Assembly: GCA_028292745.1 (NCBI GenBank)
Contig: JAQGLT010000129.1
Span: 1-64,000, forward strand
Reading direction: 5' to 3'
Length of the DNA: 64,000 nt
DNA from: Polaromonas sp.
Lineage (GTDB): Bacteria > Pseudomonadota > Gammaproteobacteria > Burkholderiales > Burkholderiaceae_C
Shown here: positions 1 to 64,000 of the stretch, in pieces
How positions within the stretch are numbered: the first letter of the stretch is position 1
Layout of the letters: every line of letters starts with the position of its first letter
The notes under the pieces: generated by a model
What the model was told of the DNA's origin: nothing
What the model saw: only the letters and a program-made list of their open reading frames with translations
Database searches by the model: none
Program-made: the position numbers and the translations under genes

Positions 1-117
1 CCCCAGGCCCGAACCGTCGATGCCTTGTGGAGCGTCATTGGCCAATTGCTGGACCGCTTTGGCAGCGCCGAGTGCGAGCGCTACGTTCGCCACTGCGGCT
101 ATTGCGGGTCAGGATGA
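1..117 (+). pseudogene. C-terminal end of IS630-like transposase, cut by the window edge
   Basis: Frame 1 reads PQARTVDALWSVIGQLLDRFGSAECERYVRHCGYCGSG*, resembling the C-terminus of IS630-family transposases. Whether the element is intact cannot be seen. Confidence 0.6.
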
Positions 118-285
118 AACCGCTCTAATCGTTGGCCTCTTTCATGGTTGCAAGGCATGAAGGCCAATCGACATTGGTATTGATAGGCCATCAATAATCT
201 GCCAATCCCCTATTGTTGGTCGGAGCTTTCTCTGGTTTTCTGCGGCATTATTATTGGCAATTTCAACTCTTGCCTGCCTTACCAG

Positions 286-1107
286 CTACAAATGGCGGTG
301 CATAAAGCCGGTTACCGCCGTGATTAATTGTTCAGGCTTATCTCGGTGGGGCGAGTGTCCGCAACCCGGCAGTTCAAGCAGTTCAGTGTGCGGGACATGC
401 GCTGAAATGCCGTGAATCTGCGCCAGCGTTCCGTATTCATCGTTTTGTCCCTGAATCGCCAGAAGCGGACAACGTATGGTGCTGATTTCTTTTTCAATGG
501 ACCAGTGTTTGAATGCCGGCTTGAGCCAGATGTCGTTCCAGCCCCAGAAGGCGGAATCCGGGTCGTCGTGGTAACGGGCCAGGCGCTGGCGCAAGTCGGT
601 TTCCAGGTATGCCGTGCGGGATTGGTGGATGCTGCTGACGGATACATCTTCTACCAGGATATGCGGCGCCAGCACGACGGCGCCTGCGATGCGCTCCGAA
701 TACGTGGCTGCATAAAGCAGGGCGATGGAGCCGCCGTCGCTGTGACCGAACAGCCAGGGACGCTGCACTGCGCCATCAATACCCAAAGCGTCAAGAAGTG
801 ACGGTAAGACCTCCAGCGCCTGCCGGTGCATGAAGTCCAGTCCCCAGGCCTCCTCGGCGGCACGCGGCGTTGAGCGACCATAGCCTGGGCGTGAATACAC
901 CAGTCCCCGGCAGCCAGCCGCCTGGCAAAGCTGCAACGGAAAGTTCTTCCACATCGCCACAGAGCCGAGGCCTTCATGCAAAAAAATGATCAGGGGCGCG
1001 TCCGGTCGGTCTTGTGCAATCCACTGGTATTCAATGCTGACCTTGCGGCCCGCCCATTCGATACCCATGAACGCTGCCTGCTGCGGCTTTTGCGCCTTTT
1101 GACTCAT
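286..1107 (-). CDS. alpha/beta hydrolase of the box cluster
   Basis: GHSDGGSIALLYA nucleophile elbow and C-terminal GCGHSPHRDKP; overlaps the ligase gene by 4 nt. Confidence 0.85.
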   Translation of the reverse strand: MSQKAQKPQQAAFMGIEWAGRKVSIEYQWIAQDRPDAPLIIFLHEGLGSVAMWKNFPLQLCQAAGCRGLVYSRPGYGRSTPRAAEEAWGLDFMHRQALEVLPSLLDALGIDGAVQRPWLFGHSDGGSIALLYAATYSERIAGAVVLAPHILVEDVSVSSIHQSRTAYLETDLRQRLARYHDDPDSAFWGWNDIWLKPAFKHWSIEKEISTIRCPLLAIQGQNDEYGTLAQIHGISAHVPHTELLELPGCGHSPHRDKPEQLITAVTGFMHRHL

Positions 1108-2687
1108 GTTGCAGGAATCTCCAGGTCGCGCAGCCTGAAACGCTGGATCTTGCCAGTTGCAGTTTTGGGCAATTCAACCAAAAATTCAATCGAACGCGGG
1201 TATTTGTAAGGTGCCAGGCGTTCTTTAACGAAGGCCTTCAGCTCTTCCTCAGTTACCTGCCCGCTCGGCCGGAGTACCACATAGGCCTTGGTTTTAGTAA
1301 GTCCTTCGGCATCCGGGACGCCGATCACGGCTGCTTCCAGAACAGCCGGGTGCAGTGACAGCGTGGCCTCGACCTCGAACGGAGAAACGTAGATGCCGCT
1401 GACCTTGAGCATGTCATCGCTGCGGCCCGAATAGGTGTAGGTGCCGTCGGCGTTGCGGATGTATTTGTCGCCGCTCTTGGTCCAGGCGCCCTGGAAGGTG
1501 TCGCGTGACTTGGCGCGGTTGCCCCAGTACATCAGCGCGGCCGTCGGCCCCTTGATGTAAAGATCACCGGTCTCGCCGTCCGGGACCAGCCGGCCGTCAT
1601 CGCCGCGCAGTTCCAGCTCGTAGCCGGGCACCGGCCAGCCGGTGGTGCCGTAGCGCACCTTGCCGGGCAGGTTGGACAAGAAGACGTGCAGCATCTCGGT
1701 CGAGCCGATCCCGTCGATGATCTCGACGCCGTAATGGGCGGTGAAGCGCTCGCCCAGGTCGGCCGGCAAGGCCTCGCCGGCCGAGGACGCCAGCCGCAGC
1801 GCCACCTGGTGCTTTGCCGGCAGTCCGGGCGCGGCCAGCATGCCGGCAAAGCCGGTCGGCGCGCCGAAGAATACGGTTGGCTGTTTGTCCACCCAGCGCT
1901 TGAAGGTTGCCGCCGGCGTAGGGCGCTCGGCCATCAGCACCACAGTCGCGCCCACACTGAGCGGAAAACTCAGGGCATTGCCCAGGCCGTAGGCAAAAAA
2001 CAGCTTGGCGGCGGAAAAGCAGATGTCGCGCTCGGTCAAGCCCAGGATCGCCTTGCCGTACAGCTCGGCGGTCCAGTAGGGGTTGGCATGCGTGTGCAGC
2101 GCGCCCTTGGGCCGGCCGGTGGAGCCCGAGGAATAAAGCCAGAAGCCGGGATCGTCCGGCCCGGTGGCGGCAGCGTGGGCCAGCGGCTGGTGCTGTTCGA
2201 TCAGTGCCTCAAGGGCCAGGCCGCCTTCTGGCAGCAACCCTTCGGGGCATGAAACAATCACCGTCCTGACCTCATGTGCCACCTTCTTCATGGCTTCCTG
2301 CAACGTGGGCAGCAGTGCGGCGGAAACCAGCACGGCTTGAGCGCGGCTGTTCGCCAGCATGAACGCATAGTCTTCACTCGTCAGCAAGGTGTTGACCGCG
2401 ACCGGCACGATGCCGGCATACATCGCGCCCAGAAAGCTCACCGGCCAGTCGTTGCAGTCATGCATCAACAGCAGCACCCTTTCCTCGCGCCGCACGCCGC
2501 TGGCCAGCAGTCCGGCAGCCACGCGGCGAAGGCGTTCGGCCAGTTCTGCGTAGCTGATGCTTCCCGCGTCATCAATGTAAGCCGTCTTGGCCGGGCGCGA
2601 GGCGTTGCACTCGATCAGGTGCTGCGCAAAATTGAAATGCGTGCCCAGCGGAGAAGCTTCAGGCATATTTGTCGGGGAGGTGGCCAT
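1104..2687 (-). CDS. benzoate-CoA ligase
   Basis: YSSGSTGRPKGALHTH AMP-binding motif, TGWPVPGYELELR, C-terminal PKTATGKIQRFRLR; adjacent to box genes. Confidence 0.9.
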   Translation of the reverse strand: MATSPTNMPEASPLGTHFNFAQHLIECNASRPAKTAYIDDAGSISYAELAERLRRVAAGLLASGVRREERVLLLMHDCNDWPVSFLGAMYAGIVPVAVNTLLTSEDYAFMLANSRAQAVLVSAALLPTLQEAMKKVAHEVRTVIVSCPEGLLPEGGLALEALIEQHQPLAHAAATGPDDPGFWLYSSGSTGRPKGALHTHANPYWTAELYGKAILGLTERDICFSAAKLFFAYGLGNALSFPLSVGATVVLMAERPTPAATFKRWVDKQPTVFFGAPTGFAGMLAAPGLPAKHQVALRLASSAGEALPADLGERFTAHYGVEIIDGIGSTEMLHVFLSNLPGKVRYGTTGWPVPGYELELRGDDGRLVPDGETGDLYIKGPTAALMYWGNRAKSRDTFQGAWTKSGDKYIRNADGTYTYSGRSDDMLKVSGIYVSPFEVEATLSLHPAVLEAAVIGVPDAEGLTKTKAYVVLRPSGQVTEEELKAFVKERLAPYKYPRSIEFLVELPKTATGKIQRFRLRDLEIPAT

Positions 2688-2702
2688 GTCAGGTCTTTCT
2701 TA

Positions 2703-4274
2703 TCAAGCGGGTGTTTGCAAATGGGCCAGCACGGCAGTGCTGGCTTGCATGGCACTGCGGCGGTGGTAAAAGTTCAGCGCGCGCAGGCCGCCCAGCTCCT
2801 CGCCGCCGCCTGCCCGGCCGGGGCCGCCGTGCAGCGACTGCGGCATCACGTTGCCATGGCCGGTCTGCAGCTGGGCCACGTCGGGCGAGATCACATGCAC
2901 CCGGCCATGGCTGTCGGCCAAGTCCAGCGCGGCAGCCGCCAGCGCTGCCGCATCGCTGCCGTAGAGCGAAGTCACCAGCGAACCCTGGCCGCGCCGCACC
3001 AGCGCCAGCGCATGTGCTGTGTCGCGGTAGGGAATCAAGGTGGCGACCGGGCCGAAGACCTCGGTGTCATGCACGCGGTCGGCGCTGTCGCTGCCCCTGG
3101 CATCGCGGGTGCCCAGCAGCGTCGGCCCGACGCAGCAGGCGATGGTCGGGTCGGCATCGACCAGCGCCTGCTGGCTGCTGTCATGCAGCACTTCGGCCTG
3201 CCCGGCCAGGTGTGCCAAGCCTTCGCGCACCGCCGCCAGCTGGCTGCGGCTCACCAGCGCGCCCATGCGCACGGTGTCGTTGCGCGGGTTGCCCACGGTG
3301 GTCTTGGCCAGCCGCGCCGACAAGGCCTGGGCCACTGCCGCGTACAGCGCCTCGGGCACGAAGACGCGCCGGATCGCGGTGCATTTCTGGCCCGACTTGA
3401 CCGTCATCTCGCGCGCCACTTCCTTGACCAGCAGGTCAAACGCCGGGCTGTCGGCTGCCTCGCCGGGTAGCAGCACGGCCGAATTCAGGCTGTCGGCCTC
3501 GATGTTGACGCGCACCGAGCGCTGCACCACGGCCGGGTGCGAGCGGATCACCGCCGCCGTGTCGGCCGAGCCGGTGAAAGACACCACGTCAAAGGGCTGC
3601 AGCTGGTCCATCAGACCGGCCGAGCTGCCGCACACGACGGACAGCGCGCCTGGCGGGAAAATGTCCGCATCAACCACATCCTTGACCATGCGCTGCGTCA
3701 GCCAGGCGGTGGCGGTGGCCGGCTTGATGATGACCGGCACGCCCGAGAGCAGGGCGGGTGCTGCTTTTTCCCACAGGCCCCAGGCCGGGAAGTTGAAGGC
3801 GTTGATGAACAGCGCCACGCCGCGCGTCGGCGTCAGGACATGCTGCGACTGGAACAGCGGCTCCTTTCCAAGGCGCGCCATGTCGCCGTCGAGCATGAAA
3901 CGCTTGTCGCCCAGCGCGTCGCCCAGCTTGGCATAGCTGCCCAGCGTAAACAGCGCGCCGTCGATGTCCACCGCCGAGTCATTTTTCACCGTGCCGCTGT
4001 TGGCCGTGGCGATGTCGTAGTAGGCGTCACGGTTTGCCTGCAGCACCTTGAGGGCGGCGGACAGCAATGCGGCGCGTTCGCGGTAGGTGAGGGCGCGCAG
4101 GGCGGCGCCGCCCTGTTCGCGGGCAAAGTCAAAGCCTGCCGCCAGGTCAAGCCCGGTGGCATCGACCCGCACGAGTTCGGTGCCCAGCACCGGGTCGAGC
4201 AGCGCGGTGCCGGCGCCGGCGCCGGTGCCGGCCTGCCAGCGGCCGCCGAGGTAGTTTGAAAGCAATTCAGTCAT
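2703..4274 (-). CDS. boxD: 3,4-dehydroadipyl-CoA semialdehyde dehydrogenase (BoxD-type aldehyde dehydrogenase)
   Basis: ALDH superfamily features ([53 protein letters not shown]) in box context. Confidence 0.85.
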
Positions 4275-4317
4275 AGGTGTTTCTCTGGAAATGATCAGGG
4301 TTCAGCGCATGTTTGAG

Positions 4318-4374
4318 CATAAAAATGGCTGCAGCGCAGGCGCAGACTACGCAATTAGCTATTAATTAGATAGC
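4318..4374 (+). repeat. family A palindromic element
   Basis: ...AAAAATGGCTGCAGCGCAGGCGCAGACTACGCAATTAGCTATTAATTAGATAGC. Confidence 0.6.
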
Positions 4375-4429
4375 AAGCAACTGCTGGGCCGCAGCGCCTG
4401 CCAATCGGCGCAGCCACTCAACCTCAAGC

Positions 4430-4912
4430 TCATTGGCGGGTGAATTCAATGCTGCCCTGCGGCAGGAGGTACAGCACCAGGGCGCGGCCGCTGGTGACCG
4501 TTGGGCGGTGGGCGCTACCGGGCGGGTAGACCAGCCAGCCAGCTGGGCGCCCGTCGAACAGTGCGTCGTCGAGCGGCATGATCAGGTCGATCTCGCCGTT
4601 CGGGTGCGCATGGTGCGGGCCGGCAATGTCCTGCATATCGACCACATCGACCGAAAAGCCGTGCAGATCGTCGGCCGGCTTGAAGATGCGGCCATAGCGG
4701 ATGCCGCCGCCTTCGCGCTCGCACAGCCAGCCTTGGGCAACGCCCGCCATGCAGGTCTGCTTGAGCTGGCGGTAGGTGGCGCTGTCTGCGCCATGCGCGG
4801 CATTGAGCCAGCGGTCCAGGTCGGCATCGAGCGGCCGGCCAGCCAGCTGGGCCGTCAGCTGCGTGACCTGTTCGCGGAATTCAGCCGGGGAGGCTGTAGG
4901 GGCTGGGGACAT
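4430..4912 (-). CDS. DUF4863-like (cupin-like) protein of the benzoate cluster
   Basis: 160 aa, PHHAHPNGEIDLIMPL and GWLVYPPGSAHRPTV; position between boxD and boxR. Confidence 0.7.
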   Translation of the reverse strand: MSPAPTASPAEFREQVTQLTAQLAGRPLDADLDRWLNAAHGADSATYRQLKQTCMAGVAQGWLCEREGGGIRYGRIFKPADDLHGFSVDVVDMQDIAGPHHAHPNGEIDLIMPLDDALFDGRPAGWLVYPPGSAHRPTVTSGRALVLYLLPQGSIEFTRQ

Positions 4913-4950
4913 GGGACGCTTCTCCTATGGTGTTTGATGTTGCCAATTCA

Positions 4951-4971
4951 TGCAATATGAATTATTGTGCG
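4951..4971. promoter_or_regulatory. candidate BoxR operator (TGCA repeats) in the boxR upstream region
   Basis: TTCATGCAATATGAATTATTGTGCG contains TGCA and TGCG plus the inverted repeat TTCAT-GCAAT-ATGAA, just upstream of boxR. Confidence 0.4.
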
Positions 4972-5000
4972 TATATGAACCATAAAGCCTGAAAAACGCT

Positions 5001-5984
5001 ATGTCAAGCAATATATTGCATGTATCAGGGTTAGCCCCAGATCAGCTTCTCCCCCTTTCAAGGGCTGCGCCGGCCCTAGTTCCAGCGTCAGCGCTTGAAA
5101 TAGCGCAGCCAGAAGAGAAAAACCCCTTCCTGGCGGCCCTCGGCGAGCGGGTGAAGGCACTGCGGGCGCGGCGCGGCATGACCCGCAAGGCAGTGTCGAT
5201 TGCCGCCGATGTGTCCGAGCGCCATCTGGCCAACCTGGAATACGGCGAAGGCAATGTCTCCATCCTGGTGCTGCTGCAGGTCGCCCGCGCCTTGCAATGC
5301 TCGCTGGCCGAATTGATTGGCGATGTCACCACCTCGACGCCCGAATGGCTTTTGATCCGCGAACTGCTCGAAGGCCGCGACGACGCCGCGCTGCGCCGGG
5401 TGCGGATCGCCGTCGGCGAGATGCTGGGCACCGGCAGCGGCAACACCGCCATCAGCACCCAGGTCGCGCTGATCGGCCTGCGCGGCGCCGGCAAATCGAC
5501 GCTGGGGACGATGCTGGCCGAAGACCTGGGCTTTCCCTTTGTCGAGCTGAGCCGTGAAATCGAAAAATTCGCAGGCTGCAGCGTGTCCGAGATCCAGGCG
5601 CTCTACGGCATGAACGCCTACCGGCGCTACGAGCGGCGCGCGCTGGAGGAATCGATCCAGATCTACCCGGAGGCGGTCATTGCCACGCCCGGCGGCCTGG
5701 TGTCGGACCCGGCCACGTTCAACCAACTGCTGTCGCATTGCACCACCGTCTGGTTGCAGGCCGACCCGGAAGACCATATGAGGCGGGTGATGGCGCAGGG
5801 CGACTTGCGGCCCATGGCGGCCAGCCGGCAGGCCATGGAGGACCTCAAGGGCATTCTGTCGGGCCGCGCCGCTTTCTATTCAAAGGCGCAGTACAAGGTC
5901 GATACCAGCGCGCAAAGCCTGGACCAGTCGTTTCAGGTGCTCAGGACAACCGTGCGCAAGGCGCTGGGGCTGCCGTTGGTATAG
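5001..5984 (+). CDS. boxR: BoxR-type regulator: N-terminal HTH (XRE) plus shikimate-kinase-like domain
   Basis: LGERVKALRARRGMTRKAVSIAADVSERHLANLEYGEGN HTH followed by ALIGLRGAGKSTLGTMLAEDLGFPFVELSREIE P-loop. Confidence 0.92.
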   Translation: MSSNILHVSGLAPDQLLPLSRAAPALVPASALEIAQPEEKNPFLAALGERVKALRARRGMTRKAVSIAADVSERHLANLEYGEGNVSILVLLQVARALQCSLAELIGDVTTSTPEWLLIRELLEGRDDAALRRVRIAVGEMLGTGSGNTAISTQVALIGLRGAGKSTLGTMLAEDLGFPFVELSREIEKFAGCSVSEIQALYGMNAYRRYERRALEESIQIYPEAVIATPGGLVSDPATFNQLLSHCTTVWLQADPEDHMRRVMAQGDLRPMAASRQAMEDLKGILSGRAAFYSKAQYKVDTSAQSLDQSFQVLRTTVRKALGLPLV

Positions 5985-6037
5985 CGCAGGTGGTTTACAA
6001 AAAACTGCATGAAAGTGCTTGCGATTTTGAATTGATA

Positions 6038-6084
6038 TGCAATATCATGCGTACATCGAATTTTAATTAGTGCATTTTTGTGCA
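6038..6084. promoter_or_regulatory. candidate BoxR operators: TGCA-N6-TGCG (6038-6051) and TGCA-N6-TGCA (6071-6084)
   Basis: Two TGCA-spaced repeats directly 5' of boxC; BoxR/BzdR-type regulators are described as recognising TGCA repeats. Confidence 0.5.
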
Positions 6085-6104
6085 TCAAACCGGAGATTGC
6101 TTTC

Positions 6105-7763
6105 ATGACCACCGCTTCCCATGTCGAATACCAGACCGACCCGTCGCAGTACAAACACTGGAAACTCAGCTTCAACGGCCCCGTTGCCACGCTGGCGGTG
6201 GACATCGATGAAAACGCCGGCCTGCGTCCCGGCTACAAGCTCAAGCTCAACAGCTATGACCTGGGCGTCGACATCGAGCTGAACGACGCCATCAGCCGCA
6301 TCCGTTTCGAGCACCCTGAAGTGCGCACCGTCGTGGTGACGAGCGCCAAGGACAAAGTGTTCTGCTCGGGCGCCAACATCTTCATGCTGGGCGTGAGCAG
6401 CCATTCCTGGAAGGTGAACTTCTGCAAGTTCACCAACGAAACCCGCAACGGCCTGGAAGACTCCTCCCAGCACAGCGGCCTGAAGTTCCTGGCTGCCGTC
6501 AATGGCGCCTGCGCCGGCGGTGGCTACGAGCTGGCACTGGCCTGCGATGAAATCATCCTGATCGATGACCGCTCCAGCGCTGTCAGCCTGCCCGAAGTTC
6601 CCCTGCTCGGCGTGCTGCCCGGCACCGGCGGCCTGACCCGCGTGACCGACAAGCGCCATGTGCGCCATGACCTGGCCGACCTGTTCTGCACCAGCGTCGA
6701 GGGCGTGCGCGGCCAGAAGGCCAAGGACTGGCGCCTGGTCGATGACATCGCCAAGGCAGTCGATTTCTCGGCAAAAGTGCAGGCCAGGGCGCTGGCGCTG
6801 GCCGAGCAGAGCGACCGTCCCGCCGACGGCAAGGGCGTGGTCTTCAAGCCGCTTGCCCGCACCGTCGAAGCCAATGCCCTGCGCTATTCAAACGTGACGG
6901 TCGAGATCGACCGCGCCAAGCGCACCGCCACCTGGACCATCAAGGCGCCAATGGGCACGCAGCCGACGGACATCGCCGGCATCGAGGCGGCGGGCGCCGA
7001 CTGGTTCCCGCTGGTCATGGCCCGCGAGCTGGAAGATGCAATCCTGATGATGCGCACCAACGAGCTGGAAGTCGGCGTCTGGCTGATCAAGACCGAGGGC
7101 GAGGCCAGCGCCGTGCTGGCGATGGATGAAACGCTGCTGGCGCACCAGGGCCATTGGTTCGTGCGTGAAACCATCGGCCTGCTGCGCCGCACCCTGAGCC
7201 GCCTGGATCTGTCGTCGCGCAGCCTGTTCGCGCTGATCGAGCCGGGCTCCTGCTTTGCCGGCACCTATTTGGAACTGGCCCTGGCCTGCGACCGCAGCTA
7301 CCACTTGGCGCTGCCCGACGACGAGGAGCGCGCGCCGCAGATCACCGTGTCGGACACCAACTTCGGCATCTACCCGATGGTCACCGGCCAGAGCCGGCTC
7401 GGCCGCCGCTTCTATGACGAGCAGCCGGCGCTTGAAGCCGTGCGCGCCAAGGCCGGCCAGGCGCTCGATGCCGACGCGGCCTTCGCCGTGGGCCTGGTCA
7501 CCGCCAACCCGGACGACATCGACTGGGAAGACGAGGTGCGGATTGCAATTGAAGAGCGAGTGGCCATGTCGCCCGATGCGTTGACCGGAATGGAAGCCAA
7601 TTTGCGCTTCAACGGCACCGAGAACATGTTCACCCGGATTTTCGGCCGCCTGACCGCCTGGCAGAACTGGATTTTCCAGCGCCCCAATGCCGTGGGCGAC
7701 AAGGGTGCGCTCAAGGTCTACGGCAAGGGCGACAAGGCCCAGTTCGACTGGAACCGCGTCTAA
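6105..7763 (+). CDS. boxC: benzoyl-CoA-dihydrodiol lyase / 2,3-epoxybenzoyl-CoA dihydrolase
   Basis: MTTASHVEYQTDPSQYKHWKLSFNGPVATLAVDIDENAGLRPGYKLKLNSYDLGVDIEL; crotonase fold; between boxR and boxB. Confidence 0.93.
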   Translation: MTTASHVEYQTDPSQYKHWKLSFNGPVATLAVDIDENAGLRPGYKLKLNSYDLGVDIELNDAISRIRFEHPEVRTVVVTSAKDKVFCSGANIFMLGVSSHSWKVNFCKFTNETRNGLEDSSQHSGLKFLAAVNGACAGGGYELALACDEIILIDDRSSAVSLPEVPLLGVLPGTGGLTRVTDKRHVRHDLADLFCTSVEGVRGQKAKDWRLVDDIAKAVDFSAKVQARALALAEQSDRPADGKGVVFKPLARTVEANALRYSNVTVEIDRAKRTATWTIKAPMGTQPTDIAGIEAAGADWFPLVMARELEDAILMMRTNELEVGVWLIKTEGEASAVLAMDETLLAHQGHWFVRETIGLLRRTLSRLDLSSRSLFALIEPGSCFAGTYLELALACDRSYHLALPDDEERAPQITVSDTNFGIYPMVTGQSRLGRRFYDEQPALEAVRAKAGQALDADAAFAVGLVTANPDDIDWEDEVRIAIEERVAMSPDALTGMEANLRFNGTENMFTRIFGRLTAWQNWIFQRPNAVGDKGALKVYGKGDKAQFDWNRV

Positions 7764-7863
7764 GCCAAGCGTTCTCGCAAAGTCTTTGTTGTGCGGCGCG
7801 ATCCGGGTGGCGCGCTGCAACCGAAACCTTCCCCCGAATTAGCCTCGTTTTTTGGAGACCATC

Positions 7864-9291
7864 ATGTCCAGCATCAATTACAGCGAAAAGATTCCCAACA
7901 ACGTCAACCTCGGCGAAGACCGCACCCTGCAGCGCGCGCTGGAGCAGTGGCAGCCCAACTTTCTCAGCTGGTGGGACGACATCGGCCCCGAAGGCTCGGC
8001 CAACTCCGACGTGTACCTGCGCACCGCCATCAGCGTCGATCCACAGGGCTGGGCCCAGTTCGGCCATGTCAAGATGCGCGACTACCGCTGGGGCATTTTC
8101 CTGAACCCCGGCAGCGCCGACCGCGAGATCCATTTCGGCGACCACAAGGGCGAAAAGGCCTGGACCGACGTGCCCGGCGAACACCGCGCCAACCTGCGCC
8201 GCATCATCGTCACCCAGGGCGACACCGAGCCGGCTTCGGTCGAGCAGCAGCGCCACCTGGGCCTCACCGCGCCCAGCATGTACGACCTGCGCAACCTCTA
8301 CCAGATCAATGTCGAGGAAGGCCGCCACCTCTGGGCCATGGTCTACCTGCTGCACAAGCATTTCGGCCGCGACGGCCGCGACGAGGCCGAGGGCCTGCTG
8401 GAGCGGCGCAGCGGCGACGCCAACAACCCGCGCATCCTGGGCGCCTTCAACGAAGCCACGCCGGACTGGCTGAGCTTTTTCATGTTCACCTATTTCACCG
8501 ACCGCGACGGCAAGTTCCAGCTCGCCGCGCTGGCCGAAAGCGCCTTCGACCCGCTGGCCCGCACCACCAAGTTCATGCTGACCGAGGAAGCGCACCACAT
8601 GTTCGTCGGCGAAAGCGGCATTTCACGCGTCATCCAGCGCACCGCGCAGAAGATGAACGAGCTGAAAACCGACGACGTGGGCAAGCTGCGCGCCGCCGGC
8701 GTGATCGACCTGCCGACGATCCAGCGCTACATCAACTTCCACTACAGCGTCACCATCGACCTGTTTGGCGCCGACGAGTCGAGCAATGCCGCCACCTTCT
8801 ACAGCTCGGGCCTGAAGGGCCGCTACGAAGAGGGCAAGCGCGTCGATGACCATGTGCTCAAGGGCCAGACCTACAAGGTGATCGAGGCCAAGGACGGCCA
8901 GCTGGTCGAAAAGGAAGTGCCGATGCTCAATGCGCTCAATGAAGTGCTGCGCGACGACTACATCCGCGACTCGGTGGCCGGCGTGGAGCGCTGGAACAAA
9001 GTCTTGGACAAGGCCGGCATCCCGGTCCGGCTCAAGGTGCCGCACAAGGCGTTTCACCGCAACATCGGCGCGCTGTCCAAGGTCAAGGTCTCGCCCGACG
9101 GCCGCGTGGTGTCGGAGGCCGAATGGAATGCCTGCGTCAACCAGTGGCTGCCGAGCACTGAAGACCGCGCCTATGTCGCCAGCCTGATGGGCCGCGTCAT
9201 CGAGCCGGGCAAGTTCGCCAACTGGATCGCGCCGCCGGTCATGGGCATCAACCGCCAGCCGGTGGACTTTGAGTATGTCCGTTTCAACTAA
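7864..9291 (+). CDS. boxB: benzoyl-CoA 2,3-epoxidase, oxygenase component
   Basis: MSSINYSEKIPNNVNLGEDRTLQRALEQWQPNFLSWW..., di-iron-type EEAHHMFVGESG; between boxC and boxA. Confidence 0.94.
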   Translation: MSSINYSEKIPNNVNLGEDRTLQRALEQWQPNFLSWWDDIGPEGSANSDVYLRTAISVDPQGWAQFGHVKMRDYRWGIFLNPGSADREIHFGDHKGEKAWTDVPGEHRANLRRIIVTQGDTEPASVEQQRHLGLTAPSMYDLRNLYQINVEEGRHLWAMVYLLHKHFGRDGRDEAEGLLERRSGDANNPRILGAFNEATPDWLSFFMFTYFTDRDGKFQLAALAESAFDPLARTTKFMLTEEAHHMFVGESGISRVIQRTAQKMNELKTDDVGKLRAAGVIDLPTIQRYINFHYSVTIDLFGADESSNAATFYSSGLKGRYEEGKRVDDHVLKGQTYKVIEAKDGQLVEKEVPMLNALNEVLRDDYIRDSVAGVERWNKVLDKAGIPVRLKVPHKAFHRNIGALSKVKVSPDGRVVSEAEWNACVNQWLPSTEDRAYVASLMGRVIEPGKFANWIAPPVMGINRQPVDFEYVRFN

Positions 9292-9319
9292 TTAAAATTC
9301 TCGCATCACGGAGACAATG

Positions 9320-9342
9320 CAGGGGGCTTTCAAAGCCCCCTG
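9320..9342 (+). other. perfect inverted repeat between boxB and boxA
   Basis: CAGGGGGCTTT-C-AAAGCCCCCTG, followed by TTTGCC. Confidence 0.75.
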
Positions 9343-9373
9343 TTTGCCATTCAAGCCCTACCTGGGAATCGCC

Positions 9374-10666
9374 ATGGACATGACTGAAATACATGTGATC
9401 AAGCAGCACTTGATCGACCCTGAAATCTGCATTCGCTGCAACACCTGCGAAGCGACCTGCCCGGTCGGCGCCATCACCCATGACGCGCTCAACTACGTGG
9501 TCGATGCGGACAAATGCAACTTCTGCATGGACTGCATTTCCCCGTGCCCGACCGGCTCGATAGACAACTGGCGCACCCTGCCGCGCGTGCGCGCCTACAG
9601 CGTGGCCGAGCAGTTCACCTGGGAAGAGCTGCCGCCCGAACTCTCGCCCGAGGAGCTTGCCGCCGAAGGCGTGGCGGCCGGCGCCCTGCCCGACATCGAG
9701 CCGGTGGCGCCCGACCTGCCTGCCGCCGTCACCGGCGAAGCGGTCTTCAACAGCGGCCAGTACGGCGCCAGCGTGCCGCCGTGGTCGGCCGCGCACGGCT
9801 ACACCAACCTGTACGGCCCCAAGGCCGCCGCCAAATTCATCACCGCCACCGTCACCGGCAACGTGCGGGTGACCGAAGTCGGCGCCCAGGCTGGCAGCGA
9901 CTACGACACGCACCACATCGTGCTGGATTTCGGACGCATGCCGTTTCCGGTGCTCGAAGGCCAGTCCATCGGCATCGTGCCGCCCGGCGTGGATGCCAGC
10001 GGCCGGCCGCACCATGCGCGCCAGTATTCCATTGCCAGCCCGCGCAACGGCGAGCGGCCCGGCTACAACAACCTGTCGCTCACGATCAAGCGGGTGCTGG
10101 AGGACCACCAGGGCAAGCCGGTGCGCGGCGTGGCGTCCAACTACATGTGCGACCTGCAGGTCGGCGACACGGTCCAGGTGATCGGCCCGTTCGGCGCCAG
10201 CTTCCTGATGCCCAACCATCCGCGCTCGAACATCGTGATGATCTGCACCGGCACCGGCAGCGCGCCGATGCGGGCGATGACCGAATGGCGCCGCCGGCTG
10301 CGCACGTCGGGCAAGTTCGAGGGCGGCAAGCTGATGCTGTTCTTCGGCGCCCGCACGCAGCAGGAGCTGCCGTACTTCGGCCCGCTGCAGAGCCTGCCCC
10401 GGGATTTCATCGACATCAACTTCGCTTTTTCGCGCACGCCAGGCGCCCCCAAGCGCTATGTGCAGGACGTGATGCGCGAGCGCACCGCCGACCTGGCGCG
10501 GCTGCTTCAGGAGCCGGACACTTATTTCTACGTCTGCGGCTTGAAAAGCATGGAAGAGGGCGTGGTGCTGGCGCTGCGCGACGTGGCCTGGCAGGCCGGG
10601 CTGGACTGGGAGGCGCTGGGCGCGGCGCTCAAGCGCGAAGGGCGCCTGCACCTGGAGACGTATTGA
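9374..10666 (+). CDS. boxA: benzoyl-CoA 2,3-epoxidase, reductase component
   Basis: Two ferredoxin motifs ([30 protein letters not shown]) and FNR-like domain ([26 protein letters not shown]). Start placed at [11 protein letters not shown]. Confidence 0.93.
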
Positions 10667-10720
10667 CGGTCGGCGGATGGCTCGGGGCGGCGCTGCACGC
10701 GCAAGGCTCTGAGCCCTGAA

Positions 10721-10783
10721 ATTCAAGCAAAAAAGGCTTTTTGCGCATATCCCATCAGCGCAAGCGGCTATGCTATTAATAGC
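10721..10783 (+). repeat. family A palindromic element
   Basis: ATTCAAGCAAAAAAGGCTTTTTGCGCATATCCCATCAGCGCAAGCGGCTATGCTATTAATAGC. Confidence 0.7.
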
Positions 10784-11026
10784 AAAAAGCCCGTTTTGGC
10801 AGCTTGGCTGAGTTCTGCTGCCCAATTCCGCCATTGCCTGCCGCAGCCGTGCTGTGCAGCGCAAACGACCGGGTGAAGGGGCGTAGCGATCCGCAACGCC
10901 AGGTGCGGCGCAAACTGCAGCCTCGCCCCAAACACAAGCCCGACAGGGCGCGCGGCGCCAGGGCGGGCCTGTCGGCTCATTTCCTGCAGTCAAAAAGCCT
11001 GTGCATTCACGGGTAAGCTCCCGCCC

Positions 11027-11605
11027 ATGCCAGCCCAACGCCCCTCCCGCCGCCATTTCCTGCAAACCACGCTGGCCGCGCCAGTTGCTGCCGCGCTGCC
11101 GCAAGCCGCGCCTGCTGCAAGCGCGGCGGCTGGCCTGCGACCGGCTGGGGCGCAGGACGCGGCCGCCTTGGCCTACACCGTCACCCGGTGGCCAGGCCCG
11201 CTGTCGGTTTTCAATGCGGTCGATGCCACAGGCAAGGTGTGGCGGCCCGCCGACCTCAAGGGCCGGGCCGTGCTGCTCAACTTCTGGGCCAGCTGGTGCG
11301 AGCCCTGCCGCGCCGAAATGCCCAGCCTGCAGCAGGCTGCCGAGTCGCATGGCCCCGACCGGCTTTTGGTGCTGGCCATCAACTTCAAGGAGCCGCCGGC
11401 GCGTGCCCTGCACTTTGCCGAGCGCACGGGTTTGCGGCTGCCGGTGCTGCTGGACGGGGACGGGCAGCTGGCGCGCCGCTGGGGCGTCAAGGTATTTCCC
11501 ACGACGCTGACCGTCAACCGCCGCGGGCAGCCGGTTCACCGGGTTCAGGGCGAGCTTGACTGGACTGCCAAGCCGGCCGCCGAGCTGATCGCCAGCCTGC
11601 TGTAG
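11027..11605 (+). CDS. TlpA/thioredoxin-like protein with twin-arginine-type N-terminus
   Basis: RPSRRHFLQTTLAAPVAAALPQAAPAASA leader; LLNFWASWCEPCRAEMPSL CxxC motif. Confidence 0.85.
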   Translation: MPAQRPSRRHFLQTTLAAPVAAALPQAAPAASAAAGLRPAGAQDAAALAYTVTRWPGPLSVFNAVDATGKVWRPADLKGRAVLLNFWASWCEPCRAEMPSLQQAAESHGPDRLLVLAINFKEPPARALHFAERTGLRLPVLLDGDGQLARRWGVKVFPTTLTVNRRGQPVHRVQGELDWTAKPAAELIASLL

Positions 11606-11779
11606 CCGCCGCCGGCTGTCATGGGCCCCAAGCCTGGCTGCCTTGCGGTCTGTGGCGATAATCGGGGGTTGCCATTGAGGACCCGCTGATTTTCCGCAGG
11701 CCCGGCACTACTTCCCGGCGCACCTTCACCTGTGCCGGTGCACGTGACCTTTCCATCCATCTCCTTTCGGAGTTCGCTT

Positions 11780-12898
11780 ATGACCCCCCCTCGCCGCCGC
11801 TTCCTCCAAAATTCCGCCGCCGCCGCCATGGCCGCCGCACTGCCGGGCCTGGGCCTTGCCCAAACGCCGGCGCCTGTTTCACGCAGCCACTTCGCCCCGC
11901 AAAGCGGCAGCTGGCGAACCTTTGAAGTCACCACCCGCGTGGACATCGCCAAGCCCGAGGGCGCGACCCGGGTCTGGCTGCCGATTCCCTCGGTCGACAC
12001 GGACTACCAGCGTTCGCTGGAAAGCAGTTTTACGGGCAATGGCACTGCAAAGTTCATGCAGGACGGCCGGGACGGCGCGAAGATGCTGTACGTCGAGTTT
12101 GCCGCCGCCGAGGCGAAACCGTTTGTCGAGCTGACCAGCCGGGTGCAGACGCAAAGCCGCGCCATGGACTGGTCGCAGAAAACAGCCCCGGCCGAAGACG
12201 CCGCCACGCTGAGGTATTTCACCCGCGCCACGGCCCTGATTCCAACCGATGGGATTGTGCGCAAGACCGCGCTGGCCGCCACGCAGGGCGCCCGCACCGA
12301 TGTGGAAAAAGCCCGGCAGATCTACGACTGGGTCGTGAGCAACACCTACCGCGACCCCAAGGTGCGCGGCTGCGGCGAAGGCGACATCAAGACCATGCTG
12401 GAAACCAGCAACCTGGGCGGCAAATGCGCCGACCTGAACGCGCTGTTTGTCGGGCTTTGCCGTGCGGCGGGCCTGCCCGCCCGCGACGTGTACGGCATCC
12501 GGCTCGTGCCTTCCGCCTTTGGCTACAAGGAGCTGTCGGGCAATCCGGCCAGCCTCAAGAGCGCGCAGCACTGCCGCTCCGAGGTTTACCTGAAAGGCCA
12601 CGGCTGGGTGGCGATGGACCCGGCCGACGTGGCCAAGGTGATGCGCCTGGAAACCGCCGACTGGATCAAGAACACCACCGACCCGGTCGTGGCGCCGGTC
12701 AACAAGGCCCTGTTCGGCGGCTGGGAAGGCAACTGGATGGCCTACAACACCGCGCATGACGTGGCCCTGCCCAATGCCAGGGGCGAAAAGCTCGGCTTTT
12801 TCATGTACCCGGTGGCCGAGAATGCAGCCGGCCGCTTTGACTCCTACGCGCCGGATGATTTCAAGTACCAGATCGCCGCCAGGGAAATCAAGGCCTGA
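11780..12898 (+). CDS. transglutaminase-like domain exported protein
   Basis: Tat-like leader PPRRRFLQNSAAAAMAAALPGLGLA; GGKCADLNALFVGLCRAAGLPAR, HCRSEVYLKGHGWVAMDPAD. Confidence 0.85.
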   Translation: MTPPRRRFLQNSAAAAMAAALPGLGLAQTPAPVSRSHFAPQSGSWRTFEVTTRVDIAKPEGATRVWLPIPSVDTDYQRSLESSFTGNGTAKFMQDGRDGAKMLYVEFAAAEAKPFVELTSRVQTQSRAMDWSQKTAPAEDAATLRYFTRATALIPTDGIVRKTALAATQGARTDVEKARQIYDWVVSNTYRDPKVRGCGEGDIKTMLETSNLGGKCADLNALFVGLCRAAGLPARDVYGIRLVPSAFGYKELSGNPASLKSAQHCRSEVYLKGHGWVAMDPADVAKVMRLETADWIKNTTDPVVAPVNKALFGGWEGNWMAYNTAHDVALPNARGEKLGFFMYPVAENAAGRFDSYAPDDFKYQIAAREIKA

Positions 12899-13015
12899 GG
12901 CGGGCCCGAGGCCGACCGCATCCGCGGCATGGCCTTGCCGGGGCTGGCGTCCGGCCTGAACGCCAGCGCGGCCCGGTGCGCGTTTTTGCCATGCAGGGCT
13001 TGAAACAGTCGAGTT

Positions 13016-13084
13016 TATAAGCAAAATAGGCCGTTTGCGCTTTCTGGGTAAGCGCAAGCTGCTATCAAAAGGTGAGCAAATAGC
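13016..13084 (+). repeat. family A palindromic element
   Basis: TATAAGCAAAATAGGCCGTTTGCGCTTTCTGGGTAAGCGCAAGCTGCTATCAAAAGGTGAGCAAATAGC. Confidence 0.65.
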
Positions 13085-13117
13085 GGCTGAGGCGCCGAGG
13101 CCCAACCCGCACCCGCT

Positions 13118-14050
13118 TCAGCGCAGCAGCAGGCGGAGCCGGCTTTCAAAGCGCCGAGGCGCGCCGGTGAGCGGGTCGGTGAAGGCGATCGACTGGGCCA
13201 GCAACTGCAGCGGCAGGGCGTGGTCGTCGCCAGGCGTGGGCGCGACCGGCGGGTAGATCCGGTCATTCAGGATCGGGATGCCCAATGCGTTCATGTGCAC
13301 CCGCAACTGGTGTTTTTTGCCGGTCACCGGGCTCAGCAGGTAGCGCGCCCGCCCGCCCACGATTTCCAGCAGGTCGATGCGCGTGTCGCTGTTGGGCTCG
13401 CCGGCGACTTCGCGCTGGCGAAAAAAGGGCTCGTCCCCGACGATGCGCGTGCGGCGTTGCAACGGGAACCGCAGTTCGGGGCGCCAGGGCGCGATGGCCT
13501 GGTACTGCTTGACGACCGCATGCGCCCTGAACAGGGCCTGGTAGGCGTCGCGCTCGGACGGGTTCACCGAAAACAGCACCACGCCGGCGGTTTCACGGTC
13601 GATGCGGTGGATCGGAATCAGGCTGTCCAGCCCCAGCTGGTTCTTCAGGCGCACCAGCAAGGTCTCCTGGAGATAGGGCCCCGAGGGCGTCACCGGCAGA
13701 AAATGCGGCTTGTCGGCCACCACCAGGTGCGCGTCCTGGAACAGCACGGCGGCTTCAAAGGGAATGCGCGGCTCGGTGTCAAGCGCGCGGTAGTAGTACA
13801 GCCGCATGTGGCCTGTGTAGGCACGCTCGGCGGTGACGGGGCCGCCAAACTCATCGACCACCAGCCCGGCGGCCATCCGCTGCAGCCAGGTCGCGCGCGA
13901 GATGGCCGGAAAGCGTTCCACCAGAAAATCGGTGAACGTCGGCCAGGCGCCGGCCGGCAAGCCGACGCAGCTCGGGCTGACGCCGTGGCGCGTCGGCAGG
14001 CCGCCACGGGGTAGCGGGCGGCTCACGCCCGGGTGAAGACCAGGTCCCAC
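13118..14050 (-). CDS. RluA-family pseudouridine synthase
   Basis: [15 protein letters not shown] catalytic HRLD-type motif; [19 protein letters not shown]. Confidence 0.88.
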
Positions 14051-14781
14051 ACGCCGTGCCCGAGCTTGATGCCGCGGTTTTCAAACTTGGTCAGCGGGCG
14101 GTAGCCAGGCTTGGGCGCATAGCCGCCAGCGGAGGCGTCGGCCGAGTTTTTCAGCAGCAGCTCGGCATTCAGCACTTCGAGAATCTGCTCGGCATAGGGC
14201 TGCCAGTCGGTTGCGCAGTGCAGGTAGCCGCCAGGCTTGAGCCGGGCGGCGAGCTTGGCCACCAGCGGGGCCTGGATCAGCCGGCGCTTGTTGTGCTTGG
14301 TCTTGTGCCACGGGTCGGGGAAAAAGATGTGCACGCCGTCCAGGCTGGCGGGCGCGAGCATGTGGTCAATGACCTCGACCGCGTCGTGCTGCAGGATTCG
14401 GATGTTGGCCAGCTGATGTTCGTCGATGCGCTTGAGCAGCGCGCCGACGCCGGGTGTGTGGACTTCGCAGCAAAGAAAGTTCTTTTCCGGCATCAGCGCG
14501 GCGATATGCGCCGTGGCTTCGCCCATGCCAAAACCGATTTCCAGAACGGTGGGGGCGGCGCGGCCATAGACCGCCGCAAAATCCATCGGCGCGGCGGCGT
14601 AGCTCAGCAGGAACTTCGGGCCCACATCGGCAAACGCCTTGGCCTGCCCGACGGTGGTGCGGCCGGTGCGCCGCACAAAGCTGCGGATGGTGCGGGGATG
14701 GCTGACGTCAGCGGGAGCGCCTTCGCGAATGTCCGGCATGTCGGTTGGGGCGAGCGGGGTGGGGGAGGAGGATTCAATCAC
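14023..14781 (-). CDS. trmB: tRNA (guanine-N7-)-methyltransferase
   Basis: [19 protein letters not shown] motif; [20 protein letters not shown]. Confidence 0.93.
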
Positions 14782-14790
14782 CCGGCGATT

Positions 14791-15675
14791 TTAGTGCGCC
14801 GCCTTTTGCACGCCGGGTGCCAGCGCGGGCGCGGCGCGCTTTTGCAGCACCACCAGCGCGATGCCGCCCAGAATGGCAAGCGACGCCAGCACCAGGCGCA
14901 GCGTCAGCTGCTCGCCCAGGAAGGCGATGCCGCCAAGCGCGGCCAGCACCGGCACGCTCAGCTGCACGCTGGCCGCGGTCGTGGCCTTCAGCGCCGGCAC
15001 GACGGTGTACCAGACGGCGTAGCCGATGCCCGAGGTCAGCGCGCCCGATGCCACCGCCAGCCACAAGCCCGCCGCGTCCAGCGAGGCGCCCCTGAACAAG
15101 AGCATGGCCAGGCCGAGGCCCAGTGCCAGCGGCGCGGCGCGCAGAAAGTTGCCGGCGGTCACCCGGGTCGGATCGCCGGCGCCCTTGCCGCGCAGCGAAT
15201 ACACCCCCCACGACATGCCGGCCAGCAGCATCAGCACCGAACCGGCCAGCGGCGGCGCCGACACGCCCGGCAGCAGCAGGCCCGCCAGCCCGCCGAACGC
15301 CAGCGCCAGGCCGGCCAGTTGCAGCGGCCGCAGCCGCTCGCCCGACCAGATGCCGTAGCCGATCATCAGGGCCTGGACCGCGCCGAACAGCAGCAGCGCG
15401 CCGGTTCCCGTCGGCAGGCTGACGTAGGCGAATGAAAAGCAGGCCGCGTACGCAAACAGCGCCAGGGCCGACAGCCAGTTGCCCTGGCCCGCCTGCGCGC
15501 CGCGCGTGCTGCGCGCCACTGCCCAGAGCACCAGCGCGCCGGACGCCAGACGGATGGCGGTGAACGACGCGGCGTCGATGCCGGTTTCCTTCAGTGCCAT
15601 TCGGCAGAGCAATGAATTGCCGGCAAAGGCGGCCATCGCCCCTGTGGTCAGGAAAAGGATGCGCAAAGGGGACAT
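14791..15675 (-). CDS. DMT/EamA-family transporter
   Basis: MSPLRILFLTTGAMAAFAGNSLLCRMAL; about ten hydrophobic segments. Confidence 0.8.
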   Translation of the reverse strand: MSPLRILFLTTGAMAAFAGNSLLCRMALKETGIDAASFTAIRLASGALVLWAVARSTRGAQAGQGNWLSALALFAYAACFSFAYVSLPTGTGALLLFGAVQALMIGYGIWSGERLRPLQLAGLALAFGGLAGLLLPGVSAPPLAGSVLMLLAGMSWGVYSLRGKGAGDPTRVTAGNFLRAAPLALGLGLAMLLFRGASLDAAGLWLAVASGALTSGIGYAVWYTVVPALKATTAASVQLSVPVLAALGGIAFLGEQLTLRLVLASLAILGGIALVVLQKRAAPALAPGVQKAAH

Positions 15676-15676
15676 G

Positions 15677-16711
15677 TCAGGGCACCGCCTGGTTGGGATG
15701 GTTGGCAAGGATGCCGGGAGGTGGAGGGTTTTCGGAGCAAGCCAGTATCGCCCGCCAGGCGTTGACCCAGGCAGCCAGCGCATCGGCCGGCGGGCCGGTC
15801 TGCGCCGCCAGCCCCAGGACGGCAGCCGCCCGGTTCAGCGCCGCCAGCGGATCACGGGTATCGAGCGCCTGTGCGCCGTTTTGTTTCGAGAGTTTTTCGC
15901 CGTTCGCGCCCAGCACCAGCGGCGTGTGCAAATACTGCGGCGTCGGCAGGCCGAGCGCACGTTGCAGCAGGATTTGCCGCGCCGTGTTGTCGGCCAGGTC
16001 GGCGCCGCGCACCACATGGGTGATGCCTTGCGCGGCGTCATCGACCACCACGGCGAGCTGGTAGGCCCACAGTCCGTCGGCGCGCCGGAGCACGAAGTCG
16101 CCCACGTCGCGGCTGACATTCTGGTGCTGCGGGCCGAGCCGCCGGTCATGCCAGGCGACTTTTGTTTCCCGCAGGCCTGTCACTGGATTTGCTATGGAAT
16201 AAATAGCTGATGTCGCATGTGCTGCTTGCGCAAAAGCACTATTTGGCTGATTTTTATCAGTCCGAAGGCGCCAGGCGCGCGCGGGCCGTCCGCCCAGGCC
16301 ACGGCGGCAGGTGCCGGGATAGACCAGTTCGCCATGCCGCTGTCTCGAATGCCCCGATGCGGCCAGCGAGCGGGCGATGTCCTGCCGCGTGCAGCCACAC
16401 GGATAGGCCATGTCCGCAGCCACCAGCCGGTCGAGCGCCTGCTGGTACAAAGCGCCGCGCCGCGACTGGTAAACGGGCGGTTCGTCGGGCAACAGTGCGC
16501 AGCCGGCCAGTTGCTGCAGGATGCTCAGGTCGGCGCTGGGCACGCAGCGCGGCGTGTCCACGTCTTCGATGCGCACCAGCCACCGGCCGCCGTGCGCGCG
16601 GGCATCGAGCCAGCTGGCCAGGGCCGCCACCAGCGAGCCGGCATGCAGCGGGCCGGTCGGCGAGGGGGCAAAACGCCCTCTGTAGACAGGTGGGACGCTC
16701 ACGTTCGCCAC
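15677..16711 (-). CDS. gluQRS: glutamyl-Q tRNA(Asp) synthetase carrying an in-frame repeat-derived insertion (GTG start proposed)
   Basis: [67 protein letters not shown]. Confidence 0.88.
16191..16260 (-). repeat. family A palindromic element inside gluQRS
   Basis: Minus strand: CTGATAAAAATCAGCCAAATAGTGCTTTTGCGCAAGCAGCACATGCGACATCAGCTATTTATTCCATAGC. Confidence 0.7.
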
Positions 16712-16718
16712 CGACCCT

Positions 16719-17789
16719 TCAAAGAATCGCCAGCGCCATCTCCAGGCCCGAGACAAAACCGTCCTCGACCCGGTGCCCCAGGCACCAGTCGCCGCAGGCG
16801 CCGATGCGCGCGCTGGCATCCCACGCATGGGTCTTGCCCAGGGCCTTGGTGGTCTGGGCATGGCGCCAACGGTGCACGGTGGCATAAGGGGCCTCGGCGC
16901 GAATGCCGGTCACCTCGCTGAAAGCGCGCAGCAGCTTGCCCTTGACCCGCTCGGCATCGTCTTCCAGGTGGCGCTGCGACCATTCGGGGCTGGCCTGAAC
17001 GGTCCAGCGCTCGATCGGGCCGCGGGCCGGCTTGGACGATTCCCGGGCCAGCCAGGCGATCCGGTGGTGCGTGCTGCGCGCCACGTTCCACTGCGGCCCC
17101 AGGCTCGACAGCGTGGGCTGCAGTGCCTGGGGAAAGGCCACCAGCAAGGTCCAGCAGGGAGCCACGTTCACGCCGGCCAGCTCCGCCGTCAAGCTGTCGG
17201 CCTGCTCGGCGTCGCGCAGCAGGCTGTGCGCCTGCGGCGCCGGAATCGCCAGCACCACCGCATCAAAGCCCGAATGCACGCCCGCGCCGGGGCCGTCGGT
17301 CTGCAGCTGCCAGCGCCGCGGGTCCAGCTTGTCCACCTCGATGAACACGACCCGCGTGTCCAGCACCATCCGCCCGGCGTCGGCCAAAGGCTGGGCCCAC
17401 TGGCGAACCAGCGCGTTCATGCCGGGCGTGGCCACCCAGTGGGCTTCGTTGGCGGGCAGCGACGCGGCGACGACACGGCCCCGGTCGTCCAGGATGCGAA
17501 CCTTGCTGGCGCTCCAGGGCCGCACCAGCCCGGCGGCCGTCGTCAGCGCTTCCTCGAAGCGTTCGTCGCGCACGGTGAAGTACTGGGTGCCATGGTCGAA
17601 GCCGCCGAATTCGGTGTTCCGGGTTGCCATGCGGCCGCCGGCGCCCCGGCTTTTTTCAAACACGCTGACGCGGTGCCCGGCCTGCATCAGCGTGCGTGCG
17701 CAGGTGATGCCGGCGATACCGGCGCCCACGACGGCGATGTGGCGCGGGGCGGCAGGTTCAGAAGAAGCGGTACGGGATTTTTTGGTCAT
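16719..17789 (-). CDS. NAD(P)/FAD-dependent oxidoreductase (renalase-like)
   Basis: [40 protein letters not shown] dinucleotide-binding motif. Confidence 0.85.
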
Positions 17790-17920
17790 GAATCTTTACT
17801 TTTTCTGATGGAGTGGGTGAAGGAAAGCCATGGCGCCGTCATCACCGCCATGCAGACGCCGATGACCGCCATGCGCACACTCTACACCGCAGCCGGCGCC
17901 GGTTCGCGCCACGCATGGAT

Positions 17921-18874
17921 TTAGCGCGACTGCGAACGCTCCAGAAGGGCCTGCCGGGTGGCGGGACGATTCAGCTGCTGCAGCCACCACTGCAGGGCGC
18001 GACCCTCGGCGCCCGTTTCCTGGCGGCGCCAGACATAGCGCATCGGCACGACGCGGGTGGCGCGCTGCATCTGCTTTTCCACCAGCTGGCCGGCAACGAT
18101 ATGCGGGCGCGCCAGGTACTCGGGCAAGAAGCCGCCGCCCAGGCCGCGCAGCTGGGCATCGAGTTTTTGCCGCATGCTAGGCACGGTGAAAACGTCCTGG
18201 CCGCCGAGCAGGCCGCTGCTCACGCCGCTGCCCCGCTGCACCGAGTCGGCGACCGCCACCGCGCGGTGCTGCATGAGCAGCGCATCGGAAACCGGCTCGG
18301 GGGCCTGCGCCAGCGGGTGGTGCGGCGCCACCGCATAGACAAATTCGATGCTGCCCAGCGGCTTGCTTTGCACCGATGCCTGCGGCGCCGGCTCCAGGGC
18401 CACGCCGATGGCCAGGTCGGCCTGGCCCGACGTCAGCGCTTCCAGCGTGCCCGACAGCGTTTCCTCGCGAAGCCTGAGCCGGGTGGGCGGGTTCATCGCA
18501 AAAAAGGCCTCGCACAGCTCCATCACGGTGGTGCGCGAGATGGCGCTGTCCACGGCCAGCGTGAGCTGCGGCTCCCAGCCGGTGGCCACGCGCTTGACGC
18601 GGTTGGCCACCGCATCGAGTTCAAGCAGGAGGCGGTTGCCTTCCCGCAGCAGCTCATGGCCTGCCGGTGTCAGCCTGGCCTGGCGCGACGAGCGATCGAA
18701 CAGCAGCACGTCGAGCGCGTCCTCCACCTGGCGGATGCGGTAGGTCAGGGCGCTGGGCACGACGCCCATTTCGCGTGCCGCCGCTGCCATGCTGCCGGTG
18801 CGGTGCACCGCGTCAATCAGCGCAATGACTTCTGGCGTGAGCGCATCCCGTACCGGGTTTTTGATGGTTGGCAT
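17921..18874 (-). CDS. LysR-family transcriptional regulator
   Basis: N-terminal HTH: IALIDAVHRTGSMAAAAREMGVVPSALTYRIRQVEDAL. Confidence 0.88.
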   Translation of the reverse strand: MPTIKNPVRDALTPEVIALIDAVHRTGSMAAAAREMGVVPSALTYRIRQVEDALDVLLFDRSSRQARLTPAGHELLREGNRLLLELDAVANRVKRVATGWEPQLTLAVDSAISRTTVMELCEAFFAMNPPTRLRLREETLSGTLEALTSGQADLAIGVALEPAPQASVQSKPLGSIEFVYAVAPHHPLAQAPEPVSDALLMQHRAVAVADSVQRGSGVSSGLLGGQDVFTVPSMRQKLDAQLRGLGGGFLPEYLARPHIVAGQLVEKQMQRATRVVPMRYVWRRQETGAEGRALQWWLQQLNRPATRQALLERSQSR

Positions 18875-18882
18875 GATAAAAG

Positions 18883-18897
18883 TTCAAATATTTTGAA
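18883..18897. promoter_or_regulatory. candidate LysR binding site in the LysR/pirin divergent region
   Basis: Perfect dyad TTCAAA-TAT-TTTGAA with T-N11-A geometry. Confidence 0.5.
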
Positions 18898-18982
18898 TGA
18901 TGCCATCAATCGCGCGCAACGATGGGAAGGTGCGCCGGCCCTAAAGTCCAGGCATGGCAACACACACCGAAAGGAGCATTTC

Positions 18983-19684
18983 ATGATGACACTGCGACTC
19001 TCCAGCGAACGCGGCTATGCCGACCATGGCTGGCTCAAGTCCTTCCATTCTTTTTCATTCGCCGGCTACTACGATCCGGCGCACATGGGCTTCGGCAACC
19101 TGCGCGTCATCAACGAAGACCGCGTTGCCGCCGGCCGGGGCTTTGGCACCCACGGGCACCGCGACATGGAAATCATCAGCTATGTTCTGAGCGGCGAGCT
19201 GGCGCACAAGGACAGCCTGGGCAACGTCAAGGGCATTCCGCCCGGCGATGTGCAGCGCATGAGCGCGGGCACCGGGGTGCAGCACAGCGAGTTCAACCAT
19301 GCCGACGGCCAGACCACGCATTTCCTGCAGATATGGATTGAGCCCAACGTGGTGGGCATAACGCCCAGCTATGAGCAAAAGGCATTTCCCGATGCTGAAA
19401 AGCGCGGCGTGCTGCGGCTGGTGGCCTCGCCCGACGGTGCGCAAGGCTCGGTGCTGGTGCATGCGGATGCCCGGCTGTATGCGGGACTTCTGGATGGCGC
19501 CGAAGCCGTCACGCTCCCGCTCGATACCCGCCGCAAGACCTATGTGCATCTGGTTCGCGGGCAGCTGCAGGTGAACGGCCAAGTGCTGAACACCGGCGAC
19601 GCAGCGGCGCTGCAATCTGAAAGCCAGCTCCAGCTGACGCAGGGGCAGTCTGCCGAAGTGCTGGTGTTCGACCTGGCAGCCTGA
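18983..19684 (+). CDS. pirin family protein (first of two)
   Basis: MMTLRLSSERGYADHGWLKSFHSFSFAGYYDPAHMGFGNLRVINEDRVAAGRGFGTHGHRDMEIISYVLSGELAHKDS. The ORF track extends too far upstream. Confidence 0.92.
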   Translation: MMTLRLSSERGYADHGWLKSFHSFSFAGYYDPAHMGFGNLRVINEDRVAAGRGFGTHGHRDMEIISYVLSGELAHKDSLGNVKGIPPGDVQRMSAGTGVQHSEFNHADGQTTHFLQIWIEPNVVGITPSYEQKAFPDAEKRGVLRLVASPDGAQGSVLVHADARLYAGLLDGAEAVTLPLDTRRKTYVHLVRGQLQVNGQVLNTGDAAALQSESQLQLTQGQSAEVLVFDLAA

Positions 19685-19807
19685 AAGCCGCGCCGAATCC
19701 GCCAGGAAGCGGCATGAAAATGCACGGGCGTTTTGTGCTTGCCCCGGCTATTTTTTTCCTTCATCATTGCCCGTTGCTTTTATTTTTATAACTTAAGGAT
19801 TGCCCTC

Positions 19808-20221
19808 ATGTTCACGTCTTTGCAAAATCCCCTCTCGCTGGTCGGCCGCCTGTTGCTGGCGCTGCTGTTTGTGCCTGCCGGCTTCGGCAAGATCACCGGC
19901 TTTGCCGGAACGGCCGGCTACATCGCCTCCAAGGGCGTGCCGTTTCCCGAACTGGCGGCGGCGGCGGCCATTGGTGTCGAACTCGGGCTGGGCATGCTGC
20001 TGGTGATCGGCTGGCAGACGCGCTGGGCGGCGCTGGGGATTGCCTTTTTCACCGTGGTCATTTCCTTTATCTTTCACAATTTCTGGGCGGTGCCGGCCGA
20101 CCAGGTGATGCAGCAGCAGCAAGCCTTTTTCAAGAATATCGCCGTGGTGGGCGGGCTGCTCACCGTGGCGGCCTGGGGTCCGGGCGCCTGGAGTTTCGAC
20201 GGCAACCGGCGTGATGCATGA
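19808..20221 (+). CDS. DoxX family membrane protein
   Basis: LVGRLLLALLFVPAGFGKITGFAGTAGYIASKGVP. Confidence 0.88.
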   Translation: MFTSLQNPLSLVGRLLLALLFVPAGFGKITGFAGTAGYIASKGVPFPELAAAAAIGVELGLGMLLVIGWQTRWAALGIAFFTVVISFIFHNFWAVPADQVMQQQQAFFKNIAVVGGLLTVAAWGPGAWSFDGNRRDA

Positions 20222-20799
20222 TGGCGGGCAGCAGTCCTGAAAACGAGCCAGTCATCGCCGTGATCTACCACTCGGGCTATGGCCATACCCAGCGCATGGC
20301 GCAGGCCGTTGCCGCCGGGGCGGGCGCCGGGCTCATCGCCATCGACCCGGACGGCAATCTGCCCGAAGGCGGCTGGGAAATGCTCGCAGCCGCCGACGCC
20401 ATCATCCTGGGTTCACCCACCTACATGGGCAGCGTCAGCTGGCAATTCAAGAAATTTGCCGATGCGTCATCCAAAGCCTGGTACAGCGGGGCCTGGAAAG
20501 ACAAGCTGTTTGCCGGTTTCACCAACAGCGCGGCGCTCAACGGCGACAAATTGTCAACGCTCAACTACCTGTTCACGCTGGCCATGCAGCACGGCGGCAT
20601 CTGGATCAGCCAGGGCCTCATGCCCAGCAACAGCAAGGCCGCGCAGCGCAACGACGCGAATTACCTGGGTTCCTACAGCGGCGCCATTGCCCAGTCGCCC
20701 GTGGATGCCGGCGCCGGGGAGATGGCAGCAGGCGACCTGGAAACCGCCCGCAGCCTCGGCGAGCGGGTGGCTGATGTGGCGAGCCGATTCCGGCGCTGA
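20218..20799 (+). CDS. flavodoxin-like NAD(P)H:quinone oxidoreductase
   Basis: IAVIYHSGYGHTQRMAQAVAAGA; ILGSPTYMGSVSWQFKKFAD; ATGA overlap with doxX. Confidence 0.88.
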   Translation: MMAGSSPENEPVIAVIYHSGYGHTQRMAQAVAAGAGAGLIAIDPDGNLPEGGWEMLAAADAIILGSPTYMGSVSWQFKKFADASSKAWYSGAWKDKLFAGFTNSAALNGDKLSTLNYLFTLAMQHGGIWISQGLMPSNSKAAQRNDANYLGSYSGAIAQSPVDAGAGEMAAGDLETARSLGERVADVASRFRR

Positions 20800-20852
20800 G
20801 ATCTTGGGCCGGTTCGTGGCTGGGCAAGGCGCCAATCTTCAAGGAGTCAAGC

Positions 20853-21758
20853 ATGGGCATTCAACTTACCCTGACCGGAAGCGGCAAGGACCTGGGCGGC
20901 GGCTTCACGGTGCTGCGCCTGCTGCCGGCGGCACAGCGGCAATCGGTCGGGCCGTTTGTGTTTTTCGACCACTTCGGCCCGCTTGCCGTGCAGCCGGGGG
21001 CCAACCATGATGTGCGGCCCCATCCGCACATCGGGCTGGCGACGGTGACGTATCTGTTCGACGGCGCCATGATGCACCGCGACAGCCTGGGCTCGGTCCA
21101 GCGCATCGAACCGGGCGCCATCAACTGGATGACGGCCGGGCGCGGCATCGTGCATTCGGAGCGGGCGCCCGATGACCTCAAGGCCAAAGCCTATCTGCAG
21201 CACGGCCTGCAGCTGTGGGCGGCGCTGCCGCAGGCCCATGAGGAAACAGCGCCCGAGTTCACCCATACGCCTGCCTCGGCGATCCCGGTGCTTTTGCGGG
21301 ACGGGGCCCAGGTGCGGGTGCTGATCGGCGAGGCGTTCGGGCAGACTTCGCCGGTACAAACATTCTCGAAGACGGTTTATCTGGACATTCAGCTGGCTGC
21401 GGGCTCGCGCCTGAGCCTGCCGCCGCTGGCCGAGGAACTGGCGATCTATGCGGTTGAAGGTACGCTTCAAGTGGACGGCCAGCCTCTTGCGGAGCGCACC
21501 CTGGCCATCCTGGCGCCGGGCATGGCAACGCAGATCAGCGTGGACGCGCCAGCCCGAATCGCGGTGATCGGCGGCGAACCGCTCGATGGGCGCCGTTTTA
21601 TCTGGTGGAATTTTGTCTCCAGCCGCAAGGAGCGCATTGTTCAGGCGGGCGACGATTGGGAAGCGCAGAAAATGGGCCAGGTCGCAGGCGAAACCGAGTT
21701 CATCCCCTTGCCCGCACGCCAGCCGCAGCCCCGACCACCGGAGCCGCCCTACCTCTGA
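20853..21758 (+). CDS. pirin family protein (second of two)
   Basis: VFFDHFGPLAVQPGANHDVRPHPHIGLATVTYLFDGAMMHRDSLGSVQRIEPGAINWMTAGRGIVHSER. Confidence 0.92.
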   Translation: MGIQLTLTGSGKDLGGGFTVLRLLPAAQRQSVGPFVFFDHFGPLAVQPGANHDVRPHPHIGLATVTYLFDGAMMHRDSLGSVQRIEPGAINWMTAGRGIVHSERAPDDLKAKAYLQHGLQLWAALPQAHEETAPEFTHTPASAIPVLLRDGAQVRVLIGEAFGQTSPVQTFSKTVYLDIQLAAGSRLSLPPLAEELAIYAVEGTLQVDGQPLAERTLAILAPGMATQISVDAPARIAVIGGEPLDGRRFIWWNFVSSRKERIVQAGDDWEAQKMGQVAGETEFIPLPARQPQPRPPEPPYL

Positions 21759-23062
21759 GCGTCGCGCGCCAGCCGCAAGCCGCTGAACTGCCACTGCGCA
21801 TCGGGTGGGAAAAAATTGCGGTAGCTGGCGCGGATGTGGCTTTGCGGCGTGGCGCAGGAACCGCCCCGCAGCACGAACTGATTGCACATGAACTTGCCGT
21901 TGTACTCGCCGGCCAGGCCTTCCCAGGGCTGGTAGCCGGGGTAGGGGCTGTAGCTGGACTGCGTCCATTCCCACACGTCGCCCAGCATCTGGGCCGGTGC
22001 TTCCGGGCTGGCGCGTTGCTGGGGCAAGGGGTGGTAGGCGGCCGCCTCGACAAAGTTTCCTGATGCCGACCTGGCGCCCGGCAGCAGGCGTGCGGCCAGT
22101 TCCCATTCAAATTCGGTCGGCAACCGTGCCCCGGCCCAGCGGGCCAGCGCATCGGCTTCGAAATAGCTGAGGTGGCAGGCCGGCGTGTTCGGGTCAACCT
22201 CCAGCAGGCCCTGCAGGGTGAAGTGGCTGTAGCCGCCGGCATCGCCCTGCCAGTACAGCGGCATTTCGTGCCGGCCTGCCTGGACCCAGTCCCAGCCCAT
22301 CGACAGCCACAACCCGGGCCGCCGATAGCCCTGGTCGGCCATGAATTCCATCACGTCGCCGTTGGTGACCAGCCGGCTGCCCAGCTCGAACGGGGCCACA
22401 TAGGCCGGATGGCGCGGCGTTTCATTGTCGAATGCAAACTCGCCATCCACCGCCGCGTCAAAGCCATGCGCGATCAGCCCGCCCTCGTAGCGGTGCCAAC
22501 GCAGCGCTTGCGGCGCGGTGCTGGCCAGCGGCCAGCGGCATGCATAGGCCGGGCGTTGCGGGTTGAAAGACAGCGCGTGCTGGATGTCGGTCAGCAGGAG
22601 TTCCTGGTGCTGCTGCTCATGCTGCAGCCCCAGCTCGACAAGCCGGGGCAGTTCAGCCTGGTCCGCGCCGGCAGCCTTGCAGAGCAGCGCCAGCACACGC
22701 GCATCGACCTGCGCCCGGTAGGCGAGCACGTCCTGCAGCGACGGGCGGCTGATGAGGCCGCGCTGGGGGCGGGGGTATTGGTCGCCCACGCCGTTGTAAT
22801 AGCTGTTGAACAGCGTGCGAAAGCTGGCGTCGAACGGCTTGAAGCCCGGCTCGAAGCGTTCCAGCACGAAAGTCTCGAAAAACCAGGTCAGGTGCGCCAG
22901 ATGCCATTTGGCGGGGCTGGCGTCCGGCATCGACTGGAGCTGGCAGTCTTCTGCGCTCAGCGGCTCGATCAGCCGCTCGGTCTGGGCGCGCACCTGCGCA
23001 AAGCGAAGCGCCAGCAGCGATGCCGGCACCGGGTCGATGCGCGCGTTGGGGGAAGGGGGCAT
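21749..23062 (-). CDS. egtB: ergothioneine biosynthesis EgtB-like (DinB plus FGE-sulfatase domain)
   Basis: KWHLAHLTWFFETFVLERFEPGFKPFDASFRTLFNSYYNGVG; GDVWEWTQSSYSPYPGYQPWEG; FVLRGGSCATPQSHIRASYRNFFPPDAQWQFSGLRLARD. Confidence 0.88.
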   Translation of the reverse strand: MPPSPNARIDPVPASLLALRFAQVRAQTERLIEPLSAEDCQLQSMPDASPAKWHLAHLTWFFETFVLERFEPGFKPFDASFRTLFNSYYNGVGDQYPRPQRGLISRPSLQDVLAYRAQVDARVLALLCKAAGADQAELPRLVELGLQHEQQHQELLLTDIQHALSFNPQRPAYACRWPLASTAPQALRWHRYEGGLIAHGFDAAVDGEFAFDNETPRHPAYVAPFELGSRLVTNGDVMEFMADQGYRRPGLWLSMGWDWVQAGRHEMPLYWQGDAGGYSHFTLQGLLEVDPNTPACHLSYFEADALARWAGARLPTEFEWELAARLLPGARSASGNFVEAAAYHPLPQQRASPEAPAQMLGDVWEWTQSSYSPYPGYQPWEGLAGEYNGKFMCNQFVLRGGSCATPQSHIRASYRNFFPPDAQWQFSGLRLARDAQR

Positions 23063-23072
23063 GGCGAGGCAG

Positions 23073-23867
23073 TCAACTTGGGGATGCCAAGCTTCCCACG
23101 CCAGGCGCGGGCTGGCTGTCAGACGATGCGCCAACATTCACATGGGGCTGCAGGTCGGCATCCACGGCCCGGCGGTCGTCAAACACAAAGCATTTGCCGT
23201 CGAAGTGGGCCTGGCCGCATTCCTCGAAATACTTCAAGATGCCGCCGTCGAGCTGGTAGACATTCGGCAGCCCGGCCTCGCGCAGGTAAATCGCCGCTTT
23301 CTCGCAGCGGATGCCGCCGGTGCAAAAGCTCACCACGGTCTTGCCCGCCAGCGCGTCCAGATTCGCCTGCATCGCCTGCGGAAATTCGGTGAACTTGGCA
23401 ATTCGCCAGTCGATGGCGTTGTTGAAAGTGCCCATCTCGACTTCAAACACATTGCGGGTATCCAGCGTCACCACCGGCTGGCCGGCATCGTCATGCCCGC
23501 TGTCGAGCCAGCGCTTGAGCGTCGCCGCATCCACCGCCGGCGCGCGCCCGGCCGAAGGCTGAATCGCCGGGTGGTTCATCCGAATGATTTCGGGTTTGAC
23601 CTTGACCAGCAGTTTGCGAAACGGCTGCGCGGCGGACCGGCTTTCCTTGGCCTGGAGATCCGCAAAGCGGCTGTCGGTGCGAAGCCATGCCAAAAAATCA
23701 TGAATGGCGCTGCTCTCAGCGGCCAGGAAGAGGTTGATGCCTTCTTCGGCCAGCAGCACGGTGCCTTTGATGGCGCGTGCTGCCAATGCCTCGCGCACCG
23801 CTGCCTTCAACTCCGGCAGCTTGTCCAGCGCTACAAACTTGTAGGCTGCAATATTCAAAATTTGCAT
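23073..23867 (-). CDS. trhO: tRNA uridine(34) hydroxylase / rhodanese-related protein (TrhO/YceA type)
   Basis: MQILNIAAYKFVALDKLPELKAAVREALAARAIKGTVLLAEEGINLFLAA; VVSFCTGGIRCEKAAIYL rhodanese loop. Confidence 0.88.
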   Translation of the reverse strand: MQILNIAAYKFVALDKLPELKAAVREALAARAIKGTVLLAEEGINLFLAAESSAIHDFLAWLRTDSRFADLQAKESRSAAQPFRKLLVKVKPEIIRMNHPAIQPSAGRAPAVDAATLKRWLDSGHDDAGQPVVTLDTRNVFEVEMGTFNNAIDWRIAKFTEFPQAMQANLDALAGKTVVSFCTGGIRCEKAAIYLREAGLPNVYQLDGGILKYFEECGQAHFDGKCFVFDDRRAVDADLQPHVNVGASSDSQPAPGVGSLASPS

Positions 23868-23943
23868 GATGCTAAGGATTGTAGGCAGGCGATTTTGACA
23901 AGCCCCGGCAAGCGGCGAAAGCCCGCGGGGGCCGCCGCCTAAA

Positions 23944-26900
23944 ATGAAATCCATGTTTGTCCATTTAAGAATCCACACCGAATTTTCAGTCGTTGACGGC
24001 ACCAACCGCATTGATGAAATCGTCGAATCCGCCGCCGCCGACGGGCAGCCCGCGCTGGCCATCACCGACCTGAGCAACCTGTTCGGGACCGTGAAGTTTT
24101 ACAAGGAAGGGCGCGGCGCGGGGATCAAGCCATTGATCGGCGCGGACATCTGGCTGGAGGCGCCCGGCAAGGAGGCCGGCGCGCCGGCGTCCCGCCTGCT
24201 GCTGCTGGTGCAGAACAACCGGGGCTACCTCAACCTGTGCGAGCTGCTCACCCGTGCCTGGACCAAGAACGTGGTGCGCGATCAGGCCGTCGTCAAGCTC
24301 CAGTGGCTTGAAGAACTCAATGAAGGCCTGATTGCCCTCTCGGGCGCGCAGGGCGGCGCCGTGGGCCAGGCGCTGGTGCAGGGCGACAGCGCACGCGCGA
24401 AAGACTGCGCCCTTCATTTGGCAGGCATGTTTCCGAACCGCTTTTACCTGGAGCTGCAGCGCGCCGGCCGCCCGGAGGACGAGCGCCATGTCATCGCCTC
24501 GGTACAGCTGGCGGCGCGGCTGCAGCTGCCGGTGGTGGCAACCCACCCGGTCCAGTTTTTGACCTACGACGACTACGAGGCGCATGAAGCGCGGGTGTGC
24601 ATTTCGGAAGGCGAGATTCTGGGCAATGCCCGCCGGGTGCGCAAGTTCACCCGGGAGCAGTATTTCAAGTCGTCCGAGCAGATGGCCGGGCTGTTTGCCG
24701 ACCTGCCGTCGGCGCTGGCCAACACGCTGGAAATCGCCACGCGCTGCAACCTTTTGCTGGTGCTGGACAAGCCGATGCTGCCCGATTTTCCGACGCCCGA
24801 GGTCGATGGCGTGCGCCTGCCGATCGATGCCTATTTTCGCCATGCGTCTTTCGAGGGGCTGGAGGAGCGGCTGGCGCATCTCTACCGCGATCAGGCGCTG
24901 CGGGACAACAAGCGGCCGGTCTATGTGGCGCGGCTGGAGTTCGAGATCAACACGATTTTGAACATGGGCTTTCCGGGCTATTTCCTGATCGTGAGCGATT
25001 TCATCAAGTGGGCCAAGGCCAACCGCTGCCCGGTCGGGCCGGGCCGTGGCTCGGGCGCCGGTTCGCTGGTGGCCTATGCGCTGAAGATCACCGACCTGGA
25101 CCCGCTGCAGTACAACCTGCTGTTCGAGCGGTTTCTGAACCCGGAGCGGGTGTCGATGCCCGACTTCGACATCGACTTTTGCCAGCAGAACCGCGACCGC
25201 GTGATCGATTACGTGAAAGACAAGTACGGCCATGAAGCGGTCAGCCAGATCGTGACCTTCGGCACCATGGCCGCGCGCGCGGCAATCCGCGATGTCGGCC
25301 GGGTGCTGGATTTCCCTTACGGTTTTTGCGACGGCATTTCCAAGCTGATACCCAACAAGCCCGGCCAGGCGGTCACGCTGCAGCTGCCGCCGCCCGAGGC
25401 GCAGCGAAACGGCAAGCTGGTCTATGCCCTGGAAGCCGAACCGATTCTGGCCGAGCGCGAAGCCAAGGAAGAGGACGTGCGCACCCTGCTGGAGCTGGCG
25501 CGCAAGCTCGAAGGCCTGACCCGCAACGTCGGCATGCACGCGGGCGGCGTGCTGATCGCGCCGGGCAAGCTGACCGATTTTTGCCCCCTCTATGCCCAGC
25601 CGGGCAGCGGCTCGGCGGTCAGCCAGTTCGACAAGGACGATGTCGAGGCGATCGGCCTGGTGAAGTTCGACTTTTTGGGCCTGGCGACGCTGACCATTCT
25701 GGAGATTGCCCGCGAGTTCATCATCCAGCGCTATCCGGCGCAAAAAGACTTCAGCTTCGAGAACCTGCCGCTGGACGACAAGCGGGTCTATGCGCTGTTC
25801 GGCCGGGGCGAAACCGAAGCCGTGTTCCAGTTTGAAAGTATCGGCATGCAGCGCATGCTCAAGGACGCCCGGCCCGACCGCCTGGAAGACCTGATCGCGA
25901 TGAACGCGCTCTACCGGCCCGGCCCGATGGAGCTGATCCCGACCTACATCGCCCGCAAGCAGGGCAAGGAAGTGCCCGAATACCCGGACCCGCGCGTCAA
26001 GGCCATCCTGGAAGAAACCTACGGCATCATGGTCTACCAGGAGCAGGTGATGCAGACCGCGCAGATCCTGGGCGGCTACTCGCTCGGCGGCGCCGACATG
26101 CTGCGCCGCGCCATGGGCAAGAAAAAGAAGGAGGAGATGGACGCCCAGCGCGAGGTGTTCCGCAAGGGCGCGGGCGAGGGCGGCTTGAGTCAGGAAAAGG
26201 CCGACGAGGTGTTCGACCTGATGGAAAAATTCGCGGGCTACGGCTTCAACAAGTCGCACTCCGCCGCCTATGCCCTGCTGGCTTACCACACCGCCTGGCT
26301 CAAGGTGCATTACCCGGCCGAGTTTTTCGCGGCCAACATGACAGTGGAAATGGACGACACCGACAAGCTCAAGATCCTGTTCGGCGATGCGCTGAAGATG
26401 GGTCTGACCTTCGAGGTGCCCGATGTGAACCGGGGCGACTACCGGTTCGAGCCGATCACTGCCCAATCGGTGCGCTACGGCCTGGGCGCGATCAAGGGCA
26501 CCGGCCAGCAGGCGATCACCGCCATCGTGGCGGCCCGCAAGGAGGGCGGGCCGTTCACCTCGCTGTACGACTTTTGCGTGCGGGTGGACCGCAGCAAGAT
26601 GAACAAACGCACGGTCGAGGCGCTCATCAAGGGCGGCGCTTTTGACAATGTGCATGAAAACCGGGCCGCGCTGCTCGGCTCGGTCGAGCGCGCGTTTGAA
26701 TTCGCCGCGGCAACGCAGGCCAACGCCAACCAGGGCGGGCTGTTCGACATGTCCGACTCGCATGCGGCCAGCACGCAGGAGCCGCCCCTGGTGGAGGCCG
26801 CGCCTTTCGGCGTCAAGGCGCGGCTGGTGCTGGAGAAAACCGCCATCGGGTTTTACCTGTCGGGCCATCTGTTCGACGAGGTGGCCCAGGAGGTGCGGCA

Positions 26901-27462
26901 GTTCGCCAAACGCAAGATCGACGACCTGATCGATTCGCGCGAACCCCAGCTGCTGGCGGGCATCGTGACCGACCTGCGCATCATCAACGGCAACCGCGGC
27001 AAGCTGATCATCTTCAAGCTGGACGACAAGACCGATGCGCTCGAAAGCTCGGTCGATGAAGGCATCTTCAACACCTACCGCAACCTGCTCAAGGACGACG
27101 AGCTGGTGATCGTGCAGGGAACACTGCAGGGCGCGTCCGAGCGCTTTGGCCGCCGCTTCAAGGTCACGCAGGTCTGGGATCTGGAAACCGCCCGGTGCCG
27201 GTTCGGCAAATACCTGCGCGTGGCGGTGAACGGCACGGCGCCCGATATTTCAAGGCTGGTCAGGGACTTTCCGCCCCGCCCGGACCCCCTGGACCAGCAG
27301 GCGTCGAGCCGCGGTCTGCCGGTGCGCCTGAGCTTGCGCCGCAGCACTGCGACAGCCGAGATTCACCTGGGCGAAGCCGCCCGGTTTTTTCCGACCGATG
27401 CCGCGCTTGCCAGTTGGATGGCGCAGGCCGACAAAGGGCTGGCAAAGATCGTTTATGAGTGA
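23944..27462 (+). CDS. dnaE: DNA polymerase III subunit alpha
   Basis: 1172 aa; VHLRIHTEFSVVDG PHP start, PVGPGRGSGAGSLVAYAL, PDFDIDFCQQNRDRVIDYV. Confidence 0.97.
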   Translation: MKSMFVHLRIHTEFSVVDGTNRIDEIVESAAADGQPALAITDLSNLFGTVKFYKEGRGAGIKPLIGADIWLEAPGKEAGAPASRLLLLVQNNRGYLNLCELLTRAWTKNVVRDQAVVKLQWLEELNEGLIALSGAQGGAVGQALVQGDSARAKDCALHLAGMFPNRFYLELQRAGRPEDERHVIASVQLAARLQLPVVATHPVQFLTYDDYEAHEARVCISEGEILGNARRVRKFTREQYFKSSEQMAGLFADLPSALANTLEIATRCNLLLVLDKPMLPDFPTPEVDGVRLPIDAYFRHASFEGLEERLAHLYRDQALRDNKRPVYVARLEFEINTILNMGFPGYFLIVSDFIKWAKANRCPVGPGRGSGAGSLVAYALKITDLDPLQYNLLFERFLNPERVSMPDFDIDFCQQNRDRVIDYVKDKYGHEAVSQIVTFGTMAARAAIRDVGRVLDFPYGFCDGISKLIPNKPGQAVTLQLPPPEAQRNGKLVYALEAEPILAEREAKEEDVRTLLELARKLEGLTRNVGMHAGGVLIAPGKLTDFCPLYAQPGSGSAVSQFDKDDVEAIGLVKFDFLGLATLTILEIAREFIIQRYPAQKDFSFENLPLDDKRVYALFGRGETEAVFQFESIGMQRMLKDARPDRLEDLIAMNALYRPGPMELIPTYIARKQGKEVPEYPDPRVKAILEETYGIMVYQEQVMQTAQILGGYSLGGADMLRRAMGKKKKEEMDAQREVFRKGAGEGGLSQEKADEVFDLMEKFAGYGFNKSHSAAYALLAYHTAWLKVHYPAEFFAANMTVEMDDTDKLKILFGDALKMGLTFEVPDVNRGDYRFEPITAQSVRYGLGAIKGTGQQAITAIVAARKEGGPFTSLYDFCVRVDRSKMNKRTVEALIKGGAFDNVHENRAALLGSVERAFEFAAATQANANQGGLFDMSDSHAASTQEPPLVEAAPFGVKARLVLEKTAIGFYLSGHLFDEVAQEVRQFAKRKIDDLIDSREPQLLAGIVTDLRIINGNRGKLIIFKLDDKTDALESSVDEGIFNTYRNLLKDDELVIVQGTLQGASERFGRRFKVTQVWDLETARCRFGKYLRVAVNGTAPDISRLVRDFPPRPDPLDQQASSRGLPVRLSLRRSTATAEIHLGEAARFFPTDAALASWMAQADKGLAKIVYE

Positions 27463-27515
27463 AAAGTGCCTCCAGCGCAAGCTGGATAAGCGTAGCATGC
27501 TATTAGTTGAGTAGC
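27461..27515 (+). repeat. family A palindromic element (diverged)
   Basis: GAAAAGTGCCTCCAGCGCAAGCTGGATAAGCGTAGCATGCTATTAGTTGAGTAGC. Confidence 0.5.
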
Positions 27516-27531
27516 AGGCAGGCGCTCCAAC

Positions 27532-28668
27532 TTAATTGGGTCTGAATTCGATGATCATGGGGGTGGGAACCCGGCCATCCACATCGCGCGGCAGCGATCC
27601 GGTGCGAACGATCGCCTTGATCACGGCATCATCCCAGGCCTTGTTGCCGCTGGACTTGATCAGCCGCTGGCTCATGATGGTGCCGTCCGACGTGGTGCTG
27701 ACCTCGACTTCCGCCTTCGGATTGCCAGGCAAATCGTCATTGAACACCACGTTGGGCAGCACCTTTGCCCGGACCTTGCCTGCGTAGCCCGCAGACGGCC
27801 CGCTGGCTTTCGCGGCAGAACCGGCGCCGCCGCCGCCACCGGAAGCGCTGGCCCCGGCCATGCCCATGATGCGTTTGACGGCTTCCTGATGCTGCTTTTC
27901 GGATGCGGCCGCCGCAGCCGCTGCCTGCTTTTGTTTTGCAGCCGCTGCGGCCGCTTCCTTTTGTTTTTCGGCATTGGCCGCAGCCGTTGCGGCGGCAGTC
28001 TGCCTTTGCTTTTCCGCAGCCGCTGCCGCATTCGCCGCGGCGGTGCGTTTTTCCTTTTCCTTTTCATTGGCCAGCTGGCGGGCTTCCTGCTTTTTCGCCT
28101 CTGCCTTCTCGGCCAGCTCTTCGGCCTTGCGCTCGGCCAGTTCTTCCTTCGCCCTCAGCTCTTTCTCGCGCTTTCTTTCCTGCTCCTTGTCACGGCGGGC
28201 CTGCAGCTCGGCCTCGCGTTTGTCTTGCAGCTTTTGCGCTTTCTGTTCCTCGGCCTCTTTCTGCTGCTGGAGCAGCTTGCGCTTTTTCTCCTGCTCAAGG
28301 GCAATGTCCACGGCGGGCCGGGGCGGGGGTTCGCGGGCTTCAGGCGTCTTGGCAACAGGCGGCGCGGGCCGGGGCGGAGTGACCGGGACGGGCGGCGTGG
28401 GCGGTGCCGGCTCTGGCACCACCGCTGGCGCCGGGGGGGGCGGAGGCGGCGGGGGTGGCGCTTCCACCCTTTGCGGGGCAGCCGGCTGCGCTGCGCCCGA
28501 CCACAACTCTGCTTCAAACGAGGCGGCTTCGTCGGTGCGCTTCCAGTTCACCCCCCAGGTCAGGGCTGCGATGAGCACGATGTGCACCAGCAGCGCCAGC
28601 CCGACAGCGCGCAGCGAGCCTTTGTCGCGCGGCGGTGCGAATTCGAGGCGGTCGGCAGTGCGTGGCAT
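27532..28668 (-). CDS. tolA: TolA cell envelope protein
   Basis: N-terminal TM segment, Pro-rich and long K/E/A-rich coiled region, TonB-like C-terminus; next to tolR/tolQ. Confidence 0.88.
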   Translation of the reverse strand: MPRTADRLEFAPPRDKGSLRAVGLALLVHIVLIAALTWGVNWKRTDEAASFEAELWSGAAQPAAPQRVEAPPPPPPPPPAPAVVPEPAPPTPPVPVTPPRPAPPVAKTPEAREPPPRPAVDIALEQEKKRKLLQQQKEAEEQKAQKLQDKREAELQARRDKEQERKREKELRAKEELAERKAEELAEKAEAKKQEARQLANEKEKEKRTAAANAAAAAEKQRQTAAATAAANAEKQKEAAAAAAKQKQAAAAAAASEKQHQEAVKRIMGMAGASASGGGGGAGSAAKASGPSAGYAGKVRAKVLPNVVFNDDLPGNPKAEVEVSTTSDGTIMSQRLIKSSGNKAWDDAVIKAIVRTGSLPRDVDGRVPTPMIIEFRPN

Positions 28669-28700
28669 GGCTGTGGCGTGGCGTTTTGTTGAGGCGGGAA

Positions 28701-29147
28701 TTACTTGCCGGACTGCACCGACAGGCCGACACGTGACACACCGGCTTCCTGCAGTGCGCCCATGACCTTCACGACCGTTTCGTAATTGATGGATTTGTCA
28801 GCGCTGATGACGACCGGCACGGCTTCCTCGCCCTTGCCCCTGACAGCCGGGTCCATCCTCACCACATCGGCCGCCACGCGGCCTGTGGTGCTGGGCGTGG
28901 CGCCCGTGCTGCCCTTTTGCTTGATGTCGACCGTTTCATCCTTGCGAATCTGGATGAACAGGGCATTTGGCGGTTGCTTGGGCACCTTGGCTTTGCCGAC
29001 GCTGGGCACGGCGATCATGCTGGGGGTGATGAGCGGCGCGGTCACCATGAAAATGATGAGCAGCACCAGCATCACGTCGATGAACGGCACCATGTTGATC
29101 TCGCTGATGGTGCGGCGGCCCCGGCCGCGTGAACTGACTGCTGGCAT
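28701..29147 (-). CDS. tolR: TolR/ExbD biopolymer transporter
   Basis: ISEINMVPFIDVMLVLLIIFMVTAPLIT. Confidence 0.95.
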   Translation of the reverse strand: MPAVSSRGRGRRTISEINMVPFIDVMLVLLIIFMVTAPLITPSMIAVPSVGKAKVPKQPPNALFIQIRKDETVDIKQKGSTGATPSTTGRVAADVVRMDPAVRGKGEEAVPVVISADKSINYETVVKVMGALQEAGVSRVGLSVQSGK

Positions 29148-29219
29148 GGGGTTTCCTTAAGCAGACGGCCGCAGAGAAAGCCGCGTTGTAAAAAGCGTGG
29201 GGGCAATGGCCCACCCGCC

Positions 29220-29310
29220 TGGGCCGTGGAACGGGTTTAACCAGGCCACAGCCGCAGCAGCCACCTCGACGAGGGCAGTGCGGTATGCAAAGCGACAAGC
29301 GTAGAGGCGA
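29220..29310 (-). repeat. family B palindromic repeat, diverged copy
   Basis: GGGCCGTGGAACGGGTTTAACCAGGCCACAGCCGCAGCAGCC...AAAGCGACAAGCGTAGAGGCG aligns with the copy at 29325. Confidence 0.65.
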
Positions 29311-29324
29311 TAGACGTGCCAGCA

Positions 29325-29412
29325 GGGGCCGCGGAACCGGCTTAGCCGGGCCGCAGGCGCAACGGCCCCCCCGGGGGGCAGCGCAGCACACGCAGTGACA
29401 AGCGTGGGGGCC
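29325..29412 (-). repeat. family B palindromic repeat
   Basis: GGGGCCGCGGAACCGGCTTAGCCGGGCCGCAGGCGCAACGGCCCCCCCGGGGGGCAGCGCAGCACACGCAGTGACAAGCGTGGGGGCC. Confidence 0.75.
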
Positions 29413-29418
29413 ACCATC

Positions 29419-30111
29419 TCAATGGCCCGAGGGCGACTGCGCCCCCAGATTGCGCTGCAGGATGTTGGAGAACTCTTCAATGAAGGTCTCCAGGCGGCTG
29501 GCGATCCGGTCAATGTCATGGGCAAAGCGGTTATAGGCCACGACTGCGGGAATCGCCGCGAACAGGGCGATTGCCGTGGCCACCAGCGCTTCTGCAATGC
29601 CGGGCGCCACGGTGGCAAGCGTGACCTGTTCCATCGCCGCCAGGCCGGTAAACGCGTGCATGATGCCCCAGACCGTGCCGAACAGGCCCACATAAGGCGA
29701 CACCGAGCCCACCGTGGCCAGAAATGATAGGTTCAATTCAATCGTGTCCATTTCGCGCTGGTAGCTGGCCCGCATGGCGCGGCGCGCGCCGTCGAGCAGG
29801 GTGCCGGTGTCGCTGATGTGGCGTTCGCGCAGCTTCTGGTATTCGCGCATGCCGCAGGCAAAAATGCGTTCCATGGCGCCCGACGATTTGGCGTTTTGCG
29901 CCGCACCGGCAAACAGGTCATTCAGGCTGGTGCCCGACCAGAACTCACGGTCAAATTCGTCGTTCAGCAGTTGCGCGCGCTTGAGCGCCACCACCTTGCG
30001 GAAAATCGCCGCCCAGCTGGCAACCGAAATGCACACCAGCAATGCCACCACCGCCTGGACAACCCAGCTGGCGTGAAGAAGGAGACTGACAATGGAAAGG
30101 TCTTGGTTCAT
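29419..30111 (-). CDS. tolQ: TolQ/ExbB proton channel
   Basis: TVGSVSPYVGLFGTVWGIMHAFTGLA; ATAIALFAAIPAVVAYNRF. Confidence 0.95.
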   Translation of the reverse strand: MNQDLSIVSLLLHASWVVQAVVALLVCISVASWAAIFRKVVALKRAQLLNDEFDREFWSGTSLNDLFAGAAQNAKSSGAMERIFACGMREYQKLRERHISDTGTLLDGARRAMRASYQREMDTIELNLSFLATVGSVSPYVGLFGTVWGIMHAFTGLAAMEQVTLATVAPGIAEALVATAIALFAAIPAVVAYNRFAHDIDRIASRLETFIEEFSNILQRNLGAQSPSGH

Positions 30112-30806
30112 GTTGAAGCTTTTTTATCATCCGGGGGTAAGCTGTCCAGAATGGCAGCAGGAATGCGCCTGGGCCGCAGGCTGGTGCCCTGCACCCAGCC
30201 GATTCGTATCGTGCCTTCACAAAGCAACACGTCGGCCTGAACGCCGGGTTGCTCTGCTTTTAATAGCGCCTGCTGCTTGATTATCATGGACGCCCGTCCT
30301 GTTTCGACCAGGCTGGCCGTAACAATCAGTTCATCGTCAAGCCGGGCCGGGCGATGGTAGCGAATCACCGTTTCGGTCACGACAAACATGCAGCCCGTGG
30401 CGTCCTTCAATCTCTGCTGCTCAATGCCAAGTGATCTGAGCCACTCGGTGCGTGAACGTTCAAAAAATTTAAGGTAATTGGCATAGAAAACAATGCCGCC
30501 TGCGTCGGTGTCTTCCCAGTAAACACGAACGGGCCACTGGAAGATGGCCCCCACGCTCCCCGCTGCGTGTGGTTCGCTGCCCGCCGAGGGGGTCGCCCCG
30601 CCTGCAGTCTGGCAAAGCCAGTCCTGCGGCCGTAACTTGCATGCGCTCGTCATCTCCGCGCTTGCCGTCCTCGCGCTCCCCGCTTCTTGCGCTTCGCTGC
30701 CCCTCGAGGGGGCTGCTGCGCCTGCAGTCTGGCAAAGCCGTTCCTGCGGTCCTTGCTTGAAAGTGTCGTTGTCCATGTCGGAGTTGGTCATCTGTGGGTT
30801 AGCCAA
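30108..30806 (-). CDS. ybgC: YbgC-type tol-pal-associated acyl-CoA thioesterase with repeat-derived N-terminal extension
   Basis: FQWPVRVYWEDTDAGGIVFYANYLKFFERSRTEWLR hotdog motif; 4-nt overlap with tolQ; about 70-residue N-terminal extension encoded by two family B repeats. Confidence 0.9.
   Translation of the reverse strand: MANPQMTNSDMDNDTFKQGPQERLCQTAGAAAPSRGSEAQEAGSARTASAEMTSACKLRPQDWLCQTAGGATPSAGSEPHAAGSVGAIFQWPVRVYWEDTDAGGIVFYANYLKFFERSRTEWLRSLGIEQQRLKDATGCMFVVTETVIRYHRPARLDDELIVTASLVETGRASMIIKQQALLKAEQPGVQADVLLCEGTIRIGWVQGTSLRPRRIPAAILDSLPPDDKKAST
30546..30631 (+). repeat. family B palindromic repeat inside the ybgC reading frame
   Basis: GGCCCCCACGCTCCCCGCTGCGTGTGGTTCGCTGCCCGCCGAGGGGGTCGCCCCGCCTGCAGTCTGGCAAAGCCAGTCCTGCGGCC. 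Confidence 0.75.
30667..30752 (+). repeat. family B palindromic repeat inside the ybgC reading frame
   Basis: GTCCTCGCGCTCCCCGCTTCTTGCGCTTCGCTGCCCCTCGAGGGGGCTGCTGCGCCTGCAGTCTGGCAAAGCCGTTCCTGCGGTCC. Confidence 0.75.
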
Positions 30807-31995
30807 GAATAGACTCTAGCCGCGCCACTGCCTGCTTCAGCTGCTCCATGGAACTGGCGGTCGAAAAGCGCACGAATTGGTCGGGCGCGGCCTGGCCGAA
30901 ATCGCGGCCCGGCGTTACCGCCAGATGGGCGCGTTTCATCAGCTCGAAGGCAAAGTCCCAGCTGCCGTTTACGCCCAGCCGGGCGGCCGCCCCAGTGCAG
31001 TCGGCATAGGCGTAAAAAGCACCGTCGGGCATGACCGGCACCCGCAGGCCCAGCCGGTTGAGTTCGGGGATGAAGTAATCACGGCGCGCCTTGAACTCGG
31101 CGCGGCGGCTTTCATACACCTGCAGGCTTTGCGCCTCAAAACAGGCCAGGGCGGCGTGCTGTGCCACGGTGCTGGCGCAGATGAACAGGTTTTGCGCCAT
31201 TCGCTCGATCACGGCTGCCAAGGCTTGCGGCACCACTAGCCACCCCAGCCGCCAGCCCGTCATGTTGAAGTATTTGCTGAAGCTGTTGATGCTGATGATG
31301 CTCTGGCCCAGTTCGCCAGGCAGAGCGAGCGCCGAATGGCCGAAGTGTTCTTCGTAACTCAGGCCCAGGTAAATTTCGTCGATCAGCGTGATGCCGCCCC
31401 GGCCATGAACAAACTCGTGGATGCGCTGCAGCTCTTCCGGGGCAATCGACGTGCCGGTCGGGTTGGATGGCGATGCGAGCAATACCCCGCGTGTTTTCGG
31501 ATTCCAGGCAGCCTCGACTTTCTCTCGCGTCAACTGGAAGCGCTCTTGGGCTGTCGTTGGAATCAGGACCGATGTTCCTTCCGCCGCGCTGACAAAATGC
31601 CGGTTGCACGGATAGCTTGGATCAGGCATCAGCATTTCATCGCCCGCCTCGATCAAGGCCAGGCAGGCGAGCTGGAGCGCGGCCGACGCGCCTGCCGTGA
31701 TGACGATACGGCTGGGTGCCACGTCTACGCCAAAACGCGCGGCATACCACTCGCTGATGCGCTCGCGTAAGGCCGGCAGGCCCATGGCCTGGGTGTACTG
31801 CGTGTTGCCTTGGGCAATCGCCCGGCTGGCCGCCTGCTGCACCAGCGGCGGCGCAGTGAAGTCGGGCTCGCCGATGTTCAGGAAAATCATGGGTGCGCTG
31901 GTATGGGCGACCTGTTGCGCCAGTGCGGCTGCCGCCTTGGCCATCTCCATCACGTAAAAAGGCTCAATGCGTTGCGCCCGCTGGGAAATTCTCAC
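30799..31995 (-). CDS. PLP-dependent class I/II aminotransferase
   Basis: SINSFSKYFNMTGWRLGWLVVP PLP-lysine motif; GTG start VRISQRAQRIEPFYVMEMAK proposed so as not to overlap nusB. Confidence 0.85.
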   Translation of the reverse strand: MRISQRAQRIEPFYVMEMAKAAAALAQQVAHTSAPMIFLNIGEPDFTAPPLVQQAASRAIAQGNTQYTQAMGLPALRERISEWYAARFGVDVAPSRIVITAGASAALQLACLALIEAGDEMLMPDPSYPCNRHFVSAAEGTSVLIPTTAQERFQLTREKVEAAWNPKTRGVLLASPSNPTGTSIAPEELQRIHEFVHGRGGITLIDEIYLGLSYEEHFGHSALALPGELGQSIISINSFSKYFNMTGWRLGWLVVPQALAAVIERMAQNLFICASTVAQHAALACFEAQSLQVYESRRAEFKARRDYFIPELNRLGLRVPVMPDGAFYAYADCTGAAARLGVNGSWDFAFELMKRAHLAVTPGRDFGQAAPDQFVRFSTASSMEQLKQAVARLESILG

Positions 31996-32020
31996 GGGAG
32001 AGCTTTCAAGAAACGCGTTA

Positions 32021-32542
32021 TCAGGCCGTGCGCGGCTGATCGGCCGCAACTTCTGCAGCCCGCAGTGAAGGCGCCATCTTGTGCAGCACACCGTTGACAT
32101 ACTTGTGGCCGTCTGTCCCGCCGAATGCCTTGGCCAGTTCAATGCATTCGTTGATCACGACCCGGTAAGGCACATCGAGGCAGTGGGCGAATTCGTAAGC
32201 GCCAATCCACAGGATGGAATGCTCCACTGGCGAAATCTCGGCCATTTTGCGGTCCAGCAAGGGCGTGATGCGTTCATCCAGCGCCGTAGCCGATTCGATG
32301 CAGCCATGCAGCAAGGCATCGTAGTGGGCCGAATCCGCTTTGTGAAACCCCACCAGGTCGCGCGTAAACGCATCGATGGAGTCGGCCGGATTTTGGCCGA
32401 CCAGATGCTGGTACAGCGCCTGCAGGGCAAATTCACGTGCGCGCGTCCGAGCCGATTTGTCGGCCGCTTTTTTGACCCCGGTATCGGTCAGGCCGGTGCG
32501 GTTTTGCGGAGGACGTTTGGGTTTGATGAGGGGTTCAGCCAT
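32021..32542 (-). CDS. nusB: transcription antitermination factor NusB
   Basis: [47 protein letters not shown]. Confidence 0.95.
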
Positions 32543-32574
32543 GAAGCTCCGTTTGATTTTGTTTAAGAGGATAT

Positions 32575-33039
32575 TCAGGCAAGCGCATTGAGCAGATTCG
32601 CCATCTCGACCGCCACGCGCGCGGCATCTCGGCCTTTTTCGTCCTGGCGCGCATGGGCTTGCGCCAGGTTCTCGACGGTCAGAATCGCATTGGCAATGGG
32701 CAATTGATAGTCAAGCGCCAGGCGTGTGACGGCCGAGCCGCTTTCGTTCGCGACCAGTTCAAAATGATAGGTTTCGCCGCGAATGATGCAGCCCAGGGCG
32801 ATGAGCGCATCGAACTTTTCGCTTTCTGCCAGCGCCTGCAACGCGCAAGGCACTTCCAGCGCGCCGGGCACGTGGACATGGGCAATGTTCTGTTCCTCAA
32901 CGCCCAAGGCAACCAGCTCCTGCCTGCAGGCCTTTGCCAAGGCATTGGTGATGCCTTCGTTGAAACGTGCCTGCACGATGCCCACGCGCAGTTTTTTGCC
33001 GTCCAGCTTTTCGGCCCAGCCTTTGTCCGCATTTAACAC
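32575..33039 (-). CDS. ribH: 6,7-dimethyl-8-ribityllumazine synthase
   Basis: [54 protein letters not shown]. Confidence 0.95.
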
Positions 33040-33063
33040 AATGAACTTCCTTTGCGCAGATGA

Positions 33064-34170
33064 TTAATTTTTATCGATGTAGCCGACGATTTCGAGGCCG
33101 TAGCCGGTCATGCTGGGCATGCGGCGCGGGTTGCCCATGAGCTGCATTTTCTGCACGCCGCATTCACGCAAAATCTGCGCGCCGACGCCGTAGGTGCGCA
33201 GATCCATGCGGCCGCGCTCCGGCGCTTGAGCGGCCCTGGCCTTCCCTTCGAACTGCGCGAGCAGCTGCGCCGCGCTTTCACCGCAATTGAGCAGCACCAC
33301 CACGCCCTGGCCCTCGTCTTCAATATGCTTCAAACTCTGGTCCAGGCTCCACGAATGCATGGTGCGTCCGGTTTCCAGCAGGTCCAGCACTGACAGCGGC
33401 TCATGTACCCGCACCGCCACGGTGTCATCGGCATTCCAGTGGCCCTTGACCAGCGCCAGATGCAGTTCGCGGCTGGTCTTGTCCTTGAAGGCATGCGCGG
33501 TGAACTCGCCAAAGGCCGTCTGCAAGCTGCGGCTGCCTGCTTTTTCAAGCAGCGACTCATTGCGGCTGCGGTATTCGATCAGGCCGGCAATGGTGCCGAT
33601 TTTCAAACCATGCACCGCGGCAAAAACCTGCAGATCGGGCAGGCGGGCCATGGTGCCGTCGTCATTCATGATTTCGCAGATCACTGCTGCCGGCGAGCAG
33701 CCCGCCATGGCCGCCAGGTCGCAGCCGGCCTCGGTATGGCCGGCGCGCATCAGCACGCCGCCATCCACGGCCTGCAACGGAAAGATATGGCCGGGCTGCA
33801 CCAGGTCGCTGACCTGCGCATTTTTTGCCACGGCCGCTTGCACGGTGCGGGACCGGTCTGCCGCTGAAATGCCGGTGGTCACGCCTTCGGCGGCTTCGAT
33901 CGACACCGTGAAAGCGGTGGAATACTGGGCGCCATTGCGGGCGGCCATGGGCGGCAGCCTCAGCAACTCGCAGCGCTCACGCGTCAGTGTCAGGCAAATC
34001 AGGCCCCGGCCAAAACGCGCCATGAAGTTGATGGCCTCGGGCGTGACATGGTCTGCCGCCAGTACCAGATCGCCTTCGTTTTCGCGGTCCTCCTCGTCAA
34101 CCAGAATGACCATGCGGCCGGCGCGCATGTCCGCCACGATGTCTTCAACAGAGGAAATGGGAGTGGTCAT
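33064..34170 (-). CDS. ribBA: 3,4-dihydroxy-2-butanone 4-phosphate synthase / GTP cyclohydrolase II-like
   Basis: GRMVILVDEEDRENEGDLVLAADHVTPEAINFMARFGRGLICLTLT; C-terminal GCHII-like domain with TYGVGAQILRECGVQKMQLMGNPRRMPSMTGYGLEI. Confidence 0.93.
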   Translation of the reverse strand: MTTPISSVEDIVADMRAGRMVILVDEEDRENEGDLVLAADHVTPEAINFMARFGRGLICLTLTRERCELLRLPPMAARNGAQYSTAFTVSIEAAEGVTTGISAADRSRTVQAAVAKNAQVSDLVQPGHIFPLQAVDGGVLMRAGHTEAGCDLAAMAGCSPAAVICEIMNDDGTMARLPDLQVFAAVHGLKIGTIAGLIEYRSRNESLLEKAGSRSLQTAFGEFTAHAFKDKTSRELHLALVKGHWNADDTVAVRVHEPLSVLDLLETGRTMHSWSLDQSLKHIEDEGQGVVVLLNCGESAAQLLAQFEGKARAAQAPERGRMDLRTYGVGAQILRECGVQKMQLMGNPRRMPSMTGYGLEIVGYIDKN

Positions 34171-34829
34171 GGTGCTGTTCGTTGTTGTCGTAGTTGCGTG
34201 TCTTGGAGCATGCGCTCGACATAACGCGCGATAAGGTCGATTTCCAGGTTCACCTGCGCGCCTTGGCTCAACTGGCCGAGTGCCGTGTTCTGAACCGTGT
34301 GGGGAATCAGGTTGATGCTGATTTCGCAGCCTGAGGCCTGGGATGCATCGCCCGGCAGGTCCGCAATATGGTTCACGGTCAGGCTGACGCCGTTGACGGT
34401 GATCGAGCCTTTGTAAGCAAGGTATTTGCCCAATGCCTGGGGTGCCAGGATACGAAGCTCCCAGCTTTCCCCCACCTCGGCAAAATAAGTCACCAGGCCG
34501 ATCCCATCGACATGGCCGGAGACGATGTGGCCTCCAAGTCGCTCGTGGGCACGCAGCGCCTTTTCAAGATTGATGATCCCGGGCTCAGCCAGGCCGCAAG
34601 TTTTATCCAGCGATTCAGCCGAAATGTCAACCGTGAAGTGGTTTCTGGAAGGTTCGAGCGACGTGGCGGTCATGCAGGCGCCATTGAGCGCAATGCTGTC
34701 GCCCAGGCCCACGTCATCCAGATATCCCGCAGGTGTTTCAATGGTGAGTCGGTTGCCATGGTTTGAAGAGCTGCCCAGGCGATGGATAGCGACGATGCGC
34801 CCCATGCCGGTGATGATTCCGGTAAACAT
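34167..34829 (-). CDS. ribE: riboflavin synthase (alpha)
   Basis: MFTGIITGMGRI; SIALNGACMTAT; LGGHIVSGHVDGIG. Confidence 0.95.
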   Translation of the reverse strand: MFTGIITGMGRIVAIHRLGSSSNHGNRLTIETPAGYLDDVGLGDSIALNGACMTATSLEPSRNHFTVDISAESLDKTCGLAEPGIINLEKALRAHERLGGHIVSGHVDGIGLVTYFAEVGESWELRILAPQALGKYLAYKGSITVNGVSLTVNHIADLPGDASQASGCEISINLIPHTVQNTALGQLSQGAQVNLEIDLIARYVERMLQDTQLRQQRTAP

Positions 34830-34928
34830 GCGGCTATTTTCGCAGGGAAACGAGGTGCAACGCTCGGCAAGGCATGAAAGGCATGCAAAAGGCTGAAGAC
34901 CCTTTGAACCGGGCAGACCAAAAGCTTT

Positions 34929-36026
34929 TTAGAACTGGTCCCGGCCAGCGACGCGGGCAATGATGCGCAAATCCGGGCCTATGCTGTCGGTTGAGTGAAA
35001 CTGCAATTCAAGCGCTTCGGAAAGCGCTTGCAAGGGTCCGAATGCGGCCATGCCCTGGCCAGGCCCGAGCAGCTTGGGCGCCAGGTAAATCAAGAATTCA
35101 TCGACCAGCCCGGCGCGGGTCAACGAGCCATTCAGCTTGCTGCCTGCTTCGATGTGCAACTCGTTGATTTCACGCCGACCCAGGTCTTGCATCATGGCCG
35201 CCAGGTCCACCTTGCCACTGCTGTCTGGCAGCATGACCACCGTGGCGCCACGAGCCTCAAGCGCAGCCTTTTTTGCATCATTTTGGCCTGCAGCGTAGAT
35301 GATGCATGCGCGATCTGCTATGAAAAGATGAGCATCGAGCGGGGTTTGCAAATGACTGTCAACCACCACGATTTGTGGCTGGCGCGGTGTGGCGACCGCG
35401 CGCACATCCAGGCGCGGATTGTCTGCCAGCACTGTGCCGATGCCGGTCAGTACTGCGCATGAACGGGCGCGCCAGGCATGGCCGTCGGCACGGGCTTCAG
35501 GCGATGTGATCCACTGGCTCTGCCCAGTGGGAAGTGCTGTCGTGCCATCAAGCGAAGCCGCCATTTTCATGCGAACCCAGGGTGTCTTGCGGATCATGCG
35601 GCTGAAAAAGCCGATGTTAAGTTCACGGGATTCAGCAGCGCCGGGGCCGACTTCGACCTCGATGCCGGCGGCGCGCAGGCGTGCAAAGCCTTGACCCGAC
35701 ACCAGCGGATTGGGGTCGGCAATGGAGGCCACCACTTTTTTGATGCCTGCTGCAATCAAGGCGTCGCAGCAAGGGGCAGTGCGACCGTGGTGGGAGCAGG
35801 GTTCCAGGGTGACGTAGGCTGTGGCGCCCTGGACTGAATGACCTTTTGTAGATGCATCTCGCAGGGCCATGATTTCGGCGTGGGAGCTGCCTGCGCCCTG
35901 GGTGTGGCCCTGGCCTAAAACCTGGCCATCTTGGGAAAAGATAACTGTTCCTACTCTTGGGTTTGGAGACGTTAGGTTTAAACAGTCTTGTGCAAGCGAA
36001 AGCGCTTGATTGATGGATTTATTCAC
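34929..36026 (-). CDS. ribD: bifunctional diaminohydroxyphosphoribosylaminopyrimidine deaminase / reductase
   Basis: GSSHAEIMAL and VTLEPCSHHGRTAPCCDALIAAG deaminase motifs; C-terminal reductase domain. Confidence 0.95.
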   Translation of the reverse strand: MNKSINQALSLAQDCLNLTSPNPRVGTVIFSQDGQVLGQGHTQGAGSSHAEIMALRDASTKGHSVQGATAYVTLEPCSHHGRTAPCCDALIAAGIKKVVASIADPNPLVSGQGFARLRAAGIEVEVGPGAAESRELNIGFFSRMIRKTPWVRMKMAASLDGTTALPTGQSQWITSPEARADGHAWRARSCAVLTGIGTVLADNPRLDVRAVATPRQPQIVVVDSHLQTPLDAHLFIADRACIIYAAGQNDAKKAALEARGATVVMLPDSSGKVDLAAMMQDLGRREINELHIEAGSKLNGSLTRAGLVDEFLIYLAPKLLGPGQGMAAFGPLQALSEALELQFHSTDSIGPDLRIIARVAGRDQF

Positions 36027-36055
36027 GCTTGCATTATGCTCAGACAGGTAGTCAA

Positions 36056-36610
36056 CTAATTAGCGCCAGTGCAGTTATTGGCACCGGGTTGAGTAGTGCA
36101 TGTGCGTGCTCTTCCCGTTCTGGCAATGACAACGCCTTTGAGGTAGTTGCCACCCAAAATTCTAGAAGAAAAAACGACTCGACCTGCATTGCTGCCTAAA
36201 GCAAAGCCCGTTGAATCAAAGCCGATTAAGTTGGGGTTCAAGGTGGGAGTCTCATACTGTTCTATCGTGCTGGTTGTGGCTGCAACCGTAGTAACCAGAA
36301 CATCGCTCTCGGTATAAGTTCTACTGTTATCCATATCCACATAAATGCGCCAGCCCTTGCTCCAGTCAGAATCGGCGCTGACAGGCTGAACAATAACTTG
36401 ACGATTATTCTTGATAGCTTCGCTGCGAGCTTGCATTGCAGAAGTCAGCAGATCACTTGCGGCGGCATTGAGTTGTTGCCGTGCAATGGTGCGCTGAAAA
36501 TCAGGCGCCGCAAGAGCGGCGATGATGGCAATCAAGGCTAGGACGACCATGAGTTCAATCAGCGTGAAACCATGCCTCTTCGCAGAATATAAACGCGTCA
36601 AGGCCAGCAT
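36056..36610 (-). CDS. GspH/FimT-type minor pseudopilin
   Basis: Type III signal/N-methylation motif HGFTLIELMVVLALIAIIAALAAPDFQ. Confidence 0.88.
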   Translation of the reverse strand: MLALTRLYSAKRHGFTLIELMVVLALIAIIAALAAPDFQRTIARQQLNAAASDLLTSAMQARSEAIKNNRQVIVQPVSADSDWSKGWRIYVDMDNSRTYTESDVLVTTVAATTSTIEQYETPTLNPNLIGFDSTGFALGSNAGRVVFSSRILGGNYLKGVVIARTGRARTCTTQPGANNCTGAN

Positions 36611-37074
36611 TGCTTTTCATTCTCTGTGCGGACTGTCCCGTTGAACGTGCAACCTTTATCGCCGTTGCTTGTCATGTAGAGGAGGCTAACCGGGTCACTG
36701 CCCGACCGCATGCTTGCCTGCAACTCCACGCACTGATTGAGCGCTACGGCTGCGGCACCGCTGGTGCATTGAACGGCAGCAATGCTGCATGCGCTCGTGG
36801 CCAGAGAATCACCAGAAAAGGACTTGGTTCTTGATGTGGCAGCGCCAGTCGAAAACGCAACATACTGGTTGAACTGTGTGTAATACCTTTCTTGCTGTTG
36901 CATGGACTGTAGCAAGCCGCTACGGCACTCCGCCCTTCTGCCTTTGCGGATTTGTTCTGTGTATGCGGGATAGGCGATGGATGCCAGGATTCCAATGATG
37001 GCGATGGTGATCATCAATTCGATCAAGGTGAAACCGCCGCTGTTGCGTTGTAAATGCTTATCCATGTCAATCAT
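36598..37074 (-). CDS. pilE: type IV pilin-like protein (PilE type)
   Basis: GGFTLIELMITIAIIGILASIAYPAYTEQIRKGRRAECRSGLLQSMQQQERYYTQFNQY; start may be at 37074 or 37065. Confidence 0.88.
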   Translation of the reverse strand: MIDMDKHLQRNSGGFTLIELMITIAIIGILASIAYPAYTEQIRKGRRAECRSGLLQSMQQQERYYTQFNQYVAFSTGAATSRTKSFSGDSLATSACSIAAVQCTSGAAAVALNQCVELQASMRSGSDPVSLLYMTSNGDKGCTFNGTVRTENEKQCWP

Positions 37075-40000
37075 TGAAACTCCTGACTTCTCGCCAGCTG
37101 ATGCGGCCAGATGTGATGTAAGCATCTGGCACTTTGATTGTCTGAGTGCGAACATTTCCTGCGCTGGTCAACTGTGTTCCTGTGTTGACCACGGTATTGC
37201 TGATTTTGTATTTTCGGACACCATCCGCGCGGCGTATCGAGTAAGTATTGTCCTCCAGCGAAATGTAGTTAGGAGGGGATGAAAGTCCAATACCATTGTC
37301 GAGTGCAATAGTGCTGGAATTTGCCAATGTCACTGGATTCAGGGTATAAGTCCTACCGATACCGTCGCCGGAGCAGTCTCCGGAAGGGACCATTGAGTTA
37401 AAGGTAACCGTATTCAGTCCTTGTGCGCCATTTACCGCAATGCGCTCACGTCCGTTGGGTAAGTCAAAATAAGCGCCTCTTTTCTCGCCGCTTGCCGTAC
37501 CCAAGGTAACGGCCGTGGCAGTGATGTTGACGGCGCTGCTGCTTTCTGCGGCTGTCTGCTGTTGCAGGCTGGACCGGGTCAATCCGTAGTCCGTGCTGGC
37601 AATTCCGCTGTTATCCCAGACACTGTAAATGGACTGCGTGCCGCTCGAAGCCGCATCGTTTTGCTCGACAAACTTGCCGGTGCCAAAAACCACCATCACG
37701 CCGCTGCGCTGCGCTGTGGTGACAAGGGGTGTGGTGGTGATGGGCTGAGCGACGCCAGCACTGGTTTTGGCGGTAAAAAGTGGTTTTTTGACACCGTTGA
37801 CGACCTTCAGTAATTTGTTGCCGCTGATATTGGCACTGCTGAGTCCCTCGCTGAAATCAAACTTCCAGAGCTGGCCCTGCAGGTCGCCAGCGTACATGGT
37901 TTTGACTTCACCCAAGTCGCCCATGCCAAAGCCGGGGTTGGCCAGGCTGTTGGCTGTCGCGGTGCTTGCAGCCGGAACCACGATCTTGAAGTAATTAGTG
38001 CCTTCGGCCCATGCAGCACCGGCTGCCTTGTCCAGGCTAAGCAGGAACAGCGCCTGATCACCTGTGGTGCTGTAGCGGCCAGAGCCATCGTTGACATAGT
38101 TGTTGTATCCACTGCCTACAGCCACAAACCATTTGTAGCTAGGGGCTCCGCCTGTTGTCGTTGAGGGAATTTTTAATTTAACAATTTTGGGCTGTGCCAG
38201 CACGTTGCCCATCATTGGATCGTCCTGGTCTGTGAATTCGAACAAAGCTTTTCCTGCATCGGTAGAACCATCCTCAAAGGCATCGGGGTTGGTCACGTCG
38301 AGCGCAAAAATTCCCTGTGCGCCGCCGCCCATGCCGCTAACCAGAACCGTACGCCAGTCCGTACCCAGCTTGGCCTCTCCCACTTCAGGAATGCCATCGA
38401 CAAAGGGCAGGTGCTGGTAAGCCGGATTTGTTAACTTATTGAGATTTTTTGCAACCGCCAGGGGAACATAGGCAAACAGCTCCTTGCCGTCCGAGGCCCG
38501 CAGGGCGTGAAGCATCCCATCATTGGCGCCAACATAGACTGTGGCCGTTCGGCTGGCCACCGATTTTGAAAAAGTAAGGTAACTGCTATCACCAGCCAAG
38601 CTGGAGTCAGCTTCTTTTTTATAAATTGGACCTGAGTTGATGATGTCGCCCATCAGGCTGCTGCGGCGTCGGAAGGCATTGGTGTCAGCGCCCTCCTGTG
38701 TGCGGTCGCCGCGCAGATAGCTCAAACGCAGCGCCCCCAAGCTATCTGCAACGCCAGTAATTGGATCGGCATTGAGCGCGTCCTGCATTGCGGTGTCGAA
38801 TTGCCCTAGATTGGCCGCTGTGAAGGCAATACCCGGGTTGCCGGTGGCATCCCGACGATAGGTGAAGATTTTACGGTCCACTGGTTTGATGTAGGGGTCT
38901 GCTGCTGTCACTGACTCTGCCATCGTCGAGCCCGTGGTCAAGATGGCTCCCGCATCCCAGGCTACATTTTGCTGAGCATCAATGGTTTGCGTGGTGGTGT
39001 TAAGAGCCAGCGATGATTTGATGACCGTGCCCGACCAGTCGTGGGAATCAAAACGCGAGGCGAAAAGATCACCGCTGGGTGAACTGCTGCTAAAGCGCTG
39101 GGAACTGAGGGAGGACACTGAGACCGAGCCACTTTGGACACTGGCCGAGGCAAAAAACTTGCGTATGCCAGCAATCATGCGTTGGGCCTGGCTGGCCAGC
39201 GCATAGCCGTCAGGCACATTGGCCAGTGAAGGGTCTTCCCATTCCTTGTTATTGGTTTGCCCGCCTGATGTTTTGAAAGGGTTGCCATCATCATTGGCGT
39301 CATTGAACCAGCCATATTTTCCAGCCAAGAAGAAGCTGCTGTTGCGCGGCTTGATACCACGTGTATTGCTGTCAATTGAGCCATTACCGCCTTCGTCAAC
39401 ATCAATCGTGAAGGTTTTGACGCGGGTTTCCTTAAGCGATTGCGTCTTGCCATCGATCGTAATCGAGTCCTCGCGGATGGGCTGGGTGTTGGCCCAGTAG
39501 GCGGCTCCGGCCCAGTAGTAGGCACTTGATTGCGAACCTGTGGTCTTGGTTGAAAGGCCGGTATTGCCTGAGACAACATTGGGATTGCCCAAGGTATTCT
39601 GGTCCCGTCCCAGTGCATCGATGTAGGAATAATTAGCACCGGTTTCAAAGCCGGTCAGCAGTTTGGCCCATTCCACCGCGCTAAAGGTTTTGGTTGCAGA
39701 GCCGGGAATGGCAAGTGCGGTTCTGGTGGGATCGGTCGTGGTTTCACTGACGCCGTTGGTACCATGCCCTGGCAATTGCTTGTCATAGTGGCTATTCACG
39801 TCGCCGATGGTCAGAATAAAATTGCGCCGCTGGCAGCCATTCTGAATGGGATCGGTCCAGGTTTTGTAAATCGGGAAGTTGTCATACATCGAGGCTGCCG
39901 TCAGGTTAGCAACTGCTGCATCCGTCGGTTGCAGGCCTTGAAAGTAGCGTAGTGTTTCGTAGTACAGCTCACCTACAGGATCATTGCTTTTATAAATGCC

Positions 40001-41848
40001 CGTACTGCCAAAGTTGTTCAGGTAATTGGCTACTCCGCTGGTGGTAAAGGCGGGCGCCCCGGCCGGAAATGCACTTGACCCACCGGCTGCATTGAGCGGA
40101 TCTGTGACAAAAACGCCAGTCGTGGCATCCCACTCTGCCTGCGCATTGGATTGGAGAACGCCAGCGGTGTCGCGATATTGTGGTCCCAAAAACTTCATGG
40201 GTGCCCGCAGCACACCACCATAGCGGCCATTGCCGTTTTCAAGGGCATATCCGAAAGCGGATACCCGCACGCCTTCGGCTCTGGTTTGTAGTTCACCAAT
40301 AGGCTTGTAAACACCGGAGCTTGCCGTTTCATTGGGATAGCGCTTGCAAAAACGCACGCCATCCGAGCCTTGCCGGGTTGGGCCTTCGGCGTTGTCACAC
40401 ACCTGAACATAGGCTTTCATCTTGGCTGGCGAAGTCCCATTGGTGTAAGCCTTGTAGCCAGTGCCAACACTGGATTGGTACCAGGTTGGAATTTCCTGAT
40501 AGTAGTTGTAAAGAGGCGTGACGGTGTATGCCTTGTATTGAGCTACACGAGTGTAAAGTCGGTAGGTTTGAATGTTTAGGCTTGTCCCACTCCCTCCGTC
40601 GGGACACTTGTCATTTGAAGAATTAATACGGAGGCGAATATTTGTGACATTGGAGCCAGAACCAGAACGACAAACGCGATGGCTTATGTTGTCGGATGGT
40701 GTTCCATTAGCAGCGTTACCCAAGTTCGAGGAATTGAGTTCTGCCTGGATGCCCTCGTAATAGGCTGTTCCATGGGATCCTGTGTTGGCTTGCCAGATAT
40801 AGCTCTGGATGCTGATGTCTGGCGCGTCGGCCGGTGGTATGGCGCTCGTTAATTGCCCGGTCGGGGTATAGATATAGGTCGCTGGATTTTCGCCCATGCG
40901 CTGCGGCGTGTTGAATGTGCCGGTGATGACTGCCATGTTGCGCGGCGTCGGGCTTACCGCTTCTGGCACGAGGGTTCCTGCCACCGGGTCAGTCCCCGTG
41001 GGCATGATGGTTGTCGTGGCTTCGGGGACGCTGCGAACCCATTGTTTGCTGCCTGCGGGGTCAAGCACATAGGTGGTCGAGGCTGTGTTGGTAGGCGTAA
41101 AGGGAAAGTATTGCGTCGTGACATTGCCGCTCAGATTGGGAACAAGCGGCGCAAAAATATTGGTATTTCCTGGCGTAGCGCAGCTATCGCCGCTTGCTGC
41201 ATTTCCGACGAAGAGCAGATCGTTACAAGAGTTGAAATAGACCGTGCCACTGTAATTGGTTGTCGCACCAGGGGTAATGAATTGAGGTGTTACTTTTCCG
41301 ACCAGAGCGGAAGCTACCTGTTTTTGGGGGAAATAGGAAGTATCGCGAAAACTAAAGTTGGAAGGAAGGTAAGTTCTTCCCAAGACGGTTTTATTGGCAG
41401 CATCCAGCGCACGATTCCCGCCTGTGAGCGCAAAGCGCAGCAGGTCAATCGAAGAGGTGGCTGCATAGTTCAGTACATTGCCGCTATAGCCCGTGCCGAC
41501 GCCTGGTGTGTTGCAGTATTTACTACTGTCCACGGAACCTGTGCGCCGAAAGTATTCGCCCTTTAGTTGGCTAGTGTCATTGGCATCGAAGTATTCATAG
41601 CAGCTTTTCGGGTCCCAGTAGCCCAGGTATTCCACCGAGTGGTCATAACTGCCCGCACGGTAGGCCGCGCCTGCCGTTGGAAACTCAACCGACAGCGCCA
41701 GCGCAATGTTCACGGCCTGCGCCGTGACTGTCAGAGGCCCAAGACTCAGATCGACTGAAGGGATGGCTGTGGTTTGCGCCCCGCTGCCCACCATCATCAC
41801 TGCTGCCGCGCAATAGGTGCCCCACGAAAGTGATTTTTTGAGGTTCAT
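37067..41848 (-). CDS. pilY1: PilY1/PilC-type pilus biogenesis protein
   Basis: 1593 aa; C-terminal propeller hallmark TVYVGANDGMLHALRASDGKELFAYVPLAVAKNLNKLTNPAYQHLPFVDGIPEVGEA...WRTVLVSGMGGGAQGIFALDVTNP. Confidence 0.92.
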   Translation of the reverse strand: MNLKKSLSWGTYCAAAVMMVGSGAQTTAIPSVDLSLGPLTVTAQAVNIALALSVEFPTAGAAYRAGSYDHSVEYLGYWDPKSCYEYFDANDTSQLKGEYFRRTGSVDSSKYCNTPGVGTGYSGNVLNYAATSSIDLLRFALTGGNRALDAANKTVLGRTYLPSNFSFRDTSYFPQKQVASALVGKVTPQFITPGATTNYSGTVYFNSCNDLLFVGNAASGDSCATPGNTNIFAPLVPNLSGNVTTQYFPFTPTNTASTTYVLDPAGSKQWVRSVPEATTTIMPTGTDPVAGTLVPEAVSPTPRNMAVITGTFNTPQRMGENPATYIYTPTGQLTSAIPPADAPDISIQSYIWQANTGSHGTAYYEGIQAELNSSNLGNAANGTPSDNISHRVCRSGSGSNVTNIRLRINSSNDKCPDGGSGTSLNIQTYRLYTRVAQYKAYTVTPLYNYYQEIPTWYQSSVGTGYKAYTNGTSPAKMKAYVQVCDNAEGPTRQGSDGVRFCKRYPNETASSGVYKPIGELQTRAEGVRVSAFGYALENGNGRYGGVLRAPMKFLGPQYRDTAGVLQSNAQAEWDATTGVFVTDPLNAAGGSSAFPAGAPAFTTSGVANYLNNFGSTGIYKSNDPVGELYYETLRYFQGLQPTDAAVANLTAASMYDNFPIYKTWTDPIQNGCQRRNFILTIGDVNSHYDKQLPGHGTNGVSETTTDPTRTALAIPGSATKTFSAVEWAKLLTGFETGANYSYIDALGRDQNTLGNPNVVSGNTGLSTKTTGSQSSAYYWAGAAYWANTQPIREDSITIDGKTQSLKETRVKTFTIDVDEGGNGSIDSNTRGIKPRNSSFFLAGKYGWFNDANDDGNPFKTSGGQTNNKEWEDPSLANVPDGYALASQAQRMIAGIRKFFASASVQSGSVSVSSLSSQRFSSSSPSGDLFASRFDSHDWSGTVIKSSLALNTTTQTIDAQQNVAWDAGAILTTGSTMAESVTAADPYIKPVDRKIFTYRRDATGNPGIAFTAANLGQFDTAMQDALNADPITGVADSLGALRLSYLRGDRTQEGADTNAFRRRSSLMGDIINSGPIYKKEADSSLAGDSSYLTFSKSVASRTATVYVGANDGMLHALRASDGKELFAYVPLAVAKNLNKLTNPAYQHLPFVDGIPEVGEAKLGTDWRTVLVSGMGGGAQGIFALDVTNPDAFEDGSTDAGKALFEFTDQDDPMMGNVLAQPKIVKLKIPSTTTGGAPSYKWFVAVGSGYNNYVNDGSGRYSTTGDQALFLLSLDKAAGAAWAEGTNYFKIVVPAASTATANSLANPGFGMGDLGEVKTMYAGDLQGQLWKFDFSEGLSSANISGNKLLKVVNGVKKPLFTAKTSAGVAQPITTTPLVTTAQRSGVMVVFGTGKFVEQNDAASSGTQSIYSVWDNSGIASTDYGLTRSSLQQQTAAESSSAVNITATAVTLGTASGEKRGAYFDLPNGRERIAVNGAQGLNTVTFNSMVPSGDCSGDGIGRTYTLNPVTLANSSTIALDNGIGLSSPPNYISLEDNTYSIRRADGVRKYKISNTVVNTGTQLTSAGNVRTQTIKVPDAYITSGRISWREVRSFND

Positions 41849-41851
41849 TTT

Positions 41852-42490
41852 TTAACACTTGAGGTTGGGGCTGGGCTTAAAGATCACGCTTTGCAGCATG
41901 ACCTGGGTTTGCTGATTCAGGCCATAACCCATAGCACTGACCAAAAATGCTTTGTGACCGGTGCAGCCGCCTTGAATGGGGTTATATGCAATGGTCTCAA
42001 CGATGTAGCGGGGTAACTGGGCGGGCAGCGCGCTGCTTCCGGTCGAGAACCCGCTGTTGCGTCCCGTGTATTCGCCTAGGGTAACGTAGCGTCGGGATGT
42101 ACCGGTTTCCTCAAAATCAACTGACTTGTAGAGGGGCGTGGTGCTTGTGTTGGTGTTGCACAGTCCCCGGCTGTCTGCGGTGATGCCGCAACCCTCGACA
42201 AACAATTGCAGCGTGCGGCTGTCCATTTCGTCAGCGCGACTATTGGCAGCTGCATTAGGCCCCATGATGTCCATTTCGGCATCGCCCAGCGCGGCCTCGG
42301 CGGCCTGGAAGGCGATTTGCCTGTCCCGGTCGTTGCGCGCCGATTTTTCGCCGAGCAGGGTCAGGCGTGCGCCAAATGCGGCCAGCATAAAAATAGCACT
42401 GAGCATAATTAGCACGATGATCAGTGACAGGCCTTTCTGGCCAGAATGTTGCGCGCAAGAAATACGTAAAGCGATGGCCATGGCGATCAA
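41852..42490 (-). CDS. pilX: PilX-like minor pilin assembly protein
   Basis: KGLSLIIVLIMLSAIFMLAAFGARLTLLGEKSARNDRDRQIAFQAAEAALGDAE. Confidence 0.85.
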   Translation of the reverse strand: MIAMAIALRISCAQHSGQKGLSLIIVLIMLSAIFMLAAFGARLTLLGEKSARNDRDRQIAFQAAEAALGDAEMDIMGPNAAANSRADEMDSRTLQLFVEGCGITADSRGLCNTNTSTTPLYKSVDFEETGTSRRYVTLGEYTGRNSGFSTGSSALPAQLPRYIVETIAYNPIQGGCTGHKAFLVSAMGYGLNQQTQVMLQSVIFKPSPNLKC

Positions 42491-43431
42491 TCTTGAGGGT
42501 TGCGCAACTTGAACGTAGCGTTGAAAACGCGCCGCAGGCGGCCATCATTTGGTGGCGTGAATTTCAAACCTGTTTCCGTGCTGTTGCCGGTGAATTCCTT
42601 ACCTAGAGGGTAAAGATCGTTCTCGGTTGTCGTGGCTGATTGAGCTTGGCCGCTGCCCACATCTCCGCGAATCACCAGCCCGACACGCACGGCAACCACC
42701 TTAACCCAGTCGGCGGCGGCAACGCTTTGGCCGCTAACCCATTGCCTGGGGACGCTGTCGCCATTAGTGTCCAGGCCGTACATGACCTGGAAGGTTTCCA
42801 CGCCCTTGAGGATGGGTTGCGTATTGCGGGTCAGGGTGGTTGCTGCAGGGCTTCCGCGAGAAATGCACTGCAGCGATGGCTCGCCTGTGCTGTCGTTCGC
42901 AACCCAGAACAGGCTGAGGGCCACATCATCGGCATTCAGCGGGTAATTTTGGGCCACACCCTGGCAGTCGATCATCGAGCCGTCAGGGTTCGATGCATCG
43001 GTGGCCAGACTGGCGCCGTGAAAGCGAAAAGCCAGGGTGTCGCTCAGGTTGACCCCGCCGTTGTTGGTGACACCATCGTCCGTGATAGTGCCGGGGGTGG
43101 CTACTTTGGCATTGTTGAAGCCGCGCACGGTAGGAAATGAGGTCGACGCGAAACGCCGGCTGTTGTCACGTCCCGACCCGTCGCGCTGGGCATAGTTTTG
43201 ATAGCCCGCCAAACGTGCGGCCTGACCGATGACCTCCAGGGCAAAGCGGCCGCTGTCCTGAAGTTCCTGTCCCGCGTCCACGGTTCTATAACTGGAAACC
43301 GTGACTGAATAAAGTGCGGTCGCAGCCAGGGTGATGAGGCTCGCTAGAACCAGTGAAACCAGCAGTTCCACCAAGGTGAGTCCGCGCTGACCCTGGCCAG
43401 GGATGCTGGGGCGAAGAACGACTGGCATCAT
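42487..43431 (-). CDS. pilW: PilW-like minor pilin assembly protein
   Basis: QRGLTLVELLVSLVLASLITLAATALYSVTVSSYRTVDAGQELQDSGRFALE; PilX/PilV context. Confidence 0.88.
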   Translation of the reverse strand: MMPVVLRPSIPGQGQRGLTLVELLVSLVLASLITLAATALYSVTVSSYRTVDAGQELQDSGRFALEVIGQAARLAGYQNYAQRDGSGRDNSRRFASTSFPTVRGFNNAKVATPGTITDDGVTNNGGVNLSDTLAFRFHGASLATDASNPDGSMIDCQGVAQNYPLNADDVALSLFWVANDSTGEPSLQCISRGSPAATTLTRNTQPILKGVETFQVMYGLDTNGDSVPRQWVSGQSVAAADWVKVVAVRVGLVIRGDVGSGQAQSATTTENDLYPLGKEFTGNSTETGLKFTPPNDGRLRRVFNATFKLRNPQD

Positions 43432-44045
43432 GGAGCGACCACAAAATCTTTTTGATTGCCAAAAATGGTAATGACGATGCGTGGACGGTCATCCTCTGCG
43501 ATGGCTTGCATCAATTTGTCATTTTTGGCTGTCTTGGCTGACCATCCCAGCTTAATCATGAGCATGTCTCCCTGGTTGTCGCAAGTCCAGTGGTAAAGCC
43601 CTGCGCCTGCGCCGGAGGTGTCTTTAGGGGCACTATCGCGGCATACGACGGCACGGCCTGCAGGAAGATTGGTAGTGACCTGGTTTTTCCATTCATTGAG
43701 CATGTAGGCTGTCAATTGCGCAGGCGTACATGCGGCAGAGGTGCCTTTGCACTCTGTGATATTGGCGGTACTGGTCACACTGGTGTCTAGAGCGCTGAAA
43801 CTGGTGATGCCTTCAGAAGCGGATATCGTGGCAGATGGCACCATCTGCACAATTTCCTCGTAATCCCGTGCGAGTTGGGTAGCGGTTGCTGCCTGGGAAG
43901 TAAACTGGCTGCTGCGCAAAGTTGCTAGTTGCAGACCTGCAGTTCCGAGTACTCCAATGGCAAAAATAACCAATGAAACCAAAATTTCAATTAGAGCAAA
44001 ACCTTGGTCTTTTTGAGAAAAGATTGACCTGCTAAATTTTTGCAT
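43428..44045 (-). CDS. pilV: PilV-like minor pilin
   Basis: DQGFALIEILVSLVIFAIGVLGTAGLQLATLRSSQ. Confidence 0.88.
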   Translation of the reverse strand: MQKFSRSIFSQKDQGFALIEILVSLVIFAIGVLGTAGLQLATLRSSQFTSQAATATQLARDYEEIVQMVPSATISASEGITSFSALDTSVTSTANITECKGTSAACTPAQLTAYMLNEWKNQVTTNLPAGRAVVCRDSAPKDTSGAGAGLYHWTCDNQGDMLMIKLGWSAKTAKNDKLMQAIAEDDRPRIVITIFGNQKDFVVAP

Positions 44046-44147
44046 GGCCGAAGTGTAACGGGCAGTTTCTACCGTTAAGACTTGCTCCGACAGGAGGTCG
44101 ACAATTCCTGACAGGCGTAGTCCTTTGATTGCTTATTGGCCAGCGGC

Positions 44148-44597
44148 CTAGCGTCCCACCTCATCCACCAGCGTCTTGAACTCGTCAATATCTTCAAAAC
44201 TGCGATAGACGCTGGCAAAGCGGATGTAGGCGATCTTGTCGAGCTTTTTCAACTCCAGCATGACCAATTCGCCCAGGCGGCTTGATGCCACTTCGCGCAT
44301 GCCGAGGCTCAGCAGCCTTTCTTCGATCTGCTCCACTGCCGCATCGATCTGCGCCGTGCTGACCGGGCGTTTGCGCAAGGCCAGAGTCATTGAACCCAAA
44401 ATCTTGCTGCGCTCGTAATTGGTGCGCCGGCCATCTTTCTTGACAATGGACGGAAAGCTGACATCCGGCCGCTCGTAGGTGGTAAAGCGCTTTTCACACG
44501 CGCCACACTGGCGGCGGCGGCGTATGAACTCGGCGTCCTCTGAAATCCGCGTTTCGATAACCTGGGTTTCAAGGTGGCCGCAAAAAGGACACTTCAT
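44148..44597 (-). CDS. nrdR: transcriptional repressor NrdR
   Basis: [43 protein letters not shown]. Confidence 0.96.
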
Positions 44598-44618
44598 AAG
44601 TCCTCCAGGCAAATTTCT

Positions 44619-44677
44619 AAGCGTTTCAGGCCGCTAGCGCAATAGGGGACAGCGCAAGCAGCTATCAAATCAATAGC
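44619..44677 (+). repeat. family A palindromic element
   Basis: AAGCGTTTCAGGCCGCTAGCGCAATAGGGGACAGCGCAAGCAGCTATCAAATCAATAGC. Confidence 0.7.
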
Positions 44678-44697
44678 TGCTGCGCCATGCATCGCGT

Positions 44698-45942
44698 TCA
44701 GCCGTAAACCGGGAATCGGCTGGTCAACGCATGTACCTTGGCCCGAACCGCTTCAATGTTGGCCGCATCGTGCGGGTTGTCCAGCACGTCGGCCACCAGG
44801 TTGGCCGTTATGCGTGCTTCCTCATCCTTGAAGCCGCGCGTGGTCATGGCGGGGGTGCCGATCCGCACGCCACTGGTCACCATCGGTTTTTCCGGGTCGT
44901 TTGGAATCGCGTTCTTGTTGATGGTCATGTGGGCACTGCCCAGCACGGCTTCTGCTTCCTTGCCGGTAATGCCCTTGGCGCGCAAGTCCACCAGCATGAG
45001 GTGGCTTTCAGTGCGGCCGCTGACAATGCGCAGGCCGCGTTGCGTCAGTGTGTCCGCCACAATTTGCGCATTTTTCAATACTTGTTGCTGGTAGACCTTG
45101 AATTCCGGCGACAGCGCTTCCTTGAAGGCAATGGCTTTCGCGGCGATCACATGCATCAGTGGGCCGCCTTGCAGTCCAGGAAAAATGGCGCTGTTGATGG
45201 CTTTCTCGTGCTGCGACTTCATCAGAATGATGCCGCCGCGTGGTCCACGCAAGCTCTTGTGCGTGGTTGAGGTCACGATGTCGGCATGCGGGACGGGGTT
45301 GGGGTAGACGCCGGCGGCCACCAAGCCCGCATAGTGCGCAATATCGACCATGAAAATTGCACCGACAGCTGTGGCTACCTTGGCAAAACGCTCAAAGTCG
45401 ATCTGCAGTGAATAAGCCGAGGCGCCTGCAATGATCAGCTTGGGCTTGCTTTCATGCGCTTTGCGCTCCATTTCGTCGTAGTCGATTTCTTCCTTGGCAT
45501 TGAGACCGTAGGAGATGACGTTGAACCATTTGCCGCTCATGTTGAGCGCCATGCCGTGCGTCAAGTGGCCGCCTTCGGCAAGCGACATACCCATGATGGT
45601 ATCGCCGGGCTTAAGAAAGGCGAGAAAGACGGCTTCGTTGGCGGAAGCGCCGCAATGGGGTTGCACGTTGGCCGCTTCTGCGCCAAAGATCTGTTTGATG
45701 CGATCAATGGCCAGCTGTTCGGCCACGTCCACATGTTCGCAGCCACCATAGTAGCGGCGGCCTGGATACCCCTCTGCATACTTATTGGTGAGCTGCGAGC
45801 CTTGTGCCGCCATGACGGCGGGCGAGGCATAGTTTTCACTCGCAATCAGCTCGATATGGTGCTCTTGCCGGGCATTTTCTGCTTGAATGGCCGCAAAAAT
45901 TTCTGGGTCTGTCTGTTCAATGAGGATGTGGCTAGAGTACAT
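44698..45942 (-). CDS. glyA: serine hydroxymethyltransferase
   Basis: [63 protein letters not shown]. Confidence 0.97.
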
Positions 45943-46005
45943 GGCAGTCCTTCAAGACTTTGGTTCCTTGTCCTTTGGCTTGGGCAAAGCAAAGGAAGCA
46001 AGGGC

Positions 46006-46131
46006 TGCCCAGGCGAACGGCTGAACGCTTACTGGTCAAATGACCGGAAACGGTGCGCTTCCCCGTGGTGTCCCACGTCCGCCATCAATGGCTGAAAAAC
46101 CATGAAGCCTATCGCCAGTTGCGCACCGCGC
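46006..46131 (-). ncRNA. probable ZTP (pfl-motif) riboswitch in the glyA 5' UTR
   Basis: Minus strand reads GCGCGGTGCGCAACTGGCGATAGG...GGACACCACGGGGAAGCGCACC...GCCGTTCGCCTGGGCAG, matching conserved ACUGGCG, CCACGGGGAAGCG and GCCGUUCGCCUGGGCA segments of the pfl motif, directly upstream of glyA. Confidence 0.82.
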
Positions 46132-46163
46132 TAGTGTAGCGTAGGCGGGTTTCCGGATATTCG

Positions 46164-47066
46164 TCAGGACTGGCCCAGCAGCGCCACACTTTCGGTCGAA
46201 TTTTCGCCCGCTTCCTGAATCGAACGCTGCGCAGGTAATGGCAGCGGAGTCCTTTGCGATGGAACTGGGGTTGCAACATTGCGCGAAGTAGGGGGCCGCT
46301 TGCCATCAACGACGGCCAGCAGGCGGGCATGCTCAGCCATGACCTTGCCTGCATACCCGCCATCGCTTTCCAGATTGGCTGCGCCTACATAGTGTTTCAA
46401 GCCACCTTCGATCGAGCCGGCGCGATGGATGCACTCCTGAAGCACTTTCACGCCAACCCGCAAGTTGGTCACAGGGTCGAAAGCCGCCAACTGGCCGCCG
46501 ACGGTTGCATATTTGTCATGATGCACCCGTGTCATCACCTGCATCAGGCCCTGCGCGCCAACCGGACTTTGAGCAAATGGATTGAAGCCTGATTCGACGG
46601 CCATGATGGCCAGGATGAGGGTAGGGTCCAGTTTGACGTTGCGACCAATATCAAAAGCTTCCGCCACCACTGCGCCGATAGGCTCTAGCGCCACGGAATA
46701 TTTTTTGCTGATCCACGCGGCCACTGCAGCCTGTTGCGTGGACAAAAGCCTAGGTTTCGGAGCTACAGGCTGTTCCACCCTGACAACTTCAGTCGGGGCA
46801 ACTATGGCAGCGGGAACTTCAGCAACGCGGCGTTTCTGCAACCAGGTCATGAGCTTCATCTCCCCGGCGTCACGCAAGTCAGGTCGCGCTGTCAAGGCAA
46901 TCGCAGAGAACACGACGGCAAGCCCCACAAGCGCAAAACTGCTATGGGTGACCTGAAAAAAACCTTGGGCAATATCTTCTGCCACCGTTGCAAGGTGGCT
47001 TTGTGCATTTCTTAAAAATGCGCGGGTGTTGGAATTGACGCTTTTGTCGATGACCAGTACTGTCAT
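46164..47066 (-). CDS. lytic transglycosylase (SLT domain)
   Basis: LDPTLILAIMAVESGFNPFAQSPVGAQGLMQVM; NLRVGVKVLQECI; start at MTVLVIDKSV. Confidence 0.88.
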   Translation of the reverse strand: MTVLVIDKSVNSNTRAFLRNAQSHLATVAEDIAQGFFQVTHSSFALVGLAVVFSAIALTARPDLRDAGEMKLMTWLQKRRVAEVPAAIVAPTEVVRVEQPVAPKPRLLSTQQAAVAAWISKKYSVALEPIGAVVAEAFDIGRNVKLDPTLILAIMAVESGFNPFAQSPVGAQGLMQVMTRVHHDKYATVGGQLAAFDPVTNLRVGVKVLQECIHRAGSIEGGLKHYVGAANLESDGGYAGKVMAEHARLLAVVDGKRPPTSRNVATPVPSQRTPLPLPAQRSIQEAGENSTESVALLGQS

Positions 47067-47258
47067 AGCACTCCTTTCTTTGCATGCGGTCCACTCTGAG
47101 GCCGCGCAGGCTTTGATTGGTTCGCCAGTCAACCACTTAAAAAACCACGTGATTGTTGACGCTCGTTGAGCTTGCCGAGGACGGCATGAAGTTCGGGTAT
47201 CCCCTAGTTTTGACAAACTTGGCGCATTCTAGTGGTCTGCTAAATAACCTGTCAATAT

Positions 47259-47276
47259 TAACAAAACCGTTTGTTA
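47259..47276. promoter_or_regulatory. dyad TAACAAA-ACCG-TTTGTTA in AT-rich intergenic DNA
   Basis: Perfect 7-bp arms, 4-nt spacer; candidate operator. Confidence 0.35.
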
Positions 47277-47490
47277 TATTAAAAACTATACAAGGAAGGT
47301 GATTTTTCGATGAAAAATGACTAACTTCACGCTTCCCAGGTTTTAATTTCAGGCTTTTCTTTAGGTAACGCTTGAAGCATCCAGTTAAATGAAAACCTTT
47401 GTAAGCCTTGGCATGCCGATTTTTAACGCTTCGTGGCTATGCAATGATCCGAGCAGACTGGCGCCAAAGTAAAAATAAAAGGAAACATCA

Positions 47491-47541
47491 ATGGCAGGCC
47501 CTACTGCAATTGAAAAATTAGGCTTGCTCGTATGGCTTTAG
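47491..47541 (+). CDS. candidate 16-codon small ORF (MAGPTAIEKLGLLVWL)
   Basis: ATG preceded by AAAAGGAAA with good Shine-Dalgarno spacing; stop TAG immediately before a stem-loop array. Confidence 0.4.
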   Translation: MAGPTAIEKLGLLVWL

Positions 47542-47558
47542 GGGTCTAACCTGCAGTT

Positions 47559-47717
47559 GTCCAACTCATTGGACATCAACCGGGTAACCAAGCCCGGCAA
47601 AACTGGAAGCAATCTCTTGCTTCCATCGCACCTCGAGACGATTAATCTCTCGTTTGCGAAGCCCGATGGCATGGTATTAATGCCGCCATCCGCCCCGGTC
47701 GGTTCAACTGACCGGGG
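47559..47717 (+). ncRNA. candidate structured RNA: six consecutive stem-loops, the last terminator-like
   Basis: GTCCAA-CTCA-TTGGAC; CCGGG-N8-CCCGG; TGGAAGCAA-TCTC-TTGCTTCCA; CGAGA-N9-TCTCG; GATGGC-N14-GCCATC; CCCCGGTCGG-TTCAA-CTGACCGGGG followed by TTCTTT (with one G.U). Confidence 0.6.
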
Positions 47718-48148
47718 TTCTTTATGGCTGCTGTGCAGGCGACTCCCTAAAGAGATTGAAAGTGCTCTATATATAGATGAGCTTTCAGGTGTCCTGTCAT
47801 TTCCCATGGGTTGTCTTTGGGAGATGTTGACAAACTTTTTCCCCCTCCAGCCGATTGGCTTAATTGCACCAAATAAGACGCGTTGCGCCTTCATGCAACT
47901 GCAAAACCTCGTCCTGCCCAACTTAATTTGGCATTGCGTTAAAAACAGCGAAAATAGAGGCATTGCTTTAATTTTTAAAGCCATGGGTCGTCGGGCCTTG
48001 CAAGCCATGACCTCCATTTCCTTAGCTGCCAGATCCCCTGTTTGTCGTCTGCCATGCCAAAAATGCTGGCAGGCACGCCAGTTAGGTTTTGCATCCCGGC
48101 GCGGGCACTACTGTCCGAAGCTGCTTTTTTCCGAAACGATTTTTATAT

Positions 48149-51016
48149 ATGCTGCGCTTTCCCTTGTCCAAATCTTCCAAAGCCGAAACCACTTCAGCCG
48201 CCGCCGTGAAATCCAGCCCGGCCAAAAGCACTGAAGCCCATCCGCTTGACAGTCTGACGGGCGGTGCCTTTTCTGCGCCTACCTCGGGCGAACGTGCCTC
48301 GCGCATTCGCCAGTGGCTGGCAACCGACCCTGCGCCTGAGCAGATGGCCGAGGTTTACAAGGATCTTGCCAATCGCGACAAGGGCGCGGCCAAGCCTTTG
48401 AAAGAAAAGCTGGATGAAGTCAAGCGCAGCAAGGGTCAGGAAGCCGCTGCCGCCGAATGGGCCGGCAAGGCCCAAGTCCTTCTGGACTTGCCCAAACTCA
48501 ATCTGGCCGATGCCCTGGCGTGGCAGCGCGATGCTGCCAAAGCAGGTGCCCCCTTGTCCAAGGAACCATTGGCTGGGTTGAAGGTGCAGTTGACTGAGCG
48601 AGTCAAGACAATCGAAGACTTGCAGCATCGCACCCAGGTCCAGCGCGAAGCGGCTGTGCTGATTGCACAGCGTATCGAAGTGCTGTCCATCAAACCGTGG
48701 CGCGATGCCGAAGCCGTGCTCGACACCTTGCGCGCCGATGTCGCGCACTGGCAGGCGCAGGCAGACGAGTTGACGCAAGATGCCAACTGGGCGAGCGTGG
48801 ATGGCAAATTCCCGCCGCTCCTGGATGCTTCGCGCGGCCAGTTGCTGGCAGTCTGGGATGCGTTTCAAAGTGCGCTGGCCATGGCGTTGAAGGCGGCCGA
48901 GGACAGCGCTGCACCACTGCCTGCCGTGCCGGTGTGGGCCGATGAGTTGCGTGCTGCACGCGGCCTGCCTGCCTCGAAGGCCGAGCCTCACGGGGCAGCC
49001 GATGGCACCCAGCCGGCGCGTGCGCCCAAAATCAAGATGGATCCGGCGGCCTTGAATGAGTTGCGTGCCAAATCTTCGGCTACTGTGCAGGAGGCACTCG
49101 CCAGGCTTGAGCATGAAGTCACCGCGGGCCACGGTAAATCAACCCCCAAGGTGGCCGCTGACCTGCGCCAGGCGCTGAAAGAGAACATCCGCAACATCGA
49201 CAGCAAACTGGAGGCCGCAGCCCATGCCGCATTGACGGCCGCTGGCGAACTCGAAGGCTGGCAGCGCTGGCGTGCCGACCAGATCCGTGAAGAGCTGGTC
49301 GTCAAGGCCGAAGCCCTGGCGGCCAAGCCCTTGGGGGGGCGAAAGCAGCAGGACGCTTTGCGCAACATGCGCGAGCAGTGGAAAACCAGTGACCAGGGCG
49401 GCACGCCGAATCATGCGCTGTGGAAGCGGTTTGACGATGCCTGCAACGAAGCCCACAAGGTGGTTGAGGCCTGGCTGGAGAAGGTCAAGGAGCAGGCTGA
49501 GGCCAACAAGGCCCAGCGTCAGCTGTTGATCGATGAGGTGCTGGCCTGGGCGGAGGCGAACCAAGGCAATACCGACTGGAAATACCATATCCGCAGCCTG
49601 AACGGCTTTGTCGAAAAATGGCGCGAAGCCGGGCATCTGGGGGAAAAAGCCTTTGCTGAAATCCAGCCGGTCTGGAAAGCTGCCATGGACCAGGCCGATG
49701 CGGCGCTTACCTCTGCCCGCAACGACAGTCTGGCACGCCGCAGAGCCATGATCGAGGAGGCGCAGGCGCTGGGCGCCGAGCCGCAGTTGCGCATTGATGC
49801 GGTCAAGTCGCTGCAGCAGCGCTGGCAGCATGAAGCGCAAAGCGTGCCGATCGAGCGCAAGCAAGAGCAAAAACTGTGGGACGCTTTCCGCAAGCCGATT
49901 GACGATGCTTTCCAGCGCAAGACGCTGGAGCGCGAAAAGGCCGCAGCAGCTTTGGGTGAGCATGACCGTTATGTGCTGGAGGCGGCCAAAGCGGTGGAGG
50001 CGGCAACTGCCAGCGGCGATGCGCAAAAAATTCATGCGGCTGCGAAAGCCCTGGAAGCGGCGGTTCGCGGACAAGTCCAGGTGGCCGCCGCCGCTGCTGA
50101 AGCCAAAACGGCGGCCGATGCCGCAGGGGCGGCGGCCAATGTCGAGGAAATTCCAGGATCAGAAGCAAATCAGGCCGCAGTGCAGGATATGCCTGCACAA
50201 GATGCTACTGAAAGCATAGCAAATGAGGAGGCGGGCGACACTGCTGCAGCACCACCTGCAGAGGCTGCTCCAGCGCTTGACCCTGCACCGTCCGAGCCGG
50301 CGCCGGCCCCGAAACCAGCCGCCAAGCCCATCATCGCCATGCGGGGCGACGACCGTCCAGGCATGCGCAAAGCCGAACCTGTCAGTGCCGGGCGTGGAGG
50401 AAAATTTGGCGATCGCAAGGACGCACGCCCGGGCAGCAAGCCGGGCGGCCCACGTTCCAGCAGCGACAACAAGTTCGAGCCCTACCGTGCCGACCGCGAC
50501 AGCCGCCTGGACCGTGGCGAGCGCTTCAGCGAGCGTCCGGCGTTCGAAGACCGTGGCCCGCGCCTGGGCGATGCCGCCTTCCGCGCCCAGCGCGAAGCGT
50601 TTGAAGCCGCCAACCAGGCGCTGAAAAAGCTGGCCATGCAAGCGCATGGCGAAGTGCTGACCAACCTGCTCACCGCCTGGGAAAAACGCGATCCGTCGCA
50701 ACTGCCCGCTGTGCAGGAATTGGGCAAGCAGGTCACGCCCGCGGTGCGCAACAGCTGGGTTCAGGCCCTGGGCGCACCGGCCGGCAAGGATGCGGCCGAG
50801 GCGCTGTTGCGTTTGGAAATCGCCGCCGAACTGCCCACGCCGGCCGAGCACATCAGCGCGCGTCGCATGCTGCAGCTACAACTGTTGACCCGGCGCAATG
50901 CACCGGCTCCGGCCGAAACCTGGGGCGAGGATGCCGCCAAGGTGCTGGCAGCTGAATTCGATGCCGGCAATGCCCGGCGTGTGCAAAATGCGCTGAAGGC
51001 GCTGCTCAAGCGCTGA
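48149..51016 (+). CDS. DUF349 domain-containing protein
   Basis: MLRFPLSKSSKAETT start; repeated DUF349-like segments (LRNMREQWKTSDQGGTPNHALWKRFDDACNEAHKVVEAW; VKSLQQRWQHEAQSVPIERKQEQKLWDAFRKPIDDAFQRK). Confidence 0.88.
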   Translation: MLRFPLSKSSKAETTSAAAVKSSPAKSTEAHPLDSLTGGAFSAPTSGERASRIRQWLATDPAPEQMAEVYKDLANRDKGAAKPLKEKLDEVKRSKGQEAAAAEWAGKAQVLLDLPKLNLADALAWQRDAAKAGAPLSKEPLAGLKVQLTERVKTIEDLQHRTQVQREAAVLIAQRIEVLSIKPWRDAEAVLDTLRADVAHWQAQADELTQDANWASVDGKFPPLLDASRGQLLAVWDAFQSALAMALKAAEDSAAPLPAVPVWADELRAARGLPASKAEPHGAADGTQPARAPKIKMDPAALNELRAKSSATVQEALARLEHEVTAGHGKSTPKVAADLRQALKENIRNIDSKLEAAAHAALTAAGELEGWQRWRADQIREELVVKAEALAAKPLGGRKQQDALRNMREQWKTSDQGGTPNHALWKRFDDACNEAHKVVEAWLEKVKEQAEANKAQRQLLIDEVLAWAEANQGNTDWKYHIRSLNGFVEKWREAGHLGEKAFAEIQPVWKAAMDQADAALTSARNDSLARRRAMIEEAQALGAEPQLRIDAVKSLQQRWQHEAQSVPIERKQEQKLWDAFRKPIDDAFQRKTLEREKAAAALGEHDRYVLEAAKAVEAATASGDAQKIHAAAKALEAAVRGQVQVAAAAAEAKTAADAAGAAANVEEIPGSEANQAAVQDMPAQDATESIANEEAGDTAAAPPAEAAPALDPAPSEPAPAPKPAAKPIIAMRGDDRPGMRKAEPVSAGRGGKFGDRKDARPGSKPGGPRSSSDNKFEPYRADRDSRLDRGERFSERPAFEDRGPRLGDAAFRAQREAFEAANQALKKLAMQAHGEVLTNLLTAWEKRDPSQLPAVQELGKQVTPAVRNSWVQALGAPAGKDAAEALLRLEIAAELPTPAEHISARRMLQLQLLTRRNAPAPAETWGEDAAKVLAAEFDAGNARRVQNALKALLKR
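50165..50220 (+). repeat. family A palindromic element (diverged) inside the DUF349 gene
   Basis: GCAAATCAGGCCGCAGTGCAGGATATGCCTGCACAAGATGCTACTGAAAGCATAGC. Confidence 0.5.
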
Positions 51017-51129
51017 GCGGAAATAGGCGGGCCGGGGTGCTGTCTCACAGCCCGCCCGAATGCAAACAGCACGTGCCCGACGTGATTCCGCTGGGCATGA
51101 CAGCATCGCCGTACCCCAACCGCATCCTG

Positions 51130-51406
51130 CCAAGGAACGGCTATGGGCAAGCGCTGGCCGAGCGCAGGCTTACCAAACTCTACAGCCAAGCGCCCAGCCT
51201 GGCTGGACGCTGCCCAAGGCGATCGATGCGGCCCTGGCTTCGGCTTACGGCTGGGCCGACGACAGCGCCACGATGGCTGATGAAGAAATTCTGAAGCTCT
51301 GAAGCGGTTGCTGGCGCTGAACCTGGAACGCGCCGCGCAGACCGAAGGCACCAAAAGCACCAAAGGCGCTGAGGTGGCAAGACGAAAAACGCTATTAAAT
51401 AAATAG
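51130..51406 (+). pseudogene. remnant of a C-terminal DNA methyltransferase segment, split by frameshifts
   Basis: Pieces in different frames: AERRLTKLYSQAPS / WLDAAQ / KAIDAALASAYGWADDSATMADEEILK / RLLALNLERAAQT, resembling the C-terminus of large class I DNA methyltransferases (RLTxLYxxxPxWLxxAHxxLDxAVxxAYGW...LLxLNLxRA). Confidence 0.6.
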
Positions 51407-51450
51407 CTGCTTGCCCAGGCGCTGCTTGCGCCAGCGGCTAATTTTGCTTA
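51391..51450 (-). repeat. family A palindromic element overlapping the mtfA stop codon
   Basis: Minus strand: TAAGCAAAATTAGCCGCTGGCGCAAGCAGCGCCTGGGCAAGCAGCTATTTATTTAATAGC. Confidence 0.7.
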
Positions 51451-52229
51451 AAAAACTGGTTGTACAGCCGGGTCAGGTCGGAAAAATCTTCGGTAAAGCG
51501 CTCGCGGTTCACAAAATAGGCTTCGCAGGTCACGGCAAAAAATTCAGCTGGCGCCGTGGCGCCGTAGGCATCCAGCCAAGGCGGCTCGGCGCCGAAGCGC
51601 TCGGCCATGGCGACCTGCTCGTAAAACCGGTCGTAAGCGGCCTGCATCACGGTTTGCCAGGCGGCGTGCGCCGCGCGCGAGGGCAGGGGTGGGCAGCCGT
51701 CGGCAGCGCCATCGCGCATGTCGATTTTGTGGATGAACTCGTGGATCACCACGTTATGGCCCTGCTCGGCGGACGTGCCGGAGGCAGCAACGTCCTGCCA
51801 GCTCAGAGTGACCGGGCCGCCGTGCATGGCTTCGCCCAGCAGCGCTTCGCGGTAGTGATGCACCACGCCAGCGGCATCGGTTCTGACGCGGCGCGCCAGC
51901 ATGGCACCGGGATGCAGGACGATCCCGGTGAAATCGTCGTACCAGCGCAGGCCCAGGTGCAGCACAGGCAGGCAGGCCTGGGCGGCGATGGCGACCGCCA
52001 TTTCATCGGTCACGGTCAGCGCGTGTGCCCCGGAAAATTCCTTGCGCTGCAAAAACTGCCCGGTCAACAGGCGCAGCTGCTGCAACTCGGAGGCTGAGCG
52101 CCGGGCAAGAAAGGGGTAGTGCTGCAGGGTATCCCGCCATAACAGGTCGGGCATGTCCGTGGCCCGGCCGCGCCCAAGACCGAGCCGGGTTTTCAACCAG
52201 TTCAGCATTGTTTCTGGCTCATGCGCCAA
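51438..52229 (-). CDS. mtfA: MtfA-like zinc-dependent peptidase (M90 family)
   Basis: GHNVVIHEFIHKIDMRDGAADG HExxH motif; YDDFTGIVLHPG; VTCEAYFVNRERF. Confidence 0.85.
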   Translation of the reverse strand: MAHEPETMLNWLKTRLGLGRGRATDMPDLLWRDTLQHYPFLARRSASELQQLRLLTGQFLQRKEFSGAHALTVTDEMAVAIAAQACLPVLHLGLRWYDDFTGIVLHPGAMLARRVRTDAAGVVHHYREALLGEAMHGGPVTLSWQDVAASGTSAEQGHNVVIHEFIHKIDMRDGAADGCPPLPSRAAHAAWQTVMQAAYDRFYEQVAMAERFGAEPPWLDAYGATAPAEFFAVTCEAYFVNRERFTEDFSDLTRLYNQFFKQN

Positions 52230-53037
52230 GCAGGGCGATGCGTTCCAGGCCGCTGGCCGTCAGGCGCAGCACGTCGGCGCGCGGCACCGGGGCCACTGCA
52301 TCCCAATCGCTCAGCACCACGCGCGAAAGGCCTTCGCCCAGATCGTGTCGGGCCGGCTTGTGGGTGTGTCCGTGGATCAGCGTGCCGGCGTGGGCTGCCT
52401 GCAGCCACTGGCGGGCAGTGCCTGTGTGCACGTCGGCATACGCAACGCCTGAATGCTTGCGGGCTTCGCTTTGCCGGCGCATGTCGCCGGCGATGGTTTG
52501 GCGCTCGGCAAGCGGTTTGGCCAGAAAAGCACGCTGCCAGTCCGGGGCGCGCACCTGTCGGCGAAACGCCATGTACTCGGTATCGTCCAGGCACAGCGCA
52601 TCGCCGTGCGACAGCAGCCAGCGCTGGCTGGCGAAAGCCAGAACGGCCGGGTCGTTCAGCAAGGCGGCGTTGCAGTTCTTCATGAGGCTGACGCCCACCA
52701 GGAAGTCGCGGTTGCCGTGCATGAAGAAAAGCGCCAGCCGCCTGCCCGTCTGCGCCAGCACGCTGGCGCAGCAGTTTTCAAAACTGGCGTCAGGATGGGC
52801 GTGAAAGTCGTCGCTGACGGCGTCGTCGCCGACCCAGACTTCAAACAGGTCGCCCAGAATGAACACGGCATCGGCCGGGGTGCTCTGCAGGTAGGCCTGC
52901 CACACGGCAAAAGTGGCCGGCTCCTCGGCGTTCAGGTGCAGGTCTGAAATGAAATCAACCGTACGCCAGGCGACGGGAGCGGCAAGCTCGGTCATCCGGG
53001 GCACGGTCAATGGCATGTCCATCAAGGACTCGGACAA
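52219..53037 (-). CDS. lpxH: UDP-2,3-diacylglucosamine diphosphatase
   Basis: DFISDLHLNAEEP; FILGDLFEVWVGDD; MHGNRDFLVG; GTLIHGHTHKPARHDL. Confidence 0.92.
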   Translation of the reverse strand: MSESLMDMPLTVPRMTELAAPVAWRTVDFISDLHLNAEEPATFAVWQAYLQSTPADAVFILGDLFEVWVGDDAVSDDFHAHPDASFENCCASVLAQTGRRLALFFMHGNRDFLVGVSLMKNCNAALLNDPAVLAFASQRWLLSHGDALCLDDTEYMAFRRQVRAPDWQRAFLAKPLAERQTIAGDMRRQSEARKHSGVAYADVHTGTARQWLQAAHAGTLIHGHTHKPARHDLGEGLSRVVLSDWDAVAPVPRADVLRLTASGLERIALLGA

Positions 53038-53056
53038 GCTCAGGCCGTGGAGTGGC

Positions 53057-53566
53057 TTAAGCCAGCGCGACGGCTTTTTCGATGATCACGTCTTCGACTG
53101 GCACGTCAGAATGGCCGCCCTTGTTGCCAGTCTTCACGGCCTTGATCTTGTCCACCACCTCGGTTCCCGCCACGACCTTGCCAAATACGGCATAGCCCCA
53201 GCCCGACGCGCTGGGAGCGGTGTGGTTCAGGAAGCCGTTGTTCGCGACGTTGATGAAAAACTGCGAGCTGGCCGAATGCGGGGCGTTGGTGCGGGCCATC
53301 GCAACGGTGTAGTTGTCGTTCTTCAGGCCATTGGTGGCTTCGTTTTCGATTTCGCCGTCGGTGGGCTTTTGTTTCATGCCAACGGCAAAGCCGCCGCCCT
53401 GCACCATGAAGCCCGGAATCACGCGGTGGAACACGGTCCCGTCGTAATGGCCCTTGTTGACGTAGCTCAGGAAGTTGGCGACGGACTTGGGCGCCTTGGC
53501 CGCGTCCAGCTCAAGGGTGATGACGCCATGGTTGGCGATATGGAGTTCTACTTTTGGATTGCTCAT
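53057..53566 (-). CDS. ppiB: cytoplasmic cyclophilin-type peptidyl-prolyl isomerase
   Basis: [55 protein letters not shown]. Confidence 0.93.
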
Positions 53567-53582
53567 GGTGTCCTTTTGTTGA

Positions 53583-54191
53583 TTAGCTGAGGAGGGTTGC
53601 AGATTTGATCACAACGGGCGTCTTGGGAACATCCGAAGGGAATGGGCCGCCGCTGCCGGTTGGCAGGGACTTGATTTTGTTCACCACATCCATGCCGCTG
53701 ACGACCTTGCCGAACACGGTGTACCCAGGCGCCTGGGTCGAAGGATTCAGAAAGTCATTGTCTTTCACATTGATGAAAAACTGCGAGGAAGCGGAATCGG
53801 GGTCATTGGTGCGGGCCATGGCCAGCATGCCCACGACGTTTTTCGGACCGCCCCTGGCCAGCGCCTCGCGGCCTTCATGCACCACCGGGGGGCGGCTCTT
53901 CTTTTCGGCATAGGCCGCGTCGTAGCCACCGCCCTGGACCATGAAATTGTTGATGACGCGGTGAAAAACCGTGCCGTCGTAGTGCTTGTCTTTCACATAC
54001 TGCAGAAAATTCTCGACTGTCTTGGGTGCCTTGTCGGGGTACACCTCGACCACGAAATCGCCTTCGCTGGTCACAAATTTAACCTTGGGCGCGACAGGAT
54101 TTGCCGCCAGGGCCATGCCTGCGCTCAGGCTCAACGCCGTCAGCAGGGCCGTGGCGGCACGGCGGGAAATGCGGGAGGTTGGAATTGTCAT
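53583..54191 (-). CDS. exported cyclophilin-type peptidyl-prolyl isomerase
   Basis: Signal peptide [28 protein letters not shown]-type cyclophilin core and [16 protein letters not shown]. Confidence 0.92.
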
Positions 54192-54225
54192 CGCGTCGTT
54201 CCTTCAAATCAAAGAGGGATGGGTG

Positions 54226-54795
54226 TCAGGGGGCTTTGGCCGGCGTGGCGGCTTTGGCGGTCGATGCCAGCAACTGGCCGATCAATGCCAGCTTTGGCGG
54301 CAAGCCGGCGTTGGCGGCATTGAGCTGCAGCGCCCGGCTGTAGGACTGGCTGGCGAGCCGGGCATAAATGTCGCCCAGGTTTTCATGGGCAGTGGCGTAG
54401 CTGGGGTTGAGGCGTATCGCCATTTCCAGTGCTGACCTGGCCTTGTCGAACTGGCTCTGGCTGGCATAAAGCACGGCCAGGTTGTTGTAGGGCTCAGGCA
54501 GCTCGGGATAGTCCTCGGTGATCTTGGTGAATGTTTCGATGGCGTCGCTGGTTTGGGCCGTTTCCCCCTGAATCACGCCCTTGAGAAAGCGCATCTGCGG
54601 ATCGCGCGGTTTTGCGGCAAGGTATTTGTCGGCGCTGGCCAGGGCCTGGGGGAATTGCCTGGCGCCAATCAGCCGGTTGACCTCGGTGTACTCGTCGGCA
54701 TGAACTGGCGGCGCGCCAAGCAGCATCAGGGCCAGCAGGCTGCTCATGAGCCATGCTGGGGACTGGCGGAAAAGGAAGGCTTGGATGGGCATCAA
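54226..54795 (-). CDS. exported TPR-repeat protein
   Basis: Signal-like N-terminus; LPEPYNNLAVLYASQSQFDKARSALEMAIRLNPSYATAHENLGDIYARLA. Confidence 0.85.
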   Translation of the reverse strand: MMPIQAFLFRQSPAWLMSSLLALMLLGAPPVHADEYTEVNRLIGARQFPQALASADKYLAAKPRDPQMRFLKGVIQGETAQTSDAIETFTKITEDYPELPEPYNNLAVLYASQSQFDKARSALEMAIRLNPSYATAHENLGDIYARLASQSYSRALQLNAANAGLPPKLALIGQLLASTAKAATPAKAP

Positions 54796-55049
54796 CGCTC
54801 GCTGGGTTTATGAAAGCATGGGAGGCGCCGCGGCGCGAAGTGACAATAAAGCAACCCGACCTTGCGCGCTGCAGCGGGCTCGTTGCTCCTGTCAGGACCG
54901 GCTCGATATACTGTTTAATTCTAGCCGAGGGGGTATAGTCACCCCCGATCTCCTGTTGTTTTTGCTTCGTTTTGCCTGGCGAATTTCCCCTTGCTTCAGC
55001 GTTCATCGCCGCCGATGATGTCCATTCGCTTTCCTCGGTTTCCTTCCTT

Positions 55050-55068
55050 CTGACGCGTTTCGCGTCAG
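55050..55068 (+). other. perfect stem-loop in the cysS 5' region
   Basis: CTGACGCG-TTT-CGCGTCAG, 22 nt before the cysS ATG. Confidence 0.6.
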
Positions 55069-55090
55069 CTCACGCACCCAGACAATTTTC

Positions 55091-56482
55091 ATGAGCCTTC
55101 GTATTTACAACACGCTTTCGCGTGCCGTAGAAGATTTTTCTCCGCTCGTTCCCGGCCAGGTTCGCATGTATGTGTGCGGCATGACGATTTACGACCTCTG
55201 CCATATCGGCCATGCGCGCATGATGATGGCCTTCGATGTGGTGCAGCGCTGGCTCCGGGCCAGCGGACTGCAGGTGACGTATGTTCGCAACATCACCGAC
55301 ATCGATGACAAGATCATCCGGCGCGCCGTCGAGCGCGGCATCACCATGCGCGCGCTGACCGATGAAATGATCGCCGCGATGCACCAGGACATCGGCGCGC
55401 TGGGCATCGAGCCGCCCAGCCTGGAGCCCCGTGCGACCGAGTACGTGCCGCAGATGCTGCGCATGATTGGCACGCTGGAGAAAAAAGGCCTGGCCTACCG
55501 CGCATCCAGCGGAGACGTCAATTACGCCGTCCGTAAATTCAGCGGCTACGGCAAGCTGTCGGGCAAATCGCTTGACGAACTGCGGGCTGGGGAACGGGTG
55601 GCGGTGCTGGACGGCAAGGAAGACCCGCTGGACTTTGTGCTGTGGAAGGCGGCCAAGGAAAGCGAACCCGAGGATGCCAAATGGGACAGCGCGGCGTTGG
55701 GCCACGACTACGGCAAGGGCCGGCCGGGGTGGCACATTGAATGCTCGGCCATGAGCTGCCAGACCCTGGGAGAAACCTTCGACATTCACGGCGGCGGGGC
55801 CGACCTGCAGTTTCCGCACCATGAAAACGAAATCGCCCAGAGCGAAGGCGCCAATGGCAAGCCGCTGGCGCGCTTTTGGATGCACAACGGCTTTGTGCGG
55901 GTGGACAACGAGAAGATGTCCAAGTCGCTGGGTAACTTTTTTACCATTCGCGACGTCCTGCAAGCCTACGACGCAGAAACGATTCGCTTTTTCATCGTCC
56001 GGGCCCATTACCGAAGCGCATTGAACTACAGCGACGCGCACCTGGACGATGCCAGAGCCTCGCTCAAGCGGCTGTACACCGCGCTTGCCTTGGTAAAGCC
56101 TGCCGATGTGGCGATTGACTGGAACGAGCCGTTTGCCGCCCGCTTCAAGGCCGCGATGAACGACGACTTTGGCACGCCCGAAGCCGTTGCCGTGCTGTTT
56201 GAACTGGCCGGTGAGGTCAACAAAACCCGCAGTGCGGCGAGGGCCGGCCTGCTCAAGCGCCTGGGCGCCTGCCTGGGCTTGCTGCAAAGCGAAGCGTCGT
56301 CCCACCTGCAGGCCGGCGCGGGCATGAACGACAGCCGGATTGAGCAGCGGATCGCCGAGCGCGCCGCGGCCAAGGCGGCGCGGGACTTTGCGGCGGCGGA
56401 CCGTATTCGCGCCGAATTGCTGGCCAATGGCATTGCGCTGAAAGACTCGCCCCAAGGCACGACCTGGGAGGTGCAATCATGA
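55091..56482 (+). CDS. cysS: cysteinyl-tRNA synthetase
   Basis: [53 protein letters not shown]. Confidence 0.97.
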
Positions 56483-56548
56483 AAATTTCAAGCCTTTTAT
56501 GCCTCTTGCGCTTGCAGGACGGGCGCAGTTAGCTATGAAAAATATAGC
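56481..56548 (+). repeat. family A palindromic element carrying a potential alkA-like start codon
   Basis: GAAAATTTCAAGCCTTTTATGCCTCTTGCGCTTGCAGGACGGGCGCAGTTAGCTATGAAAAATATAGC. Confidence 0.65.
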
Positions 56549-57236
56549 AAATGGCGATTCGGGCACCCGCCCGATCGAGCTGACGAACAAAACAGGGGCC
56601 TCTGAGCCGGCCATTGTCATGCCTGCGTATTGGGGCGATGCGTGCAAACACCTGGTCAAAAAAGACCGCGTCATGAAACGCCTGATTCCGCAGTTTGGCA
56701 ACACCTGCCTGCAGTCGCGGGGCGATGCCTTCAGCACGCTGGCCCGCAGCATTGTCGGCCAGCAGATTTCAGTCAAGGCGGCGCAAACTGTCTGGCACCG
56801 TTTTTCCGCGTTGCCGGCTGAAATGACGCCCTCGCATGTGCTGCGGCTCAAGGTCGATGACATGCGGGCGGCCGGCCTGAGCGCGCGCAAGGTCGAGTAT
56901 CTGGTGGATCTGTCGATTCATTTCGATGCCGGCCGGGTGCATGTGCACGACTGGCAGGCGATGGAGGACGAGGCCATCATTGCCGAACTGATCGCGATTC
57001 GCGGTATCGGCCGCTGGACGGCCGAGATGTTCTTGATGTTTTACCTGACCCGCCCGAACGTGCTGCCGCTCGATGATGTTGGCCTGATCAACGGCATCAG
57101 CCAGAATTATTTTTCCGGCGAGTCGGTCAGCCGCAGCGATGCCCGAGAAGTCGCGGCCGCCTGGGCGCCTTACTGCAGCGTGGCAACTTGGTATATTTGG
57201 CGTTCCCTGGACCCGGCAGCGGCGACAGGCGCCTGA
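56535..57236 (+). CDS. DNA-3-methyladenine glycosylase 2 (AlkA-like HhH-GPD)
   Basis: FSTLARSIVGQQISVKAAQTVWHRF; IRGIGRWTAEMFLMFYLTRPNVLPLDDVGL. Start may be 56535 or 56619. Confidence 0.88.
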   Translation: MKNIANGDSGTRPIELTNKTGASEPAIVMPAYWGDACKHLVKKDRVMKRLIPQFGNTCLQSRGDAFSTLARSIVGQQISVKAAQTVWHRFSALPAEMTPSHVLRLKVDDMRAAGLSARKVEYLVDLSIHFDAGRVHVHDWQAMEDEAIIAELIAIRGIGRWTAEMFLMFYLTRPNVLPLDDVGLINGISQNYFSGESVSRSDAREVAAAWAPYCSVATWYIWRSLDPAAATGA

Positions 57237-57298
57237 TGGAGGGTGTGCGGCGTCCTGCACACTGGCACATTCAAGATTTATAAGCCTGAGGACCACAC

Positions 57299-58279
57299 AT
57301 GGCAAAAAAGACATTTCTCGACTTTGAGCAGCCGATTGCGGAGCTTGAAGGGAAAATTGAAGAATTGCGTTACGTGCAGACCGAGTCGGCAGTCGATATT
57401 TCCGAGGAAATAGAGCAGCTGGCCAAAAAAAGCCAGCAGCTCACCAAGGACATCTACAGCGTCCTGAGCCCGTGGCAGATCACCAAGATCGCCCGCCATG
57501 CCGAGCGTCCCTACACCCTGGATTACATCCGGGAGATATTCACCGATTTTGTGGAGTTGCATGGCGACCGGAATTTTGCCGACGACCTGAGCATCGTCGG
57601 CGGGCTGGCGCGGTTCAACGGCAATGCCTGCATGGTGCTCGGCCACCAGAAAGGGCGCGACACCAGGGAGCGCGGATTGCGCAATTTCGGCATGAGCAAG
57701 CCGGAGGGCTACCGCAAGGCGTTGCGCCTCATGAAAACGGCTGAAAAATTCAAGCTGCCTGTATTTACCTTTGTCGATACGCCTGGCGCCTACCCCGGTA
57801 TCGAAGCCGAGGAACGCGGCCAGTCTGAAGCCATTGGCCGCAACATTTTTGAAATGGCGCAACTCGAAGTCCCCATCATCACCACCATCATCGGTGAAGG
57901 CGGCTCGGGCGGCGCGCTTGCCATTTCGGTGGCCGATCAGGTGGTGATGCTCCAGTATTCGATTTACTCGGTGATCAGCCCTGAAGGCTGCGCCTCGATC
58001 CTCTGGAAAACATCGGAAAAAGCGCAGGAAGCCGCCGAAGCGCTGGGCATCACCGCGCACCGACTCAAGGCCCTTGGCGTCATCGACAAAATCGTGAACG
58101 AGCCCGTTGGCGGCGCCCATCGCGACCCCAAACAGATGGCCGCCTTTTTAAAGCGGGCGCTCAATGACGCCTTTCGCCAGATCAGCGACCTGAAGGTCAA
58201 GGAATTGCTTGACCGGCGCTATGACCGGCTGCAAAGCTATGGCCGCTTCATTGACACCAAAGCTGAAGCCGGAAAATAA
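57299..58279 (+). CDS. accA: acetyl-CoA carboxylase carboxyltransferase subunit alpha
   Basis: [44 protein letters not shown]. Confidence 0.97.
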
Positions 58280-59285
58280 GCCCGAGCGCCATCCGCCAGG
58301 CACGGGCCAAGGGGCCAATGCAGTAGATGCGTTAAATCCGGCGCTTGCCGGAATTCACCGGCTGTTTTCCGCCTCTGCGCCTCTGCCGCTGGGCATCGCT
58401 TTCAGTGGCGGCGCTGATTCTGCCGCCTTGTTGCTGGCCGCAGCTGCCCATTGGCCGGGGCAAGTGCATGCCCTCCATGTCCATCATGGCCTTCAGGCGG
58501 CGGCAGACGATTTTGTGCGTGTTTGCGCCATGGTGTGTGCAGAGGCAGGGGTTCCTTTGCATGTGGTCGAGATCGACGCCCATCATGCCGTTGGCCAGAG
58601 CCCTGAAGATGCCGCGCGGCGGGCGCGCTACACCGCGCTGGCAGCCCTGGCGGCAAGGCATGGTTTGCATGCCGTACTGCTTGGCCAGCATGCCGATGAC
58701 CAGGTTGAAACACTGCTGCTGGCCCTTGGCCGGGGGGCGGGTTTGCCCGGCCTGTCGGCCATGGCTGAAAAATTTGAGCGCGGCGGCACCACGTTTTACC
58801 GACCCCTGCTGCAAACCCCGGCGGCAAGCTTGCGCGAATGGCTGGTACAAAACCAGTTTCCTTTTGTTGACGACCCCACCAACACCGACGAGCGTTACAC
58901 CCGCAATCGAATCCGGGCCCGCTTGTTGCCCGCGTTGGCGCAAGTATTTCCGCATTTTCGGGAAACGTTTGCGCGCAGCACGCGCCATGCAGCGCAGGCA
59001 CAAGCCCTGCTGGTGGAGATGGCTGAGCAGGATATGGGGACAGTGGGCAGGCCCCCTCTCATCCGGGCGCTGCAGTGCCTGTCCCGGCCACGCCAGGCCA
59101 ATGTGCTGCGCCACTGGCTGTTGCTGGAGGGCGCCACGCCCAGCGCGGCGCAGCTGGAGCAGTTGCTGCATCAGGTTGCGGCATGCACAACACGTGGACA
59201 CCGGATCCACCTCAAGGTAGCCGCAGGCCATGTCACCCGGCTTGGGGAAGGCCTGCACTACAGCGGCCTTGCCGGCAACTGCTGA
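58239..59285 (+). CDS. tilS: tRNA(Ile)-lysidine synthase
   Basis: [63 protein letters not shown]. Start overlaps accA; exact start uncertain. Confidence 0.93.
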
Positions 59286-59376
59286 GCACGCCAGGGCGCT
59301 GGCTATAATTCAAGGCTTTGCCCGATGCGCTGGCAAGCGCTTTTCCTTCACCATCAACTCCTGATTGACATCTGCA

Positions 59377-60645
59377 ATGGCTTTGATCGTCCATAAATAC
59401 GGCGGCACATCGATGGGCTCGACCGAGCGCATCCGCAATGTTGCCAAACGCGTCGCCAAATGGTCCCGCGCCGGCCACCAGATGGTTGTGGTTCCCAGCG
59501 CCATGAGCGGCGAGACCAACCGATTGCTCGGCCTGGCCAAGGAACTGGCGCCTTCGCAGGTTGACGATGCGTATGGCAGAGAGCTTGATGCGCTGGCTGC
59601 CACCGGTGAGCAGGCTTCCAGCGCGCTGCTGGCCATTGCCCTTCAGGCCGAAGGCATACAGGCCGTGAGCTATGCCGGCTGGCAGGTCACCATCAAAACC
59701 AACAGCGCCTACACCAAAGCGCGCATCGAGTCGATCGACGACGGGAAAGTACGCGCCGACCTGGACGCCGGGCGGGTGGTCATCATTACCGGCTTTCAAG
59801 GCATGGACGAGGGCGGCAACATCACCACCTTGGGGCGCGGCGGCTCCGATACGTCGGCTGTGGCGATTGCCGCTGCCCTGAAGGCCCATGAATGCCTGAT
59901 CTACACCGATGTGGACGGCGTGTACACCACTGACCCGCGCATCGTGCCCGAGGCGCGCCGCCTGCACACGGTGAGCTTTGAGGAAATGCTGGAGATGGCC
60001 TCGATGGGCTCCAAGGTGCTGCAGATCCGCTCGGTCGAGTTTGCAGGCAAGTACCAAGTTCCGATGCGGGTGCTTTCCAGCTTTACCGACTGGGATATCG
60101 ACATTAATGAAGAAGCCAGTTCAGGCACTTTGATCAGTTTTGAGGAAGATGAAAAAATGGAAAAAGCCATCGTATCGGGCATTGCATTCAACCGCGATGA
60201 AGCCAAGGTTTCCGTGCTCGGCGTCCCCGACACCCCAGGGATCGCCTACCAGATCCTGGGCGCGGTGGCTGATGCGAACATCGAGGTCGATGTCATCATC
60301 CAGAACATCAGCAAGGACGGAAAAACCGACTTCAGCTTCACAGTGCATCGCAACGACTTTGCCAAGACCCTGGATTTGCTGAAATCCAAGGTCGTGCCTG
60401 CGCTCGGTGCGCAGGAAGTCACTGGTGATGCCCGTATCTGCAAGGTGAGTATTGTCGGCATCGGAATGCGAAGCCATGTAGGAATTGCCAGCAAGATGTT
60501 CCGCGTGCTGGCCGAAGAAAACATCAACATCCAGATGATCTCGACCAGCGAGATCAAGACCTCTGTTGTTATCGATGAAAAATACATGGAACTGGCAGTG
60601 CGCGCCCTGCACAAAGCATTTGACCTCGACCAGCCGCTGGGCTGA
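59377..60645 (+). CDS. lysC: aspartate kinase
   Basis: MALIVHKYGGTSMGSTERIRNVAKRV; GRGGSDTSAVAIAAALKA; ACT domains. Confidence 0.97.
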   Translation: MALIVHKYGGTSMGSTERIRNVAKRVAKWSRAGHQMVVVPSAMSGETNRLLGLAKELAPSQVDDAYGRELDALAATGEQASSALLAIALQAEGIQAVSYAGWQVTIKTNSAYTKARIESIDDGKVRADLDAGRVVIITGFQGMDEGGNITTLGRGGSDTSAVAIAAALKAHECLIYTDVDGVYTTDPRIVPEARRLHTVSFEEMLEMASMGSKVLQIRSVEFAGKYQVPMRVLSSFTDWDIDINEEASSGTLISFEEDEKMEKAIVSGIAFNRDEAKVSVLGVPDTPGIAYQILGAVADANIEVDVIIQNISKDGKTDFSFTVHRNDFAKTLDLLKSKVVPALGAQEVTGDARICKVSIVGIGMRSHVGIASKMFRVLAEENINIQMISTSEIKTSVVIDEKYMELAVRALHKAFDLDQPLG

Positions 60646-60679
60646 AAACGCAGCGAAGTCATGACATAATCATGGAATT

Positions 60680-60772
60680 GGAAACGTGACCGAGTGGCCG
60701 AAGGTGCTCCCCTGCTAAGGGAGTATGGGGTGTAGAGCCTCATCGAGGGTTCGAATCCCTCCGTTTCCGCCA
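60680..60772 (+). tRNA. tRNA-Ser (anticodon GCT), CCA encoded
   Basis: Acceptor GGAAACG/CGTTTCC, anticodon arm CTCCC-CTGCTAA-GGGAG, long variable arm, GGTTCGAATCC T arm, terminal GCCA. Confidence 0.96.
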
Positions 60773-60780
60773 AAGATAAA

Positions 60781-60812
60781 CCCCAAGTAATTCATTACTT
60801 GGGGTTTTTTCT
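60781..60812 (+). terminator. Rho-independent terminator after tRNA-Ser
   Basis: CCCCAAGTAA-TTCA-TTACTTGGGG followed by TTTTTTCTT. Confidence 0.95.
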
Positions 60813-60889
60813 TGTGCAGTGGTTATTGCGGGCAGCCGACCATAGCTTTCCAAAAGTCAGCAAAAACGGATGGAAAAGTGGGAATCGCG

Positions 60890-61288
60890 CTATTTCCTTC
60901 TGACATCCTTGTTGACCTTCTTTTTGGGCACTGGTTTCGCGGGGGGTGATTCACCGGTTGACGGTCGCACTGTGACGGAAAGACGGCCGCTGTCGGGCCG
61001 GGTCTGCGCCACTACCGGCACGGTACCGACATTGGCAGGTCGTAGCGCCACTGTTTTTGTCATGGCGGCGCGTCGCTCAACATCGGTCAGCATCACTTCA
61101 AAAACCACCACCTGTTCCTTAAGCTGGACGATTTTCGAGCGAAGCACCTGGGCCTCGCCGTCGAGCGCCTCTTTGGAATCCTGCCCATTTGCTGCCGAGG
61201 CATTCCCGCCTGATGCCGGAGAACCCGGGGCTGCGCAACCCGCAAGAAGCAAGGCGGCGAGGGCTGCAGTGGTAGCTAGGTTTTTCAT
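60890..61288 (-). CDS. small putative lipoprotein
   Basis: MKNLATTAALAALLLAGCAAPGS lipobox; basic C-terminal tail PKKKVNKDVRRK. Confidence 0.7.
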   Translation of the reverse strand: MKNLATTAALAALLLAGCAAPGSPASGGNASAANGQDSKEALDGEAQVLRSKIVQLKEQVVVFEVMLTDVERRAAMTKTVALRPANVGTVPVVAQTRPDSGRLSVTVRPSTGESPPAKPVPKKKVNKDVRRK

Positions 61289-61490
61289 ATGTTCTCCCTT
61301 CAGTTCGGTGCGATCGTCACCCATCCAAAGCATAACCCGCGCAGCCAATGGCAGTAGCACGCACAAAGCGATAAAAATCCGTTGCTACTGGGAAAGACGT
61401 CGCTTGGCTTGGGCGCATAAGCCGTTTTCATCGAGGTTCGCTGCAAAATATTAACCCATGCAGGCGATTTCTCGATGCCTCTGAAGCTCG

Positions 61491-61760
61491 TTAGTGTCTT
61501 TCGCTGGGTGACATGGCGGATAAATTTGGCTCCGAGAAGAAGCTTTCACTGCCCGCTGCTTTATACGCTTTCAGGCATGCGGTGCCCACGCGCAGCGCTG
61601 CCTCATGGGATGGATAAGGGTGATCCGAGGTGTCGATGCAGACATCAGGAAGGTGCTCCTTTGCAGAGAGCTGGCTGACGACCCAGAAAAAAAGACCGGG
61701 CGACGGTTCCTTGACGCGAACGGCAAGGGGGCCGGTGGAGTTGAGGGCATAGGGGGTCAT
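61491..61760 (-). CDS. hypothetical protein
   Basis: MTPYALNSTGPLAVRVKEPSPGLFFWVVSQLSAKEHLP...; start/stop overlap with the upstream DUF3606 gene. Confidence 0.55.
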   Translation of the reverse strand: MTPYALNSTGPLAVRVKEPSPGLFFWVVSQLSAKEHLPDVCIDTSDHPYPSHEAALRVGTACLKAYKAAGSESFFSEPNLSAMSPSERH

Positions 61761-61951
61761 ACAGCTCTTCCCAACTCGGTTCCGACATCCTTGGCGGCGG
61801 GGCCGACCTCGGCAACCGCGACACGCAGTTCGAACTCGCTGCACCCCAGCGCAGTAACCCAATAATTCACCGAGGCATCTTCATTGATGTTGATGGCGTC
61901 ATTAAAGGAGGCATGAAAGGGTGATGCATTCGATAGCGAGGCGTTTTGCAT
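61757..61951 (-). CDS. DUF3606-like small protein
   Basis: INEDASVNYWVTALGCSEFELRVAVAEVGPAAKDVGTELGR resembles DUF3606. Confidence 0.7.
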   Translation of the reverse strand: MQNASLSNASPFHASFNDAININEDASVNYWVTALGCSEFELRVAVAEVGPAAKDVGTELGRAV

Positions 61952-62108
61952 GGTTTGCTCCAGGCTGGTTGGTTGGTTGGATGTACCCAATCTTCCCGTG
62001 ACCGTTTTCCCGATCACGTAAGAAACGTAGCCATGAGCTTGCAATCCTTATTGCCCAACCGCAATGGGTCAAATGTCCTAATAGGAAATCAACCGGGAGG
62101 GATGCGTA

Positions 62109-62831
62109 CTATTTTGAAATTTCAGGCGGCGGGGTCGTGGCTGTATCTTGCATATCGGCATCGAATCCCAACCCGATAAAGTAAGCATTCATCGTGCAGT
62201 GACCGGCCTGCAACAGGTCAAAAGCCTGCGGGTCAAGCAGCCAGTTCTGTATCAGTCCGTCGATCAGCGCATGCAAGCCCCGCGCTGCGAAATCGCTGGA
62301 CAGCGGTAACTGCAGATTTTTCTGCTGCGATGCCGTGTCCAGCCCGTGTCTGACACGGCACAAAAAGCCGTTGCGTGCCGCCAGATGACGCAGACGAATG
62401 ACGCTGAGCTCGTCCACATATTCCACCTTTTGCGTGGCAACTTCCATCACCCGGCGAGTGCGCGGGTCGTTCACAATCTGGTTGAGTGCTTTCAAAATAG
62501 CGCTTCGGGTGTGGTCAAGCGCGCCGGTGCTGGCATCCTTGCTGATGTCTGCCGGGCTTTCCTCTTGGTTGAAATAAGCCTCCAGGGGAAACGTAACGCG
62601 CTCCATCATGGCGTTGAACAAATCACCCTTGTCCTTGAAATGCCAATAGACGGCACCTCGCGTGGCGCCCGCGTGCAGGGCAATATCCTGCAGCGTGGTG
62701 CGTGAAACGCCCTGGGCCTGGAACAGGCATTCCGCTGCATCCAGCAGCTTGCTGCGGGTTTCCAGTGCTTCTTCTTTGGTACGACGGGCCAATTGGCTCT
62801 CCTGAAATTGATCACTTCCACTTTTATACAT
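62109..62831 (-). CDS. TetR/AcrR-family repressor of the adjacent RND efflux operon
   Basis: LLDAAECLFQAQGVSRTTLQDIALHAGATRGAVYWHFKDKGDLFNAMM HTH. Confidence 0.92.
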   Translation of the reverse strand: MYKSGSDQFQESQLARRTKEEALETRSKLLDAAECLFQAQGVSRTTLQDIALHAGATRGAVYWHFKDKGDLFNAMMERVTFPLEAYFNQEESPADISKDASTGALDHTRSAILKALNQIVNDPRTRRVMEVATQKVEYVDELSVIRLRHLAARNGFLCRVRHGLDTASQQKNLQLPLSSDFAARGLHALIDGLIQNWLLDPQAFDLLQAGHCTMNAYFIGLGFDADMQDTATTPPPEISK

Positions 62832-62846
62832 TCACAAATGTATGTA
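62823..62846. promoter_or_regulatory. AcrR/TtgR-type operator
   Basis: TTTATACATTCACAAATGTATGTA, nearly identical to the E. coli acrAB operator as I recall it (TACATACATTCACAAATGTATGTA). Confidence 0.65.
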
Positions 62847-62952
62847 AACTATAGCACCCGTAAAAACCCTAACTTTTTCGTTGTGGGGCAGACCGCCTTA
62901 GGCTGCTGACCAGCGGATTTTTCAAGACTTCCATAAAAAATCGAGGAACAGC

Positions 62953-64000
62953 ATGTCCATGTCTCGCGTTGCCCATCCTTTTTTACCTGCGCAACTTGTC
63001 CGGTTTCAACCGGTCGCGGCAGTTGTCCTCCTGTCTTTGCTGATGGCGGGATGCGGCAAAGGCAATGCGCCGCCGCCGGCCGGCGCAAGTGCCGCGCCGC
63101 CGCCGCCCCCGGTCGGCGTCGTCACAGTGACGCTGAGCGATGTCGGGCTGATCACCGAACTGCCTGGCCGCCTGGAGGCTTCGCGTGTTGCGCAGGTCCG
63201 GGCGCGGGCCGCCGGCATTTTGCAAAAGCGCCTGTTCCGCGAAGGCAGCGATGTCAAGGCGGGCCAGCCGTTGTTCACCATTGACGCAGCCCCTTATGCT
63301 GCCGCTGCCGCGAGTGCGCGGGCCGGCCAGGCGCGGGCTGAAGCCAACCTGGCGCAGGCCACGGCCCTGGCAGAGCGCTACAAGCCGCTGGTCGAAGCCA
63401 ATGCGATCAGCAAGCAGGAGTATGCCAACGCCGTTGCCGCCCAAAAACAGGCTGCTGCCGATGTGGCCGTGGGCAAGGCCAACGTACAAACCGCCAGCAT
63501 CACGCTGGGCTATGCCTCGGTGACGGCGCCGATTTCGGGGCGCATCGGCCGCTCGCTGGTCACCGAGGGCTCGCTGGTGGGGCAGGGCGATGCCACCCAG
63601 CTTGCGGTCATCCAGCAGATCAACCCGATGTATGTGAACTTCACCCAGTCGGCATCCGACGCGATGAAGCTGCGCGCAGCCATGGCAAGCGGCCAGTTCA
63701 AGCGGGCCAGCGGCCCCGACGCGGCCAGTGTGCGTATCGTGCTGGAGGATGGAAGCGAGTATGCGCAGCCGGGTCGCCTGCTGTTTTCCGACCTGACAGT
63801 CGATGCCACAACCGGGCAGATCACCTTGCGCGCCGAGGTGCCCAACCCCAACGGGCAATTGCTGCCGGGGCTGTACGTGCGGGTGCGCCTGGAGCAGGCC
63901 CAGGCCAGCAACGCCATCACCCTTCCGCAGCAGGCGGTCACGCGCACGGCGCAGGGCGACAGCGTGATGGTGGTCGGCAGCGATGGAAAGGTCGCGTCGC
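62953..64000 (+). CDS. RND efflux periplasmic adaptor subunit (AcrA/MexA type), truncated at window end
   Basis: Lipobox LLSLLMAGCGKG; PGRLEASRVAQVRARAAGILQKRLFREGSDVKAGQPLFTIDAAPY; ITLGYASVTAPISGRIGRSLVTEGSLVGQGDATQLAVIQQINPMYVNFTQS. Open to window end. Confidence 0.92.
   Translation, partial: MSMSRVAHPFLPAQLVRFQPVAAVVLLSLLMAGCGKGNAPPPAGASAAPPPPPVGVVTVTLSDVGLITELPGRLEASRVAQVRARAAGILQKRLFREGSDVKAGQPLFTIDAAPYAAAAASARAGQARAEANLAQATALAERYKPLVEANAISKQEYANAVAAQKQAAADVAVGKANVQTASITLGYASVTAPISGRIGRSLVTEGSLVGQGDATQLAVIQQINPMYVNFTQSASDAMKLRAAMASGQFKRASGPDAASVRIVLEDGSEYAQPGRLLFSDLTVDATTGQITLRAEVPNPNGQLLPGLYVRVRLEQAQASNAITLPQQAVTRTAQGDSVMVVGSDGKVAS

Follow-up and report, generated by a model that had tools for sequence, protein, structure and literature searches.

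In the 64,000-nt stretch of Polaromonas DNA analysed here (the window), a divergent lytic transglycosylase gene and a downstream DUF349 gene flank an intergenic region in which a short ORF, a dyad and a sigma70-like promoter precede six closely packed stem-loops, the last of which has the form of an intrinsic terminator (Table 1). A sequence-only reading of this region had described these stem-loops, and on checking the sequence all six were found at the coordinates it gave, including the third, with its 9-bp stem and TCTC loop, and the last (47693-47717), a CCCCGGTC/GACCGGGG stem followed by TTCTTT, whose terminator-like appearance was borne out. The fourth (CGAGA/TCTCG, 47634-47652) is likewise present, but an additional outer stem, formed by TCGCA at 47626-47630 with TGCGA at 47655-47659, had been missed. 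The six stem-loops are genuine, and folding of this stability is far from what chance would give; in the folding comparison with shuffled controls that had been proposed as a check, 47470-47730 had an energy of -103.1 kcal/mol, whereas shuffled copies averaged -71.0 (sd 4.6), i.e. z = -6.97, and 0 of 200 shuffles reached the energy of the window. The RNA formed by these elements is probably ~166 nt long.

Table 1. Features of the locus, in coordinates of the window
Feature	Position	Strand	Basis or remark
Divergent lytic transglycosylase gene (SLT domain)	46164..47066	-	Pfam PF01464, E 3e-17; start approximate
Upstream dyad CAAT-N16-ATTGAAAA	47489..47516	+	Putative activator site; conserved
16-aa ORF MAGPTAIEKLGLLVWL	47491..47541	+	Judged not a gene
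-35 element TTGCTC	47524..47529	+	Same position in relatives; promoter scores
-10 element TAACCT	47547..47552	+	17 nt from -35
Predicted ncRNA transcript, ~166 nt	47559..47724	+	Ends inferred from promoter position and terminator
Stem-loop P1 (5' hairpin; GTCCAA/TTGGAC at 47559-47574)	47558..47575	+	Aligned sequence; sister-group pair changes
Stem-loop P2, short form (CCGGG/CCCGG)	47580..47597	+	Alignments
Stem-loop P3, near-invariant top GCAAUCNNUUGC	47604..47625	+	Covariation, loop conservation
Stem-loop P4, two stacked stems, loop motif AC...CU	47626..47659	+	Covariation, loop conservation
Stem-loop P5 (GATGGC/GCCATC)	47665..47690	+	Covariation
Intrinsic terminator, CCCCGG/CCGGGG stem and T-rich tail	47693..47724	+	Covariation; tail in relatives
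Downstream DUF349 gene	48149..51016	+	Pfam PF03993

When 301 genomes of the same GTDB family were searched at the DNA level, 18 matches were returned; one of them (L010), limited to 27 bases that lie outside the core, was left out, and the 17 kept align into one clear common architecture. With a covariance model built on the 3' part of the element (P3, P4, P5 and the terminator), matches were obtained in 119 of the 301 family genomes, covering 60 of 141 genera, with E-values down to 7e-22 and with one match per genome, one exception among the 119 aside. Moreover, 86 stretches came from scanning named genomes with an exact pattern, and among the 80 matches listed the model confirmed 72, which belong to Hydrogenophaga, Ramlibacter, Delftia, Comamonas, Curvibacter, Rhodoferax, Polaromonas, Acidovorax, Malikia, Hylemonella, Serpentinimonas and others; the remaining 8, which carry non-Burkholderiales names (e.g. 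Serratia and Pseudomonas), were left unconfirmed by the model and were treated as chance.

Beyond the family, the class-level search (229 genomes) gave a single match, which is borderline (E ~0.01), and searches of plasmids and phages gave no match to the RNA element. In order-level model searches of 300 and 399 genomes one genome outside the family matched, and the match (L053, 1501-1615, minus strand; 37.3 bits, E 8.5e-5), from another family of the order, was itself a training sequence of the second order-level model. It is a possible distant homologue, and its homology is uncertain; its neighbours, identified by eye, are rpiA, transaldolase and yggX-like genes, with neither the transglycosylase gene nor synteny. 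Inside the family, 18 of the 19 genomes that keep the transglycosylase gene and have no model match showed no RNA beside that gene. On a FastTree tree of the transglycosylase proteins the presence of the RNA is clustered (7 changes, compared with 16.9 when shuffled), a pattern that fits vertical descent with several losses.

Evidence for the fold comes from two alignments. The first comprises 100 matches over the core P3-P4-P5-terminator and, being fitted to the covariance model, leans towards the structure; 96.9% of its cells hold standard pairs, both-sided changes occur in 22 of the 28 core pairs, and double-change cells number 340, compared with 76 after shuffling and 9-68 in slid controls. 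For the second, 28 full-length RNAs were aligned with MAFFT on sequence alone and read against a hand-written structure that includes P1 and P2. It gives the same picture (97.0% paired; double changes in 24 of 43 pairs; 80 double-change cells vs 20 shuffled and 8-17 slid). Compensatory changes, the signal that had been suggested as a check of the stems, are seen in every helix above the shuffled and slid controls, and the element is almost certainly, as judged from these comparisons, a structured RNA family.

The individual helices differ in how they vary. Both-sided changes affect 4 of 5 pairs of P1 in the sister group (99.3% of cells paired), 7 of 7 pairs of P4 and 5 of 5 modelled pairs of P5 (97.5% paired), while covariation is seen in 5 of 8 pairs both in P3 (99.1% paired) and in the terminator stem (98.9% paired). 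P2 is a short hairpin in the genus of the window and an expanded domain in most others (L012, L006, L009 etc.), GCCGGUAGGAGCC...GCAGCCCCGGC, also written GCCGGUAGGAGCC...CCCCGGC. In all 100 sequences the P3 loop begins with U, and a C in the P4 loop is equally invariant; judged by column composition in the same 100 sequences, conserved unpaired runs are short. A T-rich tail follows the terminator stem in the relatives also, where it is often broken by C.

Just before P1, best scores for a sigma70-like promoter average 10.6, compared with 5.2 in shuffled sequences. The call is a consensus match, and it exceeds the 95% shuffle level in 53 of 100 loci, so that the promoter is clear in most loci, not in all. 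The spacing is 17 nt in 57 of 72 selected promoters, and the place of the -10 element is occupied in close relatives by TAATCT, TAACCT or TAGCAT. In the window the position of the promoter would put the transcript start near 47559. Farther upstream, a dyad of the form CAAT-N15/16-ATTG, then AAAA, is found in 38 of 72 loci (34 with N16) against 0.3 in shuffles, and its exact form CAAT-N16-ATTGAAAA occurs once each in G000, G100 and G071 (three of the five genomes tested), at this locus only. This dyad, 5' of the promoter, is probably the binding site of an activator. Structure, single copy, synteny and promoter are in this way shown by comparison of related sequences.

Upstream of the RNA the neighbour is nearly constant, while downstream it varies: 91 of 100 loci have the divergent transglycosylase gene, whereas the RNA is followed by the DUF349 gene (cluster c11) in 25, by a DUF748/AsmA-like gene in ~57 and by other ORF clusters in 11. 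Two of these 11 (L100 and L114) were checked with Pfam and carry a glycine-transporter-type gene on the opposite strand, i.e. convergent with the RNA, and in L100 a DUF1841 gene also lies on the opposite strand downstream; such convergent neighbours offer a natural experiment that speaks against a leader. Whatever lies downstream, the terminator is retained, in the 11-locus group as well. Because the downstream gene changes while the terminator is kept, the RNA is very probably a stand-alone unit and not a leader. On the other side of the locus, a ZMP/ZTP riboswitch (RF01750, 56.2 bits) lies at 46000-46132 on the minus strand, upstream of glyA, and a riboswitch of this class is also near the RNA in L002, L006, L011 and L016, which indicates that the order glyA-transglycosylase-RNA is old.

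Readings in which the RNA serves the adjacent gene, or encodes a peptide, have to be weighed against these data. A cis-acting leader, i.e. a riboswitch or attenuator with the terminator as its switch, would agree with the next gene being co-directional in the window, as it is in most relatives, and with an element that ends in a terminator; it is nevertheless very improbable, since the downstream gene differs among loci (DUF349 or DUF748/AsmA) and stands on the opposite strand in L100 and L114, no conserved antiterminator was seen, and in the window the DUF349 gene starts ~425 nt past the terminator. The sequence-only reading had further suggested a leader-peptide attenuator, or a dual-function or type I toxin-like RNA, on the basis of the 16-aa ORF. 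This ORF is indeed present as AAAAGGAAA-N6-ATG with its stop 17 nt before the first stem, and its good-looking ribosome-binding site and hydrophobic C-terminus speak for such a role, which we regard all the same as barely credible. When conservation of the frame was checked, the peptide was conserved in 0 of 100 loci; the aligned region has neither start nor stop in same-genus relatives, and the best peptide score in any relative was 31, compared with 82 for the peptide against itself, from a match in an unrelated frame. The only residues that recur, IE or IEK, are encoded by the ATTGAAAA half-site of the dyad: IEK corresponds to the right half-site, and the start codon is a G variant of the left one (CAATG). 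Since the dyad and the promoter explain the region, and relatives have neither its start and stop nor its peptide, the ORF is judged to be coincidental, lying on the promoter region of the RNA and outside its predicted extent. The attenuator proposal thus fails on an unconserved ORF located upstream of the predicted transcript start and on a downstream gene that varies, and the toxin-like or dual-function proposal on the lack of any conserved small hydrophobic peptide in the relatives.

As a whole, the best explanation, and a likely one, is an undescribed stand-alone structured ncRNA family, found mainly in Comamonadaceae, probably controlled by an activator and acting in trans. The sigma70-type promoter at 47524-47552 would start a ~166-nt transcript, probably helped by an activator on the upstream dyad, and the transcript would fold into a chain of five stem-loops followed by the intrinsic terminator. 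The RNA is most likely, we infer, a regulatory sRNA that works in trans and whose exposed conserved P3 and P4 loops (UCUC and AAUCUC) would pair with mRNAs or hold an RNA-binding protein. A trans-acting base-pairing regulator has about an even chance of being right. Counted against the best explanation are the conserved unpaired runs, which are short for a classic seed, the T-rich tail often interrupted by C, and the lack of the RNA in some family members that retain the transglycosylase gene. Due to the short seed and the interrupted tail, protein binding has to be taken seriously as an alternative: a stand-alone RNA that acts as a sponge, a scaffold or a ProQ/FinO-type substrate and does not pair with mRNAs, which we consider the less expected case, though one of real weight. 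Nearly the whole RNA is base-paired, and its most conserved part is the intact top of the P3 hairpin (GCAAUCNNUUGC), in which paired and loop residues hardly vary, a pattern expected for protein recognition; however, no known protein motif was recognised, and GGA, the CsrA motif, is absent from the conserved loops. A CsrA sponge of the CsrB/RsmY type was rejected separately, as no conserved GGA occurs in the P3-terminator loops of the 100 sequences, P1-P2 being inspected by eye. A more specific version, in which the P3 top and the P4 loop are read by a protein and the RNA is a scaffold or sponge with a dedicated activator, serving as a core regulator of Comamonadaceae without base pairing, is unlikely; if true, such a protein-read scaffold or sponge would represent a class of bacterial ncRNA that is new in its function.

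Comamonadaceae are abundant bacteria of fresh water, soil, plants and wastewater, and to our knowledge almost none of their regulatory RNAs is understood. The RNA described here makes a good core-regulator candidate, because it is single-copy, occurs in ~60 genera of one family, has nearly always the same neighbour, is absent from Rfam and has its own apparent control site. Moreover, it lends itself to testing, since the covariance model is ready for use, the promoter is defined and hosts can be grown in culture.

The element is a previously uncatalogued RNA family, single-copy and mainly of Comamonadaceae. The sequence-only reading had recognised no standard RNA class, and no Rfam family reaches its cut-off, gathering as well as relaxed thresholds having been tried; a search of the literature outside subscription journals found no description of such an RNA. 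Together with the covariation, the lack of an Rfam match upholds the earlier suggestion that this is a structured ncRNA of an undescribed kind, ending in an intrinsic terminator. Sub-threshold Rfam scores could be taken to mean that the RNA is a divergent copy of a known class (6S, anti-hemB or sX11) or part of a mobile repeat. This is highly improbable, for these matches rest mainly on the terminator, 6S RNA is separately present in the same genomes (in the genome of the window on another contig, at G000:C112:35305-35484), which speaks against identity with it, and one syntenic copy per genome and absence from plasmids and phages speak against a mobile element.

Among known RNAs, the best sub-threshold score is that of anti-hemB RNA of Burkholderia (RF02837), also a short betaproteobacterial RNA with a CCCCGG-type terminator, yet it amounts to 18.1 bits in the window and 30.8 in the best relative (L008) against a gathering cut-off of 49.5. 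The BRE repeat, a betaproteobacterial intergenic repeat reported in Comamonadaceae in up to 29 copies (PMC3110155), shares the intergenic location and the family, whereas the window element is single; the two are set apart here by description and copy number, not by sequence. The S17 sRNA of Bordetella pertussis, located between a glycosyltransferase gene and coq7 and conserved in a 27-nt single-stranded seed region (PMC11722255), resembles the window RNA in length, in its intergenic position in a betaproteobacterium, in the 17-nt spacing of its promoter and in ending at an intrinsic terminator, but it lies at another locus, and what is conserved in it is not a series of covarying hairpins next to a transglycosylase gene. 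6S RNA (RF00013) is likewise a single-copy structured RNA of similar size; it forms one long rod, whereas the window RNA is a chain of hairpins.
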